Origin: Halobacterium hubeiense
GTDB taxonomy: Archaea; Halobacteriota; Halobacteria; Halobacteriales; Halobacteriaceae
Direction: 5' to 3'
Length of the DNA: 64,000 bases
Assembly (NCBI RefSeq): GCF_001488575.1
Contig: NZ_LN831304.1
Coordinates: 92,626-156,625 of the forward strand
This document shows, piece after piece, positions 1-64,000 of the stretch. The translations under genes and the position numbers were made by a program. Under the pieces are notes generated by a model. The model had not been told where the DNA came from, did no database searches, and saw nothing but the letters and a program-made list of their open reading frames with translations. Positions within the stretch are counted from its first letter, which is position 1. Each line of letters begins with the position of its first letter.

Positions 1-243
1 TCAGTGAGTGACGACAAAGCGCTCTCATTCCAGAGACGAACCGCTATCTCAGCGAGCAGGCGTCGATTAGGATAGCGTTAGCCAATTTGGTGGTGCGCCC
101 AACAGAGCGGAACAGGTGCGGGACGGGACAGGCGTCGACAAATAGCTGCCTCCATTTCGGGGTGCGCCAGCAGATGTGTGGTCTACTGATACAGGGTTCA
201 GCCTGACGAAATGCGATAGGCGAAGGAAACCCTTCTGCGGTTG
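1..243. other. no recognisable gene
   Basis: I see no convincing gene here. A 69-codon minus-strand reading frame (44-253) has no recognisable domain and overlaps the end of the next gene. Stops are frequent in the other frames. The stretch may be a decayed gene end or an intergenic region. Confidence 0.4.
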
Positions 244-1362
244 TCAGGTCCACTCCGATTCGAGAGCGTCCAGCAGCCGCTCGACCTCAGCGTGAGTGTT
301 GACCGCGTGGACCGACGCGCGGACAGCGTCCGGCGTCGGCACGGCACGAACGACGATTCCCTCCGACGCGAGTCGCTCGACGGTCGCTTCGGGGTCGTCC
401 ACGTCGATTGTTACGAGTCCCGACTCGGGATCTGCAGGACTGAGAAGCCGGTCGTCGGGAACCTCATCGGCCAGCCGGCCAGCCAATTCTTGGATTCGGG
501 CAGCGATACGGTCGACTCCAACTTCGTCGACCGCCTCGATGGCTTCCGCCAGGGCGACGTGTGGAGCCGGGTTCGCCGAGCCGACCTCGAATCGGCGGGC
601 GCCAGCTGCGAACTCGTAGGGATCTGCAGTCGGCGTCTCGACGCTTCGGTACCCAACTGTGGTGGGTAGGAGAGAGTCAGCAGCTGTCCGATCGACGTAG
701 AGGAAGCCGCCGCCCCACAGCCCCAGCAGCCACTTGTGACCGGCCGCCGCGACAGCGTCCGCCCCCCACTCGCCGACATCCATCGGAAGCTGTCCCGGCA
801 CTTGCACAGCGTCGACGAGCGCGAACGCACCAGCGTCGTGGGCGATATCGACGAGATCGCTGACGGGTAACTGGGTGCCGTGCGTCCACGTCACCGCGCT
901 GAAACAGGCCAGGCGCGCGTCGGCGACGGCCTCGGCGAAGGCGTCGAGGTCGATGCGACCGTTCTCCGTATCGACGACGCGAACCTCGACGCCCTCCTGT
1001 TCTAGGCGTTGCCACGGGAGCGTCCCGGCCGGATGTTCGAGGTCGGTTCGAACGACGGTGTCGCCGGGCTCCCAGTCGATGGCGGTCGCGACGGCGTTGA
1101 TGCCCGCGGTCGTGCTCTCCGTGAGCGCGATCTCGTCGTCGTCCGCACCGACGAAAGTGGCGACGCGCTCCCGCACGCGGTCGTAGGCGTCGAACGCAAC
1201 CTCGTAGGGGTCGTTTCGCGTGCTCGTCTCGTACTCGTGTGACCGTACGAACTCGTCAGCAGCCTCGACGACGTACCGTGGACTCGGCCCGTGGGCGCCG
1301 AAGTTTAGATAGACGTCCTCGTGCAGGGCGGGCGTGTCGGCGCGGAGTTCTCTCGGGTTCAT
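244..1362 (-). CDS. class V aminotransferase, cysteine-desulfurase-like
   Basis: A 372-residue PLP enzyme of the class V aminotransferase fold, the group that includes SufS/NifS cysteine desulfurases and isopenicillin-N epimerase-like proteins. The cofactor lysine is K210 in AAGHKWL. The PLP-ring aspartate motif DAVQ is at 184-187, and substrate-loop residues TESTTAG lie near 81-87. The conserved C-terminal Cys loop of true SufS is not evident, so desulfurase activity is not proven. It lies 15 bases downstream of a thioredoxin gene on the same strand, within a sulfur and thiol gene set, which suggests a role in sulfur or amino-acid chemistry. Cytoplasmic, with no signal peptide. Confidence 0.8.
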   Translation of the reverse strand: MNPRELRADTPALHEDVYLNFGAHGPSPRYVVEAADEFVRSHEYETSTRNDPYEVAFDAYDRVRERVATFVGADDDEIALTESTTAGINAVATAIDWEPGDTVVRTDLEHPAGTLPWQRLEQEGVEVRVVDTENGRIDLDAFAEAVADARLACFSAVTWTHGTQLPVSDLVDIAHDAGAFALVDAVQVPGQLPMDVGEWGADAVAAAGHKWLLGLWGGGFLYVDRTAADSLLPTTVGYRSVETPTADPYEFAAGARRFEVGSANPAPHVALAEAIEAVDEVGVDRIAARIQELAGRLADEVPDDRLLSPADPESGLVTIDVDDPEATVERLASEGIVVRAVPTPDAVRASVHAVNTHAEVERLLDALESEWT

Positions 1363-1377
1363 CTCGTTGTCGGTGAG

Positions 1378-1716
1378 TTAGTCGTGGTACTGGGCGATCA
1401 GGTCGCGGAGTGCCTGTTCGTTCTGGCCGCCGCGAAGCTGTTTCACCGGTTGCCCGTCAACGAAGAGGACGAACGTGGGCGTGCTCTGGGCACCGAACTC
1501 GATCGCCGTCTCGAGGTTCGACTCGATGTCGATCGTCAGCACCGTCGCGTCAGTGTCTTCCGCGAGGGCTTCGAGAACCGGCTTCATCCGCTTGCAGGTG
1601 CCACACCACTCCGTGTAGAACTCCACGAGCGCGACGCTACTGTCTTCGACGACCGTTTCGAGGTCGTCGTCATCAAGCGAAACCACGCGGTCCGTCTTCG
1701 CTGTCTGCGTTGCCAT
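1378..1716 (-). CDS. thioredoxin
   Basis: A 112-residue single-domain thioredoxin with the usual family length. The redox site is WCGTC (C38, C41), a variant of the common WCGPC. The cis-proline stretch QSTPTFVLF and the C-terminal GGQNEQ loop are in the expected places. It should reduce protein or low-molecular-weight disulfides in the cytoplasm. It is first in a two-gene minus-strand unit with the aminotransferase at 244-1362. Its promoter carries the dyad at 1759-1781. Confidence 0.92.
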   Translation of the reverse strand: MATQTAKTDRVVSLDDDDLETVVEDSSVALVEFYTEWCGTCKRMKPVLEALAEDTDATVLTIDIESNLETAIEFGAQSTPTFVLFVDGQPVKQLRGGQNEQALRDLIAQYHD

Positions 1717-1758
1717 TACCAGCCTCTACGCACCCGGCGTTTAATAGTCTTGGGTCTA

Positions 1759-1781
1759 CCGCACAATACAATACGGTGCGG
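1759..1781. promoter_or_regulatory. dyad with ACAATAC core upstream of thioredoxin
   Basis: CCGCAC (1759-1764) and GTGCGG (1776-1781) form a perfect 6-bp inverted repeat around an 11-base core containing two overlapping AATAC units. It lies about 45-65 bases upstream of the thioredoxin start. A closely related sequence precedes the second thioredoxin gene (10591-10612), so this is a candidate operator for a thiol regulon. Confidence 0.5.
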
Positions 1782-1832
1782 TCACTCCCCGTCTACATCG
1801 ACCGGGAAAGTGGCCCGCCTCGGAGAGAGCGG

Positions 1833-2459
1833 TTAGTGTGACTTCTCCGTGGATTGCGCACGGCCGAGCGCGCCTGCAAGCGCCAGCAGATAGCCCAACC
1901 CGTACTGAACATCCGGATCACGTAATCCGCGAAGCAGACCAACGGCCCCGACCTGCTCGGGGGAGCTCTGCTCCGCCTCACCGACGCTCTCCAGCAGCGT
2001 TTGGATGCCATCACGAGTATCGTCGTCAGCGGCCGTCTGCGCGACCTCGCCGACCGCAGCACCGGTACCGGCCAATGACGTGACCATCTCGTCGTCGAGC
2101 GCCGCGGTCGCCAACGACCCTACCTCCGCGAGTTCGGCCAGGTGGTCGAGCGTTCCGCTTTGCTGGAGCGCGAGCAACGTATCAAGGGCCTCCCGCAGGT
2201 CGTCGCCGTTCTCCCCGACCGTTTCGGCCAGCGCCACGGTCTCGTCGGTCGCCAGTCCGTCGGCGGACTCTGCCAGTGTCGATCCCGTGGCCGAGAGCTC
2301 GCGGACCATCTCGTCATCGAGCGCGCTCTCGCCGAGCGAGAGCACGTCCAGTAGCTCGTTCACGGCGTCGAGGTGCTCCACGAACTCGGCGACCGCTTCG
2401 GGGTTCTGCTCGATCGCCGCTTCGAGGTCGGTCGGCGCGTTAGTTTGGTTCTTGGACAT
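1833..2459 (-). CDS. DUF1641 family protein
   Basis: A 208-residue acidic, alanine- and leucine-rich helical protein matching the DUF1641 pattern. A repeated unit of the form ALDDEMV is visible near residues 46 and 122, suggesting an internal duplication. The conserved GLLRGLRDPDVQYGLGYL segment lies near the C terminus. In other prokaryotes DUF1641 proteins are encoded next to sulfide:quinone-reductase-like flavoproteins, and the same holds here with a 2-base gap. It is probably a soluble accessory or quinone-site partner of that flavoprotein. The biochemical role is unknown. Confidence 0.75.
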   Translation of the reverse strand: MSKNQTNAPTDLEAAIEQNPEAVAEFVEHLDAVNELLDVLSLGESALDDEMVRELSATGSTLAESADGLATDETVALAETVGENGDDLREALDTLLALQQSGTLDHLAELAEVGSLATAALDDEMVTSLAGTGAAVGEVAQTAADDDTRDGIQTLLESVGEAEQSSPEQVGAVGLLRGLRDPDVQYGLGYLLALAGALGRAQSTEKSH

Positions 2460-2461
2460 GG

Positions 2462-3607
2462 TCAGAGTAGTCCCCGCGCGGTGAGCCAGTAGGACTCGTT
2501 GTACGCCAGTTTCGACCAGTGGAGTTTCTCCGAGGGCGGCGCCGGCGACGGCGGATTCTCGTAGTCGAACTCAACGAACGACGCCGCGTCCATCCCGGTC
2601 TCGATGAAGCACAGCGTCTTCCCGTCGTAGGTCGCCGTCGCCGGGCGGCCACGGATCTCGCTAGCGAGGCGCTGCCCGACGACGCCGGCCTGGTAGTGGG
2701 CGACGCTGCCCGCGTTCGGGACGCCGGTGTCGGCGGTGTCGCCGAGCGCGTAGACGTTGTCGGCAGCTTCTGCTTCGAGCGTGTGCTTGTCGACGTCGAC
2801 CCAGCCGTCGTCGCCGAGCCCAGCCTCTTCGATCAGGTCGATGCCGCCGTGGGGTGGAATCGTCACGAGGAGGTCGTAGTCGAGTTCGGTCCCCTCCATC
2901 GACGTGATGGTCTCCGCGTCGGGGTCGACCGACTCGGCGTTGAAGAACGTCTCCACCTGGATGTCCCGTTCCTCCATGATGAGGCGGGCCCACTCGGCGA
3001 TGTGAGGGTTGCCGTGGACGCGTTGGATCGGATACGTATACGTGATATCGACATCCTCGCGGAGGCCGCGCTCGCGAAGCCAGTCGTCGGCCATGAAGAC
3101 GAATTCGAGTGGTGCCGCCGGACACATGTGGGGCGTCCCGATGACGCTCAACACGAGGTCACCCTCGGTGAACTCCAACAGTTCGTCGCGCAAGTCGGTC
3201 GCGCCCGACTCGCTGTAGTAGTTGTGACCGTCCTCCGTGAGGCCCGGAATCTGGTCGGGCTCCAACGTCGAGCCGGTCGCCAGCACGAGGTAGTCGTAGC
3301 TGACTGGTGGGGCACTCCCGTGGAACTGGAGCCGCTGGGCCTCGGTGTCGATGTCGGACACGCGGTCGATCCGGACGTCAATTGCGTCGTCGACGAGGTC
3401 GTCGAGCGGGCGACGGCCGTCGTCGGGTTCGCGCTGGCCGAACGGCACGTACAGCCAGACCGGCTTATAGACGTGGTCGGGGTCGTCGTTGACGAGCGTG
3501 ACTCGGACGTCACCGGCGTCGAGTTCGGGTTCGAGTCGGTCGGCGAGGTCGTTCGCGAGGACGGTGCCGCCGGTCCCGCCGCCGACGATAACGACGTGTT
3601 CAGTCAT
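2462..3607 (-). CDS. sulfide:quinone-reductase-like FAD oxidoreductase
   Basis: A 381-residue flavoprotein of the SQR/flavocytochrome-c sulfide dehydrogenase group. The N-terminal dinucleotide motif GGGTGG is at 9-14, and the second FAD-contact motif YALGD is at 286-290. Cys162 (in MCPAAP) and Cys333 (in TLCFIETG) are spaced like the two redox cysteines of SQR. I chose the ATG at 3607 because the GGGTGG fold starts right after it; the longer frame upstream is arginine-rich antisense-like sequence. The start overlaps tusA by 4 bases (ATGA), so translation is coupled. It probably oxidises sulfide or persulfide at the membrane with quinone as acceptor. Confidence 0.82.
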   Translation of the reverse strand: MTEHVVIVGGGTGGTVLANDLADRLEPELDAGDVRVTLVNDDPDHVYKPVWLYVPFGQREPDDGRRPLDDLVDDAIDVRIDRVSDIDTEAQRLQFHGSAPPVSYDYLVLATGSTLEPDQIPGLTEDGHNYYSESGATDLRDELLEFTEGDLVLSVIGTPHMCPAAPLEFVFMADDWLRERGLREDVDITYTYPIQRVHGNPHIAEWARLIMEERDIQVETFFNAESVDPDAETITSMEGTELDYDLLVTIPPHGGIDLIEEAGLGDDGWVDVDKHTLEAEAADNVYALGDTADTGVPNAGSVAHYQAGVVGQRLASEIRGRPATATYDGKTLCFIETGMDAASFVEFDYENPPSPAPPSEKLHWSKLAYNESYWLTARGLL

Positions 3608-3840
3608 GCTTTCTCCACGTAAAACTCGTTGTGGTCGTCGAGCTCTTCGACCGCGAGTAGCTCGTTGCCGGCTTCCTCGGCCCACTCGGGGACGTCGGTG
3701 AGCGACTGGTCGTTGTCGCTCAGCAGTCGGATCACGTCCCCGGACTCGACGCTCCGAATCTTTCCGATGAGGTCCATCAACGGGCCGGGGCATGCTGCGC
3801 CTCTGGCATCGACGGTGTCGTCAGGCTCGATATCAGTCAT
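3604..3840 (-). CDS. tusA: TusA-family sulfurtransferase
   Basis: A 78-residue protein with the TusA signature. The acceptor cysteine is C17 in CPGP, followed by a helix and the typical DNDQS strand-loop. TusA proteins carry a persulfide and pass sulfur to other enzymes. Being first in an operon with an SQR-like flavoprotein and DUF1641 suggests handling of sulfane sulfur, not only tRNA thiolation. It is transcribed from the promoter just upstream (3861-3899). Confidence 0.88.
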   Translation of the reverse strand: MTDIEPDDTVDARGAACPGPLMDLIGKIRSVESGDVIRLLSDNDQSLTDVPEWAEEAGNELLAVEELDDHNEFYVEKA

Positions 3841-3860
3841 AGAGAGCTCACAGGCGGCAG

Positions 3861-3899
3861 TTGGAACTGTCCTATATTAGTATTGTGTGCGAGTTCCAA
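3861..3899 (-). promoter_or_regulatory. promoter of tusA operon with dyad
   Basis: On the minus strand a TATA-like TAATATA lies around 3873-3880, about 35 bases before the tusA start. It is preceded by CGCACACAATACT. An 8-bp inverted repeat, TTGGAACT (861-868) and AGTTCCAA (892-899), brackets this region. The ACAATAC core is shared with other promoters of the island. Confidence 0.45.
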
Positions 3900-3968
3900 G
3901 ATTCTGAAAATCTGTAGGCCTGGAATGAGCGACCGAGAGGTAATATTGAAATCGTAGAGGAGGAGCGT

Positions 3969-4562
3969 TCACCGCTCGAACACGAGCGCGTAGTGGTACG
4001 GCGGCAACTCGACCTGCCGGTCGAGCGTGAACGCTGCGGCCGGAAGCACGGCTTCTTCAGTTTCTCTCGGCGTCATCCGAAGTTTCGTCGGAGGTCCGCG
4101 GGGTTCCGTTCCGACAGTCGTCGTTTCACGTGGCCGGTCATGCCAGTTGACGATGATCAGGCTTCCGCCAGGTTCGATCACCTGGAACGCCTGCTTGACC
4201 AATCCCGACTGGTCGTCGACGCCGTGGAACGTGTTTGCCACGACGAGCGTGCTGATTGAGTCGGGGAGGACCCCAGTCAGGTTCCGGGCGTCACCGTGAG
4301 TCGGAACGACGTTCTCGATGTCCTGCTGCTCAGCGAGATCATCGAGTTCACCGAGCAGTGACGCATCCAGGTCGATAGCGTAAACCGGCTCAGGGTCGGC
4401 AATTCGGGCAGCTGGAAGCGCAAAGTAGCCGCTTCCACAGCCGACTTCGGCGACCGACTCGCCGGATTCGACGCCGAGTTCCCGGAGCGTCGCGCCGGGT
4501 GTCGGCCAGAGTTTGCTCCACCAATCCCAGTCGGGTTGGCCGGTGTTCTGGAAGCGCTCCAT
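3969..4562 (-). CDS. class I SAM-dependent methyltransferase
   Basis: A 197-residue class I methyltransferase. Motif I is VAEVGCGSGYF near 39-49, the acidic ribose-binding residue follows in YAIDLD near 62-67, and the motif IV-like strand STLVVANTFHG is near 103-113. The substrate is not clear from sequence. It starts 2 bases after the DUF2892 gene, so the two form an operon. A second methyltransferase of the same general type lies at 11651-12211 in this island. Methylation of a thiol or small molecule is a guess from context only. Confidence 0.8.
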   Translation of the reverse strand: MERFQNTGQPDWDWWSKLWPTPGATLRELGVESGESVAEVGCGSGYFALPAARIADPEPVYAIDLDASLLGELDDLAEQQDIENVVPTHGDARNLTGVLPDSISTLVVANTFHGVDDQSGLVKQAFQVIEPGGSLIIVNWHDRPRETTTVGTEPRGPPTKLRMTPRETEEAVLPAAAFTLDRQVELPPYHYALVFER

Positions 4563-4564
4563 CT

Positions 4565-4789
4565 CTAGCGGGACCCCGACGTATCCACTCCCAGCAGGCG
4601 ATACAGGAGGCAGACTCGAACGAGGCCAGTCCCGGCGAGAACGAGACCCAGCAGGGTCAGGACTGTGCCGACAACCGTCCCAACTCCAAGCAGCCCCCCG
4701 AGTGAGGCCACTCCGACAGCCGCCAAACCCAGCCCGATACCGATCCGGATTCGGCTGTCTGCCGCGCCAATATTGTTCTTCATACCCAC
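4565..4789 (-). CDS. DUF2892 membrane protein
   Basis: A 74-residue membrane protein with the DUF2892 (YgaP transmembrane) pattern: an N-terminal NIGAADSRIRIGIG motif followed by two glycine-rich hydrophobic helices (about 19-39 and 41-62). In bacteria this domain is fused to or sits next to rhodanese sulfurtransferases, fitting the sulfur context here. The C terminus has one cysteine (RVCLLYRLLG). The methyltransferase gene follows 2 bases downstream. Confidence 0.8.
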   Translation of the reverse strand: MGMKNNIGAADSRIRIGIGLGLAAVGVASLGGLLGVGTVVGTVLTLLGLVLAGTGLVRVCLLYRLLGVDTSGSR

Positions 4790-4859
4790 AAATACACCAT
4801 GCTATTACCTAAGTGTTTCCCGACGATTCCCCTCACTGCCCAAGCAATCCGGTGAACTG

Positions 4860-6196
4860 GCCCCGAGGTCAAGCCTCGGGGCTTCCTGCTTCAACGACGC
4901 GCTTTGCATCCACTGCCTCGCGTTGAGGTGTGAACGTAGGGAGCGCAGTCTGCACAGGCGTTGATTCGGAGCGTCCCGCCCCTAACTGCCGTAACCCACG
5001 ATTCAAAATATTCTTTGCTGCGTTCAAATCGCGGTCGTCGGTGTGCCCGCACGCCGGACACGAATGCTCACGCACCCACAACGGCTTATCCGTTGAAACA
5101 CCGCACGACGCGCACTCTTTCGTCGTACCAGCAGGTTCCACCGATATAACGTGTGTTCCGTGAACCTCCGCCTTGTACTCCAGTAACTCTCGGAAGCGTG
5201 CCCACGCCGCATCCTGCTTGTTCTTCGCACTGTGACTGCCTTCCAGCATCGGCTTCACATCCAGGTCTTCCACCGCGACCACATCATACGCCTTGACGAG
5301 CCACGTCGTCAACTTATGCTGGAAATCCAGAACCTTCCGTTTGATCTTCCGCTTCGCTTTCGCTACCTTCTGTCGCTGCGCCTCCCAATTACTGGACCCA
5401 TGTTCTTTCCGGGCAAGACCCCGTTGCTTACGGGCGTACCGGTCGTACTCGTCGGAGAGATCCAGCGTATCTACGGTGAGATTCTCGGACGTATGGATGT
5501 AACTTGTGATGCCAACGTCAACGCCGATGCAGTCGTCCGGGTCAATCTCGGTGAGTGCTGGTTTCTCACTGGGTTGGGTTGCGTCATCAACGACGAGTGA
5601 GACGTACCATTCGCCGGTGGGTTGTTTTTTCAGGATGGCTTCGTTGATGTCGTCTGCCGGTGGAACGCGGCGGTTCGCTCGGATTTTGAACCAGCCGAGT
5701 TTTTCGAGTCGGAGTCGTACGAATTGGTCGTCGCCCGTGTTGTGATCTACGTTGAAGCGACTGGACTGATTGTACGATATCGACCGAAACTCACCGCTTC
5801 CTTGCCACCGCAACCGACCAACATCATACCCGTTATTTTGTTTTTCTTCGAGGCCATCGAGATCGTCGTGGATTTGACTGATTGCCTGTTGAGCAGCGTG
5901 AGCGGACGGGTCACTGAACACTGACCAGTGTTGTTTCCAGTCGGTGAATTTCTTGTGCTGGTCGTATTCTGACGGTTTATCGGTGTAGTCTGCCGTGTAG
6001 TAGTCTCTGACTGCGTGGTTGCGGATTTGTCTGAGGATGTCAATGTGTCGCCACGCTTCGCTCGCCACAGCATCGGAAAGATAGGCGCGGAAGCGGAGCG
6101 TGAGGGTCATCGGTTCCTTCATATTCGGTTGGGAGTTGGAGGATGTTAAAATACTGGAAAGTCATCGGCTTCACCCTCGGGGTCAAGCCCCGAGGC
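4860..6196 (-). mobile_element. IS200/IS605-type element with tnpB only (IS1341-like)
   Basis: The element is bounded by two hairpins with the same TCAAG loop. The right-end hairpin is 4860-4882 (9-bp stem GCCCCGAGG) and the left-end hairpin is 6175-6195 (8-bp stem CCTCGGGG). No tnpA gene is present, so it would depend on a transposase elsewhere. The sequence next to the right hairpin (below 4860, read on the minus strand) would be the guide segment of the right-end omega RNA. The element sits between the DUF2892 operon and an M20 peptidase gene. Confidence 0.8.
4869..6122 (-). CDS. tnpB: TnpB RNA-guided endonuclease
   Basis: A 417-residue TnpB. RuvC residues are D202 (GVDVG), E285 (AVEDLD) and D365 (DRDLNA), so the nuclease centre is intact. 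The zinc ribbon is C337/C340 and C355/C358. In the IS200/IS605 family TnpB uses RNA from the element's right end to cut DNA and favour retention of the transposon. The stop codon lies inside the loop of the right-end hairpin, so coding sequence and omega RNA overlap. The C-terminal tail after residue 385 is variable and probably overlaps the RNA scaffold. Confidence 0.93.
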   Translation of the reverse strand: MKEPMTLTLRFRAYLSDAVASEAWRHIDILRQIRNHAVRDYYTADYTDKPSEYDQHKKFTDWKQHWSVFSDPSAHAAQQAISQIHDDLDGLEEKQNNGYDVGRLRWQGSGEFRSISYNQSSRFNVDHNTGDDQFVRLRLEKLGWFKIRANRRVPPADDINEAILKKQPTGEWYVSLVVDDATQPSEKPALTEIDPDDCIGVDVGITSYIHTSENLTVDTLDLSDEYDRYARKQRGLARKEHGSSNWEAQRQKVAKAKRKIKRKVLDFQHKLTTWLVKAYDVVAVEDLDVKPMLEGSHSAKNKQDAAWARFRELLEYKAEVHGTHVISVEPAGTTKECASCGVSTDKPLWVREHSCPACGHTDDRDLNAAKNILNRGLRQLGAGRSESTPVQTALPTFTPQREAVDAKRVVEAGSPEA

Positions 6197-6240
6197 AGTC
6201 GCCTTGTACCACTTGTACAACCGTCAGCCTGGAGGCATTA

Positions 6241-7488
6241 CTAACCGAGCTGGGACTGCCACCGTGTTGGTAGCTGAGCGTAGACGACGGCATTGTCGAC
6301 GAGTACGTCGACCGGAACGTACTCACCCGGCGCGTGGACAGTGTCGGTTCCGAGCGCGAACTCGACGGTTGGGATGCCCGCATTCCGGAGTTTCTTGGCG
6401 TCACCACCACCCGTAGCGCTCCGCCGGAAGACGTGATCACCTGTGGCCTCCTCCGCGGTCGACGCGACGGCTTCGACGAGTGGGCTGGCGGGTACTTCGG
6501 CCGTACCGACGCTCCAGGAGACGTCGGCGATTGTGATACCTTCGCAGTCGGCGACGCACTCCCGGATCTCCGCGAGCACATCGGGCGTGTGGACACCTGC
6601 GGTCAGTCGCACGTCAACTTCGGCTTGCGCAGACTGCGGGACGGTGTTTATCGCGTCCCCGCCCTCGAGGACGCCGAGATTGATCGAGGGGTACCAGAAC
6701 AGCTCTCGGGCGGCGGCCTCACCCATCGAGGGGGCGTAGTATTCGACTGACTCCTCGACGATCGGTGCCACGTCAGCGTCGATCTCGAGTCGCTGGGTGC
6801 CAAACCGTTCGCGCATCGTCCCGACGGCGTCGTAGAGCCGGTCGATGGCATTGACGCCGAGTATTGGTCGGGAGCCGTGGGCCCCCTCACCGCTGGCGTC
6901 GAGCGTCAGCCAAATGCTGCCCCGGTCCGCGATTGTGACTGAGTGGCGACCTTCCTCGCAGGTCGGCTCGCCAATCACGCATGCGTCAGCGTCGAGCTCA
7001 CCAGCGTCCAGTAACGCTGGCAAGCCGGCGTCACCACCTACTTCCTCGTCGCTCACGAACGCGAATTGGAGGTCGACAGGTGGCTCAGTATCGGTGGCTG
7101 CGAAGGCCTGTATTGCGAACAGCATCGACGCCACGGCACCCTTCATGTCGGTTGCACCGCGGCCGTAGACGTGTTCATCGACGCGCTCGCCGAGTGGATC
7201 GTGGGACCAGGCATCTGCGTCGAAGGGCACCGTATCGAGGTGGCCATTATACAGCAGTGTGTGGTCAGACCCACCCGGTAGTCGAACGAGCAGATTCGGC
7301 TTTGCTGGGTCGACTGCAAAACGCTCTACTTCGACCGGAAGCGGGTCGAGGAATTGTTCGATTTTGGCGACGATTTCGCGCGTGTCGCCGGGCGGGTTCG
7401 ACGTCTCAATCGCGAGGAGGTCGAGGGTGAGCGCGACCAGTTCCTCTCGGTGTGTTCGCACGTACTCGGTAGGAGTGTCATTACTCAT
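6241..7488 (-). CDS. M20 family metallopeptidase / deacylase
   Basis: A 415-residue M20 enzyme (ArgE/DapE/carboxypeptidase G2 group). Metal ligands and catalytic residues are visible: H83 and D85 (GHLDTVP), bridging D114 (GATDMKG), E148/E149 (SDEEVGG), E174 (IGEPT) and a C-terminal histidine in DTVHAPGEY. The lid domain begins near residue 185. It hydrolyses an amide bond in an acylated amino acid or small peptide; the exact substrate cannot be told. It has no obvious tie to the sulfur genes. The TnpB element inserted just beyond its 3' end. Confidence 0.88.
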   Translation of the reverse strand: MSNDTPTEYVRTHREELVALTLDLLAIETSNPPGDTREIVAKIEQFLDPLPVEVERFAVDPAKPNLLVRLPGGSDHTLLYNGHLDTVPFDADAWSHDPLGERVDEHVYGRGATDMKGAVASMLFAIQAFAATDTEPPVDLQFAFVSDEEVGGDAGLPALLDAGELDADACVIGEPTCEEGRHSVTIADRGSIWLTLDASGEGAHGSRPILGVNAIDRLYDAVGTMRERFGTQRLEIDADVAPIVEESVEYYAPSMGEAAARELFWYPSINLGVLEGGDAINTVPQSAQAEVDVRLTAGVHTPDVLAEIRECVADCEGITIADVSWSVGTAEVPASPLVEAVASTAEEATGDHVFRRSATGGGDAKKLRNAGIPTVEFALGTDTVHAPGEYVPVDVLVDNAVVYAQLPTRWQSQLG

Positions 7489-7618
7489 TCAGGAGTGGGT
7501 TTGCTGTCGAGCGGTCCCGCCACCGAGAGCGGCGAGAGCCAGTGATGGCCAAGTGTCAGTACGGAAGCCTGGTTTCCGTCCCGTATCCCGGCCGTTACCA
7601 AGTTCGCCACAAACGACG

Positions 7619-7882
7619 TCATGTTCGTATCGCGCAGCTTTGGTCGGTATCACCAGAAGAGTAAAGCCAATACAAGGCGCCAATCACGCCAGCTGTTAGC
7701 GCAGTCACGACGATTCTGACGAGCCCACCACCGAGTGCAGCCGCCGTTCCCCCGGCAGCCGCGGCACCAGCCGTCGGCGCCGCGAAGAGACAGCAGAGAC
7801 TCAACGCGCCGCCAACACCGAGTAGTCGCCACGGCGGTGTCGACGCATCCTCCGAACTCGCCTCCGTGTCCGAACCAGTCAT
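7619..7882 (-). CDS. small membrane protein with CC pair
   Basis: An 87-residue protein with a charged N terminus (about 1-18) and two hydrophobic segments (about 20-45 and 52-75). It contains an LCCLF cysteine pair in the first helix and a further Cys four residues from the end. It is not assigned to a named family. It lies 67 bases downstream of the DsbA/membrane-protein operon on the same strand and shares with it the theme of membrane-embedded cysteines, so it may belong to the same function. Confidence 0.6.
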   Translation of the reverse strand: MTGSDTEASSEDASTPPWRLLGVGGALSLCCLFAAPTAGAAAAGGTAAALGGGLVRIVVTALTAGVIGALYWLYSSGDTDQSCAIRT

Positions 7883-7949
7883 CGATTAGTCCCTTGTTCG
7901 CCTGATTGGCCCAAGTGCGTTTGGGTCGTCGAGGCCGTCGGTCGCACTG

Positions 7950-8363
7950 TCAGCACACCTCGCAACGCCGGCGCTGGTAGACCAGGAGCGCGGCGAAGCA
8001 CGCGACGCTCACGACACCGAGGATTGGGCGGATTGGGTCGAAGTACGTCATGAGCGCCGACGAGCTGAACAGCGCGAGCGACACGGCGTTACAGGTCGGA
8101 CAGCCGAACGCCAGGAATCCGCCGATGATTCCACCGGCAGCGAATCGATCGCCAATTGGCTTCTCGGCTAGCGAGCGCTGGTAGACGAACGCGCCGGCGA
8201 AGGCGGCGGTCGCGACGAGGAACAGGTAGTCCGCCGGGGTCCGAGAGACCATCCGCACGTAGACCGGGTTCGGCAGCAGGCCGGTCACCGCCCCGAACAG
8301 GACAAACACCCCGATGCTCACGCCGACGCTCCGGAGCAGACGCGGGCGCGGCAGCGCCGTCAT
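7950..8363 (-). CDS. membrane protein with CPTC motif
   Basis: A 137-residue protein with about four membrane helices. A CPTC motif (C88-C91) lies at the start of the third helix, and the C terminus has CEVC. I chose the ATG at 8363 because it overlaps the upstream gene's stop (ATGA), giving translational coupling; a longer start at 8390 would overlap further. With its two upstream neighbours it forms a three-gene operon built on paired cysteines, suggesting electron or thiol transfer across the membrane to the secreted DsbA-like partner. The exact role is not known. Confidence 0.7.
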   Translation of the reverse strand: MTALPRPRLLRSVGVSIGVFVLFGAVTGLLPNPVYVRMVSRTPADYLFLVATAAFAGAFVYQRSLAEKPIGDRFAAGGIIGGFLAFGCPTCNAVSLALFSSSALMTYFDPIRPILGVVSVACFAALLVYQRRRCEVC

Positions 8364-8914
8364 GCACGCCCACCTCCGTCGAGCGAACACGTTTGTGGGT
8401 CGCCGGCGCGACCGAGGAAGAAGAGGAGTAGGGCGATTCCGCCAACTCGAAGGAGGTTGCCGTCGAACGGCAGCGCCGCCATCGCACCGACGAAGCCCAG
8501 CGCGCCGAGCACGCCCGCACCACAGCTCGCACAGCCGGCGGCGAGCAGTCCGGGGAGCACGCCGACAATCGTCGACACACTCCGGCGACGTGTGCGCTGG
8601 ACCAGCGCGAGCGCGTTGGTTACCGCGACACCGGCCAGGACGGCGTACGTGGCGACTAGCGCGAGCCCAAGGTAGCCGGTAGTCAGATACACTTCGCGCG
8701 TGAGCGCCGTAACCGCGTAGCCGATGTCGGTCGGGTCGGTCGAGAGCACCTGGACCGAGAACTGGGGGAATGAGCTCAACACCAGGATGACGTACGTGGC
8801 GAGAGCCACGACGGCGGCCGATAGCAACCGGGCGTCAGACGTGAGCGGATAGCCGAGCGCGTCGCGGAGGTCGCGAGTCCAGTCGCGGGTCGCGGTGGCG
8901 GGACCCCCGGTCAT
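8360..8914 (-). CDS. membrane protein with CASC motif
   Basis: A 184-residue protein with about four membrane segments (about 30-48, 78-102, 115-145, 152-170). A cysteine pair CASC (C128, C131) sits in the third, glycine-rich segment and resembles the paired cysteines of thiol-redox membrane proteins such as DsbD/CcdA. It does not look like a full member of those families. It overlaps the DsbA-like gene upstream by 4 bases and the next membrane gene by 4 bases. Confidence 0.7.
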   Translation of the reverse strand: MTGGPATATRDWTRDLRDALGYPLTSDARLLSAAVVALATYVILVLSSFPQFSVQVLSTDPTDIGYAVTALTREVYLTTGYLGLALVATYAVLAGVAVTNALALVQRTRRRSVSTIVGVLPGLLAAGCASCGAGVLGALGFVGAMAALPFDGNLLRVGGIALLLFFLGRAGDPQTCSLDGGGRA

Positions 8915-9648
8915 GCCCGTCTCACCTGGTCGATCGCGTCGGCAAAGTTCTCGTAGGGGTGGGCGCCGACGAGCTTTCCGGCCGCCCCGGAGTCACGGTT
9001 GTAGAGTACGAACCCGGGCGTCCCCTGGATTCTCGACTCCTGGGCCATGGCGACGTTCGGCTCGATTCGCTCCCGGATCGTCGCGCCGCGTTCCTCACGG
9101 CAGGTCTCGACCGCGGACAGGTCAACGCCAGCTGTCTGTTCGGTGACCGCCGCGAACATTTCGTCGTCGGCCCAGTCCGTGCCGGACTCTGGCTGTTCGG
9201 CGAAGGCCGCCGCGTGCCAGTTCCAGAACGCATCCGGGTCGCTGTCGGCGACCTGCGACCACACGCAGCGCCCCCAGACCGCCGCTGGCGTGGAGTATTC
9301 TCCGATGTTCGGGTAGGGCAGCACGGCCAGGCGCGCGTCGCCGGTATCGAGGTGCTCTCGGCCGAGTTCCGGGAGTGTCTCCGTCTCGAACTGCTTGCAG
9401 AACGGACACAGATAGTCCGTCCAGTAGTAGATGTCTATCGGCGCGTCGCGTTCACCGGCAATGGGACGGCCGTCGAGGTCGACGTCGAATCCGGTCGTCC
9501 CGGAACCAGCGTGCGTGGTGTCGGGGACGTAGTGCTGTCCGCTCGCACCAGATCGTGATCCTATGTAGGCGACACCACTACCGAACGCGAGCACCGCGCC
9601 GCCGGCGATGAGTGCCCTCCGTCGAGTGATATTGCCCTCTTCGTCCAT
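8911..9648 (-). CDS. DsbA-family secreted thiol-disulfide protein
   Basis: A 245-residue thioredoxin-fold protein of the DsbA/DSBA-like group. The N terminus has a Tat-type signal (TRRRALIAGGAVLAFGSG, residues 8-25). The redox site is CPFC (C81, C84) and the cis-proline is in QGTPGFVLY. A helical insertion lies between about residues 120 and 195, with one further Cys (ETCREE). It should work outside the membrane, forming or shuffling disulfides. It is first in an operon with two cysteine-pair membrane proteins that could recharge it. The promoter contains a TATA-like TATATA with ACAATAC next to it (9650-9660). Confidence 0.85.
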   Translation of the reverse strand: MDEEGNITRRRALIAGGAVLAFGSGVAYIGSRSGASGQHYVPDTTHAGSGTTGFDVDLDGRPIAGERDAPIDIYYWTDYLCPFCKQFETETLPELGREHLDTGDARLAVLPYPNIGEYSTPAAVWGRCVWSQVADSDPDAFWNWHAAAFAEQPESGTDWADDEMFAAVTEQTAGVDLSAVETCREERGATIRERIEPNVAMAQESRIQGTPGFVLYNRDSGAAGKLVGAHPYENFADAIDQVRRA

Positions 9649-9725
9649 CTATATACAATACCACTTCGCATCGGCTGATAGACGTTGTGGTCCTAACTGA
9701 ATTCCAAAATTACTCTCTACGGCGC

Positions 9726-10124
9726 CTATACCGCGTTTTCGACTGTTTCAATTATCGAATACGGATCGTGTTTGTCATCATTCCGTACCACGACAACGAG
9801 CCCGGTCGTCTCCTCGACTGGTACGGTGATGGTGACCAGTGTATCGTACACGCGAACGGTCGCATGCAGCGACTCTCCATGGTACTCCTCGTAGACTGCT
9901 GTACCGATCGCCTCCAGTTGAATGTGCTCCAGAATCGCCCGGATATCCGACGCAGCGTACTGTGAGGACGCCGCCTCGTCTCGGTACAGGACATCGTACT
10001 CGCCATCCTCGTAGGACGCCAGGCCGACCAGCGTCTCACCGAGATCAGCCATCAGTGTCGATTCGAGGGATTCAGCGGTATCCCCCAGTGAGCGGTTATC
10101 CGCGTCAGTAGGCTCATCGGTCAT
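9726..10124 (-). CDS. uncharacterised haloarchaeal protein
   Basis: A 132-residue soluble acidic protein with no family I can name with confidence. The predicted layout is an N-terminal helix, a strand-helix-strand core (GLASYEDGEYDVLYRDE) and a C-terminal strand pair ending in NDDKHDPYSIIETV. It lies 7 bases downstream of the thioredoxin gene on the same strand, so it probably shares its transcript and may be linked to redox control. Confidence 0.6.
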   Translation of the reverse strand: MTDEPTDADNRSLGDTAESLESTLMADLGETLVGLASYEDGEYDVLYRDEAASSQYAASDIRAILEHIQLEAIGTAVYEEYHGESLHATVRVYDTLVTITVPVEETTGLVVVVRNDDKHDPYSIIETVENAV

Positions 10125-10131
10125 CGTTGGT

Positions 10132-10545
10132 TCACGCGTGCGCTTCGATCACGGAGCGAAGCTGCGCTTCGTCCTGCATTCCGACGAGTCGTTCCGCCGG
10201 CTGGCCGTCAGCGAATAGGATGAGCGTGGGTACCCCCCGGACACCGTACTCTGCGGCGAGTTGCTGGTTCGCGTCGATGTCGATCTTCGCTACGGTCGCA
10301 TCGGTCTCGGCCGCGATCGTTTCGACGATTGGTTCAAGCATCTGGCACGGGCCACACCAATCGGCGTAGAAGTCGGCTAGCACGAGACCGTACTCGGCGG
10401 CAGTTTCTGACAGCTCGGCGCCGCCGTCGATATGGATCGGTTCGGACGGGCTCTTCGAGAGGGACGGCTCAGCACCGCCCGTTTCAGCCTTGTTTCGAAG
10501 CTCCGCCAGTTTCTGTCGACGGATCTTCTCGATATCTTCAGCCAT
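10132..10545 (-). CDS. thioredoxin with N-terminal helical extension
   Basis: A 137-residue thioredoxin with the classical WCGPC site (C64, C67), the cis-proline in RGVPTLILF and the usual C-terminal helix. The first 35 residues form a charged helix (EKIRRQKLAELRNKA) that is an extra to the 105-residue core. It is the second thioredoxin in the island, with a different active-site dipeptide from the CGTC protein at 1378-1716. The promoter has TATA-like TTATGTATTTTGTATA (10572-10587) and a dyad at 10591-10612. Confidence 0.92.
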   Translation of the reverse strand: MAEDIEKIRRQKLAELRNKAETGGAEPSLSKSPSEPIHIDGGAELSETAAEYGLVLADFYADWCGPCQMLEPIVETIAAETDATVAKIDIDANQQLAAEYGVRGVPTLILFADGQPAERLVGMQDEAQLRSVIEAHA

Positions 10546-10590
10546 TAGGTGTCCGTTTGAACCGCGCCGCCTTATGTATTTTGTATAACT

Positions 10591-10612
10591 CGCACAATAC
10601 TGCCCCAGTGCG
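10591..10612. promoter_or_regulatory. dyad with ACAATAC core upstream of second thioredoxin
   Basis: CGCAC (10591-10595) and GTGCG (10608-10612) are inverted around a 12-base core that begins AATACT. The layout matches the 1759-1781 dyad before the other thioredoxin. It sits just upstream of the TATA-like stretch, the position of an activator or repressor site. Confidence 0.5.
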
Positions 10613-10629
10613 GGTTTGAACGATAGGGG

Positions 10630-11049
10630 TCAGAGACAGGTCTCAATCGGCTCCTTCTCGCGATCCTCCAAGTCCCGGCTGTACCGGTCTTCGAACTCCT
10701 GAATAAGCTGTCCGATGGCCGCATACCAATCGTTGAGCAATCGCTGCATGTCGTGTGCAACTTCCTCGGATGTCCGCGAACGATACACGTAGTAGTACCC
10801 TCCGTGCTCGTAGTTTACTTGCTCCTGAACTACCACGCCGGCCTCAAGGAGTCGAGATATCGAACGATACGCAGTCGAACGTTCACAATCCATTCGATCT
10901 GCGACGTCGTCGACGGTAAGACCCTCCTCTGCCTGTTGTAGCAGCTGAAAGACCACCTGATCCCGCTCGTTGAGTCCGTGAATGCAGCCCAGGAGGTCAA
11001 GGCACCCCAGATCGCGCTCGAGGTCCTCACGCACTGACGTGGCCACCAT
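10630..11049 (-). CDS. winged-helix regulator with several cysteines
   Basis: A 139-residue regulator with a winged helix at about 28-90 (LTVDDVADRMDCERSTAYRSISRLLEAGVV), similar to TrmB/MarR-type archaeal DNA-binding domains, and a C-terminal helix probably for dimerisation. Cysteines are at 16 and 22 (GCLDLLGC), in the recognition region (MDCERS) and in the last residues (ETCL). This pattern would suit a thiol or persulfide sensor. It lies between the thioredoxin operon and the divergent DUF302/methyltransferase operon and has the ACAATAC motif in its own promoter, so it is the obvious candidate local regulator. Confidence 0.75.
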   Translation of the reverse strand: MVATSVREDLERDLGCLDLLGCIHGLNERDQVVFQLLQQAEEGLTVDDVADRMDCERSTAYRSISRLLEAGVVVQEQVNYEHGGYYYVYRSRTSEEVAHDMQRLLNDWYAAIGQLIQEFEDRYSRDLEDREKEPIETCL

Positions 11050-11208
11050 ATCTAAAAATAGGGAGACAGAGACGATTAAAGCTGTTCCCGAATACTACAA
11101 TACTCCGATAGCCGATCAGATACTGGAGCCACTCTTTCCCATGGAAATCCGCTTTCGCGAAAGAAGACCCGAAGAGACTTTGTCCTGAAGACCCAAGATA
11201 GTACACGA

Positions 11209-11649
11209 ATGGCACTCCCAATCGACCCAAGCCAGATCGACCCTGCGGACATCGGTGAAGAACAGGTAACTCTCGAAATGAGCCACGATGAAGCGATCGA
11301 ACACGTCCGCGACGTGTTCACGGACGCTGGCTTCGGCATCCCCGTCGAATTCTCCCCCTCCGAGATGCTCAACGAGAAGGTCGACGCCGGCCGCGACCCC
11401 TACTACGTGCTGGGCGCGTGCAACCCCGAAGTCGCCGACCGCGCGCTGGACGCAACCGACAACCAACTCGGTGCACTGATGCCGTGCAACGTCGTCGTTT
11501 GGGAAGAAGAACCGGGCAAGCAGGTCGTCTATCACGTCTCTATCATGCGCATCGCCCGCCTCATCGGGATGGCGTCCGACGACGACGAGATGGCAGACAT
11601 CGTCGCCGACACCGGCGAACTCGTCGACGAGGCGTTCGCGAACCTCTAA
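11209..11649 (+). CDS. DUF302 family protein
   Basis: A 146-residue DUF302 protein. The family core is seen in the segment from EAIEHVRDVFTDAGFG to the conserved YYVLGACNPEVADRAL and LGALMPCNVVVWEE. Two cysteines (GACN and MPCN) are typical of the family. DUF302 proteins occur next to thioredoxins and sulfur genes, but their activity is unknown. It is first in a plus-strand pair with the methyltransferase, 1 base apart, and divergent from the HTH regulator. Confidence 0.85.
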   Translation: MALPIDPSQIDPADIGEEQVTLEMSHDEAIEHVRDVFTDAGFGIPVEFSPSEMLNEKVDAGRDPYYVLGACNPEVADRALDATDNQLGALMPCNVVVWEEEPGKQVVYHVSIMRIARLIGMASDDDEMADIVADTGELVDEAFANL

Positions 11650-11650
11650 G

Positions 11651-12211
11651 ATGGGACATCACACGTTCGACGCCGACCGCGCTGACAAACTCGAAGAGGC
11701 ACAGCGACGGTACCGGTTCCTCTCCGCGGAGGAACTCCTCTGGGCGCTCTCTCCAGATAGAGACGAAACGGTCGCAGATCTGGGCAGCGGGACCGGGTTC
11801 TACACCGACGACGTCGCACCGACTGTCGACCACGTGTACGCCGTCGACATCCAAGACGCGATGCACGACTACTACCGGGAGAAAGGCGTCCCCGAGAATG
11901 TCGACCTCGTGACGAGTGGCGTCGACGACCTTCCACTCGATACCGACAGTCTCGACGCGGCGTTCTCGACGATGACCTACCACGAATTCGCGACCGAGCA
12001 GGCCCTAAGCGAAATCAGTCGCGTACTCACGTCCCAGGGGACGTTCGTTATCGTCGATTGGACATCTTCCGGGAGTGGGAACCACGGCCCACCCGTCGAC
12101 GAACGATTTTCGGCCGCCGAGGTTGCAAATGTACTCCGCCAGCACGGATTCGATATAGAGTTCCAGGCCGAGCGACCGGAAACGTTCCTGCTGATAGGAC
12201 GTACTGAGTAA
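11651..12211 (+). CDS. class I SAM-dependent methyltransferase
   Basis: A 186-residue class I methyltransferase of the Methyltransf_11 kind. Motif I is VADLGSGTGFY at about 41-51, the acidic residue is in YAVDIQ, and the post-I region is FSTMTYHEF. It is co-transcribed with DUF302 (1-base gap). Together with the methyltransferase at 3969-4562 it suggests that methylation of a small thiol or metalloid compound may be part of the island. The substrate is not visible in the sequence. Confidence 0.82.
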   Translation: MGHHTFDADRADKLEEAQRRYRFLSAEELLWALSPDRDETVADLGSGTGFYTDDVAPTVDHVYAVDIQDAMHDYYREKGVPENVDLVTSGVDDLPLDTDSLDAAFSTMTYHEFATEQALSEISRVLTSQGTFVIVDWTSSGSGNHGPPVDERFSAAEVANVLRQHGFDIEFQAERPETFLLIGRTE

Positions 12212-12287
12212 ACCGTCTGGTGGGATTTTGCAGAATTTTCCGTAGGTGCTGACGAGAGCGTGTTCGTGGCGGTCAGATACAGGGGTT

Positions 12288-12330
12288 CTTAACCAACAAT
12301 CTAAATGCGAAATCGCTATTGTTGGTTAAG
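12288..12330. repeat. long-spaced inverted repeat, copy A
   Basis: A perfect 13-bp inverted repeat: CTTAACCAACAAT (12288-12300) and ATTGTTGGTTAAG (12318-12330). The shared core arms TTAACCAACA and TGTTGGTTAA are 21 bases apart. It lies 51 bases upstream of the SWIM-finger gene. Four further copies are at 16404, 22858, 26826 and 28467. Confidence 0.9.
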
Positions 12331-12381
12331 TTTTTCTGCGCCCGCGGAGGGGCGGAGGCGCGTTCTGACCTCCGTCGAATA

Positions 12382-13197
12382 ATGACTGACCGCTATCTCA
12401 CGACAGTCCTCAAGGAAGCCGAGCACGTTGCCGAGCAGCACGACCAGGTCGCTCGAACGACAGACAACCAAGCCCACGAGTACCTCCGATACGCCGTCCT
12501 CCGGGTGCTCGAAGGTGAAGCGGACCACCTCCCAGCAGACTGGACGCCGATCGACGGCGTGACCGTCGGCTACGGGAGCGACGAGGCGATGTTCGATAGC
12601 TGGGGCTCCAGCGAAGACTGGTGGGAGACCGTCCTGCCGCAAGAAGCGTGTACCCGCTTCCGGGTGTTCTTCTCGGACGACCACCAGACGGTTCCCCGCG
12701 ACATCGTCGACGTGATGGCCGCGCTCGGGGCCTGGCGCGTCTGGACCGGGAGCGCAGCGGCGTGCGGGTCCTACGATCATCGAGAGCGCCGCGAAGTGCA
12801 CTACCTGTGGCCGGAAGGCCATCCGGTAGAGGAAGTGCTCCACGAGCGGCTCAGTGGCCCTGCGGAAGCCGTCGCTCCCGACGGCGGCCGAACGGGCGAC
12901 GTTCGCGACCGACTGGTCGTCGACGAGAACGCAGAGTCACAGGACGATCTTGAGCCCCGCACGAAGCGTGCCGTCGCCGAAGCAATGGACGTCTCGCTCC
13001 TCTCGAAAGGTGGCCGCTACGAGGTGCAGTCCGCGTCCGGCAACAGGTACGAAGTCGACGTCGTCGACGAATCGTGTACCTGTCCCGACTGGCAGCAGCG
13101 CTCACCCGAAGGCGGCTGCAAGCACCTGCGCCGCGTCGATCACGAGATCAAACGGGGCCGCGTTCCCCGACCAGACGGCCGCCTTCCCTCCCCGTAG
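12382..13197 (+). CDS. SWIM zinc-finger protein
   Basis: A 271-residue protein with a SWIM zinc finger near the C terminus (CTCPDWQQRSPEGGCKHL, pattern CxCx(n)CxH). Upstream of it is a region that reads like the usual preceding strand pair (YEVQSASGNRYEVDVVD). The N-terminal 180 residues are not assigned. The ATG at 12382 is preferred over a start at 12319 because the latter overlaps the inverted repeat A region and encodes a non-conserved, arginine-rich leader. SWIM domains bind DNA or partners in recombination proteins. The gene is likely controlled through inverted repeat A. Confidence 0.78.
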   Translation: MTDRYLTTVLKEAEHVAEQHDQVARTTDNQAHEYLRYAVLRVLEGEADHLPADWTPIDGVTVGYGSDEAMFDSWGSSEDWWETVLPQEACTRFRVFFSDDHQTVPRDIVDVMAALGAWRVWTGSAAACGSYDHRERREVHYLWPEGHPVEEVLHERLSGPAEAVAPDGGRTGDVRDRLVVDENAESQDDLEPRTKRAVAEAMDVSLLSKGGRYEVQSASGNRYEVDVVDESCTCPDWQQRSPEGGCKHLRRVDHEIKRGRVPRPDGRLPSP

Positions 13198-13208
13198 TCG
13201 TGGCCAAA

Positions 13209-14012
13209 CTACTCCACGGGACGGACTGTGTCGCCATCCCGACGGACCCGGTCGAACGTTGAGAGATACGCGATCCGGTCGTGAACCTCGTCGGTATCCA
13301 GCTCCAGTTTGGCGGCCAGTTCGTCGACGGTCATCGGCTCGTCGAGTGCTTGGAGGACTTCGAGCCCCCGGTAGTACCTGTTCGTGAGCTCCTGGACGCG
13401 GTCCTCGATCGGTGTGGTTACTCCGTACCGCTCCTCGAGTTCGACCAGGGCCTCGTTCGCGAACGTGGCGAACTGATCGTCCCCCAGGCGTTCGATCTGG
13501 GCTTCGAGTTCATCTCGGACGACGTCGTAATCGAGGCCGGCCTGTACGAGCATATTCATGTCGTCGATGTCGTCGTCGCGGCCTGCGATCGCCTTGAACA
13601 GGAAGATATCCTCGTTGCTGACCAGCCGGACCGTCAGTCGATCCGTGTCGAGGAACGGCTCGCTGCGCTCTTGCATCCCGTCGGTGAGCACGAGCTTGTT
13701 CGCGACCTGCTGGTTGAAGATGTCGAGGCGACACCCGTCGTCGTTCTCGACGCAGCTCGTCGCGCCAAGCGCCCGATAATCTGGATCCAGTGACTGGACC
13801 TCCGCATACCCGAGGTCCATCAGGATGGCCCACAACTGCCCGTATGCGTCGCCATCCGGGACGACCAGGTCGATATCTTTCGTCGCCCCCTTGAGGTCGC
13901 GCAGCGACATCGCGCCACCACCGATCAGGTAGACCGTGAGCGGTTCAGATAGCCCGTCCCCGATTCGCTGGAATTCGCTCTCGATGTACTCACGGCCGAA
14001 GGTTGGTCTCAT
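13209..14012 (-). CDS. nucleotidyltransferase with C-terminal winged helix (AbiEii-like)
   Basis: A 267-residue protein with a polymerase-beta-type nucleotidyltransferase centre: GGGAM at 31-35, then the catalytic pair D46/D48 (KDIDLV) and a third Asp at 97 (RLDIF). Residues about 225-267 form a winged helix. This fits the minimal nucleotidyltransferases used as toxins in AbiE and related systems. The upstream partner would be the two-HTH regulator at 15393-16319 on the same strand; a TnpB gene now separates them. I infer a toxin/antitoxin pair, but a housekeeping nucleotidyltransferase cannot be excluded. Confidence 0.75.
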   Translation of the reverse strand: MRPTFGREYIESEFQRIGDGLSEPLTVYLIGGGAMSLRDLKGATKDIDLVVPDGDAYGQLWAILMDLGYAEVQSLDPDYRALGATSCVENDDGCRLDIFNQQVANKLVLTDGMQERSEPFLDTDRLTVRLVSNEDIFLFKAIAGRDDDIDDMNMLVQAGLDYDVVRDELEAQIERLGDDQFATFANEALVELEERYGVTTPIEDRVQELTNRYYRGLEVLQALDEPMTVDELAAKLELDTDEVHDRIAYLSTFDRVRRDGDTVRPVE

Positions 14013-14144
14013 AGTAGATCAATAGGAGTACCCGAGACTACGGGTGCGGGATAAAACCGACACTCGTGAGCCGTCTCACAGTCCATAGCAGGGTTGACTC
14101 GCTACGATTCCTTATTAATACTTTTAATCACAGGTTGTGTTGTG

Positions 14145-15380
14145 ATGTATATGGAGGCCCACCGCACTGTTCCGGTCAAACTCGATGTGACCAAAGAGCA
14201 GGCGGACCTGCTTCACGAGACCATCGACGAGTTTCGGTGGGCCGCCAACTATGTCGTAGATGCTGCGTGGGACGGCGAATGGGCCGAGACCCGCAAGTCA
14301 GTCCTGCACGACCTGACTTACGACGAACTACGCGAGCAGACACGGCTTCACAGCAATCACGTTCAGTCGGCTCGCGACCGTGCCGTTGACGCACTCGAAA
14401 GTGTGGTCGCGAAGTGGTCGAAGGGTGAGTACGCTTCGTTGCCCACGTTCACCTCGCCGTTCGTGGAATATAACCAGCGAAACGCCACATTCCACGACGA
14501 CCACGCCTCGTTATCTACCGTCGAGGGACGCGTCACTGTCAAGTACGTCATTCCCGAGCTAAACCGTGAAACGCCCTTCTCCGAATATCTGCAGAGCAAC
14601 AAGTGGGAGACTACTGGTGCGACACTCCATTATCGCCGTGGCGATTTCTACCTCCACGTCCGAACAAAGGCGGATGTGGACGACCCCGTTCCAGCCGAGA
14701 ACGGAACGGTTCTTGGTGTGGACCTCGGGGTCGAGAACATCGCCGTTACTTCGACTGGCGTGTTCTGGTCTGCCGACGAACTCAACCACTGGCGACAGGA
14801 GTACGTTCAGCGCCGCAAATCGCTCCAAGAGTGTGGCTCGCGGTGGGCCCACGAGAACGTCCAAGCGGTCGGCCGCAAGGAGACGGGGCGCTTTGAGCAG
14901 TATCTTCACCGTGTCGCGAACGAACTCGTAGACGAGGCAGCTGAAAATGGCTGCACAGTGATCGCCTTCGAGAACTTGACGGATATCCGCCATCGGATGC
15001 CCGATGCCCGTAGGTTCCACGAGTGGGCGTTCCGCCGTCTGTACGACTACGTCTCGTACAAGACCGAGGTACGCGGAATCCAGGTTGAGCAAGTGAACCC
15101 GAAGAACACGTCGAGACGGTGTTCATCTTGTGGGTTCACACACGGGGACAACCGCCCGGCACAGGACACATTCTGCTGTCAGTCCTGTGGATACGAGAAC
15201 CACGCGGACTACAACGCAGCGAAGAACATTGGCTATCGACTCCTTCGCAACCAAACTGGCGGCGAAGGAGGCGCACCCGTAGGCGTGCGCCTGAACACCG
15301 GGATGGTGAACGCGAACGGGGTCAAACCCCTGCCGAATTCGGCCAGAGCGGGAGTCCACGGTGAACACCACGGTCCCTAG
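14145..15380 (+). CDS. tnpB: TnpB RNA-guided endonuclease (second family)
   Basis: A 411-residue TnpB. RuvC residues D193 (GVDLGVEN), E276 (AFENLTD) and D355 (HADYNAAKN) are intact, and the zinc ribbon is C326/C329 and C345/C348 with an extra C344. The ATG at 14145 follows the AT-rich TTATTAATACTTTTAAT by about 20 bases, suiting a leaderless mRNA. A hairpin, ACGGTC-CCTA-GACCGT (15370-15385), spans the stop codon and probably marks the right end and RNA scaffold. No tnpA is seen. The element separates two genes that look like one operon on the other strand. Confidence 0.92.
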
Positions 15381-15392
15381 ACCGTAGTGAGC

Positions 15393-16319
15393 TTACTGTG
15401 GTAGTGGCACCTCGTAGTCAGCCGCCAGCTCCTGGAACTCGTCCCACGCCGGGAGCTGCTCGTCATCAACCTCGCCGTACGTCTCGAGGTAGCGCAGCAA
15501 GGCGTCGATTTCGTCTTCGAGGTCGTACTTCACCGCCTGCTCTCGGAGGTCCTCCTCGTCGACGTCGACGTGGCTGAGCAGGAGGAGGCAGTACGAGCGG
15601 TGACGGCTGCCGTTGTCGATGAGCAGGGTGTGACAGCAAAGTTCCGCCGGCGAGACTGCGTCGAGATCCTCGGAGTAGAAGTAGTAGCGATGGCCGGTGA
15701 GCAGGAACTGGAGGTCGAAGGCCGCGAACCGACCGAGGCCGGTTTGGTGGAACGCCTCCGCGTCGACCTCCGTCTCGGCCTGGGCGAGGAATTCGTCGTA
15801 GTCCTCCCAGAGAATCGTGCCCTTCGGGGCAACGGATTCGAGGCGTTGACGATGTAGATGGTGTGCGAGTTCACGGGAAAACTCGTGGAGGCGGTCGAAG
15901 TCGGCGTTGAACTCGTAGTGGCCGTCGGCCGTCCCGACGAGACCACGGTCACGAAAGCGCTTGAGGACGCGGTTGACCGTGTTGCGGTAGTTGTCGCTTC
16001 GGTCGGCGATCTCGGAGACGGTTCGCGGCTGGTTGAAGTAGTACAGCACCTCGAGTGCCTTCCCAGTCAGCAGCTCGGGGAACTCGATGTGGGAGTGCTG
16101 GCGGACGAGGTCCCGATAGAGTTCGACGGCGCGAGCATCCGACGGGACGACTCGTTTTCGCCGGCCATCGCGTTCCGTGTAGACGAGCCCCTTCTCGACG
16201 AGGTCGCCGACGGCACGAGAGAGGTAACTCTTGCTGTGGTTGAGCTTCGTCGCGAGTTCGGAGATCGTGTCGCCGCGGTCGACCGTGGCGAGGACCTCGA
16301 GTTCGATGCGCCGGAGCAC
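15393..16319 (-). CDS. two-HTH transcriptional regulator (AbiEi-like antitoxin candidate)
   Basis: A 308-residue regulator. An N-terminal winged helix (about 15-58, DTISELATKLNHSKSYLSRA) and a second HTH (about 97-132, RTVSEIADRSDNYRNTVNR) are followed by a roughly 170-residue alpha/beta domain. The start is a GTG at 16319, about 22 bases from the TATA box, so the mRNA is probably leaderless. A 50-base near-palindrome around that TATA box suggests autoregulation. It precedes the nucleotidyltransferase gene in what looks like an interrupted operon, in the order of AbiEi and AbiEii. Confidence 0.75.
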   Translation of the reverse strand: MLRRIELEVLATVDRGDTISELATKLNHSKSYLSRAVGDLVEKGLVYTERDGRRKRVVPSDARAVELYRDLVRQHSHIEFPELLTGKALEVLYYFNQPRTVSEIADRSDNYRNTVNRVLKRFRDRGLVGTADGHYEFNADFDRLHEFSRELAHHLHRQRLESVAPKGTILWEDYDEFLAQAETEVDAEAFHQTGLGRFAAFDLQFLLTGHRYYFYSEDLDAVSPAELCCHTLLIDNGSRHRSYCLLLLSHVDVDEEDLREQAVKYDLEDEIDALLRYLETYGEVDDEQLPAWDEFQELAADYEVPLPQ

Positions 16320-16321
16320 AG

Positions 16322-16371
16322 TGTAACACAGTACGAAACTTATATATAAAGGAGTTTCGAGTAGTGTTACA
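16322..16371 (-). promoter_or_regulatory. TATA box inside a 50-base dyad (operator)
   Basis: TGTAACAC (322-329) and CGAAACT (334-340) on one side are mirrored by AGTTTCG (353-359) and GTGTTACA (364-371) on the other. The 12-base centre TATATATAAAGG is the promoter. The 4-base spacer AGTA appears in the same orientation on both sides. A dimer bound here would block TATA-binding protein, so this should be a repressor site of the regulator at 15393-16319. Confidence 0.75.
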
Positions 16372-16403
16372 GACAGAGAGGAACAAGAGCTTGCTCCATC
16401 GTC

Positions 16404-16444
16404 TTAACCAACAAAACTATGGATTCGTGGGTCGTGTTGGTTAA
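16404..16444. repeat. long-spaced inverted repeat, copy B
   Basis: TTAACCAACA (16404-16413) and TGTTGGTTAA (16435-16444) are 21 bases apart. It lies 14 bases before the 107-residue protein gene and about 85 bases from the divergent regulator. Confidence 0.9.
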
Positions 16445-16458
16445 CACGAGAGTAGCCG

Positions 16459-16782
16459 ATGTCCAACGAACCCCCGACCCCACCGGCGAACCTCCCGACT
16501 GAGATCGTCAACACGCTCAATGAAGCAACACCGGAGCATCTTCGGGACGTTGCCAGCTACGCCGAGGCGTTGGCCGAACACAAAGAACGGGAAGCTCGTC
16601 TCGAGGAGGAGGTGGACGACGCCGATGTGAAGGAGCGCCCCGATGACCTCCCAGACGACGTACCGGCGAAGGCGACGATCACGATCAAGGAGATCAACGA
16701 CAACCGCTACTACTACTGGCAGTGGCGGGAAGGCGATTCGGTGACGTCGAAGTACAAAGGGCCGGTGAATCCCGACGAGTAG
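16459..16782 (+). CDS. small haloarchaeal protein, DUF6788-like
   Basis: A 107-residue protein with an acidic helical N terminus (about 1-65) and a C-terminal strand region (INDNRYYYWQWREGDSV, then SKYKGPV). This is the pattern I associate with DUF6788, a family whose members read as a short nucleic-acid-related beta motif. The function is not known. Inverted repeat B overlaps its promoter region, so expression is probably controlled together with the SWIM, SRAP and RecA-like genes. Confidence 0.6.
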   Translation: MSNEPPTPPANLPTEIVNTLNEATPEHLRDVASYAEALAEHKEREARLEEEVDDADVKERPDDLPDDVPAKATITIKEINDNRYYYWQWREGDSVTSKYKGPVNPDE

Positions 16783-16840
16783 ACGAGATGGAACTGTAGC
16801 CTGATGTTCGTTTCAACGTGATTCGTAGCGTAGCAGATGA

Positions 16841-17336
16841 CACCCCCCAGAGTGTGAATGGGATCGGTTTACCCGACACCCCTCGGTGTGAATGGGCTAC
16901 CAACGGGTACTCTCTGACGGGACTTCACGTCGATAGAAGACAGAGCAACACGCGGATAGATTACGCCTCGTTTACCCCCACACCCCTCAGTGTGAATGGT
17001 CTACCACCCAGGGTACCGCGATTAAGAAGTCCTTACCGGCAGAAGTCCTCACGCCGTAGGGAGGGTTCTCGCCTCAGTGGCGAACCTTCGGCTTCGGCAC
17101 AAGGCCTCGCCTTCCAGAATACGCCTACTCGGAGAGCTGTTTAGACTGTAGTATAATAAAGATAACTACAGCTGCGGTGCGGTGCAGTAGCGGGTCGGGT
17201 CAGCTACCGTGGCAGAACGTGTAAGCCGCTCTCCGTGCCGTACTAGGTTCTTCAGACGAACGAGCCTGCTTCCTCGACTCCTGCTCTATCTCTACAACCG
17301 TCGTATCCTATGGGGGACCATTCACACCGAGGGGTG
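16841..17336. other. candidate replication origin with ORB-like repeats
   Basis: Three forward copies of a CACCCCTCGGTGTGAATGG-type repeat (16841-16862, 16877-16896, 16981-16999) and one inverted copy (17318-17336) flank about 320 bases. Copies 2 and 3 are preceded by TTTACCC. Between them lies the AT-rich stretch around 17141-17171. The inverted copy ends 6 bases from the orc1 stop codon. Inverted initiator sites around an AT-rich unwinding region, next to an orc1 gene, are the known layout of haloarchaeal origins. Otherwise there is no gene in this roughly 560-base gap. Confidence 0.75.
17146..17171. repeat. AT-rich inverted repeat, candidate unwinding element
   Basis: CTGTAGT (17146-17152) and ACTACAG (17165-17171) enclose ATAATAAAGATA, the most AT-rich short stretch between the convergent origin repeats. 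It could be the duplex-unwinding element, or part of a small promoter. Confidence 0.45.
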
Positions 17337-17342
17337 GGGGTG

Positions 17343-18611
17343 TCACCATCCCATCAACGTCTGGAGTTCCGGCGTCGAGTTGATCAGTCCAGTTCGTGTA
17401 CTCTCGACGTCTCCTTGGAGCGAATACGACCTGAACTTCCCCTGATCTCCGCCTTCCTTCTTTTTTGATTCGAGAACTCCTGTCGTCACGTGCTTGTTCA
17501 GAAGCTCAAGCGCACGATTGTACCCCTTGGGCTCTACTTCGACGTCCCGTGCTACTGTTTGGTAAACCTCGTGAATCTCTGACGTCCGGAACCATTCTTT
17601 CTCCGGGTTATTTCGGTCAAGACGTGTGAGAGCAAACAGGAGTAATTTCCCGGACAACGGAGTCCCTTTCACCATCTCCATAAAGAGCTCAACTTCGACG
17701 AGTTCGTCAGCTTCGAGAACGTGATTCGCGGTTACGATCTCGTCGCCTTCTTCGTCAGCGATCTCGCCCGCATTCCGGAACAATCGGACTGCGCGTCGAG
17801 CGTCACCGTGTTCTTCAGCTGCGAGTTCAGCTGTGGTTGGAATCACCTCGTCATCGAGGACACCGTCGTAAAATGCGTCCCGCCGATTTTCGAGGATTGC
17901 AATGAGCTGGTCTTCTTCGTACGGCGTGAACGTTCGGTGTTCTGGCTGGAGAGTCGATTGAACCCGTGACTCGATTTCTCCTTTGAATTCGATGTCGTTC
18001 GAAATTCCGATTGTAACGACTGGGAAGTCAACGTCGTCTTTTGATTGTGTCCGTGATAGCGTGTAGAGAACCTCATTGACTTCTCCGTGCTTGTCGATTT
18101 CATCGATGATGACGACAAGACCGCCAGAGAACTCCCTCTGAACAACGGGCCACAATTTCTGGTCGCGATAATGCTCAGCTGAGAGGCCCTGATAGGGGAC
18201 ATCGAGCGGGTTCTCTGCTTTCGCGTTCACCTGCTCTGCGATCTTTCGGAAGGTGGAGGTATACGTAGAGATGGGGTCCGGGTTAATGTAGGCAGTAACG
18301 ATCGGGGAGTCCGTTCCTGCAGTTGCTGCTTCGAGCCGCTCACAGACGTGTCTTGCAACTAGTGTCTTCCCCGTCCCGGTTTCGCCCCACTCCAGGACGT
18401 TATCCGGGACGCTGTTTGTCCGCATCTTCCGGAGATTCTTGGCCAAGAACGTGATATGGTCATCTCGTCCGACGATTCGATTGGCGTCAGGGACGTTATC
18501 GATCTCGAGTAACCATGGCTTCTCAAATATATCCGATACGTTTTCGCTATCTCCCTCGTCGACATTTAATATCTCGTCGACGGTTGTTTGCGTGGAATCG
18601 TTGTTTGGCAT
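17343..18611 (-). CDS. orc1: Orc1/Cdc6 replication initiator
   Basis: A 422-residue AAA+ initiator. Walker A is GETGTGKT (76-83), Walker B is VVIIDEID (146-153), and the sensor-1 region has VVTIGISND. The C-terminal part reads as the DNA-binding winged helix (KGTPLSGKLLLFALTRLD and onward). I chose the ATG at 18611 because the N-terminal extension to 18632 runs into the upstream repeats. Repeats matching those of the origin lie on both sides of the gene, so it probably binds them and controls its own promoter. It is distinct from the second Orc1 at 29268-30296. Confidence 0.93.
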   Translation of the reverse strand: MPNNDSTQTTVDEILNVDEGDSENVSDIFEKPWLLEIDNVPDANRIVGRDDHITFLAKNLRKMRTNSVPDNVLEWGETGTGKTLVARHVCERLEAATAGTDSPIVTAYINPDPISTYTSTFRKIAEQVNAKAENPLDVPYQGLSAEHYRDQKLWPVVQREFSGGLVVIIDEIDKHGEVNEVLYTLSRTQSKDDVDFPVVTIGISNDIEFKGEIESRVQSTLQPEHRTFTPYEEDQLIAILENRRDAFYDGVLDDEVIPTTAELAAEEHGDARRAVRLFRNAGEIADEEGDEIVTANHVLEADELVEVELFMEMVKGTPLSGKLLLFALTRLDRNNPEKEWFRTSEIHEVYQTVARDVEVEPKGYNRALELLNKHVTTGVLESKKKEGGDQGKFRSYSLQGDVESTRTGLINSTPELQTLMGW

Positions 18612-18648
18612 GGGCGGACCAATTCGCCCCATTCACATATAGGTTGCC

Positions 18649-18728
18649 CACCCTCGGTGTGATTGATTCCCCTCCATTCACACTCCGGGGGGTGTTCCAT
18701 AGAGCAAGGCCCCCCAGAGTGTGAATGG
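18649..18728. repeat. ORB-like repeats upstream of orc1
   Basis: A partial forward copy CACCCTCGGTGTGATTG (18649-18665), an inverted copy starting CCATTCACACTCC (18674-18694) and a forward copy ending AGAGTGTGAATGG (18710-18728) lie within 120 bases of the orc1 start. A further half site CCATTCACAT is near 18629. The same sequence family is found on the other side of orc1. They may serve both in replication and in repression of orc1. Confidence 0.75.
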
Positions 18729-18784
18729 AATCAACCTTGTCGCCCACTTGTGGTTTGCTCGCCGCAAGTGACATCTGAGACTAC

Positions 18785-20950
18785 TCATCCGTTCCGGGCT
18801 GCTGTAAACTCCGTCAGCTCTACCTCTCGTGTCTCCGCGAGTCTCCGTCGAATATCTGTACGATCCCACCCCAGCGGCAACAGCACGCTCTCAATCGCTC
18901 GAACCAGCTGCGTCTCGTAGTACGAGGCGTCGTAGGTCTCGACCGCTTCGTGGGCGAGGGCGACCCGGTCTCGCGAGGATTTCTCGTCGTCGACGACTAC
19001 GTACTCGATATCCTGGCCCGGGTGGACTGCCAGTTCCTGCTCGCGAGCTCGTTTCAAGGCCGCCACATTCTGGGTATTCTGCGAGTACCCTTCCAAGGGC
19101 TTGGAGACACGATTCCGCTCGACGAGCTGCTCCACTGCTACGTTGCCCGCCTGCAGCTCGTCGATTGCTCGTTCGAGACGCCCGAGCACCGCGTCCGGTG
19201 ACCGCGTGGCATCGAGCCGGTCGATACAGTCCCGCTGGATGTCCTCGATGAACGGCGGGGTTGAGCGCTGCCGGGCTTCGATGCCTCTGATCTTGAAGTC
19301 GTCGTCGCCGGCGACCTTCCCGAAGTACTTCGTCAGCGCGCCGGCGTCGCTCTCGCGCTGCGGCACGAACGCCACCCAGTCGTAGTGCGCCTCGTGTTCG
19401 AGCCGAATCTCGACGCAGTCGGTGATCTCCGTTGCGAGCGTCTGGAGGTCCTCGCGGTCCTCGTCGTCGACGTCGGGATCCGGGGTCACCCAGATGGAGT
19501 CGACGATGCCGTGGACGACCCGCCAGCCGCCGGCTTCCAGTCGCTGTTTCGCCGTCAGCAGAATCTCGCGAGCGAATGCGTTGATCGCTTCGTGACACTC
19601 GATGCGGCCGAACTTCGCGTTGCTGAACCCCTGATAGCCGAAGCAGGCAACGAGGATCCACTTTAGCGCTCCCGACCGCCCTTCGAGTTCAGCCAGGCGG
19701 TCCTCGTCGGGGTCGTCTCGTTCCTTCTCGCGACGGATGGCCGCCTTGATCTCGTCGCGAGCGTCGATGATCGGCTGGAGCACGTCGACGAGGTAGCCCC
19801 GGTCGTCGCAGATCGAGTACCCGAGGCCGGGGACGTCGTCGCGGTCGCTGTGGCACTCACACCGGATGACGTCCGGCGAAACGTTCCGGGTACAGATGAT
19901 GTTCGGGTACAACGAGGAGAAGTCGAGTTCGTGGACGTTCTCGTGAAGCCCGACCTCGGGTGCGAAGATGAAGCCGCCGCGGTCGGCATCGTGGAGCGTC
20001 CCCATCGACTTGTAGAACTCGTGGCGCCAGGAGTTCCACGGGACGAGGACGCCGCGGTCGTTGGCCTCACAGATTTGGATCGCCGTGAGGACGTTCCCGA
20101 TTGACGCCCACGCGAGCTCCTGGACGGGCTTTTTCGAGCGCGACACGAGGTCGAGGACGCCGTCGAGGTTCGTTTCCCCGTAGAAGAACGTGTTCGATTC
20201 GTCGATGATCGCCCGGCCGGGCACGTTGTACCGTGCCGGGGAGTGACCGACGCGGCCGTAGCTCGAATACGTCGACCGGCTCGCGAGCTGCTGGTAGTCG
20301 ACGTCCGGCCACCGACTCAGCGAGAAGTCGTCGACGCCGGCGTCCGTCGCCATCTCGTACAGGGTCGGGACGATCTCGCTCGTCGAGCAGACCAGGACGT
20401 CCGGATCGTGCGCGTCGAGCGCCCTCTGGACGGCGGTCAGGAGATCCGTCGGCGAGCCGGTAACAGTATCGCCGGCGACGGTCAGCTCGCCGTAGACGTC
20501 GTTGCTCGTTTCGGTCACTGGGACGCTGAGCCGGAGCGTCGACAGCTCACTCGCCGGCGTCGGATCGGCGCCGGTCTCCAGACAGTACCGGAACTCTCGC
20601 GAGAAGTCGACGTTGAAACAGGCGAGATCCCCGACTGGATAGTCCGACAGCTGGCGTGCCTGCCGGGCGAGTGGGGTGACGCGGTCGATGTGGGCGACGT
20701 CGACGGCGAGGACTGGTTCCTCGTCTCGTCGAAAGCCGGGGCGTCGCGCAACCATCTCGGTCGCGACGACATCCGGGTGCTGGTCGTACACTGACTGGAG
20801 TGTCGTGAGGTCGAGGTCGGACGCTGGGTCGCGAGGGGCGACGTAGAATCGCGGTGTGTAGTTATCCCGTTCTGTTGCGACGGCACCGTCGGCGGTCGCC
20901 TCCCACTCCAGGACGCGACCGTCGGTTAGGAAGTCAATTGTGAACGGCAT
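18785..20950 (-). CDS. polB: family B DNA polymerase with degenerate exonuclease domain
   Basis: A 721-residue family B polymerase. Motif A is DFSSLYPN (343-350). Motif B is at K430 in ALKWILVACFGYQGF. Motif C reads HGIVDS (480-485) in place of YGDTDS: the metal-binding D484 is kept but the first Asp is Ile482. The N-terminal exonuclease region lacks the FDIE motif (LRLSVPVT at 139-146) and a clear NxxxFD, so proofreading is probably lost. It is shorter than replicative PolB. The position next to orc1 suggests a role in replication or repair of this replicon. It is transcribed towards orc1. Confidence 0.9.
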   Translation of the reverse strand: MPFTIDFLTDGRVLEWEATADGAVATERDNYTPRFYVAPRDPASDLDLTTLQSVYDQHPDVVATEMVARRPGFRRDEEPVLAVDVAHIDRVTPLARQARQLSDYPVGDLACFNVDFSREFRYCLETGADPTPASELSTLRLSVPVTETSNDVYGELTVAGDTVTGSPTDLLTAVQRALDAHDPDVLVCSTSEIVPTLYEMATDAGVDDFSLSRWPDVDYQQLASRSTYSSYGRVGHSPARYNVPGRAIIDESNTFFYGETNLDGVLDLVSRSKKPVQELAWASIGNVLTAIQICEANDRGVLVPWNSWRHEFYKSMGTLHDADRGGFIFAPEVGLHENVHELDFSSLYPNIICTRNVSPDVIRCECHSDRDDVPGLGYSICDDRGYLVDVLQPIIDARDEIKAAIRREKERDDPDEDRLAELEGRSGALKWILVACFGYQGFSNAKFGRIECHEAINAFAREILLTAKQRLEAGGWRVVHGIVDSIWVTPDPDVDDEDREDLQTLATEITDCVEIRLEHEAHYDWVAFVPQRESDAGALTKYFGKVAGDDDFKIRGIEARQRSTPPFIEDIQRDCIDRLDATRSPDAVLGRLERAIDELQAGNVAVEQLVERNRVSKPLEGYSQNTQNVAALKRAREQELAVHPGQDIEYVVVDDEKSSRDRVALAHEAVETYDASYYETQLVRAIESVLLPLGWDRTDIRRRLAETREVELTEFTAARNG

Positions 20951-21019
20951 TCTCTACAGAATCAACAGTGGAGTTCCAGATAATCGATGGCGTGTCACTT
21001 CCGGATTTCAGGGAACGAT

Positions 21020-21139
21020 GGTCTCTCTCGCAACCATCTCGGTCACGGCGGCGACGGATGCTCGTCGTACACCGACTGGAGGATCGTAGGGTCGAGGTCG
21101 GCCTCTGGGGCGTGAGGGAAGACGTAGAAGCGTGGAGTT
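21020..21139 (-). pseudogene. polB fragment (codons about 31-70)
   Basis: Read on the minus strand, this encodes TPRFYVFPHAPEADLDPT followed by ILQSVYDEHPS, closely matching residues 32-61 of the intact polymerase. A frameshift and a stop follow. It is a relic of a second polymerase gene. The TnpB element begins at about 21140, inside this relic. Confidence 0.8.
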
Positions 21140-21148
21140 TGACATCCT

Positions 21149-21168
21149 CCGCGCCTTCTAGGGCGCGG
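21149..21168 (-). other. right-end hairpin of TnpB element
   Basis: A perfect 7-bp stem, CCGCGCC and GGCGCGG, with a 6-base loop. It lies 22-41 bases beyond the tnpB stop codon. In IS200/IS605 elements such a structure ends the omega RNA, and the guide would then match the adjoining polB relic. Confidence 0.65.
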
Positions 21169-21189
21169 TTTCCTCTGTGGAGTTTTCGG

Positions 21190-22530
21190 CTATGCCGATT
21201 CCCTGAGGGCAACATTCCCGTGGTGAACGGTACTCGGGTCTGTGCGCTGTTCTTTAGGACTTTCTTGAGAGCGTGGTGACTCCGACCAGGTGTGGTCGTC
21301 CCACTGGAACCGCACGGGCCGTGCCATCGGCCTGACTGCCTGTTTTGTGTGCCGCTCGAGAAACGTCTCTGACGCGGTTAGGTCGGCGTGCCCCTGGAAC
21401 CCACACGGACAGGTGAGCGTGTCTTGATGCCGCGTCGTTCGGTCAGTCGATCCACACCGTGGACATTCCTGACTCGTCCACGCTTCCGATCTAACCTCGA
21501 CCGAAATCCCGTATTCCTCTGCGGTACACGCTAATCGCTCTGTGAACTTCTTGAACGCCCAGAAGTTGTGGGTCTTGGCGTTGGTTTTGACCGACCAGTG
21601 TGTGTCCAGCACGTCGGTCAACCCGCCGATATACACCGTATCCACGCCCTCGGCGTACAGTCGGTCCAACAGGTCACGACACAGTGCTTCTTGAGCGTGG
21701 TCGCGGCGGCGGGTGCGTTTGCGGTACAGTCGCCGGATACGCTCGCTACTGTACCGGCCTTCCGGGAGCTTGGACTGCAACCGGGCAATCTCTCGTGTCG
21801 TCTCACGGAACCGCTGGAACAATTCGCGGCCTTCGTACAGGTATTGCTCGCCGGTCGTGGTGGTACAGGCGACGAGATTGTTCGCACCGATGTCCAGAGC
21901 GGCCGTTTCATCGGCCAGTGGCGTTGCCCGTGCACTATCAGACACAGTCACGGGTTGGGAAGCTCGGAAGGTGCTTTCAGTCTCGTCGTACCATAGCTCC
22001 AACCGGCCCTGTTTTTCGTAGTCGGGCCAATTCGGGTTACCAGCGATTTCGAGTCGGAGGCGGCCGGTGTGATCGTATCGGTCCTTCAGCTTGCTGCCGA
22101 CCAGAATCTCAAGCCGAGACCGATCGCCCCACTCAGTCGTGTATGCGTCGTTACGAATGACGGTTCTGAGTTGGCGTCCGTCGTCCTCGTTGCCACGGAA
22201 TCCCGGCGGGTTAGGATGTTCCGTAACCGACGTGTTCGACTCGTCGTGGTACTGGTCTTTCAGATGCGAGAAACTGCGCCACGCTTCGCTGTTTTTGCGT
22301 ATCACCTGTTGAGCTGTAGACGCCCCGAGCACGCCTTTGTATCGGCCTTCGAGTCGGCCGGTATCGGCGTCCCATATGCCGCCTTCGAAGCCGTCCTCGT
22401 CGTTGTACCGCATAAGGCGTTGGTAGTTAACTTCGTTCCAGAGGGCGGCAGAAGCGTCCAACAGGTCCCGTAACAGTTGCTCTCCGGTCTCGGAGAGCGG
22501 TCGCACGGCGAACGTGTTGGTGCGCTTCAT
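21190..22530 (-). CDS. tnpB: TnpB-family protein lacking the RuvC glutamate
   Basis: A 446-residue TnpB of a third family. RuvC D213 (ALDIGANN) and D383 (HADLTASE) are present, but the position of the catalytic Glu is Gly302 in [10 protein letters not shown]. The zinc ribbon is C356/C359 and C374/C376, the second pair a shortened CPC. Either the acidic residue comes from elsewhere in this clade or the nuclease is dead. No tnpA is present. The element interrupts a polymerase relic and is followed by a tandem duplication at 22589-22664. Confidence 0.88.
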
Positions 22531-22588
22531 CTACCACCTATTGATCTGTTCCGTCGAAACGTAAACACTGTCCAGCCAGAGTGAAAGT

Positions 22589-22664
22589 AAAACTGGAGTC
22601 GCTACGTTGGAGGCTTCTGACCAGAAAAAACTGGAGTCGCTACGTTGGAGGCTTCTGACCAGAA
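22589..22664. repeat. 38-base perfect tandem duplication
   Basis: Bases 22589-22626 are repeated without change at 22627-22664. The unit begins AAAACTGGAGTCGC and ends TGACCAGAA. The identity of the two units implies a recent event, probably replication slippage next to the TnpB element. Confidence 0.9.
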
Positions 22665-22857
22665 GGAATACGGCGGAATATCAGCGGATCGGCCGCGATT
22701 CCCGTCTACCCTCTTCGGACCTTGGTTCCGAGAGGCGACGGCGTGTCGCTTCTGAGCACAGCAAATTAGTTCGAAAAGCGTTCTCAACGCTATGTTCTGG
22801 CTTCTTGTTCGTCGTCGTGGGGCTTCAGGAACGATTTCCGGAATCGGTGAGCCGACG

Positions 22858-22898
22858 TTAACCAACGTATTCGGAGATCCGCACCGAATGTTGGTTAA
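22858..22898. repeat. long-spaced inverted repeat, copy C
   Basis: TTAACCAACG (22858-22867) and TGTTGGTTAA (22889-22898) are 21 bases apart. One base of the left arm differs from the other copies. An inner pair ATTCGG/CCGAAT extends the symmetry. It follows the exonuclease fragment and may once have stood upstream of the polymerase relic. Confidence 0.85.
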
Positions 22899-22960
22899 GA
22901 CGTAACAGTGACGTCTGGCCACATACCGCGAGTCCCTGTCGTTAAATGCTATCAGATGAT

Positions 22961-23200
22961 TCAGACGAACGCATCCATCTCGCTTAGCAAGGTTCGCTCA
23001 GTCTGCTGGACCGACATCGAGACTGAGTTCGCCAATTCATCGTTGACCCGTGCTTCGAGATTTGACGGCGGTGCTCGCCCGTCCGTATTGAGGAAGATAC
23101 GGGAGCCGATATCTGCGTCAAACCCGACGACCGTCAGTTGGTCGTCGACTGCGAAGCCGGTTGTCTCGATGTCGAACGCAACGGTATCGAGTCCCGTCAT
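22961..23200 (-). pseudogene. truncated DEDD exonuclease
   Basis: Only the first 79 residues of an RNase H-like 3'-5' exonuclease remain, including the AFDIETTGF motif (D and E ligands). They are closely related to the intact 214-residue protein at 24753-25397. The later exonuclease motifs are missing, so it cannot be active. It overlaps the upstream coiled-coil fragment by 4 bases, as its intact paralogue does, showing that a whole gene pair was duplicated. Confidence 0.8.
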
Positions 23201-23496
23201 TTCGTGGCTCCATACTGGTGGTGTTCCCGCTCGTGGCTCGCTTCCCGTTGTTCGAGTCCCCGTTCGAGCTCTTCGAGGCGTTCCTCGTGGTCCTCGAGGC
23301 GAGCCTCCTGTTCGAGATCGATGCTGAGCAGCGCCGGCAGCAGCGGGTTCTGGTGGTTCAACAGCCCGCTCGCGTCGGTATGCGCGCGGGCGTACTCGAA
23401 CAGCCGGTCAAAGCGTGGCTGGTCGCGACGCCGCCGTCGGCAGCTTCCCACCCCAGGACGCGACCATCGTCCAGAAGTCGATAGTATACTACCCAT
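23197..23496 (-). pseudogene. chimera of polB start and coiled-coil gene end
   Basis: The last 70 or so codons match the paralogue at 25394-25714 (RDQPRFDRLFEYAR onward, then a Glu/Arg coiled coil). The first 25 codons do not match it. Read in another frame they encode LLDDGRVLGWEAADGGV, which matches residues 7-24 of the polymerase. The junction falls at a CGCGACC shared by both genes, so short-homology recombination joined them. Whether the 99-codon open frame is expressed is unknown. Confidence 0.75.
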
Positions 23497-23624
23497 CCTA
23501 CTCGCTCACGCCTCCGTCGTTCGCTTTCCAGAACTCACCTGGTTGGATTCAGCCGGTGTACTCTCCATGAAGGAATATAGTATTTCACCAAAGAACTATG
23601 TTCCCCTGAACCGTGCGTTTCCAT

Positions 23625-24215
23625 ATGAACGACCGAAGTCCACCGGAGGAGTTTGCTGATGTCAACGAGGCGGTCGGCGAGGAATGGGAGGCCGAAACGA
23701 CGCCCTACGAGCGCATTCGACACGTCGTTGCACATACGTACAGTCCCGTCTCAGCTGATGCCGTAGCTGACGATGCACGGACGGCTCCAAAGACCGCTCG
23801 AAAGCACCTGAACACACTCGCAGACGAGGGGTTTGTCGAGACGACACCCGGCGAACAGGGTGGCACGCTCTATCGCCGCTCACCTGAATCACTCGTCGTC
23901 GAACAGGCTGCCGACATCCTTGAGCACGTCTCAACCGATGAACTCGTCACCCGAATTCAGGAGATGCGCGAGCAGCTCACCGAGTATCGGTCCGAATTCG
24001 GTGTTGATTCCCCCGAAGAATTGGCGGTCAACCAGACGAATCAGGCCCTCAGCGAGACCGGGCCCCCACAGGACGAGATCGACCCAGAGACGATTCGTGA
24101 GTGGAAGACGCTCCGACGGAATCTCGCGTTCGCGAACGCTGCCCTCTCGATCGGCAATGCCGAGCAATTCGTCGACAGTGACCGTCGGTCGACTGACGAC
24201 AGCGTCCCTGCCTGA
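23625..24215 (+). CDS. HTH protein, candidate TumA-like antitoxin
   Basis: A 196-residue protein with a winged helix at about 35-85 (SADAVADDARTAPKTARKHLNTLADEGFV) and a C-terminal helical region with conserved WKTLRRNLAFANAAL. It resembles the haloarchaeal DUF7342-type regulators. I chose the ATG at 23625 over a GTG 12 bases upstream. The gene ends 3 bases before a protein with TumE features, and in TumE pairs the partner is a DNA-binding antitoxin, so this is the likely antitoxin and autoregulator. Confidence 0.7.
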   Translation: MNDRSPPEEFADVNEAVGEEWEAETTPYERIRHVVAHTYSPVSADAVADDARTAPKTARKHLNTLADEGFVETTPGEQGGTLYRRSPESLVVEQAADILEHVSTDELVTRIQEMREQLTEYRSEFGVDSPEELAVNQTNQALSETGPPQDEIDPETIREWKTLRRNLAFANAALSIGNAEQFVDSDRRSTDDSVPA

Positions 24216-24218
24216 GTA

Positions 24219-24701
24219 ATGCGGGATTCTCCTGACCAAGCAGAAACCCATACTCTTCGGGGGGCTACGGATCGGCCGGCGCTACTGACGATTCGTGATG
24301 TCGTCGAGGAGATGGAACCGCTCGCAACACCTGAACTCGACGACTACCTCCATCCATCCGTCCTCGAAGTTGTGCTCGACGACGGACTATGTGCAGCCGA
24401 TGAGGGCCGAATCGACATCCAGTGGACGACACGAGATGATTACAAGTTCCACTACACGGACACGCAAGGGGTGAATCTGCGCTGGGGAAAGCACCCACAC
24501 GCAGACGACTACATCCACGTCCCCGGATTAGAACACTACCACCCACCGCCGAATGCGAGTTCTGACCCAGACGACGTCGAAGAGTCTTGTATCACACAGT
24601 CTCCCGAAGAGTTAGTCACTCGCGCCGTCCTCAAGCTCTGGCGGGTTGCCTACCATACAGACTCGTATGAACCACTCAACGCAGGTCGCAACCCGCCGTA
24701 G
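24219..24701 (+). CDS. TumE-like (DUF6516) toxin candidate
   Basis: A 160-residue protein with a compact central core: YKFHYTD, then NLRWGKHPH, then a histidine-rich HVPGLEHYHPPP. This series (an HY strand, RW..xPH, then P...H.H) is the pattern of the TumE/DUF6516 toxin family as I remember it. The C-terminal helix is EELVTRAVLKLW. It is encoded 3 bases after an HTH gene, consistent with a toxin-antitoxin pair that would stabilise the replicon. The family call is tentative. Confidence 0.5.
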   Translation: MRDSPDQAETHTLRGATDRPALLTIRDVVEEMEPLATPELDDYLHPSVLEVVLDDGLCAADEGRIDIQWTTRDDYKFHYTDTQGVNLRWGKHPHADDYIHVPGLEHYHPPPNASSDPDDVEESCITQSPEELVTRAVLKLWRVAYHTDSYEPLNAGRNPP

Positions 24702-24752
24702 GAACTAATCCGAGTGCTTTCTTCCACGAACTCCCACTGAGAAGTAATTTCT

Positions 24753-25397
24753 TCAAGCGATAGGCTCCAGCGATTTCATCGAGAAATCCGACTTCGAGCA
24801 ATACCGTTCTGCAAGCTCCATCAACGCTCGAGTCCGTCGAATATCGGCGACGTTGTGAGTGATGAGTGGCTCGTAGGCGCCATCCTTCCAAGCGGTGACT
24901 GCCTCGCTACTGTCGGTAAATGGATCCAGATCGTTCAATTCGGAGCCGATCAGTTCCTCGTAGACGCCACTCAGCGTGTCTTCACTCGTATTGAACCGTG
25001 TTTCGAAGACGTCCATTACGTCGACGTATGGCAACGTGCCAAAGGGCCACTCGAGCCCGTGCGTACAGAGCCGTGTGCGAAGGAACGGGAGGTCGAATCC
25101 TCCGTTCCACCGCTCACCGTTGTACGCAACGAGCTTTGCATCATGTTGGGTGAGTGTCGATGTGACAAACGTCGCCAGTTCGTTCAGGAGTTCCTGTTCG
25201 CTGTCGTGGAGTGAGAGCTGTACCGGTGTCTGGAGGGCGTCGTTGAGCCGATCTGCGAGGCCTGTTTGTGGTGCCGTTCCGGTATGGAGAAACACTCGCG
25301 ACGAGACCGCGGAGTCGAACCCAACTACTGTGAGTTCATCATCGGCCTGAAATCCCGTCGTTTCGATATCGAATGCAATCGTCGTCAACTCAGTCAT
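24753..25397 (-). CDS. RNase H-like DEDD 3'-5' exonuclease (YprB type)
   Basis: A 214-residue exonuclease domain. ExoI is FDIET (D10, E12), ExoII is YNGERWNGGFDLPFL (D102) and ExoIII is THNVADIRRT (D185). All four acidic ligands are present, and the fold matches YprB-type RNase H-like proteins. It is last in an operon with the coiled-coil protein (4-base overlap) and the RecA-like protein. Because the nearby polymerase has lost its exonuclease motifs, this enzyme might supply proofreading or end trimming; that is inference. Confidence 0.83.
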   Translation of the reverse strand: MTELTTIAFDIETTGFQADDELTVVGFDSAVSSRVFLHTGTAPQTGLADRLNDALQTPVQLSLHDSEQELLNELATFVTSTLTQHDAKLVAYNGERWNGGFDLPFLRTRLCTHGLEWPFGTLPYVDVMDVFETRFNTSEDTLSGVYEELIGSELNDLDPFTDSSEAVTAWKDGAYEPLITHNVADIRRTRALMELAERYCSKSDFSMKSLEPIA

Positions 25398-25714
25398 TCT
25401 ACACCTCCAGTGGTACCTTCGGCGGGCGATTGCTGCTGTTCGCCCCCGGTTTCCGAAAGCCGTTGCTCAAGCTCTGATAGGCGCTCTTCGTGGTCGTCGA
25501 GGCGGGACTCCTGTTCGAGATCGATGCTGAGCAGCGCCGGCAGCAGCGGGTTCTGGTGGTTCAACAGCCCGCTCGCGTCGGCGTGCTCGCGGGCGTACTC
25601 GAACAGCCGGTCGAAGCGCGGCTGGTCGCGACGCCGCAGTGCCCGGCGGAACTCTGCCCAGCGCTCTTCGATGGCCCGCAGCGCATCTCGGTAGGTTGGG
25701 TTCGTACGCCCCAT
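25394..25714 (-). CDS. small coiled-coil protein of the replication operon
   Basis: A 106-residue protein. The N-terminal half is basic and helical (ALRAIEERWAEFRRALRRRDQPRFDRLFEYAR). A conserved GLLNHQNPLLPALLSIDLEQE follows, then a coiled coil with heptad-like Glu/Leu/Arg (about 72-95). I chose the ATG at 25714 because it follows the RecA-like stop by 2 bases and leaves the conserved MGRTNPTYRDAL start. I do not recognise a named family. A fragment paralogue is at 23197. Being locked between RecA-like and exonuclease genes suggests a structural adaptor role. Confidence 0.72.
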   Translation of the reverse strand: MGRTNPTYRDALRAIEERWAEFRRALRRRDQPRFDRLFEYAREHADASGLLNHQNPLLPALLSIDLEQESRLDDHEERLSELEQRLSETGGEQQQSPAEGTTGGVE

Positions 25715-25716
25715 CG

Positions 25717-26661
25717 CTATCGTCCTCCTGCCCCGGTTGCGGTCCACGCATCGAGCAGGGGATCCGCGGTGGCCGCGACCGTCTCACCGTCAGCGGTGAC
25801 GCCGGTTCCGACGCTCTCCGGAGTCGGCGTCGACGGCGTCGGCGTCGTCGGTTCCACGCCAACCTGCGTGGCGCGTGCCGCGAGCAGCTGACGCCAGTAC
25901 GTGAACGTCGTCTGGTAGTACGCGCCGTCGTCGACGGGATAGACGAGCGTCTCGAAGTCCTCGCCGACGACCCGTGGTCCCATCCGGGTCTGCTCGCATT
26001 CCAGGTGGTGGTCGGCGGCCGTCGCGACCGGCACCGTGAAGTCGTCGCGCTGCGCCCGGGTGACGAGCACCGGGATGTCGTACCCCTCGGCGTAGGTCGC
26101 TAGCCGGGCGAGGGTTCGGGCTTGGAGGGTTTTCGCGTGAGTCTCGCCGAGGGTATCGTCGGCGCGGTACTGGGCGTCGACGGCCGGCGCGACGAGGAGG
26201 GCGGGCGTGTGGGGTGACGTGTCCTCGTCGCGACCTAGTGCCCGTCGACTGGCTGTCCCGATATCGGCGGTAGACATCTGGATCGACTTGTTCACTGCCG
26301 TCTGGAGATCACAGACGGCGCCGTAGTGCTGGTAGGCGGTGAATCCGCGGGCGACGTGAATTCGGTTGAGCAACCGTTGACTGGGCGCGATCTGGGCGAG
26401 TGTCGTTGTCGTCGCGTGACCATTTGCGTCGACCCAGAAGGCGGGCCCGTCGTGCAGGAGGAGATGGTCGAGTACGAGCGACTGCAGGATTGGGACGCCA
26501 CGGCCTCCCTCGACGTCGAGCAGCGTGATTCCGTCGCCGAGTGACGGCAACAACATCTCGTCCGTAGACGGATCGGCCTGATCAGCAAGGGACCGATTGC
26601 GGTCAGCTCCCCGTGTCGGCTGGTCCACCGCCAATCGGTTCGGCGTTGAGTGTTCTCCCAT
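25717..26661 (-). CDS. RecA/RadA-fold protein without Walker A lysine
   Basis: A 314-residue protein whose order of strands resembles the RecA/RadA core. The P-loop position reads EGGRGVPILQ with no GKT/S. WVDANGHA stands where RadA has its YIDTE strand, followed by LNRIHVARGFTAYQHY, which is strongly RadA-like. ALLVAPAVDAQYR stands in place of Walker B. The C-terminal 45 residues are low in complexity (TPTPSTPTPES). It therefore probably does not hydrolyse ATP and may act as a recombinase mediator. It is first in an operon with the coiled-coil and exonuclease genes, downstream of inverted repeat D. Confidence 0.65.
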   Translation of the reverse strand: MGEHSTPNRLAVDQPTRGADRNRSLADQADPSTDEMLLPSLGDGITLLDVEGGRGVPILQSLVLDHLLLHDGPAFWVDANGHATTTTLAQIAPSQRLLNRIHVARGFTAYQHYGAVCDLQTAVNKSIQMSTADIGTASRRALGRDEDTSPHTPALLVAPAVDAQYRADDTLGETHAKTLQARTLARLATYAEGYDIPVLVTRAQRDDFTVPVATAADHHLECEQTRMGPRVVGEDFETLVYPVDDGAYYQTTFTYWRQLLAARATQVGVEPTTPTPSTPTPESVGTGVTADGETVAATADPLLDAWTATGAGGR

Positions 26662-26825
26662 ACTCGACTAATTGTCTACGTTCCCGATAAGCCGCGGCGT
26701 GGCGCTTCCGCGTTTCAGGGAAGGGCTGGAAGGTATGTAGAACCGGACTCAGGCAACGGATTTCTGCCATCGTTCGACCGTTTCCAAGAACGTTTCCAGA
26801 GAGGAAGGCAGACAGTATCATCGGA

Positions 26826-26866
26826 TTAACCAACAGACCGGGGATCCCAACTCGATTGTTGGTTAA
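26826..26866. repeat. long-spaced inverted repeat, copy D
   Basis: TTAACCAACA (26826-26835) and TGTTGGTTAA (26857-26866) are 21 bases apart, in the gap of 273 bases between the RecA-like gene and the phosphoesterase fusion gene. Nothing else is recognisable in that gap. Confidence 0.9.
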
Positions 26867-26934
26867 GACTCCCTGAATGTATGGTGATCTCGCCCTCACA
26901 CAATTCTGTTGACGGCCCGGCATATCCCCCGAGC

Positions 26935-28380
26935 CTACGATCTGATGTGATCGACGATTGTTTTCAGCGCGGTTACATCGTCGTAATTGTACTGTTTGAG
27001 TAGATCCCAGTCTGGTTCTTCGCCGTCAAGGAGATATCGCGTGTACTTGCTCCCGACCACAAACCCGTCGACGGTCGGGTCTTGATATTCAAAGCCGAGT
27101 GCGCTCGCTACGACATCCAATTTATGCCGATTGAAGGGCCCGAAGAGTTCCTGTTGGGCAGTAATTCCAAGGTCGTGTGTTCGCTCCAGATGGTCGAGCC
27201 CCTCAGTGATGCCGTGTTCGTCGAATCTGCGACTGAGACACTGCTCGTCGAAGTAGTTCCCTCCGTAGTAGATGATCGGCTCGGAGCCATGATCATCAAG
27301 GTACTCAGACAGCTCCTGAAGGAGTGCTGACTCGTCGTCCGGCTCGAAGAATTGTCGGTACGCATAGTTCTGGTAACTGTAGGTGCCGACCAGCCAGATC
27401 CGATCCTGCTGGAGATCCGTTTCTATGTCCAAGAGGAGAGGCTCCGTATCCTGAAGGTCGTCGAAGGCGGACTCGTTTAGAATCACGACCTCATCGTTTT
27501 CGAAAGCCTGTCGATGAGCAATCCACCGGTCCACGTGCCATGACGAGGCTCCAGGGAGGGCTTCGAGTTCGGCACGCCGTTCTTCGGTAATCTCATCTGG
27601 GCTAGTGATCCCTAACTCACTGAACTGTTCTACTCGGTTTCGCCCGACCTGGACGAGATCAGTCAGTCGACTCCCTAGCAGATGGCGAGTGTCGTAGAAC
27701 TCGTACTCGATAGACTCGTTCGAGGCGTCGATGGTGATGAGTGCGTACCTTCCGGGGTCGTCTACTCCGTCGTGGGATGCGATGTTGATCACCGTGCCGT
27801 ACTCGAGGGTTTCAGATCTCCCTCCGAATTGATGGCAATGACCGCAGACGGTAGCTGGGGGCTGGATGTCGTCTATGAAGCTCCTGACGGCCTTCGACCC
27901 GATATGTTGTTGCCCGAATCGCTTCCCGATATCGAGAATGCCGAAGGGAGGAGTGTGAGTGATAAGAATCGGAGTTCTGTCTTCACAAGCGGTGCGGTGT
28001 TCGGAAAGGTGCCGTTGGACGTCGTCCTCGGTATAGGTGATGAGACCAGGTCCCTGGGTCGATCCTTCCTGGCCGATGAACACGAGATCCTCGTAGATGT
28101 ATGGTGTCCTGTGGAGGTCGGTGGTAAATTCCGCATCGAATTGCGGACCGGTTGACGGGGGGAAGTCGTCGTTTCCTCGGACATAGAGCGATTGTTGGTG
28201 CTTCGTGAGGCGAGCAAGTTCTGCAAGATGATCTGTGTCAGTATCGGCGTTTTTGAAACGTGAGAGGTCGTCGCCGGCATACAGTAGTAGATCAGGAGTT
28301 GGTTCTACAGTTTCGAGAATGGTGTAGAGATCGTCAATGGGTTGAGAGCGCCAGTCAGATACAGCGAGAATGTGGGTCAT
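26935..28380 (-). CDS. metallophosphoesterase-HhH-RNase H-like fusion protein
   Basis: A 481-residue three-part protein. Residues 1-235 form a calcineurin-like phosphoesterase with GDD (36-38), RGND (68-71), THTPP (141-145) and GHCH (170-173); the first motif is SDW instead of the usual DxH. Residues about 250-300 look like a helix-hairpin-helix segment (LGITSPDEITEERRAELEAL). Residues about 330-481 are a YprB-like RNase H domain with LLDIET (D338, E340), GGNYFDEQCL and a final YNYDDVTALK. Two nuclease-type domains joined by a DNA-binding linker suggest a DNA repair enzyme. It is divergent from the SRAP gene across inverted repeat E. Confidence 0.78.
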   Translation of the reverse strand: MTHILAVSDWRSQPIDDLYTILETVEPTPDLLLYAGDDLSRFKNADTDTDHLAELARLTKHQQSLYVRGNDDFPPSTGPQFDAEFTTDLHRTPYIYEDLVFIGQEGSTQGPGLITYTEDDVQRHLSEHRTACEDRTPILITHTPPFGILDIGKRFGQQHIGSKAVRSFIDDIQPPATVCGHCHQFGGRSETLEYGTVINIASHDGVDDPGRYALITIDASNESIEYEFYDTRHLLGSRLTDLVQVGRNRVEQFSELGITSPDEITEERRAELEALPGASSWHVDRWIAHRQAFENDEVVILNESAFDDLQDTEPLLLDIETDLQQDRIWLVGTYSYQNYAYRQFFEPDDESALLQELSEYLDDHGSEPIIYYGGNYFDEQCLSRRFDEHGITEGLDHLERTHDLGITAQQELFGPFNRHKLDVVASALGFEYQDPTVDGFVVGSKYTRYLLDGEEPDWDLLKQYNYDDVTALKTIVDHIRS

Positions 28381-28466
28381 TTTGGTTGAGCGTAGTTAGT
28401 GTAGCCTCTTCTATCGTTTGTTTAGGTGTACCGTTTGGCATTAGGAGATTCTTCGCCCCGCTGTCG

Positions 28467-28508
28467 TTAACCAACAGCTCAGGCTCATCGGGACAATCTG
28501 TTGGTTAA
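28467..28508. repeat. long-spaced inverted repeat, copy E
   Basis: TTAACCAACA (28467-28476) and TGTTGGTTAA (28499-28508) are 22 bases apart, one more than the other copies. It lies between two divergent genes, 54 bases from the SRAP start and 86 bases from the phosphoesterase fusion start, so one site could control both. Confidence 0.9.
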
Positions 28509-28562
28509 CGGTGTGATTCCTGTGCGACCACGTTGAAGATGCTTCCCTCCGAACTCCTCGGT

Positions 28563-29249
28563 ATGTGTGGCCGGAACTCGCTCTTCATCGACCAGGCCGA
28601 CCTCGAGGCTCGCTTCGACGCCGAGGTCGTCGCGGACGGCGGGTACACACCTCGATACAACATCGCGCCTGGCGACGACCTCCACATCATCACGAACGAG
28701 GATCCCGACGAGATTGACACCTACCACTGGGGGCTGATTCCATTCTGGGCGGACGAACCCGAGGAGGGCATCATCAACGCTCGCTCCGAGACTGCCGACG
28801 AGAAACGCGTCTTCGAGCGGGCGTGGGAATCACGTCCCTGCCTCGTCCCCTCGTCAGGGTTCTACGAATGGAAATCGCCGAACGGCGGGTCGAAGCAGCC
28901 CTACCGCATTTACCGGGAGGACGACCCCGCATTCGCGATGGCCGGGCTCTGGGACGTCTGGGAGGGCGACGACGAGACGATCTCGTGCGTCACGATTCTC
29001 ACGACGGAGCCGAACGACCTGATGAACTCAATCCACGACCGGATGCCGGTCGTCCTCCCACAGGACGCGGAATCTGACTGGCTCGCCGCAGACCCGGACA
29101 CCCGCAAGGAACTGTGCCAGCCGTATCCGAAGGACGATCTGGACGCCTACGAGATTTCGACGCGAGTCAACAACCCCGGCAACGACGATCCCCAGGTCAT
29201 CGAGCCGCTAGACCACGAGCAATCGGGCCTCGGCGAGTTCAGTTCCTGA
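28563..29249 (+). CDS. SRAP-domain protein (HMCES/YedK family)
   Basis: A 228-residue SRAP protein. The start is fixed by biology: SRAP enzymes use Cys2 exposed after Met removal, and the ATG at 28563 gives MCGR. Other active-site residues are present: N72 and R74 (NARSE), E102 (FYEW) and His in IHDRMP. The family crosslinks covalently to abasic sites in single-stranded DNA and shields them during replication. Context with polymerase and exonuclease genes fits DNA damage tolerance. Inverted repeat E lies in its promoter region. Confidence 0.93.
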   Translation: MCGRNSLFIDQADLEARFDAEVVADGGYTPRYNIAPGDDLHIITNEDPDEIDTYHWGLIPFWADEPEEGIINARSETADEKRVFERAWESRPCLVPSSGFYEWKSPNGGSKQPYRIYREDDPAFAMAGLWDVWEGDDETISCVTILTTEPNDLMNSIHDRMPVVLPQDAESDWLAADPDTRKELCQPYPKDDLDAYEISTRVNNPGNDDPQVIEPLDHEQSGLGEFSS

Positions 29250-29267
29250 TAGCTGACGGGCTTACGG

Positions 29268-30296
29268 TCACTGCATCGGTGACGCCGCCGCTGAATCGAC
29301 GAGCGAGTATTCTCGGTCCCGACTCGTCCCTTCCGCCTCGAGAAGGTTGTACTGCTCCATCTTCGAGAGGTACGTGCGGATAGTCCGCTTCGTCCGCGGA
29401 TCATCGACGTCCTCGGAATATCGCTCGTGGATTTCGCTCGGCCCGACCGGGCCGTGCTCGCGAACGATGTCGTAGACGACGCGCTGGTGCGGCGTGAGCG
29501 AGTCGAGGCTCTTCTGCTTGATTTGGGCCCGAGCATCCTCGGCGGCGTCCAAGAGAATATCGTCGGTGATGCGCTCGTGGTTCTCGCGATCGGCCTTGCC
29601 GGCGGCCGTTCGGAGGATGCCGATTGCGAGGCGGGCGTCGCCGGCGGCCGCGTCGGCGATCCGGTAGAGCTGGTCGTCGGTGATGACGTCCTCGTCGAGC
29701 CCCCACTTTGCCCGAGCACTCAGGATGTCGTACAGCTGCTCGTCGTGGTACTTGTCCATCCGGACGTGTTCGCTGGAGCGCAGTCGGCTCACGAGGCGGT
29801 CGTCGACGCGGCTGAACAGCTCCTCTTCCTTGTTCGCGATGCAGATGATCGCGAACTGCGGGAGGCTGTGGAGGTCGTAGATGACGCTGGGGTCTTCGAG
29901 CTGGTCGACCTCGTCGAGGATGACGACGGTTCGCGGGCCGTCATGCTGCTGGAGGCGATCGACGAGTTCGTCGTGGGGCGTCGACTGCCGGTGGATGTCG
30001 ATGGTCGCGCCGAGCTCGTCGAGGATCTGGTAGAGCGTCCGGAACCGGGTGTAGTTGCGCCAGCAGTTGACGTAGGTGGTCTCGACATCGAGGACCTCTT
30101 CCCGGAGTCGTTCGGTGACGAATTGCGAGATGCACGTCTTGCCGGCGCCGCTGGGTCCGGTGACAATAGCGGTATCGGCGGGTTCGCCGTTCGTGATTGG
30201 CTCGAGGACACTGGAGAGGTGGTTGACTTCGGCGTCGCGATGCTCAACTTCCCGAGGAACGAACCTGGCCCGGAGGACGCGAGCATCGCGAATCAT
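29268..30296 (-). CDS. orc1: second Orc1/Cdc6-type AAA+ protein
   Basis: A 342-residue Orc1/Cdc6. Walker A is GPSGAGKT (47-54), Walker B is VVILDEVDQ (about 120-128), and the sensor-1 stretch is FAIICIANK. The sensor-2 arginine is in GDARLAIGIL. A winged helix at about 270-330 (LTPHQRVVYDIVREHGPVGPSEI) should bind DNA. It is shorter than the first Orc1 and has a different flanking repeat (TTCCGGAAAC, 30348-30453). It could start replication at another origin or act as a regulator. Confidence 0.92.
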   Translation of the reverse strand: MIRDARVLRARFVPREVEHRDAEVNHLSSVLEPITNGEPADTAIVTGPSGAGKTCISQFVTERLREEVLDVETTYVNCWRNYTRFRTLYQILDELGATIDIHRQSTPHDELVDRLQQHDGPRTVVILDEVDQLEDPSVIYDLHSLPQFAIICIANKEEELFSRVDDRLVSRLRSSEHVRMDKYHDEQLYDILSARAKWGLDEDVITDDQLYRIADAAAGDARLAIGILRTAAGKADRENHERITDDILLDAAEDARAQIKQKSLDSLTPHQRVVYDIVREHGPVGPSEIHERYSEDVDDPRTKRTIRTYLSKMEQYNLLEAEGTSRDREYSLVDSAAASPMQ

Positions 30297-30319
30297 CTGT
30301 CTCTGACAGACTGATTTCG

Positions 30320-30453
30320 GGTCAGGTTACAAAAGCCTGACCGGGTTGTTTCCGGAAACTCCTATGATAGTACCATCGTGAGTACTCAAAAACCTACGCT
30401 GTATCCCGATTTGTGTTTGTGGAAAGTCGAGGCTTCCGGAAACTTCCGGAAAC
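30320..30453. promoter_or_regulatory. palindromes upstream of second orc1
   Basis: GGTCAGG (320-326) and CCTGACC (336-342) form a hairpin or dyad. GTTTCCGGAAAC (348-359) is a perfect 12-bp palindrome. Two head-to-tail TTCCGGAAAC units occupy 30434-30453 with a 10-base period. All lie in the 280-base gap between the divergent orc1 and CoiA-like genes, which holds no gene. They may be initiator or repressor sites for this Orc1. Confidence 0.6.
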
Positions 30454-30576
30454 TCATCCTCCACTACTGATTTGACACCAAGTGGGTGATTTCTCTTCGA
30501 CCCCGAACGACGGGGTGCCGGAGAAATGGTCATTATGATCGAGTGACAAGCAAATCTAATACAGCCATCGACTTCG

Positions 30577-31725
30577 ATGCCATATCTTGGAGTTCTAAAC
30601 GGAACACGGGTAATCCCACCGCAAGTAGCCGACGGCACGTCTGTTACTTGTCCTGCGTGCGACCAACCGATGGCCGTTGTACGGTCTCACGAACGAGGTT
30701 CTGCTTTCATTTCCCGTCATTTTCGGCACCACGAACAAGAGGGTCGTTCTGAGATGGGCCAAACTGCAGGTCAGGCAACCTTTGCTGATCTTGTAGATGT
30801 CGGCGAGTGCCCTGGTGAATCGGACGAACATATGAAAATGAAGTCGATTGCATATGCTCGATTGGATCACGATTTCCCCGATGCGACGGTTGAGCTTGAA
30901 TCCGGTATCGACGGCCGAATTGCGGATGTCCTGCTCACATTCGATACTCCCCGAGAGCCCTATGGAAGGGGTATCGCGATAGAGGCTCAGTATCGGAATC
31001 AGGGCAAAGATATTGAGGCAGTTACTGACCACTATCTACAGCGTGGTTTTAGCGTTGCGTGGCTCGACGAGGACGATTTCTCAGAGTACGATGTTGATCT
31101 CTCCGGAATACTGTCCGTCTGGCCCTATGCGCTTCCGTCGCGGTCTGATTTGGAGGGGTACCCCGAAGTTATCAGATGGCTCTGGCAAGAGAAATCGCTC
31201 TCTGTTTCGGTAGAGGTCCCTATACCCGGAGAATATTGGGCTTCGTTCGATAAGTCGGATGAATGGGTGACCGTTGCTCAACAAGATCTCCGACGGAAGG
31301 GGCGCGCCTGGGCGACTGTTTCTCGCTCACCAACGGGTCAGTTAACTCTTCAGCTTGGAAAGAAGGACTGGGGCTGGGACGGAGATACCCACCGTGTCAC
31401 CGTTCAGCTTGAAGAATCGGATACCGAGGAACTCCGATCATTTACTGATAACTTGGAACGGCTGGCATTTGGGTCGGATCGTCCGACTGAGGCAGATCGC
31501 GAACGCCCTTGGCATGATTTGACAACGGCTTGGTTCGCCGGCTCCCCCCGTGTTACCTCCTGGCTCTCGGCTTCCCTTTCCCCCGATGACGACGTTGTCC
31601 TCTCGTTAGGAAAGAAACACCCGAAGGAAACCGATCGCGTTAGTGTCCAAATTGACGAAACTGCGACTCAGGCTCTAAATGAGCTCACTGATCTCCTTGA
31701 GAGGGCTTTCGAATTGGAAGCTTGA
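30577..31725 (+). CDS. CoiA-like nuclease with zinc finger
   Basis: A 382-residue protein. The N terminus has a zinc-binding set C25/C28 (CPAC) and HFRHH (48-52). A PD-(D/E)XK nuclease core follows: HMKMKSIA helix, D117 in RIADVLL, E136 and Q138 in IAIEAQYRN, then the helix up to HYLQRGFSVAWL. This order matches the competence protein CoiA family. Residues about 200-382 hold two similar halves, each with a SW or AW strand and an LGKK motif, and are unassigned. It begins the defence island. A restriction role is as likely as DNA uptake. Confidence 0.72.
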   Translation: MPYLGVLNGTRVIPPQVADGTSVTCPACDQPMAVVRSHERGSAFISRHFRHHEQEGRSEMGQTAGQATFADLVDVGECPGESDEHMKMKSIAYARLDHDFPDATVELESGIDGRIADVLLTFDTPREPYGRGIAIEAQYRNQGKDIEAVTDHYLQRGFSVAWLDEDDFSEYDVDLSGILSVWPYALPSRSDLEGYPEVIRWLWQEKSLSVSVEVPIPGEYWASFDKSDEWVTVAQQDLRRKGRAWATVSRSPTGQLTLQLGKKDWGWDGDTHRVTVQLEESDTEELRSFTDNLERLAFGSDRPTEADRERPWHDLTTAWFAGSPRVTSWLSASLSPDDDVVLSLGKKHPKETDRVSVQIDETATQALNELTDLLERAFELEA

Positions 31726-31731
31726 TTGCGG

Positions 31732-33498
31732 TTAGAACGGTTGGTTCTCGAGGATGTGCTCCATAATGAGCTGCTCCCGAGAGTCAACGAATTCCTCAAA
31801 GGTCATCTCCTTGGCGCCCTCTGGGATATGGTGAGTCTGCTTGTAGTCGTCCGTTCGGGAGTTCATCCAGTCCTCGAAGTCGTCATCGGATTTCATCTTG
31901 TTCGTCTTGTCGATCAGCAGCTGGAGGTTCCCCACTCGGTCGGCATCTGCCTCCTCTGGGAGGACCGACTTCGGAATAATGTGGTCGATATCGTAGTCCT
32001 TGCCCCGGGCCGGTTCATCGGGATAGTGCGACAGCTGGAGGAGGAACTCGATGTCGCGTTTGCCGTACTGAAGCTCCTCGAAAAGCGTGGTCAGCTTTTC
32101 TTCGGTGAAACGGAGGGACGTCCCGTAACTCGACGCCACTTCATCACTAATCCGCTCAAGTGGGAACTCCGAGCTATCTTCTTCTCGGATAACGTCCCGG
32201 ACGAGTTCGGCGATCTGGTTCGATGATTGGCTGGTGAACCCATTGAGTCGAGCCGCACAGATGTAGTAGAGAATGTCACGGCGCCGCCCGCGACCCTTGA
32301 TGGAGGTCGAATCGAGCGAGGGATTTTCGTTCTGGTAGAGGTAGTAGGCGATAGGCGTGTAGAGGGCGGGACTGAGGATGTAGGTCACCGTTGGATAGTA
32401 GCTGTTCAGGAGTTCCGCGAGTTGCTCCATCGTGTTCGAGAACGTATCGGTAAGCCAAATCTCCTTCAGATTCCGCAGCAAGTCGAGTGTGTAGTTGTCG
32501 AACCGATACTGAATCTCGTTGCCGTTGATTGCGAGCAGCACCTTTTGGATGTGTTTCGTGGCAAAGGGAGCATTCCCACCATCGATGATTCCGTTCAGTT
32601 CGTCGACCATCGAGTGAACCTCGTCACGTGCGTTGATCTCTGGGGGTTCCTGTTGCCAGCTACTGGTCATCAAGGAAAGGAGGATTTCGGCGCGATTCGG
32701 TGTCACTCCACCTTGATTGATCCGAACGAAGACGTCGCGGACACGGGTGATGTCGTTCTCGTCTTCGGTGAAGAAGTGGAGCTTCTCGTCCTTGTGGACC
32801 GCTCGATAGAGGTCCTCGAAATTGCGCTGGGCGTTGAGAATCAGACTATCCGCATTCTCTATCTCCGGGTGTTCTCCGATCAGCTCTTGAATCTCACTCT
32901 CGATTTCCTGGCGTTCTGCATAGAAATCGTCGTTGTCCGAGATGGACATAATCCGGTTGACCGGATACCAATAGGCATTCGCAGTCGCTGACTGTTCGGA
33001 CCGGAAGGAGAAATCGTACTTATTGCCGAGTTCCGAGTCCGCTGTCTGCGGGTCGGAGAGGAGGTTGAGATAGAGGCGTTTCTGGACCCACGAACTGGCC
33101 TTGTTTCGCGGATGATTGTGTTTCCGTTCGTAGAACGATCCGGTGAGGCCGATATTGAGCGCGGTCAGCCGTTGCTGGCCGTCGAGAACCAGCTTCACCG
33201 GTGAGGGGAGTGGATCTTCAGAATTGTGTGGAGGGTTTCGATGGGTTGGGGTTGTGAGTGACTGGGGGAAGTTCGGTTCGTCGACGTAGTGGGTGACGAA
33301 GCGATATTTGGGCTGAGCCTGTGCTTCCTCGGCTGAGAGGTTCCACTGAAGAAGAGCACCGATCGGATAGTCCCGTAACAGGGAATCAAACAGATCGACT
33401 ATATCACTCGTTTCCCAGACGAATTCGCGCTGAATCGCTGGTAAGAGATAAGAATAATTTATATTTTCCACGACTTCAGCGATCCGCTTGGTTTCCAT
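31732..33498 (-). CDS. DUF262/HNH protein (GmrSD-type)
   Basis: A 588-residue protein with the DUF262 signatures PAIQREFVW (20-28), DYPIGALLQW (43-52) and DGQQRLT (106-112), and a C-terminal DUF1524-type HNH core YDIDHIIPKS (502-511) followed by NLQLL and N. In the GmrSD type IV restriction family DUF262 reads a nucleotide and the HNH domain cuts modified DNA. Single-chain members like this one are common defence genes. It is convergent with the CoiA-like gene (6-base gap). Confidence 0.85.
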   Translation of the reverse strand: METKRIAEVVENINYSYLLPAIQREFVWETSDIVDLFDSLLRDYPIGALLQWNLSAEEAQAQPKYRFVTHYVDEPNFPQSLTTPTHRNPPHNSEDPLPSPVKLVLDGQQRLTALNIGLTGSFYERKHNHPRNKASSWVQKRLYLNLLSDPQTADSELGNKYDFSFRSEQSATANAYWYPVNRIMSISDNDDFYAERQEIESEIQELIGEHPEIENADSLILNAQRNFEDLYRAVHKDEKLHFFTEDENDITRVRDVFVRINQGGVTPNRAEILLSLMTSSWQQEPPEINARDEVHSMVDELNGIIDGGNAPFATKHIQKVLLAINGNEIQYRFDNYTLDLLRNLKEIWLTDTFSNTMEQLAELLNSYYPTVTYILSPALYTPIAYYLYQNENPSLDSTSIKGRGRRRDILYYICAARLNGFTSQSSNQIAELVRDVIREEDSSEFPLERISDEVASSYGTSLRFTEEKLTTLFEELQYGKRDIEFLLQLSHYPDEPARGKDYDIDHIIPKSVLPEEADADRVGNLQLLIDKTNKMKSDDDFEDWMNSRTDDYKQTHHIPEGAKEMTFEEFVDSREQLIMEHILENQPF

Positions 33499-33587
33499 AT
33501 TCCGTCTTGTGGTAAGCAGGTTTTATATATCTACATAGTGCTGGTCGCCTATCATTTATAACGTAACAGAGCGATTTTCGGATAGAA

Positions 33588-34642
33588 ATGAGCTTGAATA
33601 TTCCTCTTCCTGCGGGTCTCGGGGATTACTCTTGGCTCGAAACTCTTGCTCAACGTGAGGAGATTGAACAAACAGTTCCTCTCTATATCGAAGCTGATGA
33701 CGGGATTGAGGTCGTCGCTGTTTCCCTTCTCTGTGAAGATTATCTTAGGATGATCTACCGGGCTCCTAATGGCTGGCAATTGCTCACAGAATACGAGTTG
33801 TCCGAGGACCCGATTATTCACGTAGACGACCTCCTTGATGCTGTCGTTGCATTTGTGGGAACAGACGCGAGAGTCGTTCAAAAACTCGCTCAGGAACTCG
33901 GTGAGAAGTTAGAGGAGCATTGGAAGATGGGTTTTGTTCCGTATAGTCAATCTGGGAAGGGGGACAAATTTGAGGAACTTAGACAGGACTGCGATTGCTC
34001 AGGGATTGACGACCCGTCAATTGGGCGTGTTCCGGGAATGTCTGAAATCGAGGAATCAGCAGAATTTCGCTGCCGTAACTGTATGAGCCTATACGGTATC
34101 GAGTATCAGGGTCGTAGAATCGATCTTGATGAGGTGTTCAGTGCTGAGTGGCTCTTCACGGATTCGACTCCGGATGACATCGTGGAGATCGGTGCGGAAG
34201 ATTCATTTCTCGTGTATTCTGATGGTCGACCAATAAACAAAACAGAACGAGTCATCAGCGCGATGACTAGCTATGGTGGTGACACGAGTTCTTCTTTTGC
34301 CCGATATATCCCTGAGAACCACCAGGGATTGCTCTATATTCGAGATGATGACGCGGCTGGATACGTCACTTGGGAAGAGCTGGATGGAATACAGGTTCTT
34401 CGACAGCTGTATGTCCGGGATCATTACCGGCGCAGGGGATTGCTGAGGAATTGATTCAGACTTGGTGCCAGGAGTACTGCGAGGATGATGTCTACTACAT
34501 CGACGAACCGAACGACAAGAGCCGATCTCTGTTTTCAAAACTGGGGCATATTGACGGTGATGGTGAGTACGAAGCGATTGAACTCTACCCGATTCGCGGC
34601 GTTGGGAACAGTCTTGATGCCAGCCAGACTCTTCCTCAATAG
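33588..34642 (+). pseudogene. acetyltransferase-domain protein with frameshift
   Basis: The first frame gives 288 residues, ending in QLYVRDHYRRRGLLRN at 34454. The next frame continues from about 34435 with IAEELIQTWCQEYCEDD and runs to 34642. Joined at the AGGGGA run near 34434-34439, the two parts form a normal GNAT fold (YRRRG-IAEEL acetyl-CoA loop, then a final strand), about 351 residues in all. The N-terminal 190 residues carry CDC and CRNC cysteines that may bind zinc. One missing base explains the break: a real mutation, a sequencing error or programmed slippage. Its place in the defence island suggests a toxin or modifying enzyme. Confidence 0.72.
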
Positions 34643-34663
34643 TTCATACACACTCTCACCGAT

Positions 34664-35101
34664 TTAATCAGCCAGATTTCGAATCCCCTCTACCACGCTC
34701 TCTCCTTGCCAACCCACGATCTGATCTGCGTGGTCTTCAACGAAATTGGGCATCTGCTCGTTTCCGCGCGGTGTAACACCCAGAATTGGCTTGCTCTCGA
34801 TTTCAGCTAAAATAGTTTCTTTCTTGATCCATTTGCTGTGTGCTACGTACATCCCCCCGAGTATTATTACGACCGTAGCTGGCTTGATCTGGTCTTCCCG
34901 GAGCGCCTGTTCCAGTTCCTCCTCGGTGTCAGCATCGATCTCATCAACCTTCGGTACTGAGTAGTTCCGGAAACTGAAATTCGGGTAGTCGCGAAGTAGT
35001 TCTACCATCCGATTGTACTCGTCGCTGTACTCCCAAGAGTGCGAGATGAACAGTCGGTATTCGCTCCGACGGTTGCTTGAAGATCTGCTGTTGAAGCTCA
35101 T
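34664..35101 (-). CDS. ThsB-like TIR domain protein
   Basis: A 145-residue protein made almost wholly of a TIR-like domain of the ThsB/DUF1863 kind. It has the first strand YRLFISHSW (15-23), the helix SDEYNRMVELLRDY, the conserved FRNYSVP, and the VVIILGGMYVAHSKWIKKE strand-helix with the candidate Glu. In Thoeris, ThsB makes a cyclic-ADP-ribose-type signal from NAD on phage infection. It is divergent from a second TIR protein 127 bases away, with both promoters in that gap. It is convergent with the acetyltransferase-like gene. Confidence 0.85.
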   Translation of the reverse strand: MSFNSRSSSNRRSEYRLFISHSWEYSDEYNRMVELLRDYPNFSFRNYSVPKVDEIDADTEEELEQALREDQIKPATVVIILGGMYVAHSKWIKKETILAEIESKPILGVTPRGNEQMPNFVEDHADQIVGWQGESVVEGIRNLAD

Positions 35102-35228
35102 AACTATATGCGATTTATTGACGGCTTACCCGTTTAGTACTATGGTCCTCTCTGATGCGGAATCCAAATCTGCCGATATTCCAGGGGGAAGAACTTATAC
35201 TATTTAAAAACGGATTGTTCATACGGTT

Positions 35229-36170
35229 ATGAGCCAAGACACCTCCTCCCCATTGAAAACCACCTGGGAGGCTGCGTTTGATGATATTCGTGGCAGTCCA
35301 ACCCCCGAATCAGCTGTTCGATTCGTTCTGAAGTCAGCTGTTAACGATCTACCTACCGGATTCTATCGCGATGATGGAGACCGCCTACTACCGACCTACA
35401 AAGGGAACGATCTCGGAAAGGAGTTCACCGTTCGAGAACTCGGCCCCGTTTATACAGTCACGCAATCTGGGGATAACAGTCTCCCTGAGCTCAGTTCCTC
35501 TCGACCGTCGCTCTTCGAGCCGAATGACCAACAGTCGGGCCTTGTCCCGACCGACGATTCCCTGAGCCGCAGTTCTACCGACACTCAGAACCAGCAGGGG
35601 CTCTCGTCTGGACAAAAAATTGCTGGCGGTGCTTTGCTCCTATATAGTGCCTACAAAGGGCTAGAAGCCTTGGCCTCTGCAGGCTCGTCGACTCAAGAGT
35701 CCTCTTCCTCCTCAGGCGGAAATACTGGGCAATCAATCTCACGCTTAGCACGCGCTGCAACTCGACTTGAGGACAAGCAGTACAACGTTTTTGTCTCTCA
35801 CTCGTGGGAGTACGACGAACACTACGAGCGTATCGTTGATTTCCTTGACGAGGTTCCGTCGCTCGAGTGGCAGAATCATAGTGTCCCCTCAACTGACCCT
35901 CTGCCCGTGGATACCGAGTCTGCCCTTCGCTCTGAACTCCGGAACCAGATGAAAACGGCGTCGGTTGTCGTCGTAAGTAGTGGAATGTACGGTGCTCACA
36001 GCACTTGGATCCCGGAGGAGCTGGAACTCGCCGATGAACTGGACAAGCCGGTGATCGCAATCATTCCAGAGGGACAATCGAAGGTCCCCGAGAAAATCCA
36101 AGAAGTCGCAGATACTCAGGTAGGATGGCGAAAGGCCTCGCTTGTCGACGCACTCGCTGAATATGCCTGA
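35229..36170 (+). CDS. TIR domain protein with unknown N-terminal domain
   Basis: A 313-residue protein. Residues 1-80 form an unassigned compact domain (WEAAFDDIRGSPTPESAV and onward). Residues 85-180 are Ser/Gln-rich with a short hydrophobic segment IAGGALLLYSAYKGLEALA (131-149) that may insert in or touch the membrane. Residues 185-313 are a ThsB-like TIR domain (VFVSHSWEY, then WQNHSVPS, then VVVSSGMYGAHSTWIPEE). It overlaps the following membrane protein gene by 8 bases, so the two are made together. TATA-like TTATACTATTTAAA lies at 35193-35206, suiting a leaderless start at 35229. Confidence 0.82.
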   Translation: MSQDTSSPLKTTWEAAFDDIRGSPTPESAVRFVLKSAVNDLPTGFYRDDGDRLLPTYKGNDLGKEFTVRELGPVYTVTQSGDNSLPELSSSRPSLFEPNDQQSGLVPTDDSLSRSSTDTQNQQGLSSGQKIAGGALLLYSAYKGLEALASAGSSTQESSSSSGGNTGQSISRLARAATRLEDKQYNVFVSHSWEYDEHYERIVDFLDEVPSLEWQNHSVPSTDPLPVDTESALRSELRNQMKTASVVVVSSGMYGAHSTWIPEELELADELDKPVIAIIPEGQSKVPEKIQEVADTQVGWRKASLVDALAEYA

Positions 36171-36933
36171 TTCAACCGACGAAGCGGCGGTTGATCTTTC
36201 CGAGGATGAAGCCGATACTGACGATGGAGACACGCCCGAGACAGAACCTGAGCACTCTGAAGAGGTCACTGGAGGGGACCCTGCTGGGCCATCTGAGGAG
36301 GAAGATGTCACAGCTGGACCGTTGGCTAATCTGAGTGAGGACGAGAAGAATCGGCTGATGGAGCAGTACATCCATTACGGGGAGGTGGCAATCGAGACAG
36401 CCAATCAGCGAGTCCAGATGAACCGTTTTTTCGGTCTGATTTTAACCTCGATACTGGCCGGTCTCTTTGCTCTCGCCCGCGGCAATCTCACGAGCACAAA
36501 TGCTGCGATCGTTCTCTTCGCATCAGGATTCGGCAGTCTGATTTGCTACTTCTGGTATCAGAGTCTTCAATCATACCGACGGCTGAACAAAGCTCGATAT
36601 GCTATCCTGAATGAGATCGAGTCGGTCCTGCCTGTTCGTATGTATCTCGATGAGTGGCGATATTTGAAGCGGGAGAAGCCTGACCCAGAAATCGTTGATC
36701 CTCGTCCAGCTGAAGATGCTGATCACCGCTCGCATACGATTGTGGAACAGTGGTTCGTCCGCCTATTGGCTGCTGGATACATCTCCGTCGGAGGATATGC
36801 CGGCGGGTTCATTCTTACTCCCCAGGTGAAGAGGTTCATTCCATCACTGCCGGACCCATCGATGGTTGGTTTTGGTGTTGGTGGAGTCTTCCTGCTCGGC
36901 TTAGCCATCCTCTTTAGGATTCAAACCCGCTGA
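36163..36933 (+). CDS. RipA-like membrane protein, candidate effector
   Basis: A 256-residue protein. Residues 1-60 are a disordered acidic tail. A helix with AIETANQRVQMNRFF leads into two membrane segments (about 87-105 and 112-132), then a cytoplasmic part with SYRRLNKARYAILNEIE and LPVRMYLDEW, then two more membrane segments (about 195-215 and 230-250). The helix and cytoplasmic patterns resemble the RipA family of oligomeric membrane proteins often found beside TIR genes. I chose the ATG at 36163 because it overlaps the TIR stop by 8 bases. It is the natural pore-forming or membrane-disrupting partner of the TIR proteins, an inference from context. Confidence 0.7.
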   Translation: MPDSTDEAAVDLSEDEADTDDGDTPETEPEHSEEVTGGDPAGPSEEEDVTAGPLANLSEDEKNRLMEQYIHYGEVAIETANQRVQMNRFFGLILTSILAGLFALARGNLTSTNAAIVLFASGFGSLICYFWYQSLQSYRRLNKARYAILNEIESVLPVRMYLDEWRYLKREKPDPEIVDPRPAEDADHRSHTIVEQWFVRLLAAGYISVGGYAGGFILTPQVKRFIPSLPDPSMVGFGVGGVFLLGLAILFRIQTR

Positions 36934-36940
36934 AAATACT

Positions 36941-37162
36941 ATGAGGCGCTTCGATACCGGTGATTCTGTCCGAATTGATATTCCTGATGAGACTGATCCC
37001 GACCATGACTGGCTCCATGGTCGTTACGGAACAGTTGTTGAGATCATTACTGACGATGCGGGAGATGTGACTGATGATGAACGCGAGGGGTATCTCTTTC
37101 GCGTCGAATTGGATGATGGCGAAACTGTCGATGTGCGCTGGCGTGATATCAGGCCTGGTTGA
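36941..37162 (+). CDS. small beta-barrel protein
   Basis: A 73-residue acidic protein predicted as a small SH3-like barrel: GDSVRIDI, then GRYGTVVEI, then EGYLFRVELDDGETVDVRWRDI. I do not recognise a named family. It starts 7 bases after the membrane protein gene, so it is the last gene of the TIR operon. It may be an adaptor or simply a co-transferred gene. Confidence 0.6.
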   Translation: MRRFDTGDSVRIDIPDETDPDHDWLHGRYGTVVEIITDDAGDVTDDEREGYLFRVELDDGETVDVRWRDIRPG

Positions 37163-37388
37163 TGTGACTTCGGTGTTACTATTCGTATCAGATCGAAACC
37201 TTCCTGCAGGAACAGAATGCTTGAACCCAGCGTGAACGGCACTCGGATACAGATGTCCGGGTGCTAGCGAGCGTCGACTGAATTCCAGGTCCTCTCTGAT
37301 TTATTTTGGCCTCTCTCGGTAAGCCACTCCTAAGCTGTCAGTCTCGCCAAGAGTGAAGTGAGACCGATATCTTGGTAGGGAATGTTCG
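37163..37388. other. intergenic, nothing recognised
   Basis: This is a 226-base gap between the TIR operon and the nuclease-helicase operon. I see no gene, and only weak promoter-like sequence near 37300 (TTTATTTT). Confidence 0.4.
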
Positions 37389-40300
37389 ATGGATTCAACG
37401 CTTCTGACCGGTCCGAAACACGCCCGATTGGAACGACGGGCATTTCAGCGGGCTGATGATATCGCAATTAATTCGCTGGGGAGTATTCTCTACATAACGC
37501 GGAACGACGCTCGCCGGAGTATGGTTGAGGACAGCTGGGCCGTTTCCCACGAACCTCTCCGTCTTCGTGCGGAGACGCTTGACGCGGTCGTTCGGGAGTG
37601 GTACGAGCATCTCCACGGTCCGGTTCAACCGCTCTCCGGGCAGCTGAACCGTCGGCTCGCGGAGTACGCGCTTGACCGAACAACAGCCGAGACAGATGGC
37701 GCTCTTGCTGGCGAACCAGCCTCTGCCGCCCTCGCTGATTCGTTCAGCAGTCGCTTCTCACTCTTCGACGACGCCGGCGTCGGTACCGCTGACGCACTGG
37801 CGGCGGAGTTCGAGGGCTCAGACCTCGATGACCATATCGCGACAGCCACTGTCGACGCGTACCGACACTACCGGGATCTCCATGCCGACTTTGTCGATGA
37901 GTGGGTCTGTACCCGGGGAGAAATGTTCGACGCCGTCGCAACGGCGGAGCAGTCACTATCGGCGCTCTCCCCGGAACTGGATGTCGTCATCCTTTCCGGG
38001 TATCACGAGTTCCGCCCCGTCGAACGCCGCCTCATCGAACGCCTCGCCGACGAGCTTCCGATGATCGCACTGCTGCCACTCCACCAGGATGGCCGGAGCG
38101 GAGTCGACGCCGTTGCGGAGGACGCCTTGGATGTGTACGAAGCACTTGACTTTGAGACAGTAGAACTCGAGCCCGTCGACGAGTCAGGGCAGGCCTTTGG
38201 AACGATCACCGAGGCGCTCTACCGCCCGGACCCCGACACCGTCCCTTCTCCAGACACTCTGCGATGGCGTGAACGCCCGACGCCCGAGCGCGAGATTCGC
38301 TTCGTCGCTCGCGAGCTCCGGACTGAGTTGGCCAATGGTCGCGACCCCGACGACCTGGCCGTCGTCGTTCCCGGGACTGAGGCTTATTCGGGGTACGTCG
38401 AGGATACGTTCGATACGTTCGATATCCCGCACGTCACGACCGACGCCTCACAGCTGAACCGGACGTTCACCGGGAGCGTCGTCCACGACCTCCTGAACCT
38501 CGCCGAACCGGATCCGCGGGCTGAGGACCTCACGTCCCTGTTTGCGAATCCACTAGTCAATGTCGTCGACACCGACCAAGCCAACGCCGTCACGGCAGCT
38601 GCTCGCCGGCGTGGCACCGTTTCTGTGTCACCCCTGCTCGATGACGTCGACGACGAGGCGGCGGAACTGATCGAGAACCTACTGGCCACGCTAGAGACGC
38701 TCCGAACAGGCGACGTCGAGGGCGCAACCAAGACTCTCCGACGACTGTTGGACGAACGGTTCGACCTGGAGGGGGCGACGGAGGACTACGCCAGCGGCGC
38801 CGAGCAAGCCGTCGAACAGCGAGCCTACGACCTCGTAGACGAGGTCCTCTCCTCGTTCGAGTCGCTGGCGGCGGTCAATAGCGATCTCTCCCCGTTGGCA
38901 CTGTTCACTCGTGCGTTCGATGGTGTTCCGATCCGGGTTCCGCAGCGCGCTGCTGGCGGTCACGTCGAAGTGATGGGGTTGCTCGACGCCCGGATGCGCT
39001 CGTTCGAGAAGGTGTTTCTCGTGGGGCTGACGAGCGAGCACTTCCCCGTGACGCCGGAGCGCCCGGCCTTCTTCGAAGAAATGACCGACGCCCATCCACG
39101 GTTCGACACTGGCGACGAGCGCCTCCGGGGGCGCTATCTCTTCGCGACGCTCCTGGCGAACGTTGACGAACTCACGATCACCACACCAGAGACGGGCGAC
39201 GACGAATCCGCCGTCGTCCGGTCGCCGGTCCTCGACGAACTCCAGCGCGTGACCGGCATCGAACCCGAAGATGGCGTCGACGACCGCGTGGGCTCCCGCG
39301 AAGACCTCCAGCGGCACGTCGCTGCAACGGCCGACCGGCGTGCGGCAGTCAGCCGCGCCGGCGACCGAGGTGACCTCTCCCCCGAGCAGACCAAGCGCAC
39401 GGATCGGGGACTCCACTGTGCGGCCAACAGGGGAACGGCTGGCCTCTCCGACCACGACGGCGTGTTGGATCCCGAGACAGTCGATGAGGTATACCCTCCG
39501 TCGGAGCGAGAACCCTACAGCGCGAGTCGGATCGAGCGATACGTCGAGTGTGGGTTCAAGTTCTACGCCGACGAAGTGCTCGAAATCGAGGATCCCGACG
39601 ACGTCGAGGTCGTCCCTACGCCCCTCGAAACCGGATCGTACGTCCACGACGTCCTCGAACGGTTCTTCGCGGATCTACAGGACGAAACCGAAGATGGTGT
39701 CGACCTCACCGAGTTCGACCGGAACGACTTGGCGATACACCTTCGCGAGATTGCCGTCGAAGAACTCCGGGATGCTGACTTCGAGTACGACGGCCTGTTC
39801 TATGAACGGTGGAAGGCGGAGCTGTTCGCGGGCCTGGGTGACGGCGAGAGTGCTCCGTACGAGGCCGGGAGCAAACCTCACGACGCACCGGAACAGGGGT
39901 TGTTCGCTACCTTCCTCGACAACGAACTCTCGCGGGACGGCGCTGACCGCCCACACTTGTTCGAGGCCCCGTTCGGCGAGGGACTTCCCGACTCGGATGC
40001 TGGGCCGTTCACAGTTGAGCGACCGGACGGCTCGACTGTCTCGATTCGGGGATACATCGACCGCGTTGACGTGAGCCAGGGTGGCGAACAACCGACGCTC
40101 ACGCTCTACGACTACAAGACTGGTCGAGCACCGTATATGACGAAGACAACCGGCGGCACGAAGTTCCAACTCCCCATTTATCTGCTTGCTGCGGCCAACG
40201 TCGTCGACGGTGATCTGTTCGAGCAGGGATCGCTTTCAGCGACGTACTATCAGGTGCGACCCCCCAACGACCTCAAGGTTCCACGCGGCGTCGAATCGAA

Positions 40301-40577
40301 GTTCGATTCAGAGGCCGAACTCCGCCGGTTCCTGAACGATGTTGTTCCGGAGTGGCTGGGCCAAATCGACGAGGCGATCGGCAACGGTCGGTTCCACACG
40401 ACCCTCCTGTCGGCCCGCGGAGCGAACTGCCGATACTGTGACTACCGTCGGGCGTGCGATGTCCGCCATCACCGCAAGCGGGAGTTCGTCGACGAGGTTA
40501 ACGAGGACGACGCTGCGTACGTTCCGCTCCGTGTTCGCGACGACGAGGACATCGAGACGGTGATGAGCGATGACTGA
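37389..40577 (+). CDS. addB: AddB-like nuclease subunit with Fe-S cluster
   Basis: A 1062-residue protein of the AddB/RexB type. The N terminus begins a helicase-like fold (STLLTGPKHARLERRAF), but the Walker A GKT is missing, as in RexB-type inactive helicases. The C-terminal nuclease has GYIDRVD and DYKTGR (about 885-908). The four cluster cysteines are C721 (VECGFKFY) and C1014, C1017 and C1023 (CRYCDYRRAC). It overlaps the AddA-like gene by 8 bases. Together they should resect double-strand breaks, for recombination or for destroying foreign DNA. Confidence 0.82.
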   Translation: MDSTLLTGPKHARLERRAFQRADDIAINSLGSILYITRNDARRSMVEDSWAVSHEPLRLRAETLDAVVREWYEHLHGPVQPLSGQLNRRLAEYALDRTTAETDGALAGEPASAALADSFSSRFSLFDDAGVGTADALAAEFEGSDLDDHIATATVDAYRHYRDLHADFVDEWVCTRGEMFDAVATAEQSLSALSPELDVVILSGYHEFRPVERRLIERLADELPMIALLPLHQDGRSGVDAVAEDALDVYEALDFETVELEPVDESGQAFGTITEALYRPDPDTVPSPDTLRWRERPTPEREIRFVARELRTELANGRDPDDLAVVVPGTEAYSGYVEDTFDTFDIPHVTTDASQLNRTFTGSVVHDLLNLAEPDPRAEDLTSLFANPLVNVVDTDQANAVTAAARRRGTVSVSPLLDDVDDEAAELIENLLATLETLRTGDVEGATKTLRRLLDERFDLEGATEDYASGAEQAVEQRAYDLVDEVLSSFESLAAVNSDLSPLALFTRAFDGVPIRVPQRAAGGHVEVMGLLDARMRSFEKVFLVGLTSEHFPVTPERPAFFEEMTDAHPRFDTGDERLRGRYLFATLLANVDELTITTPETGDDESAVVRSPVLDELQRVTGIEPEDGVDDRVGSREDLQRHVAATADRRAAVSRAGDRGDLSPEQTKRTDRGLHCAANRGTAGLSDHDGVLDPETVDEVYPPSEREPYSASRIERYVECGFKFYADEVLEIEDPDDVEVVPTPLETGSYVHDVLERFFADLQDETEDGVDLTEFDRNDLAIHLREIAVEELRDADFEYDGLFYERWKAELFAGLGDGESAPYEAGSKPHDAPEQGLFATFLDNELSRDGADRPHLFEAPFGEGLPDSDAGPFTVERPDGSTVSIRGYIDRVDVSQGGEQPTLTLYDYKTGRAPYMTKTTGGTKFQLPIYLLAAANVVDGDLFEQGSLSATYYQVRPPNDLKVPRGVESKFDSEAELRRFLNDVVPEWLGQIDEAIGNGRFHTTLLSARGANCRYCDYRRACDVRHHRKREFVDEVNEDDAAYVPLRVRDDEDIETVMSDD

Positions 40578-43500
40578 GGAACCCGAGGAGATTCAGCTCA
40601 CAGAGGAACAGGAGGACGCGCTCGTCCAGGGCCGGAACGTCGCGATCACTGCCGGCGCCGGGACGGGGAAGACGACAACGCTCACCGAGCGGTACGTGAC
40701 GATACTGGCCGAAAACCCATCGCTCACGCCGGAGAACATCGTTACGATCACCTTCACACGAAAGGCCGCTGCCGAACTGACCGAGCGCGTTCGGGAGGAG
40801 GTGTACGACCGGCTCGAGGCTGTCGACTCACCAGAAGCCTATCACCGCTGGCGAAACGTCCTCGACGACCTGGAGGATGGCTACGTCCACACCATTCACG
40901 CGTTCTGTACGCGGCTCTTGCGAGAACGGGCCGTCGAGGCTCCGGTCCCGCTCGGCTTCGACGTACTCGACGAAGACGGCGCTGCGACACTCCAACGCGA
41001 AGTCGTGACGGAGTTTCTCGAACGCAACCTGGACGATGACGACGTCGCGCTACTCGCTCAGCTTTGGGGTCGCGACCAGCTGGTCGATGTACTCACTGGA
41101 CTACTCGATGAGCGCCCACAGAGCGAGGCGGTCCTCGAGGAGTGGCGTGATGCGGAGGTCAACGACTACGTCGATATCTGCTGGGAGGTCGTTTGTGATC
41201 TCGACGTCGCCGACGCCCGACAGACGCTGTATGCGGACGGACTCCTTGAGCAGCTACGCACGGTTGCGGGCCGTGTCGACCGCGAGGGCGCTATCGCCGA
41301 CGAAGACGGTCTTCGAGCCTACCGGACCTTCACCGAAGTCGCGACCACACTCTCGGCCGACCCGGAGGAAAGCGATCCTCGCGACTGTCAACGGGCAATC
41401 CTCGAGCTCTACGAGGCCTGTGAGAAGAAGAACGGCGGCCTGTACAGCAGTTCGGGGTACGTCGTCGGTGACCGGGACGATTGGGGTGAGTACGGTGACG
41501 TCTACGACGACCTGAAAGACACCATCGACACGGTCATCGATGCCGTCGAACCGCACGCGGATGCGGTCGAGACGACGCCCGGTGAGCTCGAAGCGAACAG
41601 CGCTCACTACGCGCTCGCCCTAATGCGCGTCTTCAACGACGTCCTCGCCGCCTACGCCGACGAGAAGGAGCGCCGCGATACGCTCGACTTCCCCGACGTG
41701 ATCGAGACAACCCTCGAGTTCTTGCGAGCGAACGATGTCGTCACGGAGCGGCTTCGAGAGCAGTTTGCGGCCGTGATGGTCGACGAGTTCCAGGACACGG
41801 ACCCGCGCCAGTGGGAGTTAGTCAAGCTCCTCACGGGCGTCGACGAGCAGACGGCGTCGAACGTCTTCCTGGTCGGCGACGAGAAACAGAGCATCTACGG
41901 ATTCCGCGGGGCCGACGTGACGACGTTCGGGGATGCGCGCAGAGAACTCCAGACCGTCAACGAGGCTCGTGGGGTTGACGACGTTCCCGACAGCGACGGC
42001 GAGAGTCCGACCGCCCTCGAACTCTCCGGGAATTTCCGGACGCTGGACGAGCCGTTGTCGTTCCTGAACGAGCTCTTCGAGTACCTGTTCCAACCAGAAG
42101 GTGACACCCACGAACCCTACGAAGCGCCACCTCAGGGACTGAGTACGCAGCGCGACCGTGTCGAGGACATCGAGGGACTGACCGGGAGTGTCGAGTATCT
42201 CGCTGTCCCCGACGACGCCGATACGGCAGCGGAGCTCTTCGGCGACGACCATCCGGTCGCCGAAGGCGCGCTCGACCACACCATCGAGGCCGAAGCGCAA
42301 GCGCTCACAGCTCGACTGACCCACCTGTTCGACGATCCGCCGCAAGTCCAAGACCCCGACACAGGTGCTCATCGTGACGCTACGCCGGACGACACGGCAA
42401 TCCTCCTCCGCCGACGAACTCATCTGGATCGGTATCAGCGCGCTCTCGAGAAGTACGACATCCCCTACACTGTCGTCGGTGGCGTCGGATTCTACGATAC
42501 GCCTGAGGTCCAGGCGCTCACGAACCTGCTTCGAGTTCTCGGTGATCCACAGGACGATGTCTCCCTCTACGGGGTGCTTCGGTCGCCGCTGTTCGGATTC
42601 GCGGATGATCGTCTCGCACCGGCGGTCGCAGAGGCCAATTCAGTGTGGGATGCGCTCGCCGAGGCGGACGATCCACAGCTCGCGGACGCGTTCGACCTCC
42701 TTACGACGTGGCGGACCCTCAGCGGCTGTGCGACGCCGTCTGAGGATGGCGTCCTCCCGTGGAACCGCCTGCTGTCCCGAGTGATCGATGACACGGGGTA
42801 TCTGGCTAGTGTGAGTGCTGATGAACGCGGTCGACAGGCCGTCGCGAACGTCGAGAAGTTCCGCGACCAGGTCCGTACCTGGAGCGAGAACGGTGTTCAT
42901 ACAGCTGCCGGGTTGCTCCACCGGATCGACCGCCAAGCCGAGATCGATCCCCGAGAGGGGGAGGCTGACATTCCCGGTGATGTTGAGGGAGTTCGGATAA
43001 TGACGATTCACGCCGCGAAGGGACTCGAGTTCCCAATCGTCACTGTTCCCGATCTCGGAAGTGACCTCAATTTCGGGCGGTCCGTCGATGACCACGGCTA
43101 TGTCCGCCTCGTCAAGGGGACGACTGATGCTCCACCGATTCCTGCCGTGGGTGGTCCCCACCCCAACGATGCGTTCTCAATCGAAAAGACGGCAGTCCAC
43201 GAATATGCTGATCGTCGCTCGCTCCCGCAAGAGCGTGCGGAATCCAAACGACTGCTCTACGTGGCCTGTACCCGAACTCGGGACCACCTGCTGTTGTGTG
43301 GGACACACGATATCGATATCGATGAGTCTGGACACATCGAACTCGGTGAGCCAGATGATTTCGACGACGCCAGCCGATGGCGGGATTGGCTCCAGCCAAT
43401 TCTGTTTGACGACCAAGAGCTAGTCGCTGAGGCGGTTCACGAGGGAGCTACGGACGCTCGAATCGGTGACGCTTCATACACTATTCAGACGCCACCTCGG

Positions 43501-44208
43501 CCGGTTGAATGGCAGTCTGAGGCTCCGAGTGAAGAGGTAGACCCTGCGATTACTGTCCCCTCCCCGCCAGAACAACAGGCCGCTGTTCGCGTTGCCGCGA
43601 CGACTCTCGTCAGTGCTGTTGCGGATGCCTACGAGGACGGACATAGCTACACGACGGGGGATGAGACAATCGGATTGAGTCCGACCACCTTCGGAACTGT
43701 TGTCCATCGGCTCAATGAGCTCCGTCCTCCACGGGATGAGTGGCCCTCGTTCATTCGTCAGTTGAGTCGTATGGGAGGTGAGGAACCGACGGATGGCGAC
43801 CTCCAAGCAGCCGTGAGCCATGCCCAGGATGCGATCCGGTTCGTCGATGAAACTGAGGCGGACCTCCCACTCGAAGCGACCTATGACGAGTACTCAGTTG
43901 TCGCTCGTCTCGATGATTCCCGCATAGTGGGTGATATTGACCGTCTTCTGGTCACTCCTGATGCGTATCATATCATCGACTACAAGACGAACGATCTTTC
44001 GTCGACGACGACTGATACCCTCGCTGACCACTATCGGCCGCAAATGCTTGCCTACGCTCTCGCGCTCTTCCAGCACGATCCCGCCCGGCAGGTTCGTGCT
44101 TCACTCCGGTTTACCGATGTTGGGGTGGAAGAACGGTTTGAGTGGCAACGGAGTGAACTGACTGATATCGAATCTGAACTTCGCTCTATGTTGGAGCTCG
44201 TCTCCTGA
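40570..44208 (+). CDS. addA: AddA-like UvrD-family helicase-nuclease
   Basis: A 1212-residue superfamily 1 helicase with a C-terminal nuclease. Walker A is AGAGTGKT (28-35), motif II is VDEFQDTDP (about 404-412), motif III has GDEKQSIYGFRG, motif V is TIHAAKGLEFP, and motif VI is LLYVACTRTRDHL (about 895). The PD-(D/E)XK part has GDIDRLL (about 1121) and IIDYKT (about 1136), then a Q in the helix HYRPQMLAYALAL. Length and layout match AddA. It is translationally coupled to the AddB-like gene. Confidence 0.9.
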   Translation: MTEEPEEIQLTEEQEDALVQGRNVAITAGAGTGKTTTLTERYVTILAENPSLTPENIVTITFTRKAAAELTERVREEVYDRLEAVDSPEAYHRWRNVLDDLEDGYVHTIHAFCTRLLRERAVEAPVPLGFDVLDEDGAATLQREVVTEFLERNLDDDDVALLAQLWGRDQLVDVLTGLLDERPQSEAVLEEWRDAEVNDYVDICWEVVCDLDVADARQTLYADGLLEQLRTVAGRVDREGAIADEDGLRAYRTFTEVATTLSADPEESDPRDCQRAILELYEACEKKNGGLYSSSGYVVGDRDDWGEYGDVYDDLKDTIDTVIDAVEPHADAVETTPGELEANSAHYALALMRVFNDVLAAYADEKERRDTLDFPDVIETTLEFLRANDVVTERLREQFAAVMVDEFQDTDPRQWELVKLLTGVDEQTASNVFLVGDEKQSIYGFRGADVTTFGDARRELQTVNEARGVDDVPDSDGESPTALELSGNFRTLDEPLSFLNELFEYLFQPEGDTHEPYEAPPQGLSTQRDRVEDIEGLTGSVEYLAVPDDADTAAELFGDDHPVAEGALDHTIEAEAQALTARLTHLFDDPPQVQDPDTGAHRDATPDDTAILLRRRTHLDRYQRALEKYDIPYTVVGGVGFYDTPEVQALTNLLRVLGDPQDDVSLYGVLRSPLFGFADDRLAPAVAEANSVWDALAEADDPQLADAFDLLTTWRTLSGCATPSEDGVLPWNRLLSRVIDDTGYLASVSADERGRQAVANVEKFRDQVRTWSENGVHTAAGLLHRIDRQAEIDPREGEADIPGDVEGVRIMTIHAAKGLEFPIVTVPDLGSDLNFGRSVDDHGYVRLVKGTTDAPPIPAVGGPHPNDAFSIEKTAVHEYADRRSLPQERAESKRLLYVACTRTRDHLLLCGTHDIDIDESGHIELGEPDDFDDASRWRDWLQPILFDDQELVAEAVHEGATDARIGDASYTIQTPPRPVEWQSEAPSEEVDPAITVPSPPEQQAAVRVAATTLVSAVADAYEDGHSYTTGDETIGLSPTTFGTVVHRLNELRPPRDEWPSFIRQLSRMGGEEPTDGDLQAAVSHAQDAIRFVDETEADLPLEATYDEYSVVARLDDSRIVGDIDRLLVTPDAYHIIDYKTNDLSSTTTDTLADHYRPQMLAYALALFQHDPARQVRASLRFTDVGVEERFEWQRSELTDIESELRSMLELVS

Positions 44209-44232
44209 GCCACATTTACTGATTCTATCCTA

Positions 44233-44302
44233 ACTATTCTAGAGTAGTAAACTATTCTGGAATAGCGTGTAGCTTTGGAATAGAATACTATTCGGACTAT
44301 TC
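44233..44302. repeat. CTATTC/GAATAG repeats upstream of parA
   Basis: At least six short CTATTC or GAATAG units in both orientations lie at about 44235, 44252, 44259, 44277, 44283-44293 and 44296. More units occur around the start codon (44338) and inside the first 20 codons (44356-44396). Such clustered repeats beside a parA gene are typical centromere (parS) sites and may also repress the operon. Confidence 0.65.
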
Positions 44303-44344
44303 ACCACAGAGTTAAGTTTAGAGGGGTTGATACTGCTGAATAGT

Positions 44345-45283
44345 ATGAGTGGCTCAGATAGTAAGAATAGCATAGATAGAACGAATAGCCCAAATAGCCC
44401 ATATGATTCGGTACAGACCGATGGGAACTCTCGGGCTGTTTCGGTGTGTATGCTGAAGGGAGGCGTCGGCAAATCGACGATTGCGGTCAACCTCGCCCGA
44501 CAACTGGCCGCACACGAACACGATGTCCTCCTCATCGATCTTGACCCGAACGGCCACGCGTCCGTGGGGCTGGGGTTTGACGACCAGTACCACAACACCG
44601 AGGAAACCATCGGCGACGTCTTCTTCAACGATGCTAACCCGACTTCAGTTGTCTACGATACCAGCTATGAGTTCGATATCCTCCCGTCCAGCGAGGACTT
44701 AGAACAGGTCGAGCGGGAGATCGTCGTCGGCGACGTATTCCAACCCTCTGCGCTGCTCAAACGGGAAGTCGTCGACCCACTCCTTGGGGACACGTACGAT
44801 TATATCGTCACAGATTCGCCGGCGTACCGATCCCGACTCACGGACAACGCGCTCGTCGCGACGGCGAACTTGGTGCTTCCGCTCGCCCCGGGGAACGAGG
44901 CGATGGCCGGCTTGGAGCGAACCATCGAGCGACAGATCTCACCGCTTCGGCAGCATATGGACGTCGACGTTCTGTCACTGGTTCCGAACATGTTGAGCGG
45001 CCGTATCGACCAGCAGACTCAAGATCGACAGCTCCTCGAACGTCTCAACTCGCACGATAACCTTCAGGACCGCATCCCGAATTTCGCGAGAATCACGGAC
45101 TGGGAGGCTGTCGACGCCGGCGATCTCAAACCCTCTCCGGGCATCCGGGACCGAACCAGCATCACGAAGGCCTATGGCGAGCGCAAACCCCTGCTGGACT
45201 ACGACCCTGACTGTGACCAGTTGCAGTGTTTCGACGAGTTGGCGCACATCGTCGAGGCAGGTGAGGTGGTCCGCCATGTCTGA
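44345..45283 (+). CDS. parA: ParA-family partition ATPase
   Basis: A 312-residue deviant-Walker ATPase. The P-loop is KGGVGKST (about residues 38-45), the Walker A' strand is LLIDLDPNG and the Walker B region is YIVTDSPA. A serine/asparagine-rich leader (1-30) precedes the fold. I chose the ATG at 44345 over one at 44327, since the leader already lies within the repeat region. It should segregate the replicon by forming gradients on the nucleoid. It overlaps the next gene by 8 bases. Confidence 0.9.
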   Translation: MSGSDSKNSIDRTNSPNSPYDSVQTDGNSRAVSVCMLKGGVGKSTIAVNLARQLAAHEHDVLLIDLDPNGHASVGLGFDDQYHNTEETIGDVFFNDANPTSVVYDTSYEFDILPSSEDLEQVEREIVVGDVFQPSALLKREVVDPLLGDTYDYIVTDSPAYRSRLTDNALVATANLVLPLAPGNEAMAGLERTIERQISPLRQHMDVDVLSLVPNMLSGRIDQQTQDRQLLERLNSHDNLQDRIPNFARITDWEAVDAGDLKPSPGIRDRTSITKAYGERKPLLDYDPDCDQLQCFDELAHIVEAGEVVRHV

Positions 45284-45677
45284 CGACGATCCGTTTGCCG
45301 ACCTCGGGGAGACACTCGAAGATGAACCGGACGACGAACCCCAGGATACGGATGACGCGTCTGAATCGGGAGGCGACGAGGAGACGCCCTCTCAGGAACC
45401 CGTCGAACGACGAAACCCGATGACCGATTCAGCGTTCAGCTATGAGGCCGCTAAACAGCGGCCTTTCTACGCCCGGGAGGCTACGATCGAGGACTTCGAT
45501 TCCTGGCTGAAGTATGAACTGGAACGCGAGCTCAACCAGCAGGGCTACCAGAACATCGTCGTTCGAGAAATGACTGATGCCCTTCTCCGAACCGTTGTGG
45601 AGGAAGATCTCGTAGATGAAGTGGCCGAACGGTTCGAACAAGCCCGCGAGTCTGCTTCTTCAGAATCGACTGAATAG
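45276..45677 (+). CDS. partition partner, candidate centromere-binding protein
   Basis: A 133-residue protein. The first 45 residues are very acidic and likely disordered; such tails often touch ParA. The rest is helical (FYAREATIEDFDSWLKYELERELNQQGYQNIVVREMTDALLRTVVEE) with a possible ribbon-helix-helix or HTH-like fold. It is not ParB by sequence. Overlap with parA and repeats at both ends of the operon point to a small DNA-binding partner, comparable to SegB or other short partition proteins. Confidence 0.6.
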   Translation: MSDDDPFADLGETLEDEPDDEPQDTDDASESGGDEETPSQEPVERRNPMTDSAFSYEAAKQRPFYAREATIEDFDSWLKYELERELNQQGYQNIVVREMTDALLRTVVEEDLVDEVAERFEQARESASSESTE

Positions 45678-45755
45678 CGTACTATTCCAAAATAGAAAAC
45701 TATTCTACAATACCCCAATAGCAACCTCAGAATAGTCTGATTCCGCCTCTATTCG
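45671..45755. repeat. CTATTC/GAATAG repeats downstream of the partition operon
   Basis: GAATAG, CTATTC, AATAG, CTATTC, AATAG, GAATAG and CTATTC units follow the stop codon of the partner gene within about 85 bases. The operon is thus bracketed by the same repeat on both sides. Confidence 0.6.
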
Positions 45756-45773
45756 GTGGACTCAGTTGAGACC

Positions 45774-45813
45774 GTCGGCTCACAGTAGTTGAGACTGGCA
45801 TTCTCAATGCATA
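45774..45813. repeat. 40-base repeat shared with 55579-55618
   Basis: A segment starting TCGGCTCACAG and ending TCTCAATGCATACG recurs at 55579-55618 with about four differences. The second copy abuts the right end of an IS4-type element, so this may be a target or relic linked to that element. Confidence 0.55.
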
Positions 45814-46074
45814 CGCTCGCGTCTTCAGCAACACTACCAGCATGATGTGGGTGGTTGCGATTGATCCAGTGCATGGATCGACCCCCTGTGACTCCCAAGA
45901 TGATGTTCGCGCCGTGGCTGCGGGTGTCACGCTTGAACCAGACGCTCACACCGCGTGGCCTACCACCTGCTTGGAAAACGGCTGATCGTGACGAAAGGCT
46001 GTGGTTTCGTCTAACGCGAGGGAAGGACAACCAAGCAAATTTGACCTGAGGGCGTCGTCTGTTTTCTATCAGGC
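45814..46074. other. scrambled non-coding stretch
   Basis: I see no intact gene. It lies between the short IS-linked repeat and a cupin gene fragment and looks like a decayed insertion region. A 110-codon minus-strand open frame here has no recognisable domain. Confidence 0.4.
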
Positions 46075-46206
46075 GAGACACACTGGCACGGCACGACGCC
46101 CGACAATGCGATGACCCACATTGCCATCCAAGCGGTACAGGATGGAGAAGCTGCGACCTGGCTGGAGCACGTCATTGACGAGGAGTACAACCAAGCCGAT
46201 AACTAG
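46075..46206 (+). pseudogene. C-terminal fragment of a cupin protein
   Basis: An in-frame stretch encodes ETHWHGTTPDNAMTHIA, continues through ATWLEHVIDEEYNQ and ends with TAG. This matches the last part of the cupin proteins found with carboxymuconolactone-decarboxylase-type genes: the metal-site histidines HWH and the final AIQ..DG..A.WLEHV.DEEY. The front of the gene is missing, so it is a relic. Confidence 0.65.
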
Positions 46207-46229
46207 GATATCGAATCTTAGTGCAATAG

Positions 46230-46260
46230 TTAAACGCACTATCTGAATAGCATCAGACCT
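46230..46260 (+). promoter_or_regulatory. shared promoter motif, copy 1 (SDR1)
   Basis: TTAAAC, then TATC, then ATAGCATCAGACC, at the same spacing as the three other copies. It lies 59 bases before the SDR start. TTAAAC should be the TATA box; ATAGCATC falls near the expected transcript start. Confidence 0.65.
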
Positions 46261-46288
46261 AATCCTCTATCTGTCCTCCTTTCGGATG

Positions 46289-47053
46289 ATGACAACCGAT
46301 TTCGGTGCTGAACTTGAGGGACAGGTCGCAATTGTTACCGGGGCATCGTCGGGCATCGGCGAAGCAACGGCTCAATCTCTCGCATCGCGGGGTGCGAGCG
46401 TCGTCCTTGCTGCGCGGCGCGAAGATCAACTCGAAGAACTCGCATCCAAGATAGAAGACGAAGACGGTGATGCACTCGTCGTTCCTACTGACGTCACAGA
46501 TGACGAGGACATCGACAATCTTGTCGAGTCGACCACCGACAAATACGGTCGCATCGACATCCTCGTGAACAACGCGGGGTATATGCCACTGACACATATC
46601 GCGGATGCAGACCGTGAAACCCTCCAAACCACTATCGACGTCAATCTCCGGGGGCTCATCACCCTCACGCACGCCGTCATTCCGACGATGCTAGAACAAG
46701 AGAGCGGACACATCGTCAATATCTCCTCGGTCGCCGGCCGGTTCCTGATGGCAAACTCGTCGCACTACAATGCGGCGAAAGCCGGTGTGAAGATGTTTGG
46801 CGATGCACTCCGTCTGGATGTTGCGGCGGAGGGTATCAGAGTGGCGACAATCGAACCCGGGTCAGTTGCCACGGAACTCATGGAGGACATCCCCGACGAA
46901 GAACTCAAGCAGGAAATCGAAGAGTATGGTGCGTCGATGCGTCCACTCCGTCCCAAAGATATCGCTCGGACGATCACATTCGTCGCCACGCAACCAGACC
47001 ACGTGGACATCAACGAGGTCCTGATCCGTCCACTCGATCAGGTCCAGCCCTAA
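46289..47053 (+). CDS. short-chain dehydrogenase/reductase (SDR1)
   Basis: A 254-residue classical SDR. The NADP-type motif TGASSGIGE is near 17-25, with AARRE after strand 2; NNAG is near 94-97. Catalytic Ser is in NISSVAG (about 146), and Tyr/Lys are in YNAAK (160, 164). The second ATG (46289) is preferred because it aligns with the start of SDR2 and gives the same length of 254. It is closely related to SDR2 and carries the same promoter motif. The substrate is unknown. Confidence 0.88.
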   Translation: MTTDFGAELEGQVAIVTGASSGIGEATAQSLASRGASVVLAARREDQLEELASKIEDEDGDALVVPTDVTDDEDIDNLVESTTDKYGRIDILVNNAGYMPLTHIADADRETLQTTIDVNLRGLITLTHAVIPTMLEQESGHIVNISSVAGRFLMANSSHYNAAKAGVKMFGDALRLDVAAEGIRVATIEPGSVATELMEDIPDEELKQEIEEYGASMRPLRPKDIARTITFVATQPDHVDINEVLIRPLDQVQP

Positions 47054-47190
47054 ACCCCGAACAGAGGTCGATAATGGGGAGATGAACGCCTTCGACAGAG
47101 CGAGTGTCATAGCGGCACACGAGACTACTGAATGAAAAAGCGCCTCAGAAAAATAACAGATAAGCCTGGCCAGCACGTACTCCCTTGATA

Positions 47191-47865
47191 ATGACGATTA
47201 CTGCTGAAATTCACCTCCGTTCACCGCTGTTGCCGCTCGTCAGCGTTGCCGAATTGGAACAGACTGACGGAGTACAATGCCCGCACGTGATCGGGCTGGA
47301 ACAGGGCCTCCAACAGTTAGTTGTTGAGATTAATGCCGCTGAACCCCTCTCTGAGGAGACGCTCTTGGAACTCGATGACGTAATCGAAGCGACCAATCTC
47401 GGAACCGCGAGGGGAAAGGAGGTGTACAAGCTATCAGTCGTGCTTAGAGAGCTCATCGCGGAAGCGTTCAAGAATACCCCCGATGCGGGGCTTGTTGATG
47501 CAATACAGATCACCCCCGAGGGCTGGTACGAACAGAAAGTGTTCAAAGACTATCCCGCGTTTAACACGTTCAGGACGAGTTGTGAGGAACACGGCATCTC
47601 GGTCGAGATCGGCTCTATTACACAGGATTCCTCAACGTCCGAAGAATCGGCACCGTACGGATTGACGGAGCGACAGTACGAGGCACTGTCACTCGCTATG
47701 TCTCGTGGCTACTACGAACAGCCACGCCAGACGTCGGCGAGAGAACTCGCAGACGAGCTGGGGATCTCTCAACCCTCGTTGTCAGACCTTCTCGGCCGCG
47801 CTGAGCGCCAACTCATTACCGCGACACTTGGCCCCTCTCCCCGTCTGGAGATGCTTTCGCAGTAG
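47191..47865 (+). CDS. HTH-10 (bat-type) transcriptional regulator
   Basis: A 224-residue regulator. The C-terminal bat/HTH-10 domain (about 157-212) shows YGLTERQYEALSLAMSRGYY, then ARELADELGISQPSLSDLL. The N-terminal domain (1-150) has the usual beta-rich sensor pattern of haloarchaeal HTH-10 proteins. I chose the ATG at 47191 over the TTG 6 bases upstream. It lies between SDR1 and SDR2, so it is a likely regulator of the oxidoreductase cluster. Confidence 0.85.
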   Translation: MTITAEIHLRSPLLPLVSVAELEQTDGVQCPHVIGLEQGLQQLVVEINAAEPLSEETLLELDDVIEATNLGTARGKEVYKLSVVLRELIAEAFKNTPDAGLVDAIQITPEGWYEQKVFKDYPAFNTFRTSCEEHGISVEIGSITQDSSTSEESAPYGLTERQYEALSLAMSRGYYEQPRQTSARELADELGISQPSLSDLLGRAERQLITATLGPSPRLEMLSQ

Positions 47866-48150
47866 GAGCTACTAACTCCAGCGCTTCGAGGGATATCCCT
47901 CTACTAATCATAATGTGCCGGAATCCCTTCTGGAACACCTCACGAGTTCCGTCGTTAGCGTCGATTCACGGAGGGTCAGACGAGAGGATCGGCAGCATCG
48001 AATCCGGGATCGAATCTATCGAGAGCATGAACAGTGAGTTTCCCATCACCTTTGAGCTCGTGAACGAGACCACTGCCTGATTGCTGTCTCCTCCTTCCAA
48101 TCGCTGGCATGGTTAGAAATCGACACATCACCCATCGAATTCAGAACACG
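47866..48150. other. gap with possible gene remnant
   Basis: No intact gene is seen. A short frame ending at 48080 encodes GGSDERIGSIESGIESIESM, then FPITFELVNETTA and a stop, which reads like the last part of a lost protein. The family is not recognised. Confidence 0.35.
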
Positions 48151-48151
48151 T

Positions 48152-48184
48152 TTAAATACCCTTTCTGTATAGCACCGAATCTAA
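48152..48184 (+). promoter_or_regulatory. shared promoter motif, copy 2 (SDR2)
   Basis: TTTAAATA (TATA box), CTTTC, then ATAGCACCGAATC, 59 bases before the SDR2 start. It has the same spacing as copies at 46230, 49063 and 52173. Confidence 0.7.
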
Positions 48185-48210
48185 CTCGTTCTCTACCTTC
48201 CTTTCAGTTG

Positions 48211-48975
48211 ATGTCAGCAGATTTCGATTCCAAACTTGATGGACAGGTGGCGATTGTGACTGGCGCGTCGTCCGGGATTGGAGAGGCCACGGCCACGGCC
48301 CTCGCTTCACGGGGGGCGAGCGTCGTTCTTGCCGCCCGCCGCAAGAATGAACTCGAAGCACTCGCCGATCAAATCGAATCGGCAGGCGGTGATTCACTCC
48401 CCGTTCCGACCGATATTACTGAAGAAGACGACATCGACGCACTTGTCGAAACGACTCTTGAGGAGTTCGACTCAATCGATGTCCTCGTGAACAACGCCGG
48501 GGTGATGTTGCTCGAACCCGTCGAACGAGCCGATCGTGAAAACTTCCGCCAGATGGTCGAAGTCAATCTGCTGGGACTGATGAACCTCACCCACGCCGCA
48601 CTCCCAGTGATGCAGGAGCAGGGCGCTGGCCACATCGTTAACGTCTCTTCGACAGCCGGTCGGGACGCGAACGCGAATAACTCTGGCTACAGCGCGACGA
48701 AGTTCGGTGTCAACGCATTCTCTGAGTCTCTCCGGCAGGAAGTCACTACCGAGGGAATTCGAACGACAATCATCGAACCCGGCGCGGTTGAAACCGAGCT
48801 CCAAGAACACGTCCCTGACGAAGAAATTAAAGAACAGATTGAAGATGGCTTTCTCGACTCGATCACACCGCTCCAGAGCGAGGACATCGCAGATGCGATT
48901 GCGTACGCCGTGACCCGGCCTCAGCACATCAGTATCAATGAGATGCTCATCCGACCAACCGATCAACAGCTCTAA
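48211..48975 (+). CDS. short-chain dehydrogenase/reductase (SDR2)
   Basis: A 254-residue SDR, paralogous to SDR1. It has TGASSGIGE (17-25), NNAG (94-97), Ser in NVSSTAG (about 146), and Tyr160/Lys164 in YSATK. The ATG at 48211 matches SDR1 in length; the longer open frame upstream includes the promoter. A 34-base piece of its coding sequence recurs as a relic at 51410-51443. It may reduce an aldehyde or ketone with NADPH. Confidence 0.9.
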   Translation: MSADFDSKLDGQVAIVTGASSGIGEATATALASRGASVVLAARRKNELEALADQIESAGGDSLPVPTDITEEDDIDALVETTLEEFDSIDVLVNNAGVMLLEPVERADRENFRQMVEVNLLGLMNLTHAALPVMQEQGAGHIVNVSSTAGRDANANNSGYSATKFGVNAFSESLRQEVTTEGIRTTIIEPGAVETELQEHVPDEEIKEQIEDGFLDSITPLQSEDIADAIAYAVTRPQHISINEMLIRPTDQQL

Positions 48976-49062
48976 CGATACCCGCAGATCGTGCGATCCA
49001 CATTGGTGGCGATTCCTCAAACGTTTTCGCCGAGAAAGCTTGGCCTCGATCCGTGCAGGCAT

Positions 49063-49094
49063 TTAAACACCCTTTCGAGATAGCATCGAATCTA
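49063..49094 (+). promoter_or_regulatory. shared promoter motif, copy 3 (ADH)
   Basis: TTTAAACA, CTTTC, then ATAGCATCGAATCTA, 69 bases before the alcohol dehydrogenase start. It is the closest match to copy 2. Confidence 0.7.
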
Positions 49095-49131
49095 TGCGAT
49101 ACGAGCCCTGAATTGAGACTAGATTCAAAGT

Positions 49132-50175
49132 ATGAAGGCAGCAACCTACCGAGGTCCAAGCGATGTCCGTATTGAAGAACATCCCACCCCCGAAATAGAG
49201 GAACCGACAGACGCAGTCATCCGAGTTACGCACACTGCGATCTGTGGGTCGGATCTCTGGTTCTACCGTGGCCAAGAGGACTACGAAGAAGGCGCGCCTG
49301 TCGGCCACGAACCGATGGGGATCGTTGAGGAGGTCGGCAAAGATGTCCGGTATGTTGAACCAGGCGACCGCGTGTTCGCTGGGTTCGCTATCAGTTGCGG
49401 CGAATGCGAGTTCTGTCGCAAAGGACTCCACACTGCGTGTCCGAACGGCGGTTTCTGGGACGGCCCGGGAGTTGGTGGCGCACAGGCAGAGAAACTCCGT
49501 GTCCCACAGGCGAACGGTACGCTCGTTCGCGTTCCAGACCGGTACGCAGACGATGAGGACACGCTCGAAGCACTTCTTCCACTGACGGACGTGATGGGGA
49601 CGGGGCATCACGCCGCCGTCTGCGCGGACGTTGAGGCCGGCGACACGGCCGTCGTCATCGGTGATGGTGCAGTCGGGCTCTGTGCTGTCCTCGCCTCGAA
49701 ACGGCTCGGCGCGGAGCGCGTCATCGCAGTCGGCCACCACGAGGACCGTCTCGAACTCGCCAAAGAGTTTGGCGCGACAGAGACCGTCTCCAGCCGCGGC
49801 GAAGAAGCCATCGAGGAGATCGAAGAGCTCACGTACGGCGGTGCGAATCACGTCCTCGAATGCGTCGGTGCGGAATCCTCGCTGGAGACTGCCGCGACCG
49901 TCGCCCGCCCTGGAGGGAGCATCGGCTACGTCGGCGTGCCCCACGTCGAAGACCCGGCGTTCCTCGAACCACTGTTCTTCAGCAACGCCTCGTTCACCGG
50001 TGGCCCCGCTCCTACCCGAGCGTACGCCGAGGAACTCATGGAGGATGTTCTTCAGGGCACTCTGGATCCGTCACCCATCTTCACGAAGACCGTTGATCTC
50101 GATGGCATCCCGGAGGGATACGAGGCGATGGACGAGCGAGAGGCGATCAAGGTTATGGTGAATCTCGACGAATAA
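49132..50175 (+). CDS. zinc-dependent medium-chain alcohol dehydrogenase
   Basis: A 347-residue medium-chain dehydrogenase. Catalytic zinc ligands are C38 (TAICGSD) and H59/E60 (GHEP). The structural zinc set is C89, C92, C95 and C103. The Rossmann motif GDGAVGL is near 177-183. The fold resembles zinc alcohol dehydrogenases of the Tdh/FdhA-like branch; the substrate is open. It shares its promoter motif with SDR1, SDR2 and the cupin/AKR operon, suggesting joint control. Confidence 0.9.
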   Translation: MKAATYRGPSDVRIEEHPTPEIEEPTDAVIRVTHTAICGSDLWFYRGQEDYEEGAPVGHEPMGIVEEVGKDVRYVEPGDRVFAGFAISCGECEFCRKGLHTACPNGGFWDGPGVGGAQAEKLRVPQANGTLVRVPDRYADDEDTLEALLPLTDVMGTGHHAAVCADVEAGDTAVVIGDGAVGLCAVLASKRLGAERVIAVGHHEDRLELAKEFGATETVSSRGEEAIEEIEELTYGGANHVLECVGAESSLETAATVARPGGSIGYVGVPHVEDPAFLEPLFFSNASFTGGPAPTRAYAEELMEDVLQGTLDPSPIFTKTVDLDGIPEGYEAMDEREAIKVMVNLDE

Positions 50176-50288
50176 AGTGCCACATCCTCTCTAACTCACA
50201 GATTATGAACGACCGGGAGTCAGATAGCTGATCTAACGCCACTACAACTAGGACCGAACCCGAGTATGCTTCCATCAATTTCGAGCAG

Positions 50289-51218
50289 ATGTCAACAATG
50301 AACCAATGGCCAGAAGACGAACTGACCGAGATCGTGGAGTCTGATGACCTGCACATTGCACCGTTCCGTGAGGACGGCGAAACCTACGGCACACCAACGT
50401 GGATCTGGAGTGTCGCTGTAGAGGGCGATCTCTACGTGCGCGCCTATAACGGCCAGGATTCGAGCTGGTACCAGGCTGCCGTTCGGGAAAACGCTGGGCG
50501 GATCGAGGCGGCCGGGACGACGAAGGACGTCTCGTTTGAGTCGGTAGAGGACGAGGAACTGAACGACCGCATCGACGACGCCTACCGCACGAAGTACGAA
50601 GGCAGCCCGTACCTCGACTCGATGATCAGCGAGCGTGCCCGGTCCGCGACGGTCCGGGTCCGCCCGAGAGATATCTTCGATCGGATGAAAGCCGGTGAGC
50701 CGGTCCCACTAGACGACCCGGAGTATCCGAAGGTCTTCGAGGAAGTAGAGAGAACGATAGGCCTGACGAGGAAGCTGAATGCGGCGACAGACGTCGACGA
50801 AATACGGCACTACCTGGGGAAGATTATTCGGGAAGAAGTCGACGAGAGCACCACGATTTTTCCACCGTTTCACATCAACGTTGGAAAACACACCAGCCTA
50901 GGGCGTAACGTCTTTATCAATCACGCCTGCTCGTTTCTGGACTTGGGAGGTATCACCATCGAAGACGAGGTCCTGATCAGTGCGAACGTGAGTATTACAT
51001 CCGAAAGTCACCCGGTGGAACCGGATCGTCGAAAGACGTTGGTGCCAAGGGAGGTCGTTGTCGAACGCAATGCGTGGATTGGTGCCGGGGCGACGATATT
51101 GCCCGACGTAACGATCGGTGAAAATTCGGTAGTAGCCGCCGGTGCCGTAGTAACGAAAGACGTGCCTGCCAACACCGTCGTCGCGGGAGTGCCGGCAGAA
51201 GTAGTTCGGAAACTGTAA
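50289..51218 (+). CDS. DUF2255-acetyltransferase fusion protein
   Basis: A 309-residue protein of two unrelated parts. Residues about 1-125 match DUF2255 (YGTPTWIWSVAVEGDLYVRAYNG, written here in short form as YGTPTWIW and LYVRAYNG). Residues about 130-309 are a maltose/galactoside O-acetyltransferase with left-handed beta-helix repeats (ITIEDEVLI, WIGAGATILPDVTIG, NSVVAAGAVV) and the catalytic His in SESHPVE. Each part looks complete. A deletion that joined two neighbouring genes would explain it. The start may also be the ATG at 50298. Confidence 0.8.
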   Translation: MSTMNQWPEDELTEIVESDDLHIAPFREDGETYGTPTWIWSVAVEGDLYVRAYNGQDSSWYQAAVRENAGRIEAAGTTKDVSFESVEDEELNDRIDDAYRTKYEGSPYLDSMISERARSATVRVRPRDIFDRMKAGEPVPLDDPEYPKVFEEVERTIGLTRKLNAATDVDEIRHYLGKIIREEVDESTTIFPPFHINVGKHTSLGRNVFINHACSFLDLGGITIEDEVLISANVSITSESHPVEPDRRKTLVPREVVVERNAWIGAGATILPDVTIGENSVVAAGAVVTKDVPANTVVAGVPAEVVRKL

Positions 51219-51504
51219 CGGAAATTCTGATAGTCGCTACGCGGGATCGGTCCCTGACTGCTGCGCATCTGCATCGCTGAACCAAAACCAATGAGGGGAA
51301 CCCTATGACACGACCCGTCCTCGTCGCTGTCTCGTTCGCCTTTTTTGCGGCCGCACCGAACTCAAGATATCGAGGTCCGAGAGGTCGGAGCGCGCTCCAC
51401 CCTGTCCCAACTCGAAGCACTCGCTGATCAGATCGAATCGGCAACACCAGTGAAGATGGTAGATCTTAGTCTCTCAACCTACTCGGCAGCAAGACGCTCT
51501 CACA
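51219..51504. other. gap with gene relics
   Basis: No intact gene is present. It contains the SDR fragment at 51410-51443 and other sequence that I do not recognise. Confidence 0.5.
51410..51443 (+). pseudogene. SDR fragment
   Basis: Thirty-four bases match SDR2 bases 48351-48384 with two differences (encoding LEALADQIESA). The rest of the gene is absent. It marks an old recombination or deletion between SDR genes. Confidence 0.7.
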
Positions 51505-52160
51505 TTAAAGGTCGAAGATCGCGTCCATTTCAGTGGTAGTTAGCTCGAAGTCGAAGATGTCAATATTCTCCTCTTGGTGCTGCCGCTTCGAGGCTTTCGG
51601 TATGGCAGACACGTTCTCCTGCTGTATCAGCCAGCGACGCGCGACTTGTGCCGGGGACTTCCCGTACCGTTCGCCGATTCGAACCAGGGTCTCGTTTTCG
51701 AGCCTTCTCCCGACGGCCAACGGACTGTACGCGGTCAGCATTATGTTATTATCCACGCAGTGTTCCAAGAGTTGCGATTGGTCTGTGAATGGGTGATACT
51801 CGACCTGGTTCGTGACTATGGGCGTATCTGATGCTGCTTCGGCTTCGCGCAGTTGCCGAATGGAGAAATTGCTCACACCAATATGTCGGACGCGCCCCGC
51901 TTCTTGTAACTCATTCATCGCCCTGATCGACTCCTCGACTGGGACGCTCCGACTCGGTTCGTGAATCAGTAACAGATCGACAGACTCCATTTTGAGTCGA
52001 TCCAAACTGTCCTCAAAAGAGTCATGGAGGTCGTCGTACGCGAGATTTCGACTGAGAGTTTTCGTCACCACGAATACCTCGTCGCGGGCGATGTCTGCTT
52101 TCTCGACGGCAGCTCCAACCGCGTCTTCATTCCCATACATTTGCGCCGTGCTTCGGAACA
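51505..52160 (-). pseudogene. aldo/keto reductase lacking its N terminus
   Basis: The sequence from TAQMYGNEDAVGAAV to the end is a normal aldo/keto reductase of the AKR5/DkgA type, with the Lys in VVTKT, His in LLIHEPS and VSNFS. The first 45 or so residues, with the catalytic Asp, are missing: the homology stops near 52160, just before the promoter motif of the divergent cupin gene. An open frame goes on upstream to 52560, but that part is antisense to the cupin gene. It is probably inactive. Confidence 0.75.
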
Positions 52161-52172
52161 CAGTGAAAATAT

Positions 52173-52204
52173 TTAAATGAACTTTCAAGATAGCATCGGA
52201 CTCA
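52173..52204 (+). promoter_or_regulatory. shared promoter motif, copy 4 (cupin/AKR operon)
   Basis: TTTAAATG, CTTTC, then ATAGCATCGGAC, 64 bases before the cupin start. It adjoins the breakpoint of the truncated aldo/keto reductase, suggesting that the promoter and the following operon arrived as one block. Confidence 0.65.
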
Positions 52205-52236
52205 AGCAACTGACTGTCCTCAATTAGATCTGAACC

Positions 52237-52617
52237 ATGGACGTTTCCAACGTTCCGTCCGCGGACAGGGAAGAATCGGACCACCCAGTGCAGGTCGGCT
52301 CGCCGCTGATTACGGACGGCCTCGAGAGTGCCTTCGACGGGACGACCGTCAGCGCCGCGGAAGTGACCTTCCGCCCGGGCGAGCGCACCAAGTTTCACGC
52401 CCACGCCGGCGTGCAGATTCTGTACGTTACTGGAGGTATCGGGATGGTCGGCAACCGCGAGGAAGAATGTGAAGTGTCGGAAGGCGATCTGGTTATCTTC
52501 GAACCCGGGGAGGAACACTGGCACGGGACGAGCGAGGATGCCGACAGCGAGTTCAGCCACGTCTATTTCCTCGCCGAACCCGACGAGGGCGAATTAGAGA
52601 TTCAGGAGGTGCCCTAA
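52237..52617 (+). CDS. cupin-domain protein
   Basis: A 126-residue single cupin. Metal ligands are visible in PGERTKFHAHAGVQ (two His) and GEEHWHGT (His), separated by a beta strand that includes YVTGGIGMVG. Related cupins accompany oxidoreductases and carboxymuconolactone-decarboxylase-like genes. The stop codon is followed at once by the ATG of the aldo/keto reductase, so the pair is one operon. Confidence 0.85.
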   Translation: MDVSNVPSADREESDHPVQVGSPLITDGLESAFDGTTVSAAEVTFRPGERTKFHAHAGVQILYVTGGIGMVGNREEECEVSEGDLVIFEPGEEHWHGTSEDADSEFSHVYFLAEPDEGELEIQEVP

Positions 52618-53595
52618 ATGGAGTACACGACCCTTGGATCCACCGGGATGGAGGTCTCGAAGATCTGTCTCGGTTGCATGAGCTTCGGATCGAACGCGCA
52701 AGAGGATTGGATCCTCGGAGAAGAAGGGGGCCGCGAGATCATCGAGCGAGCGATCGACCTCGGTATCAACTTCTTCGACACCGCCAACGTCTACTCCAGC
52801 GGCACGAGCGAACAGATCTTGGGGAACGTCCTTTCGGACTACGACCGGGACGAGCAGGTCGTCGCGACCAAAGTGCGGTTCCCGGGCGCGACGGACCACC
52901 GGAACGCGGCGGGACTGTCTCGGAAGACCATCGAGCAAGAACTCCAACACTCACTTGACAGGTTAGGGATGGATACCGTCGATCTATATCAAATCCATCG
53001 GTGGGACTACGACACGCCGATCGAGGAGACGCTACGAGCCCTTGACGACGCGGTCCGCCGCAATCAGGTCCGATACATTGGTGCCTCGTCTATGTGGACT
53101 CACCAGTTCCAGGAAGCGCTGCACACCAGTGACCGTCTCGCGCTCGAGCGGTTTCAGGCGATGCAGAACCACTACGCGCTGGCCTATCGGGAGGAAGAGC
53201 GCGAGATGTTGCCCCTCTGCGAGAAGGAGGGCATCGGGGTTATCCCGTGGTCGCCGCTCGCCCACGGTTACTTCACGCGTCCTCACGAGGAGATGGACGC
53301 GACCACACGCGGCGAGACCCACGACCCGCTCTACGACCATCCCTACCGAGAAGGTGGTGGCATCGAGATCAACGAGCGAGTGGAAGAACTCGCCGAGGAG
53401 AAAGGCGTGACGATGGCGCAGATCGCCCTGGCGTGGCACTTCCACAAGGACTGGGTGGATGCACCGATCGTCGGAACGACAAGCGTTGAGCACCTCGAAC
53501 AAGCGGTCGAGGCGCTCGATATCGACCTGTCGGACTCGGATATCGAGTACCTCGAAGACCCTTACGAACCGGTCGAAGTTACCACGCACGAGTAA
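52618..53595 (+). CDS. aldo/keto reductase
   Basis: A 325-residue aldo/keto reductase of the YajO/Tas-like group. The catalytic tetrad is D54, Y59 (DTANVYS), K85 (ATKV) and H127 (QIHRWD). The phosphate-binding end is IVGTTSVEHLEQ. It reduces carbonyl groups with NADPH. It is directly downstream of the cupin gene with no gap. Confidence 0.9.
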   Translation: MEYTTLGSTGMEVSKICLGCMSFGSNAQEDWILGEEGGREIIERAIDLGINFFDTANVYSSGTSEQILGNVLSDYDRDEQVVATKVRFPGATDHRNAAGLSRKTIEQELQHSLDRLGMDTVDLYQIHRWDYDTPIEETLRALDDAVRRNQVRYIGASSMWTHQFQEALHTSDRLALERFQAMQNHYALAYREEEREMLPLCEKEGIGVIPWSPLAHGYFTRPHEEMDATTRGETHDPLYDHPYREGGGIEINERVEELAEEKGVTMAQIALAWHFHKDWVDAPIVGTTSVEHLEQAVEALDIDLSDSDIEYLEDPYEPVEVTTHE

Positions 53596-53709
53596 CGGCC
53601 ACCACAAATTGGGATCGAACGACATCAAGACGATTTGTCCGTTCTACAGCAGTTTTCCGAATGGGTTCCCAAAACAAGCGCTCATTACAGATCGAATATC
53701 GCTGCTCAG

Positions 53710-55386
53710 ATGGTAAGCACACCCTCCTCGCGTCGCGCTGTCTTCCGGCGTATCGCTCAGACCTCCTTCTACGACTGGCCCGCCTATACGGATACCCCAC
53801 TGTACGACTGTAGTTCGACAGGCGCGCTCGCCGAAGATGTTCGAACCCTCACAAGCGTGTGGTTCGACCACGATGCTCACGAGTCCATTGAGGAATTCGT
53901 CTGCCACTGGCCGCTTGCTTATGTCGAGTTCGACGCTCATGACTGCTACACTGGCCATACACGGTATGAGATGGAGCAGTTGTTCCGGGCGTTCCTGATC
54001 AAAGCCCTTCAGGGCTGGGCGCACGAAACCGCTCTCGTCACGCACCTCGAGAATCATCCTGACCTCCGTCAGCGATTGGACTTCCAGACAGTCCCCGACC
54101 AGTCGACGCTGTGGCGCAGCTGGAACAAGCGCTTCAGTGCCGACCTCCGTGAAACAGTCAAGAGAACGGCGCAGACGATCCTCATTAACGCACAGAATGC
54201 CGGTGTTGCGGTTCCCCGCGACCCGAAACAGAAGCTCCAGTACCATGACGGCGAGGCTGTTGAAACCGATCCGGACGACCAGACTGTTTTGGAAGACGCA
54301 GCGAAGATCAGTGATCACGTCAGCCGCGTCGTCTTCCCGGCATTCTCGCTGAACCGTGGCGAGGGCTGTGAGATCCACGAGAACGCCTACTGGGGGTTGC
54401 AGACGTTTCTCGGACTTCGCGATCGGCTAGCTGCCAACGAAGGAGCTCGCAGTTTCGTCTATGAATCGACTCGGGATCGGACACCGCTGGGACACGCCCA
54501 TCGGGAGCACATCCGCGACCTCTCGATTGAAGAGGTTCGAGAGATGTACCGGCAGGCCATCACTCAGCTCCTGAACGAAGCTGGCGAAACAGAGCAATTC
54601 TGTCGAGCGGGGATCGTCGCGATCGACATTACCGAAGCTGCCCCCTTCACAGGCGATAGAACGGGCTACGAGGACGAGATCATCGGGACAAAGGAGAACA
54701 CCAACGAGTATGCCTATCAGTGGGCGACGGTGCAGTTGGTCGGGAATGCCGTCCCGATCGTGCTGGACGCGCGCCCTGTCCGAAAGGGGGAGACACGACT
54801 GGAAATCGTTGAGGACTTGCTCGATTCGGCTGAGGACCTCGTCCATGTCGATAACGTCCTGATGGACCGGGAGTTCGATAGCCAGCACGTCTTGGAGATG
54901 ATCAGCCAGCGCGGGCTCTCCTACGTCGTTCCCAAGCGGATGCAGACCAGCGAGAAAGCCCAGGTCAAGCGATTGCTTCGATGTGATCAAGACCGCTACG
55001 AGACCGATCGGAAGCTTCACCTCGGCAAGAACGAATGGCACGAGACGACGCTGATCTACCGTCGGAAAGAAGACTCCGAGCACGACGACCACCGGCAGTA
55101 CTCGGTGTTCATGACGAATTGCGGGAGCGGTCACCTCACAGAGTACGGGTTTCGGTGGGAGACCGAGAGCGGATACAGGTCGATAAAGCGGTTCATGGCG
55201 GCGACGACGTCGAAGAATTTCGGGCTCCGATTCTTCTACTTCGCATTCGCGTGTCTTTTGTACTCGATTTGGCGAGCGGTCGATTTGCTCGTCCAAGTCG
55301 AGTTGACGGGTGAGTACAAACACTCACCCATTGTGACGGCCGACAATACGCTCACGCTGCTGAAGAAGGAAACCGGAATCGGATAG
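53710..55386 (+). CDS. IS4-type transposase
   Basis: A 558-residue DDE transposase. D306 (AIDITEA), D386 (MDREFD) and E486 in the IS4 signature Y-(2)-R-(3)-E-(6)-K (YGFRWETESGYRSIK). The start at 53710 matches the length of the second copy at 58326-60002. The two proteins are clearly related but not identical, so they are separate members. The right end of the element shares CCCGCTAAACCC and TGTAGTCTCAACTT with the second copy. A matching left end was not found. Confidence 0.9.
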   Translation: MVSTPSSRRAVFRRIAQTSFYDWPAYTDTPLYDCSSTGALAEDVRTLTSVWFDHDAHESIEEFVCHWPLAYVEFDAHDCYTGHTRYEMEQLFRAFLIKALQGWAHETALVTHLENHPDLRQRLDFQTVPDQSTLWRSWNKRFSADLRETVKRTAQTILINAQNAGVAVPRDPKQKLQYHDGEAVETDPDDQTVLEDAAKISDHVSRVVFPAFSLNRGEGCEIHENAYWGLQTFLGLRDRLAANEGARSFVYESTRDRTPLGHAHREHIRDLSIEEVREMYRQAITQLLNEAGETEQFCRAGIVAIDITEAAPFTGDRTGYEDEIIGTKENTNEYAYQWATVQLVGNAVPIVLDARPVRKGETRLEIVEDLLDSAEDLVHVDNVLMDREFDSQHVLEMISQRGLSYVVPKRMQTSEKAQVKRLLRCDQDRYETDRKLHLGKNEWHETTLIYRRKEDSEHDDHRQYSVFMTNCGSGHLTEYGFRWETESGYRSIKRFMAATTSKNFGLRFFYFAFACLLYSIWRAVDLLVQVELTGEYKHSPIVTADNTLTLLKKETGIG

Positions 55387-55672
55387 AGAGATACTCTGTC
55401 CGCGGCAATACGGATTCCTGAGTGGCAACACTGTCGGGGATCTTGAAAATTCACTGGTCTAGTTGGTAGTACGACACGAGAAGACTATCGAGAGTAGATC
55501 CGAAGCAGCTTCGTCTCGAAAATTCGCCCGAAACCACACATTACAGCCCCGCTAAACCCACTGTAGTCTCAACTTCCATCGGCTCACAGAAGTTGCGACC
55601 GGCGGTCTCAATGCATACGGTCATCACAGCGGAGTTCATAAATAGTATGAAGGCGTAGTTCCGGGTAGAGCA
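55387..55672. other. right end of the IS4-type element and promoter
   Basis: This 286-base stretch holds no gene. It contains the element's right end (about 55545-55571) and then the 40-base repeat at 55579-55618. A TATA-like CATAAATAG near 55636 precedes the antitoxin start. Confidence 0.6.
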
Positions 55673-56041
55673 ATGGCACAAATCACCGGCTCCTATCCAG
55701 ACGACTTGGACCTCCTCATCGAGGGAGCAGTCGAGGCAGGTGTGTTTGGCGGTAAGAGCGATGCGCTGCGAGAGTTCGTGCGCGAGTACTTCGAAGACCA
55801 CGAAAATGAGCGCATTGCGGCTGCGGTCGCCCTCTACGAACGCGAGCGGATCACACTCGGTGATGCTGCGAGACTTGCTGATGTCGACCGCTGGACGATG
55901 CGGGATATCCTCCGTGAGCACGGCGTTGAGCTCCGCCTCGGACTCGTTGACGAAGACGACGCAGCCTACGAGGTCGAGGCAGCGAGCGAACTCGAATTCG
56001 ATGATGACGACCCGGACGACGAGGAGTCACATGCGAAATGA
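55673..56041 (+). CDS. UPF0175-family protein, candidate antitoxin
   Basis: A 122-residue protein. A short N-terminal strand-helix region (KSDALREFVREYFEDH) is followed by the UPF0175 helix-turn-helix (ITLGDAARLADVDRWTMRDILREHGV). A very acidic tail follows. UPF0175 proteins are antitoxins of PIN-type toxins. Here the toxin candidate starts within its last codons (4-base overlap). Confidence 0.85.
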   Translation: MAQITGSYPDDLDLLIEGAVEAGVFGGKSDALREFVREYFEDHENERIAAAVALYERERITLGDAARLADVDRWTMRDILREHGVELRLGLVDEDDAAYEVEAASELEFDDDDPDDEESHAK

Positions 56042-56544
56042 CAGGTGACGATATTCCAGCGAACCCGAGCGTACTTGACACGACTGTCCTTTCGAATTTT
56101 GCGTATATCGACCAGCTGTGCGTGGTTGCAGGGCTCTCCGGGATCTGTACGGTACCGGTCGTTCGCGAGGAACTCGAAGATGGTGTCGACGATCACCCAT
56201 ATCTTCAGTCGGCACTCGATACACTTGAGGAGGAAATTCCAATCGCGACGATCTCGAAAACTGTCGCAAACAGAGAGGCGGTCGTCAGTGGACATCTTGA
56301 TCCAGGTGAGGCACAGGCGTTCGCCTTTGCAGACGCACAGGACGGCCGACTGCTGACCGACGACGGGGATGCACGGTCGTTTGCCAAAGAACAGGGCGTG
56401 ACCGTTGTCGGCTCGGTCGGTGTGCTCTTTGCTGCTATCGATGCTGGAAAGATAAACGAATCGACCGCTGATGAGTGGCTGTCGACGTGGATCGATGAGA
56501 TCGGGTACTACGTTCCATACCGGTCGATTTCGGAATACTGGTGA
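56038..56544 (+). CDS. PIN-like (DUF3368) toxin candidate
   Basis: A 168-residue protein with the PIN-like acid pattern: D in VLDTTVLSNFA, E in VVREELEDG, D in LDPGEAQAFAFA and D-D in LLTDDGDARSFA. Members cut RNA, and in this setting the upstream UPF0175 protein should neutralise it. The pair is next to an IS copy and probably helps keep the replicon. Confidence 0.83.
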   Translation: MTGDDIPANPSVLDTTVLSNFAYIDQLCVVAGLSGICTVPVVREELEDGVDDHPYLQSALDTLEEEIPIATISKTVANREAVVSGHLDPGEAQAFAFADAQDGRLLTDDGDARSFAKEQGVTVVGSVGVLFAAIDAGKINESTADEWLSTWIDEIGYYVPYRSISEYW

Positions 56545-56726
56545 GCTACGCTTATATCTAAGTGTAATGAAATCCCCATCGCCTATCCTAGTAGCGATCC
56601 CGAATATTTTTCCTCCCAAAGAATTCACCATAACGTTGTGTGAGGTGCTCTCAAACAGATTTCCGGGCGCTCTAAGAGACCAAAATCTACGTGAATGCTT
56701 TTATATTCTCATGTATAACCGGCGAT
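56545..56726. other. intergenic with promoter
   Basis: No gene is seen. TTTTATATTC at 56699-56708 is a strong TATA box about 20-28 bases before the next ATG, typical of a leaderless transcript. Confidence 0.55.
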
Positions 56727-57386
56727 ATGGCTATCGTCGCAGAAATCCTTCTCGGAGGGCATTCATTTCCGCTGGTTGGAGTCGCAAATGAAATCCCCAG
56801 TGGTAGAATTTCGGTCTCGAAGCTGAGTTTACGATCAGATGACGAACTACTGTTCATCGTCAGTGTTGACTCCCAGTCTCGCACGGTCTTCGAGCAAGAA
56901 TTACGCACGCAACCTGAGATAACTGATGTTGTTCAGATCGGGGAGGCAGCAGACGATTGGTTCTACAAAGTAATTGCTATCTTCAACTCTGGTCTTGATG
57001 CGTCATATGAATTTGAAAAACACGAGGGTGTAATGATGGATGGGACCATTACCAGCGACGGATTTCGAAAAGAGAAAGTGTTCTCAGACTATGAAGCACT
57101 ACAGACACTTCGAGACCGGTGCGATGTTCTTGGTATCCCATTTGAGTTGTTGAGGATCGCCGTCGATCCCGAGAACCCAGGAGAGCGTGATACATTCGGG
57201 CTCACCGATAAACAGTACCGAGCGATGTCCCTTGCCTTCGCTCACGGGTACTACGACTCCCCACGGCAGATGACGACACAGGAACTCGCTGAGGAACTCG
57301 GAATATCTGCTGCATCCGCATCTGATCTTCTGAGGCGGGCAGAAAATCAACTCATCAGTCAGACTCTCGGACCAACCATATCTTAA
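56727..57386 (+). CDS. HTH-10 (bat-type) transcriptional regulator
   Basis: A 219-residue regulator, related in layout to the one at 47191. The C-terminal HTH-10 domain has FGLTDKQYRAMSLAFAHGYY and ELAEELGISAASASDLLRR. The N-terminal part is a beta-rich sensor-type domain. It is followed by SDR3 on the same strand after 55 bases. HTH-10 plus SDR occurs twice in this window, which suggests a repeated regulator/enzyme module. Confidence 0.85.
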   Translation: MAIVAEILLGGHSFPLVGVANEIPSGRISVSKLSLRSDDELLFIVSVDSQSRTVFEQELRTQPEITDVVQIGEAADDWFYKVIAIFNSGLDASYEFEKHEGVMMDGTITSDGFRKEKVFSDYEALQTLRDRCDVLGIPFELLRIAVDPENPGERDTFGLTDKQYRAMSLAFAHGYYDSPRQMTTQELAEELGISAASASDLLRRAENQLISQTLGPTIS

Positions 57387-57441
57387 GTACCCTTGTATAT
57401 AAGCATAAAATTCTCTCTCTTTACGTCTCTATTAGGAAGTG

Positions 57442-58278
57442 ATGCCATCACTGACTGACCAAGTTGCGATTATTACTGGCGCATCTTCGGGGATCGGCGA
57501 AGCAACAGCAGTGGAGTTAGCTGAAGAGGGTGCCTCAGTCGTTCTTGCAGCCCGCCGTGAAGAGCGATTAGAGACTGTCGCAGATCGCATCAAATCAAAC
57601 GGTGGTGATGCACTCGTCGCACCCACGGATATCACTGATGACGGGGATATCGTCTCTCTTGTTGAAACTGTTCAGGACGAGTTTGGCCGAATCGACATTA
57701 TCGTCAATAATGCTGGGTTTGGGCTCTATGGGAGTGTTGAAGAGACCCCTCTCGAAGACGCACGATATCAACTTGAAGTCAATCTATTCGGCCAGGCTCG
57801 CCTCACCCAGCTTGTCATCCCCGGTATGCGCGAGCGAGGATACGGCAAAATCATTAATATCAGTAGTAGTGGCGGGAAGGTTTGGGCACCACTAGGTGCG
57901 TGGTACCATGCCTCGAAACATGCGGTAGAAGGCTTCAGCGACTGCTTACGCTACGAACTTGATCCACATGGTATCGACGTAGTCATAATTGAACCCGGCG
58001 CTATTGATACAGAATGGGGGGAGATTGCGGTTGAAAACCTACGAGAATATAGTGCGGATGGGCCATACGCCGAGTTGGCCGAGTCATATATTGAGGCAAC
58101 TCAAGACGTGGACTTCAGTAGTGAGCCGGAAGCTGTCGCTAACACTATCACAGATGCAGTCCGTTCAAATAGCCCGAAGAATCGCTATACGGTGGGTATT
58201 GACGCAAAGCTAATGATCCCCCTCCGTAGGTTTGGTGGAGATCGCCTCTACGATCGGATTATCGACTACCAGTTCTGA
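57442..58278 (+). CDS. short-chain dehydrogenase/reductase (SDR3)
   Basis: A 278-residue SDR. TGASSGIGE (12-20), NNAG (89-92), Ser in NISSSGG (about 141), and Tyr155/Lys159 in YHASK. It is longer at the C terminus than SDR1 and SDR2 and has a different final part (GIDAKLMIPLRRFGGDRLYDR), as in the oxidoreductase/acylglycerone-phosphate-reductase-like branch. It lacks the promoter motif of the other three enzymes. The ATG at 57442 is preferred to the adjacent GTG. Confidence 0.88.
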   Translation: MPSLTDQVAIITGASSGIGEATAVELAEEGASVVLAARREERLETVADRIKSNGGDALVAPTDITDDGDIVSLVETVQDEFGRIDIIVNNAGFGLYGSVEETPLEDARYQLEVNLFGQARLTQLVIPGMRERGYGKIINISSSGGKVWAPLGAWYHASKHAVEGFSDCLRYELDPHGIDVVIIEPGAIDTEWGEIAVENLREYSADGPYAELAESYIEATQDVDFSSEPEAVANTITDAVRSNSPKNRYTVGIDAKLMIPLRRFGGDRLYDRIIDYQF

Positions 58279-58325
58279 ACGATATCTGGTATAAAATCCT
58301 GTGAATATTCCTTCAGCTTTGTAGA

Positions 58326-60002
58326 ATGGCATTGTCTTGTAAGTCCCGACGTAGGGTATTTAGAGAGATTGCATCACAGTCATACGTTAATTGGCTGGTA
58401 TATGATTCTACTCCGCTGTACGATCGCACGTCTCTCTATGCACTGGAATCGGATATTCGTGTCGTTGCAGAAACATGGTTCAAACAGGACGAACACAAGG
58501 CAGTCGAACCGTTCGTTCACTCATTGCCACTCGCATACATCCGGTTCGATGCCCACGACCGATACGCAGGTCCGACGACCTATGAGATGGAGATACTGTT
58601 TCGGCTGTTCCTGCTGAAAGAATGCTACGGCTGGGACCACGAAACTGACCTCATCGAGTACCTCACCCAACACCCTGATTTCTGCGAACAGATAGGCTTG
58701 GAGTCGGTGCCGAACCAGTCGACACTGTGGCGCAGCTGGCACCATCGCTTCACTACTGATCTCCAAGACACCGTCAAGACCGCGGCTCGAACAACCCTCA
58801 CCAAAGCGCAGAACGCGGGTGTCGCTGTTCCACGAGAGCCAGAACGACAGAGCCGCAGTCGCGGTGACGAGAATGAGGAATCAGACCCCGATAACCAGAC
58901 AGTATTAGAGCAAGCAGAGACAGTCACTGAGCAGGTGAGTCGCGTCGCCCTCCCCGCGTTCTCACTGGACCGTGGTGAGGGGTGTGAGATCCACGAAAAC
59001 GCCTACTGGGGCCTCCAGACCTATCTGGGCCTCCGTGAGAATCTCGCCGTCAACGAGGGCGCTCGGAGCTTCATCCATGAATCCTCTCGAGACCGGACGC
59101 CGCTCGGTCATGCTCATCGCGAGCATGTACGCGGCCTCTCAATCGAACAGATTCGAGAGATGTACCGGCAAGCCGTTGGCCGACTGCTGGACAAGGTAGC
59201 AGAGACTGAGGAGTTCTTCCGGGCCGGCATCGTTGCCATCGACATTACTGAATCTGACCCCTTCACCGGAGATCGAGCCGGGCACGAAGACGAAATCATC
59301 GGAACCAAAGAGAAGACCGACCAATACGCCTACCAGTGGGCCACCATCCAGCTGGTCGGGAACGCTGTTCCAATCGTATTAGATGCGCGCCCAGTTCGGA
59401 AAGGGGACACGCGCAAGGAAATCGTCGAGGACCTCTTGGACTCGGCTGAGGCAGTTGTTCACGTCGATAATGTGCTGATGGATCGGGAGTTCGATAGCCA
59501 GCACATCCTGGAGATGCTGAGTCAGCGCAGCCTCTCTTACGTAGTCCCCAAGCGGATGCAGACCAGCGAGAAAGCCCAGGCTAAGCGACTACTCAAACGG
59601 GGGAAGGACAGGTATGAGACCGACCGGAAGCTACATCTCGGCAACAACGAGTGGCACTTGACGACGTTGATCTACCGCCGGAAAGAGAATTCCGAACACG
59701 ACGATCACAGACAGTACTCGGTGTTCATGACGAACCGAGGCAGTGGCCTTCTCACTGAGTACGGCTACCGGTGGGAAATCGAAAGCGGCTACAAATCGAT
59801 CAAGCGGTTCATGGCCGCCACAACGTCGAAGCATTTCGGACTCCGGTTCTTCTACTTCGCGTTCGCGTGTCTCCTGTACTCGATCTGGCGAGCGGTGGAC
59901 CTGCTTGTACAGGTCGAATTGACTGATGAATACGACCACTCGCCAATTGTGACAGCCGACAACACGCTGACGCTGGTGAAGAAGGAAACGGGAATCGGAT
60001 AG
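58326..60002 (+). CDS. IS4-type transposase, second member
   Basis: A 558-residue transposase of the same length and family as the one at 53710. It has AIDITES, MDREFD and the YGYRWEIESGYKSIK signature with E in place. The sequences differ throughout, including many synonymous changes, so they did not arise by a recent hop. It lies directly downstream of SDR3. Confidence 0.9.
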   Translation: MALSCKSRRRVFREIASQSYVNWLVYDSTPLYDRTSLYALESDIRVVAETWFKQDEHKAVEPFVHSLPLAYIRFDAHDRYAGPTTYEMEILFRLFLLKECYGWDHETDLIEYLTQHPDFCEQIGLESVPNQSTLWRSWHHRFTTDLQDTVKTAARTTLTKAQNAGVAVPREPERQSRSRGDENEESDPDNQTVLEQAETVTEQVSRVALPAFSLDRGEGCEIHENAYWGLQTYLGLRENLAVNEGARSFIHESSRDRTPLGHAHREHVRGLSIEQIREMYRQAVGRLLDKVAETEEFFRAGIVAIDITESDPFTGDRAGHEDEIIGTKEKTDQYAYQWATIQLVGNAVPIVLDARPVRKGDTRKEIVEDLLDSAEAVVHVDNVLMDREFDSQHILEMLSQRSLSYVVPKRMQTSEKAQAKRLLKRGKDRYETDRKLHLGNNEWHLTTLIYRRKENSEHDDHRQYSVFMTNRGSGLLTEYGYRWEIESGYKSIKRFMAATTSKHFGLRFFYFAFACLLYSIWRAVDLLVQVELTDEYDHSPIVTADNTLTLVKKETGIG

Positions 60003-60390
60003 TGAGGGTACTCTCTCCGTGGTAGCGCGTCGTCTGAGTGGCTACACTATCCGGAGTCTCGGGAATCTCCTGGATTAGTTGCCTGAGAAACAAGAACGGC
60101 CGTTCAGAAAGCGATCTGAAGCAGATTCCGCTTGTCGATTCTGCCGAAACAACGCATCACAGGCCCGCTAAACCCGGTGTAGTCTCAACTTGCACATTCT
60201 TCGCGTCCTTTTAAGGCTACAAATGAAACTGGAAATTCTGGGAGCTGGTGAGTCCACAATCGGCGCGAACACAGAACAGGATCGACTTACCGACTGACTA
60301 TTGATTGAACTACTGACAGACACCACGAAAACACGCGAAAATGAACAGCGCAGCCGCTACCGAATCAGTAGACCCGGAGTGAGAAAAGCG
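60003..60390. other. right end of IS4-type element and flank of the next element
   Basis: No gene is seen in these 388 bases. CCCGCTAAACCC and TGTAGTCTCAACTT near 60170-60192 mark the right end of the second IS4-type element. The rest should include the end of the next element. Confidence 0.55.
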
Positions 60391-62124
60391 TTACCCGAAC
60401 TCCCGTAGGAAGTCGCCTAACGCCCGCACGAACGTCTTCGCCGTAATCACTGGCGGCGACCGAATCGGCTCATCGAGTGCGACCTTGATCAGATAGTCCG
60501 TCAGCCGCCACAGATTATAGATCAACGTCGACAGCGCGAAGTTACACAACCGAAGTCGGTAGTCCGTCGACGATGTTTTCGGCAGGAAGTCCTTGATCGA
60601 CTTGTACTGGTTCTCGATGTCCCACCGCCGACTGTACCCGTTCACCACGCTCGCAATCTCCTCCGGCTCGATGTGGTCCTTGTTGGTCACGAACACCGCG
60701 TACTTCCCGTCAGCATCATCGCTCGTACTCGGCGTGTAGAGGAACTCCGCCTTGTGATGGACGTCGCCGTCGATCCCCAACGGCACATCGTGTTTGACGG
60801 CCTTGTCCGCCGTCGGATGCTTTTGGATATCCTGAATCGCCGCCAAGTCATCTTCGTACGTCGGTACTGGGGAGAGATACGTGAGCCCACGCTCGTCAAC
60901 GTTGGCGTACACGCGATTGGCGTAGAATCCTCGGTCGAACATCACCATGTCCAGGTCGACGAACTGCTCTGCTCGGTCGAGTAATCGACTCACCAGGTCA
61001 GCTTTCGAGTACGACGGCGAACCGTCGGGCTCCCACGCAGAATCCTCTTTGACCGGCTCGATGCCGAGGACGATTGGTGCGTGATCCCCTACTAAGGTGA
61101 TGGTGGCGTACTTGTAGCCGCGTTTGTACTCGCCGTCCTTCTTGTAGCCACTCACCATCTTCGGATAGTCCGGCTTCGCGACACCTGCTTCCTTGTCCTC
61201 CCACGGCCAGACGTGGAACTGCTCGTGCGTGATATCGATGGCTGCAACGGTCTCCCGTGAGTCGAAGGGATCGTCGCCACGAATCGAGTTGATGATGTTC
61301 TCGGTGGCGGCGTTGAACGCCGTCATAATCGCGTCCCGAATCCGGTCGATCTCGGGCATCGAATCATCATCCTCGAACTCCGCGAACGTGAGCTGGTCGT
61401 CCGAGTCTTCGGGTGTCGCGATTTTCTTGATTGCCCGCAGGAACGTTGAATCGTCGCAGGTGAGGTCGTCGTCGGTGAGCCAGCCGTACTCGGCTTCCGA
61501 ATGAGCACTCCCGTTGTTCGCGCAGATACTCGCGAACATATCCAGGATTACCTCGTCGGAGTACGTCTTGTGGGCCGCTCGGTGCGTGTCGAACTCGGGG
61601 ATAACGTGTTTGCGAGCGAGCGTCAGCGTCTTCTGGGCCTTCTCCTTCTTGTACTCGCTCGTACTCTGTGACTCCTCTTCCTCGGTTTCAGTTGGGACGG
61701 ACGGCACGAGAGCTTCTGTGAGAACGTCGTTATCGAGCGCGACTTGCCGGACGCCAGCCACAGTCCGGTTGAGGACTTCTTGGGTGTCCTCGCTGAATTT
61801 CCCGTGCGTGTACGAGAGTTGCTGTTGGGTCGGCGTCTTCTCGAGGTCAGTAATATCGAAGTGGAAGCTCTTGACAAGACTTGGCTCGCGTCCGAGTCGT
61901 TGCGCTAATTCGTTCTGTGAGATCCCGCGAATGCCTTTGAATAGGAGGGTGCGAAACATTTCGTCGGTCTCGAAATCGGCCTTGTTCTGGTCACGGGCGT
62001 CCTCGAGATCGTTAACTGGAATCGAAAGCTGGCGAATGACATCCCAGAGGTGGTCTTCACGCTCACAGAGCGTCTCCGCGTGAACGACGATTGACTCAGC
62101 GACCGCCGCCGGATCACTCGTCAT
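60391..62124 (-). CDS. IS4-type transposase (different group)
   Basis: A 577-residue DDE transposase. AIDITHEQ (first Asp), MFDRGFYA (second Asp) and YSRRWDIENQYKSIK (Glu in the Y-R-E-K signature). It resembles long haloarchaeal IS4-like transposases and is only distantly related to the two above. It is on the opposite strand and tail-to-tail with the 58326 copy, making a transposon cluster. Confidence 0.88.
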   Translation of the reverse strand: MTSDPAAVAESIVVHAETLCEREDHLWDVIRQLSIPVNDLEDARDQNKADFETDEMFRTLLFKGIRGISQNELAQRLGREPSLVKSFHFDITDLEKTPTQQQLSYTHGKFSEDTQEVLNRTVAGVRQVALDNDVLTEALVPSVPTETEEEESQSTSEYKKEKAQKTLTLARKHVIPEFDTHRAAHKTYSDEVILDMFASICANNGSAHSEAEYGWLTDDDLTCDDSTFLRAIKKIATPEDSDDQLTFAEFEDDDSMPEIDRIRDAIMTAFNAATENIINSIRGDDPFDSRETVAAIDITHEQFHVWPWEDKEAGVAKPDYPKMVSGYKKDGEYKRGYKYATITLVGDHAPIVLGIEPVKEDSAWEPDGSPSYSKADLVSRLLDRAEQFVDLDMVMFDRGFYANRVYANVDERGLTYLSPVPTYEDDLAAIQDIQKHPTADKAVKHDVPLGIDGDVHHKAEFLYTPSTSDDADGKYAVFVTNKDHIEPEEIASVVNGYSRRWDIENQYKSIKDFLPKTSSTDYRLRLCNFALSTLIYNLWRLTDYLIKVALDEPIRSPPVITAKTFVRALGDFLREFG

Positions 62125-62421
62125 TATCCCGCCTCCGAGCCGCCCTACTGCACTGGTGGCGTGACGCTAGCCGGATTGTGGAGTGGTTCAAACGTAGTGT
62201 GGTTCCGCTGGACTGGCAAAAATCGGTATAGATTAGAGTAGGATTAGGGCCAGTCATTAGCGTCGGCTGTCTGTCTGGAACTTGTGAGTGCGGATGTATG
62301 AAGGGGTGTGCGTGCTGTAGTTGAAGAATTGGTTGTGGCTGAAATACGGTATAGTCCAAATATCGGTGTGAGTTATCTATTGGTTGGATTTATAGTGCGT
62401 GGTGGCGAATGCGTGGATACG
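62125..62421. other. element flank and promoter
   Basis: No gene is seen. It must contain the left end of the third transposon. ATTTATAG near 62388 is a TATA box about 30 bases upstream of the next start. Confidence 0.45.
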
Positions 62422-62958
62422 ATGGGATTAGACGACCTAGAGGGTTTTCTCCGGCAGAAGGGCGCACCGGAACTCGTCACGGAGATCGGGACAGGAACAG
62501 CGACGTTTAACACACTCGTCGACGCGGTTGCAGTGAGTTCCTCAACAGTGTCCTCACGGTTATCCGAGGGCGTTGAGCGCGATATTTTCACTGTGAGTCA
62601 TAGGCCGACTAAACATGGAACCGAAAAGCGGTACGAGCTCACGGTGCTTGGACGGCGGATCTATGATTGGGCAGAACAGACGGAGTTCGAGCGGAAGGTT
62701 CGAGAATTGCGTCGGCTGCGTCACGAGCGTGATACGTCGTTCGAGCAGCTGATCGGGAAGCTCAATCGAGATATGGAAATCCGCAAGATGGTCGCGGATT
62801 CAGGCCCCTTGGAGGGTGAGGATGTTGAGCTGCCGAAGGGCGCATCGCTTGTGCAGAACGAGCCGTCAGAGGAAGCACTCCGTGAAGCCAAACTTGAGCG
62901 CATGGAAGAATCACTTGAGCCCATTGCGGACGATCAAGCTGAGGGTAGTAGTGAGTGA
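62422..62958 (+). CDS. winged-helix transcriptional regulator
   Basis: A 178-residue protein with a winged helix at about 10-80 (TFNTLVDAVAVSSSTVSSRLSEGV, then a wing around KRYELTVLGRRIY), similar to HxlR/PadR-type haloarchaeal regulators. A coiled, charged middle part (FERKVRELRRLRHERD) and an acidic tail follow. The ATG at 62422 suits the TATA box position and a leaderless mRNA; the longer frame upstream includes the promoter. Confidence 0.75.
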   Translation: MGLDDLEGFLRQKGAPELVTEIGTGTATFNTLVDAVAVSSSTVSSRLSEGVERDIFTVSHRPTKHGTEKRYELTVLGRRIYDWAEQTEFERKVRELRRLRHERDTSFEQLIGKLNRDMEIRKMVADSGPLEGEDVELPKGASLVQNEPSEEALREAKLERMEESLEPIADDQAEGSSE

Positions 62959-63028
62959 AGACGAATTCCTGAACGCTAAGTACAGCGAATGTGCTGAACG
63001 CGCTTCTCGGCCACCCTAAGACCCATAC

Positions 63029-63301
63029 ATGTTGAGTGGAGTGACCTACAGTGTGCGGTCTACACTACTCCAGAGTGGATTGCTTCTCGGCGAAGCACAA
63101 GCCGAGATGTTGCTGCTGTTACTCACGGCTGGTATTCTCCTCGTAGCGGTTCCGACAGTCGGTATCTACCGCGAAGCGACCCGGCATAGCAATCACCCGT
63201 ACGTGTGGACTGGCGGAATGTTCCTGCTGGCTATCGTCGCTCCCGTAATCGGGCCGGTAGCCCTTTGGCTACTGTATACAGGCGTTGAGGTCAACGGATA
63301 A
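63029..63301 (+). CDS. small two-helix membrane protein
   Basis: A 90-residue protein with two clear membrane segments (about 26-48 and 62-85) joined by a charged loop (REATRHSNHPY). It has no named family that I recognise. It lies 70 bases after the regulator and may be under its control. Confidence 0.6.
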   Translation: MLSGVTYSVRSTLLQSGLLLGEAQAEMLLLLLTAGILLVAVPTVGIYREATRHSNHPYVWTGGMFLLAIVAPVIGPVALWLLYTGVEVNG

Positions 63302-63467
63302 CACCCCCAAGCACTGTTCAGTTCACAATCCTACCTACAGCTGTTTCAGTGAAAAAGATGCCGAACCGATTTTATTTAAACAGAATTCCACATAAACTCT
63401 TTGCTTGTTCTCATTAGATCTCAACTATAAGAAGATAAACTAATATGTGGGAAATAATTATTTTTGC
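63302..63467. promoter_or_regulatory. AT-rich promoter region
   Basis: A 166-base gap, unusually AT-rich for this DNA. Candidate TATA boxes are TTTATTTAAA (63371-63380) and AATAATTATTTTT (63453-63465), the latter immediately before the next start codon. Confidence 0.45.
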
Positions 63468-64000
63468 ATGCCAGAAGACAACCAGCAAGATAACGGACGG
63501 AACCGCCGGACGTTCCTCAAACACACCGCAAGCGCATTAACCGCACTCGGACTCGCAACCCAAACCACTACGGCATCCGCTGGCGGTGAACCACCGGCTC
63601 CAGGTACCGCAACTGTCGACAACGAACAGAACCAACCTATCAATGCGGAGGGCGTTCTGACTGCGGTCTGGGAACGCATCGATGACGAGACGTTCGAAGT
63701 TCAGACGCGGTTCAAGAGTACGGATCTCGAGGAACGGTATGGGATTCCAGTCCTCGTCTACGAACCAGACCAGTACTATGCGAGAACGCTCCCTGAGGAA
63801 ATTCGCGACGGTGAACAGAGACGGTTCCAGAAGCGCACTACCCAAGTCATTGGAACGACTGCTGAACACGCAGCAGCAGAACGCAAAATTCTTCGGAAAG
63901 CCGACCCCGCGTCACAGATTTCGGTTGCCTCGGCAGAGCAGCCTGACTGGGAGAATGATGTCCCGCTGTATCACTACAAGACCGCAGAGAAAGCGGAAAA
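63468..64000 (+). CDS. Tat-exported protein, 5' part only
   Basis: An open frame starting at 63468 runs off the window (177 codons seen, no stop). It opens with a Tat signal peptide, RRTFLKHTASALTALGLAT, and a likely cleavage site near ASA-GGEP. The following mature part is charged and extended (WERIDDETFEVQTRFKSTDL, then YGIPVLVYEPDQYY) with no domain that I can name. It would be folded in the cytoplasm and exported. The function is unknown. Confidence 0.75.
   Translation, partial: MPEDNQQDNGRNRRTFLKHTASALTALGLATQTTTASAGGEPPAPGTATVDNEQNQPINAEGVLTAVWERIDDETFEVQTRFKSTDLEERYGIPVLVYEPDQYYARTLPEEIRDGEQRRFQKRTTQVIGTTAEHAAAERKILRKADPASQISVASAEQPDWENDVPLYHYKTAEKAE

Follow-up and report, generated by a model that had tools for sequence, protein, structure and literature searches.

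The window analyzed here, a stretch of 64,000 nucleotides from contig C3 of Halobacterium hubeiense, contains an orc1/cdc6 initiator gene flanked on both sides by copies of one repeat. This arrangement raises the question of whether the locus is a replication origin and, if so, how it relates to the other origins of haloarchaeal plasmids. Comparison with related plasmids makes it highly probable that the region at 16783..18845 is a replication origin of C3 housed in an exchangeable cassette of an Orc and its boxes, which has been replaced by recombination.

The orc gene, its boxes, and the AT-rich core

The orc gene (17343..18611, minus strand) is predicted to encode an initiator of 422 aa with an AAA+ domain and a C-terminal winged helix. 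Translation likely starts at 18611, not at 18632, in agreement with the annotation of a close relative. In a profile search the protein matched TIGR02928 (E value of 8e-124), Cdc6_lid, and Cdc6_C, all above their cut-offs; with these domains and a length above 300 aa, it is the kind of Orc1/Cdc6 protein expected beside a haloarchaeal origin. The nearest solved structures are 2v1u and 2qby. Other Orcs of the same genome are at most 37% identical to it. The locus was rejected as oriC1, the universal haloarchaeal chromosomal origin, whose Orc every haloarchaeal genome carries: the window's Orc, found in only 23 of 392 genomes, falls short of 80% identity to it.

Six exact copies of CCNNNGTGTGAATGG flank orc (16847+, 16881+, 16985+, 17318-17332-, 18674-18688-, and 18714+). 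The number expected per window was 0.02 in dinucleotide shuffles, none of 100 of which reached six. There are seven exact occurrences in the 3.13-Mb genome, six of them at the orc locus, and on the 157,757-bp contig C3 the box core GTGTGAATGG occurs at the orc locus only. Together with a one-mismatch copy (18629-18643, minus strand) and a two-mismatch copy (18652-18666, plus strand), these bear out the count in the earlier note of seven repeats and a half site around the gene. Downstream of orc are ORB-type box 1 (CCCCCCAGAGTGTGAATGG; 16843..16861, plus strand), box 2 (16877..16895, plus strand), the inner box 3 with a G-string (ACCCCCACACCCCTCAGTGTGAATGG; 16974..16999, plus strand), and the inner box 4, also with a G-string (17318..17343, minus strand), which is inverted relative to box 3 and overlaps the orc stop codon. 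Upstream are box 5 (18674..18693, minus strand), box 6 (18710..18728, plus strand), and the two imperfect copies, of which the one-mismatch variant, CCTATATGTGAATGG, lies over the likely TATA box of orc. Boxes 1 to 6 all have the exact motif at positions conserved in relatives. A long open reading frame across the 3' boxes (16818-17144) was rejected as a gene because it is made of box DNA.

The inner inverted pair, CCCCCACACCCCTCAGTGTGAATGG and CCCCCACCCCTCGGTGTGAATGG, bears the halophile G-string at the ORB ends (CCCCCACACCCC and CCCCCACCCC). Thus, the boxes are ordinary haloarchaeal ORBs, and the statement that the repeat is unlike G-tract boxes was wrong for this pair. As expected of an origin, at least two inverted ORB-like repeats are present in the intergenic region adjoining orc, and between them is an AT-rich element (17139..17172), the presumed unwinding site, located from the alignment of relatives and from AT content. 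The element is 77% AT over 30 bp, and only 0.08% of the 30-mers on C3 are equally AT rich; it is conserved in relatives as roughly TATAATAAAGATAAC. The dyad that the earlier note placed within the 3' boxes (17146-17171) is indeed AT rich, and the AT richness is conserved, but several relatives (L011, L020, and L046) no longer show its symmetry. The symmetry is therefore considered incidental, and a functional palindrome was rejected. The accompanying proposal of inverted boxes around an unwinding site holds, with the inner G-string pair framing the conserved AT-rich core.

The box layout is kept across approximately 24 distinct relatives from many genera whose Orcs are at least 93% identical to that of the window. 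In these relatives the four 3' boxes and the three main 5' boxes hold their positions, except where a single box has been lost or added or a contig ends, and the start-to-start distance of the inner pair is 333 bp in most. The layout is constant among relatives down to 82% Orc identity; L202, with an Orc that is 69% identical, lacks boxes of the window's type. The diversity of native boxes is 0.013, six-fold lower than the 0.077 of the spacers (ratio of 0.17; P of 0.009).

The variant box at 18629-18643 overlaps CCTATATG, approximately 29 nt upstream of the ATG at 18611 and plausibly the TATA box of the orc promoter. The overlap is kept in nearly all relatives in which the 5' side is present, even at Orc identities of 82-84%, and presumably provides for autoregulation of orc.

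Cassette types in a slot between two conserved genes

The left border of the slot is a conserved gene for a 107-aa protein (16459..16782, plus strand), which is present in 263 of 392 haloarchaeal genomes and whose product had no Pfam or NCBIfam match. The right border is a PolB2-like family B DNA polymerase gene (18785..20950, minus strand; NF004418 above the cut-off, PF00136). The polymerase retains motif A (DFSSLYP), and its motif C reads HGIVDS, without the first Asp of the usual family B motif, YGDTDS. Comparison by blastn with slots of other Orc types placed the exchangeable cassette between these genes at 16783..18845, its right border being inside the 3' end of polB, where similarity between types begins at 18825-18861 in fully swapped examples. 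A 4.6-kb region matched 143 plasmids, in many of them over the flanks only, and slots of other Orc types have collinear flanks that are 74-95% identical to those of the window around an unrelated middle. For example, Halorussus vallis is 92% identical to the window over 15398-16896 and 18846-20950 and has a different orc, on the opposite strand, in between. When loci were collected by searching with the 107-aa protein alone, a sample blind to orc, 86 loci had polB downstream, and an orc was in between in 85 of them.

Among 72 slots in a first set there were nine Orc types, with identities of 28-55% between types and at least 86% within types; a larger set added a few rare types. The Orc of the window is designated type B. 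Comparison with more than 100 relatives showed the whole module of orc and boxes at one fixed place between the two conserved genes. The box cores of six types (A to E and G) accompany their own Orc and have 0 to 4 matches each in 566 kb of flanking DNA. In each of types A to G, two inverted G-string boxes 316-378 bp apart enclose an AT-rich stretch (in the window and L046 the pair-finding algorithm took box 2, not box 3, as the left arm). The pair is 3' of orc in types B and F and 5' of orc in the other types. These alignments demonstrate, at the level of sequence, that orc and its boxes form one inherited cassette, each common Orc type having boxes of its own.

Several other features of these neighborhoods were observed. 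Each contig of the window's genome has one copy of the 107-aa gene (C1:182866, C2:208725, C3:109084, and C4:105857), 47-100% identical to that of the window, and the copies on C2, C3, and C4 have an orc within approximately 8 kb. The polB genes beside type D cassettes are often fragments (e.g., L085, L091, L100, and L101), and those beside types A, B, and C are mostly intact. The C-terminal tail of PolB differs by Orc type, yet a short hydrophobic-x-x-aromatic motif, similar to a clamp-binding peptide, is retained in it. TnpB-like transposon genes are located on either side of the orc-polB region (14094-15380 and 21190-22530). Two small acidic proteins (23197-23496 and 25394-25747) without a Pfam match are alike, sharing PALLSIDLEQE, and may have arisen by duplication of the small gene commonly found with polB.

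The polymerase gene is linked to Orc type only near the slot. On a polB tree made only from sequence more than 600 bp from the slot, a quick tree with many weak branches, there were 30 changes of orc type, compared with 31.3 for shuffled labels. The ratio of within-type to between-type polB divergence was 0.29 in the first 100 bp beside the slot and approximately 1 beyond 1.2 kb; linkage with Orc type was significant to about 500-700 bp (P of 0.001 out to about 500 bp), and the final 20 or so residues of PolB group according to Orc type. Linkage on the side of the 107-aa gene is weaker, with ratios of 0.5-0.85. Because Orc type is linked to the last 0.5 kb or so of polB and not to the distal polB tree, homologous crossovers within polB are indicated. 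In types A, B, and C, the DNA of orc shows less divergence than distal polB, so that these cassettes must have spread after the backbones had diverged; in type E, orc is the more diverged of the two. Taken as a sequence record, these patterns show that cassettes were repeatedly replaced by recombination across haloarchaeal plasmids, with crossovers in the last part of polB.

Fossil boxes beside the 107-aa gene

Boxes of a foreign type are present in many type C and D slots, in one type E slot, and in some type A slots, essentially only beside the 107-aa gene. The order of these fossils is fixed. Boxes of the window's type (B) are outermost, followed by type A boxes and then by the current cassette; the fossils in type A slots are of type B. 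In L042, L167, L171, and L156 two older origin types are stacked in order beside the 107-aa gene. Fossils of type A, C, D, E, or G were found in none of the 18 type B slots, and the window's type is therefore the oldest layer of this record.

After the fossil boxes of the window's type is a scar, GGGTCCGGTCAACCCGGACGAGTAA, that matches the 3' end of the 107-aa gene in native type A slots (GGGTCCGGTCAACCCGGCCGAGTAA), not that of the host slot (GGGCCGGTGAATCCCGACGAGTAG in L040). We read this scar as a fragment of a type A donor joined at GGG to the second box of the recipient. On the side of the slot opposite polB, the aligned sequences show that at least one event involved a short-homology join within the box array. 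Box 2 is missing from some slots, probably because of deletion between direct repeats.

It is conceivable, but unlikely, that the fossil boxes are retained as sites through which an older plasmid's Orc works on the newer origin or is titrated by it. Diversity is somewhat lower in fossil boxes than in their spacers (ratios of 0.37 and 0.42), as retention would suggest, but the difference is not significant (P of 0.08 and 0.10), and the constraint on native boxes is stronger (0.17). Furthermore, several fossil boxes have been mutated, deleted between direct repeats, or wholly lost (L091, L099, L151, and L047). We prefer to read the fossil boxes as a record of the sequence in which origins succeeded each other.

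Predicted origin activity, possible incompatibility switching, and known systems

The reading of the locus as a replication origin, already made in the earlier note, is supported by the cognate orc, by the inverted G-string boxes with their AT-rich core, and by a layout kept in all close relatives, as well as by boxes that are far more conserved than the spacers and by the switch to another box family with every change of Orc. In the proposed mechanism, Orc would bind its own boxes, of which the inner pair (16974-16999 and 17318-17343) frames approximately 320 bp, and binding to the inner pair would open the strands at the AT-rich site (17139-17172). The outer boxes and the 5' set, including the one over the orc TATA box, would most likely tune the supply of Orc through autorepression and titration. 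Origin activity and autoregulation of the window's cassette are predicted from its sequence features; by analogy with the genetics of Haloarcula hispanica (PMC3936714), the origin would be expected to require its own Orc, the second box set to act by titration, and like origins to be incompatible.

A distinctly improbable alternative is that the boxes are regulatory only, serving self-repression and titration of Orc, and that C3 replicates from elsewhere, with the slot as a dormant or accessory origin. The overlap of one box with the orc TATA box would be consistent with this, as would the deletion of orc4 from the equivalent slot of pNRC200 (PMC1906834), the two predicted origins of H. hispanica chromosome II that had no ARS activity (PMC3528665), and the presence of a second Orc-like gene on C3. 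Over the whole of C3, GC skew and keto skew are nearly monotonic and give no clear origin signal. The second Orc-like gene (29268-30296, minus strand) encodes a shorter protein of 342 aa with a Cdc6 lid domain; it has no ORB-type repeats around it and was rejected as an alternative C3 origin, and C3 has no further cluster of boxes of the common slot types. Moreover, an inverted G-string pair with a conserved AT-rich core, present in seven unrelated cassette types, is the anatomy of an origin, not of a promoter. Because orc4 and polB2 of the NRC-1 slot are both dispensable (PMC1906834), a replicon may have other origins besides the one in its slot.

It is very doubtful that no cassette exchange took place and that the 107-aa gene and polB, separately mobile or frequently recombining, ended beside different orcs. 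Both genes are indeed found on many replicons, frequently in more than one copy per genome, and some 107-aa loci lack polB. However, the two flanks keep the same order and a similar degree of conservation around different middles, in several plasmids together with genes farther out than the slot; fossil boxes and a donor scar lie inside the slot in a fixed order; and linkage to Orc type decays with distance into polB.

The gain from exchanging cassettes would plausibly be a changed incompatibility type. In bacterial plasmids, replicon exchange is a classic way to change incompatibility; no archaeal example was found in open-licence PMC papers. For types A to D in 392 genomes, the pairs on different contigs comprised 1 of the same type and 11 of different types, a deficit with a P of 0.004 under naive independent placement that was not significant in a shuffle test (P of 0.12). 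The one same-type exception, in G065, has full box sets at both copies. The exclusion of like cassettes from one cell, expected if cassettes set incompatibility, is suggestive only. Tentatively, and with more doubt than confidence, we propose that the slot is an incompatibility-switching locus at which plasmids of one widespread haloarchaeal backbone escape competition with resident relatives by whole-cassette exchange, mainly via homologous recombination in polB2, and that the conserved polB2-orc linkage exists because polB2 acts as the recombination arm.

Like the haloarchaeal orc/cdc6 origins of Wu et al. (2012, PMC3528665), the locus has intergenic G-string ORBs beside orc, an inverted pair around an AT-rich site, and Orc-specific boxes. 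ORBs downstream of orc genes or on both sides of them are already reported in that study, and the earlier suggestion that a 3' origin is unusual was thus only partly right. General recruitment and translocation of origins were inferred in PMC3528665, which has no fixed slot, cassette exchange on one backbone, or fossil boxes. On pNG600 of H. marismortui, one of two orc genes is listed as origin associated, by prediction (PMC3528665); the polB-linked orc of this plasmid (L046) is of the window's type.

The oriC2-cdc6E locus of Haloarcula hispanica (PMC3936714) also has boxes on both sides of orc, and in the window a box array is present at 18629-18728, across orc from the predicted origin. In oriC2-cdc6E, however, the origin is upstream and a titrating array of 11 ORBs is downstream, whereas in the window it is the G-string pair and AT-rich site that lie downstream, with a smaller set upstream, at the promoter. 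The downstream array of oriC2 restrains the origin, and a plasmid bearing the origin is incompatible with the resident origin (PMC3936714).

The polB2-orc pairs of pNRC200 and pNG600 (Berquist et al. 2007, PMC1906834) are exactly the window's locus; their linkage was described as conserved, its function unexplained. The linked orcs belong to different cassette types, the orc4 type in pNRC200 and the window's type in pNG600, which differ in boxes and orientation. A truncated Orc of the window's type (residues 260-429, ~96% identical) is present in Halobacterium salinarum on pNRC200 (159225-159734) and sister plasmids (H58-H67), well away from the polB slot, where pNRC200 has its orc4-type cassette. 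The truncated gene is possibly the one named orc3 in NRC-1. The neighborhood of PolB2, arCOG07300, and a RadA-like gene (Makarova et al. 2014, PMC4104785) is alike in its PolB2-like polymerase with a degenerate motif C (HGIVDS) and in the two small genes adjoining in relatives. An arORC gene is often nearby (PMC4104785), but orc exchange is not described for it.

Taken alone, the probable origin in the window would be a further, rather typical haloarchaeal plasmid origin. The combination of a fixed slot, exchangeable cassettes, and fossils appears to be undescribed, and open-licence PMC papers yielded no prior description of origin or cassette exchange, or of a fixed slot with fossils, in haloarchaeal plasmids. 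What is exchanged is an Orc1/Cdc6 gene together with the boxes that belong to it, in a slot shared by plasmids throughout the haloarchaea. At least seven matched pairs of Orc and box in near-constant surroundings are suited to studying how initiators recognize their boxes, and the cassette slot offers an explanation for the linkage of polB2 and orc.
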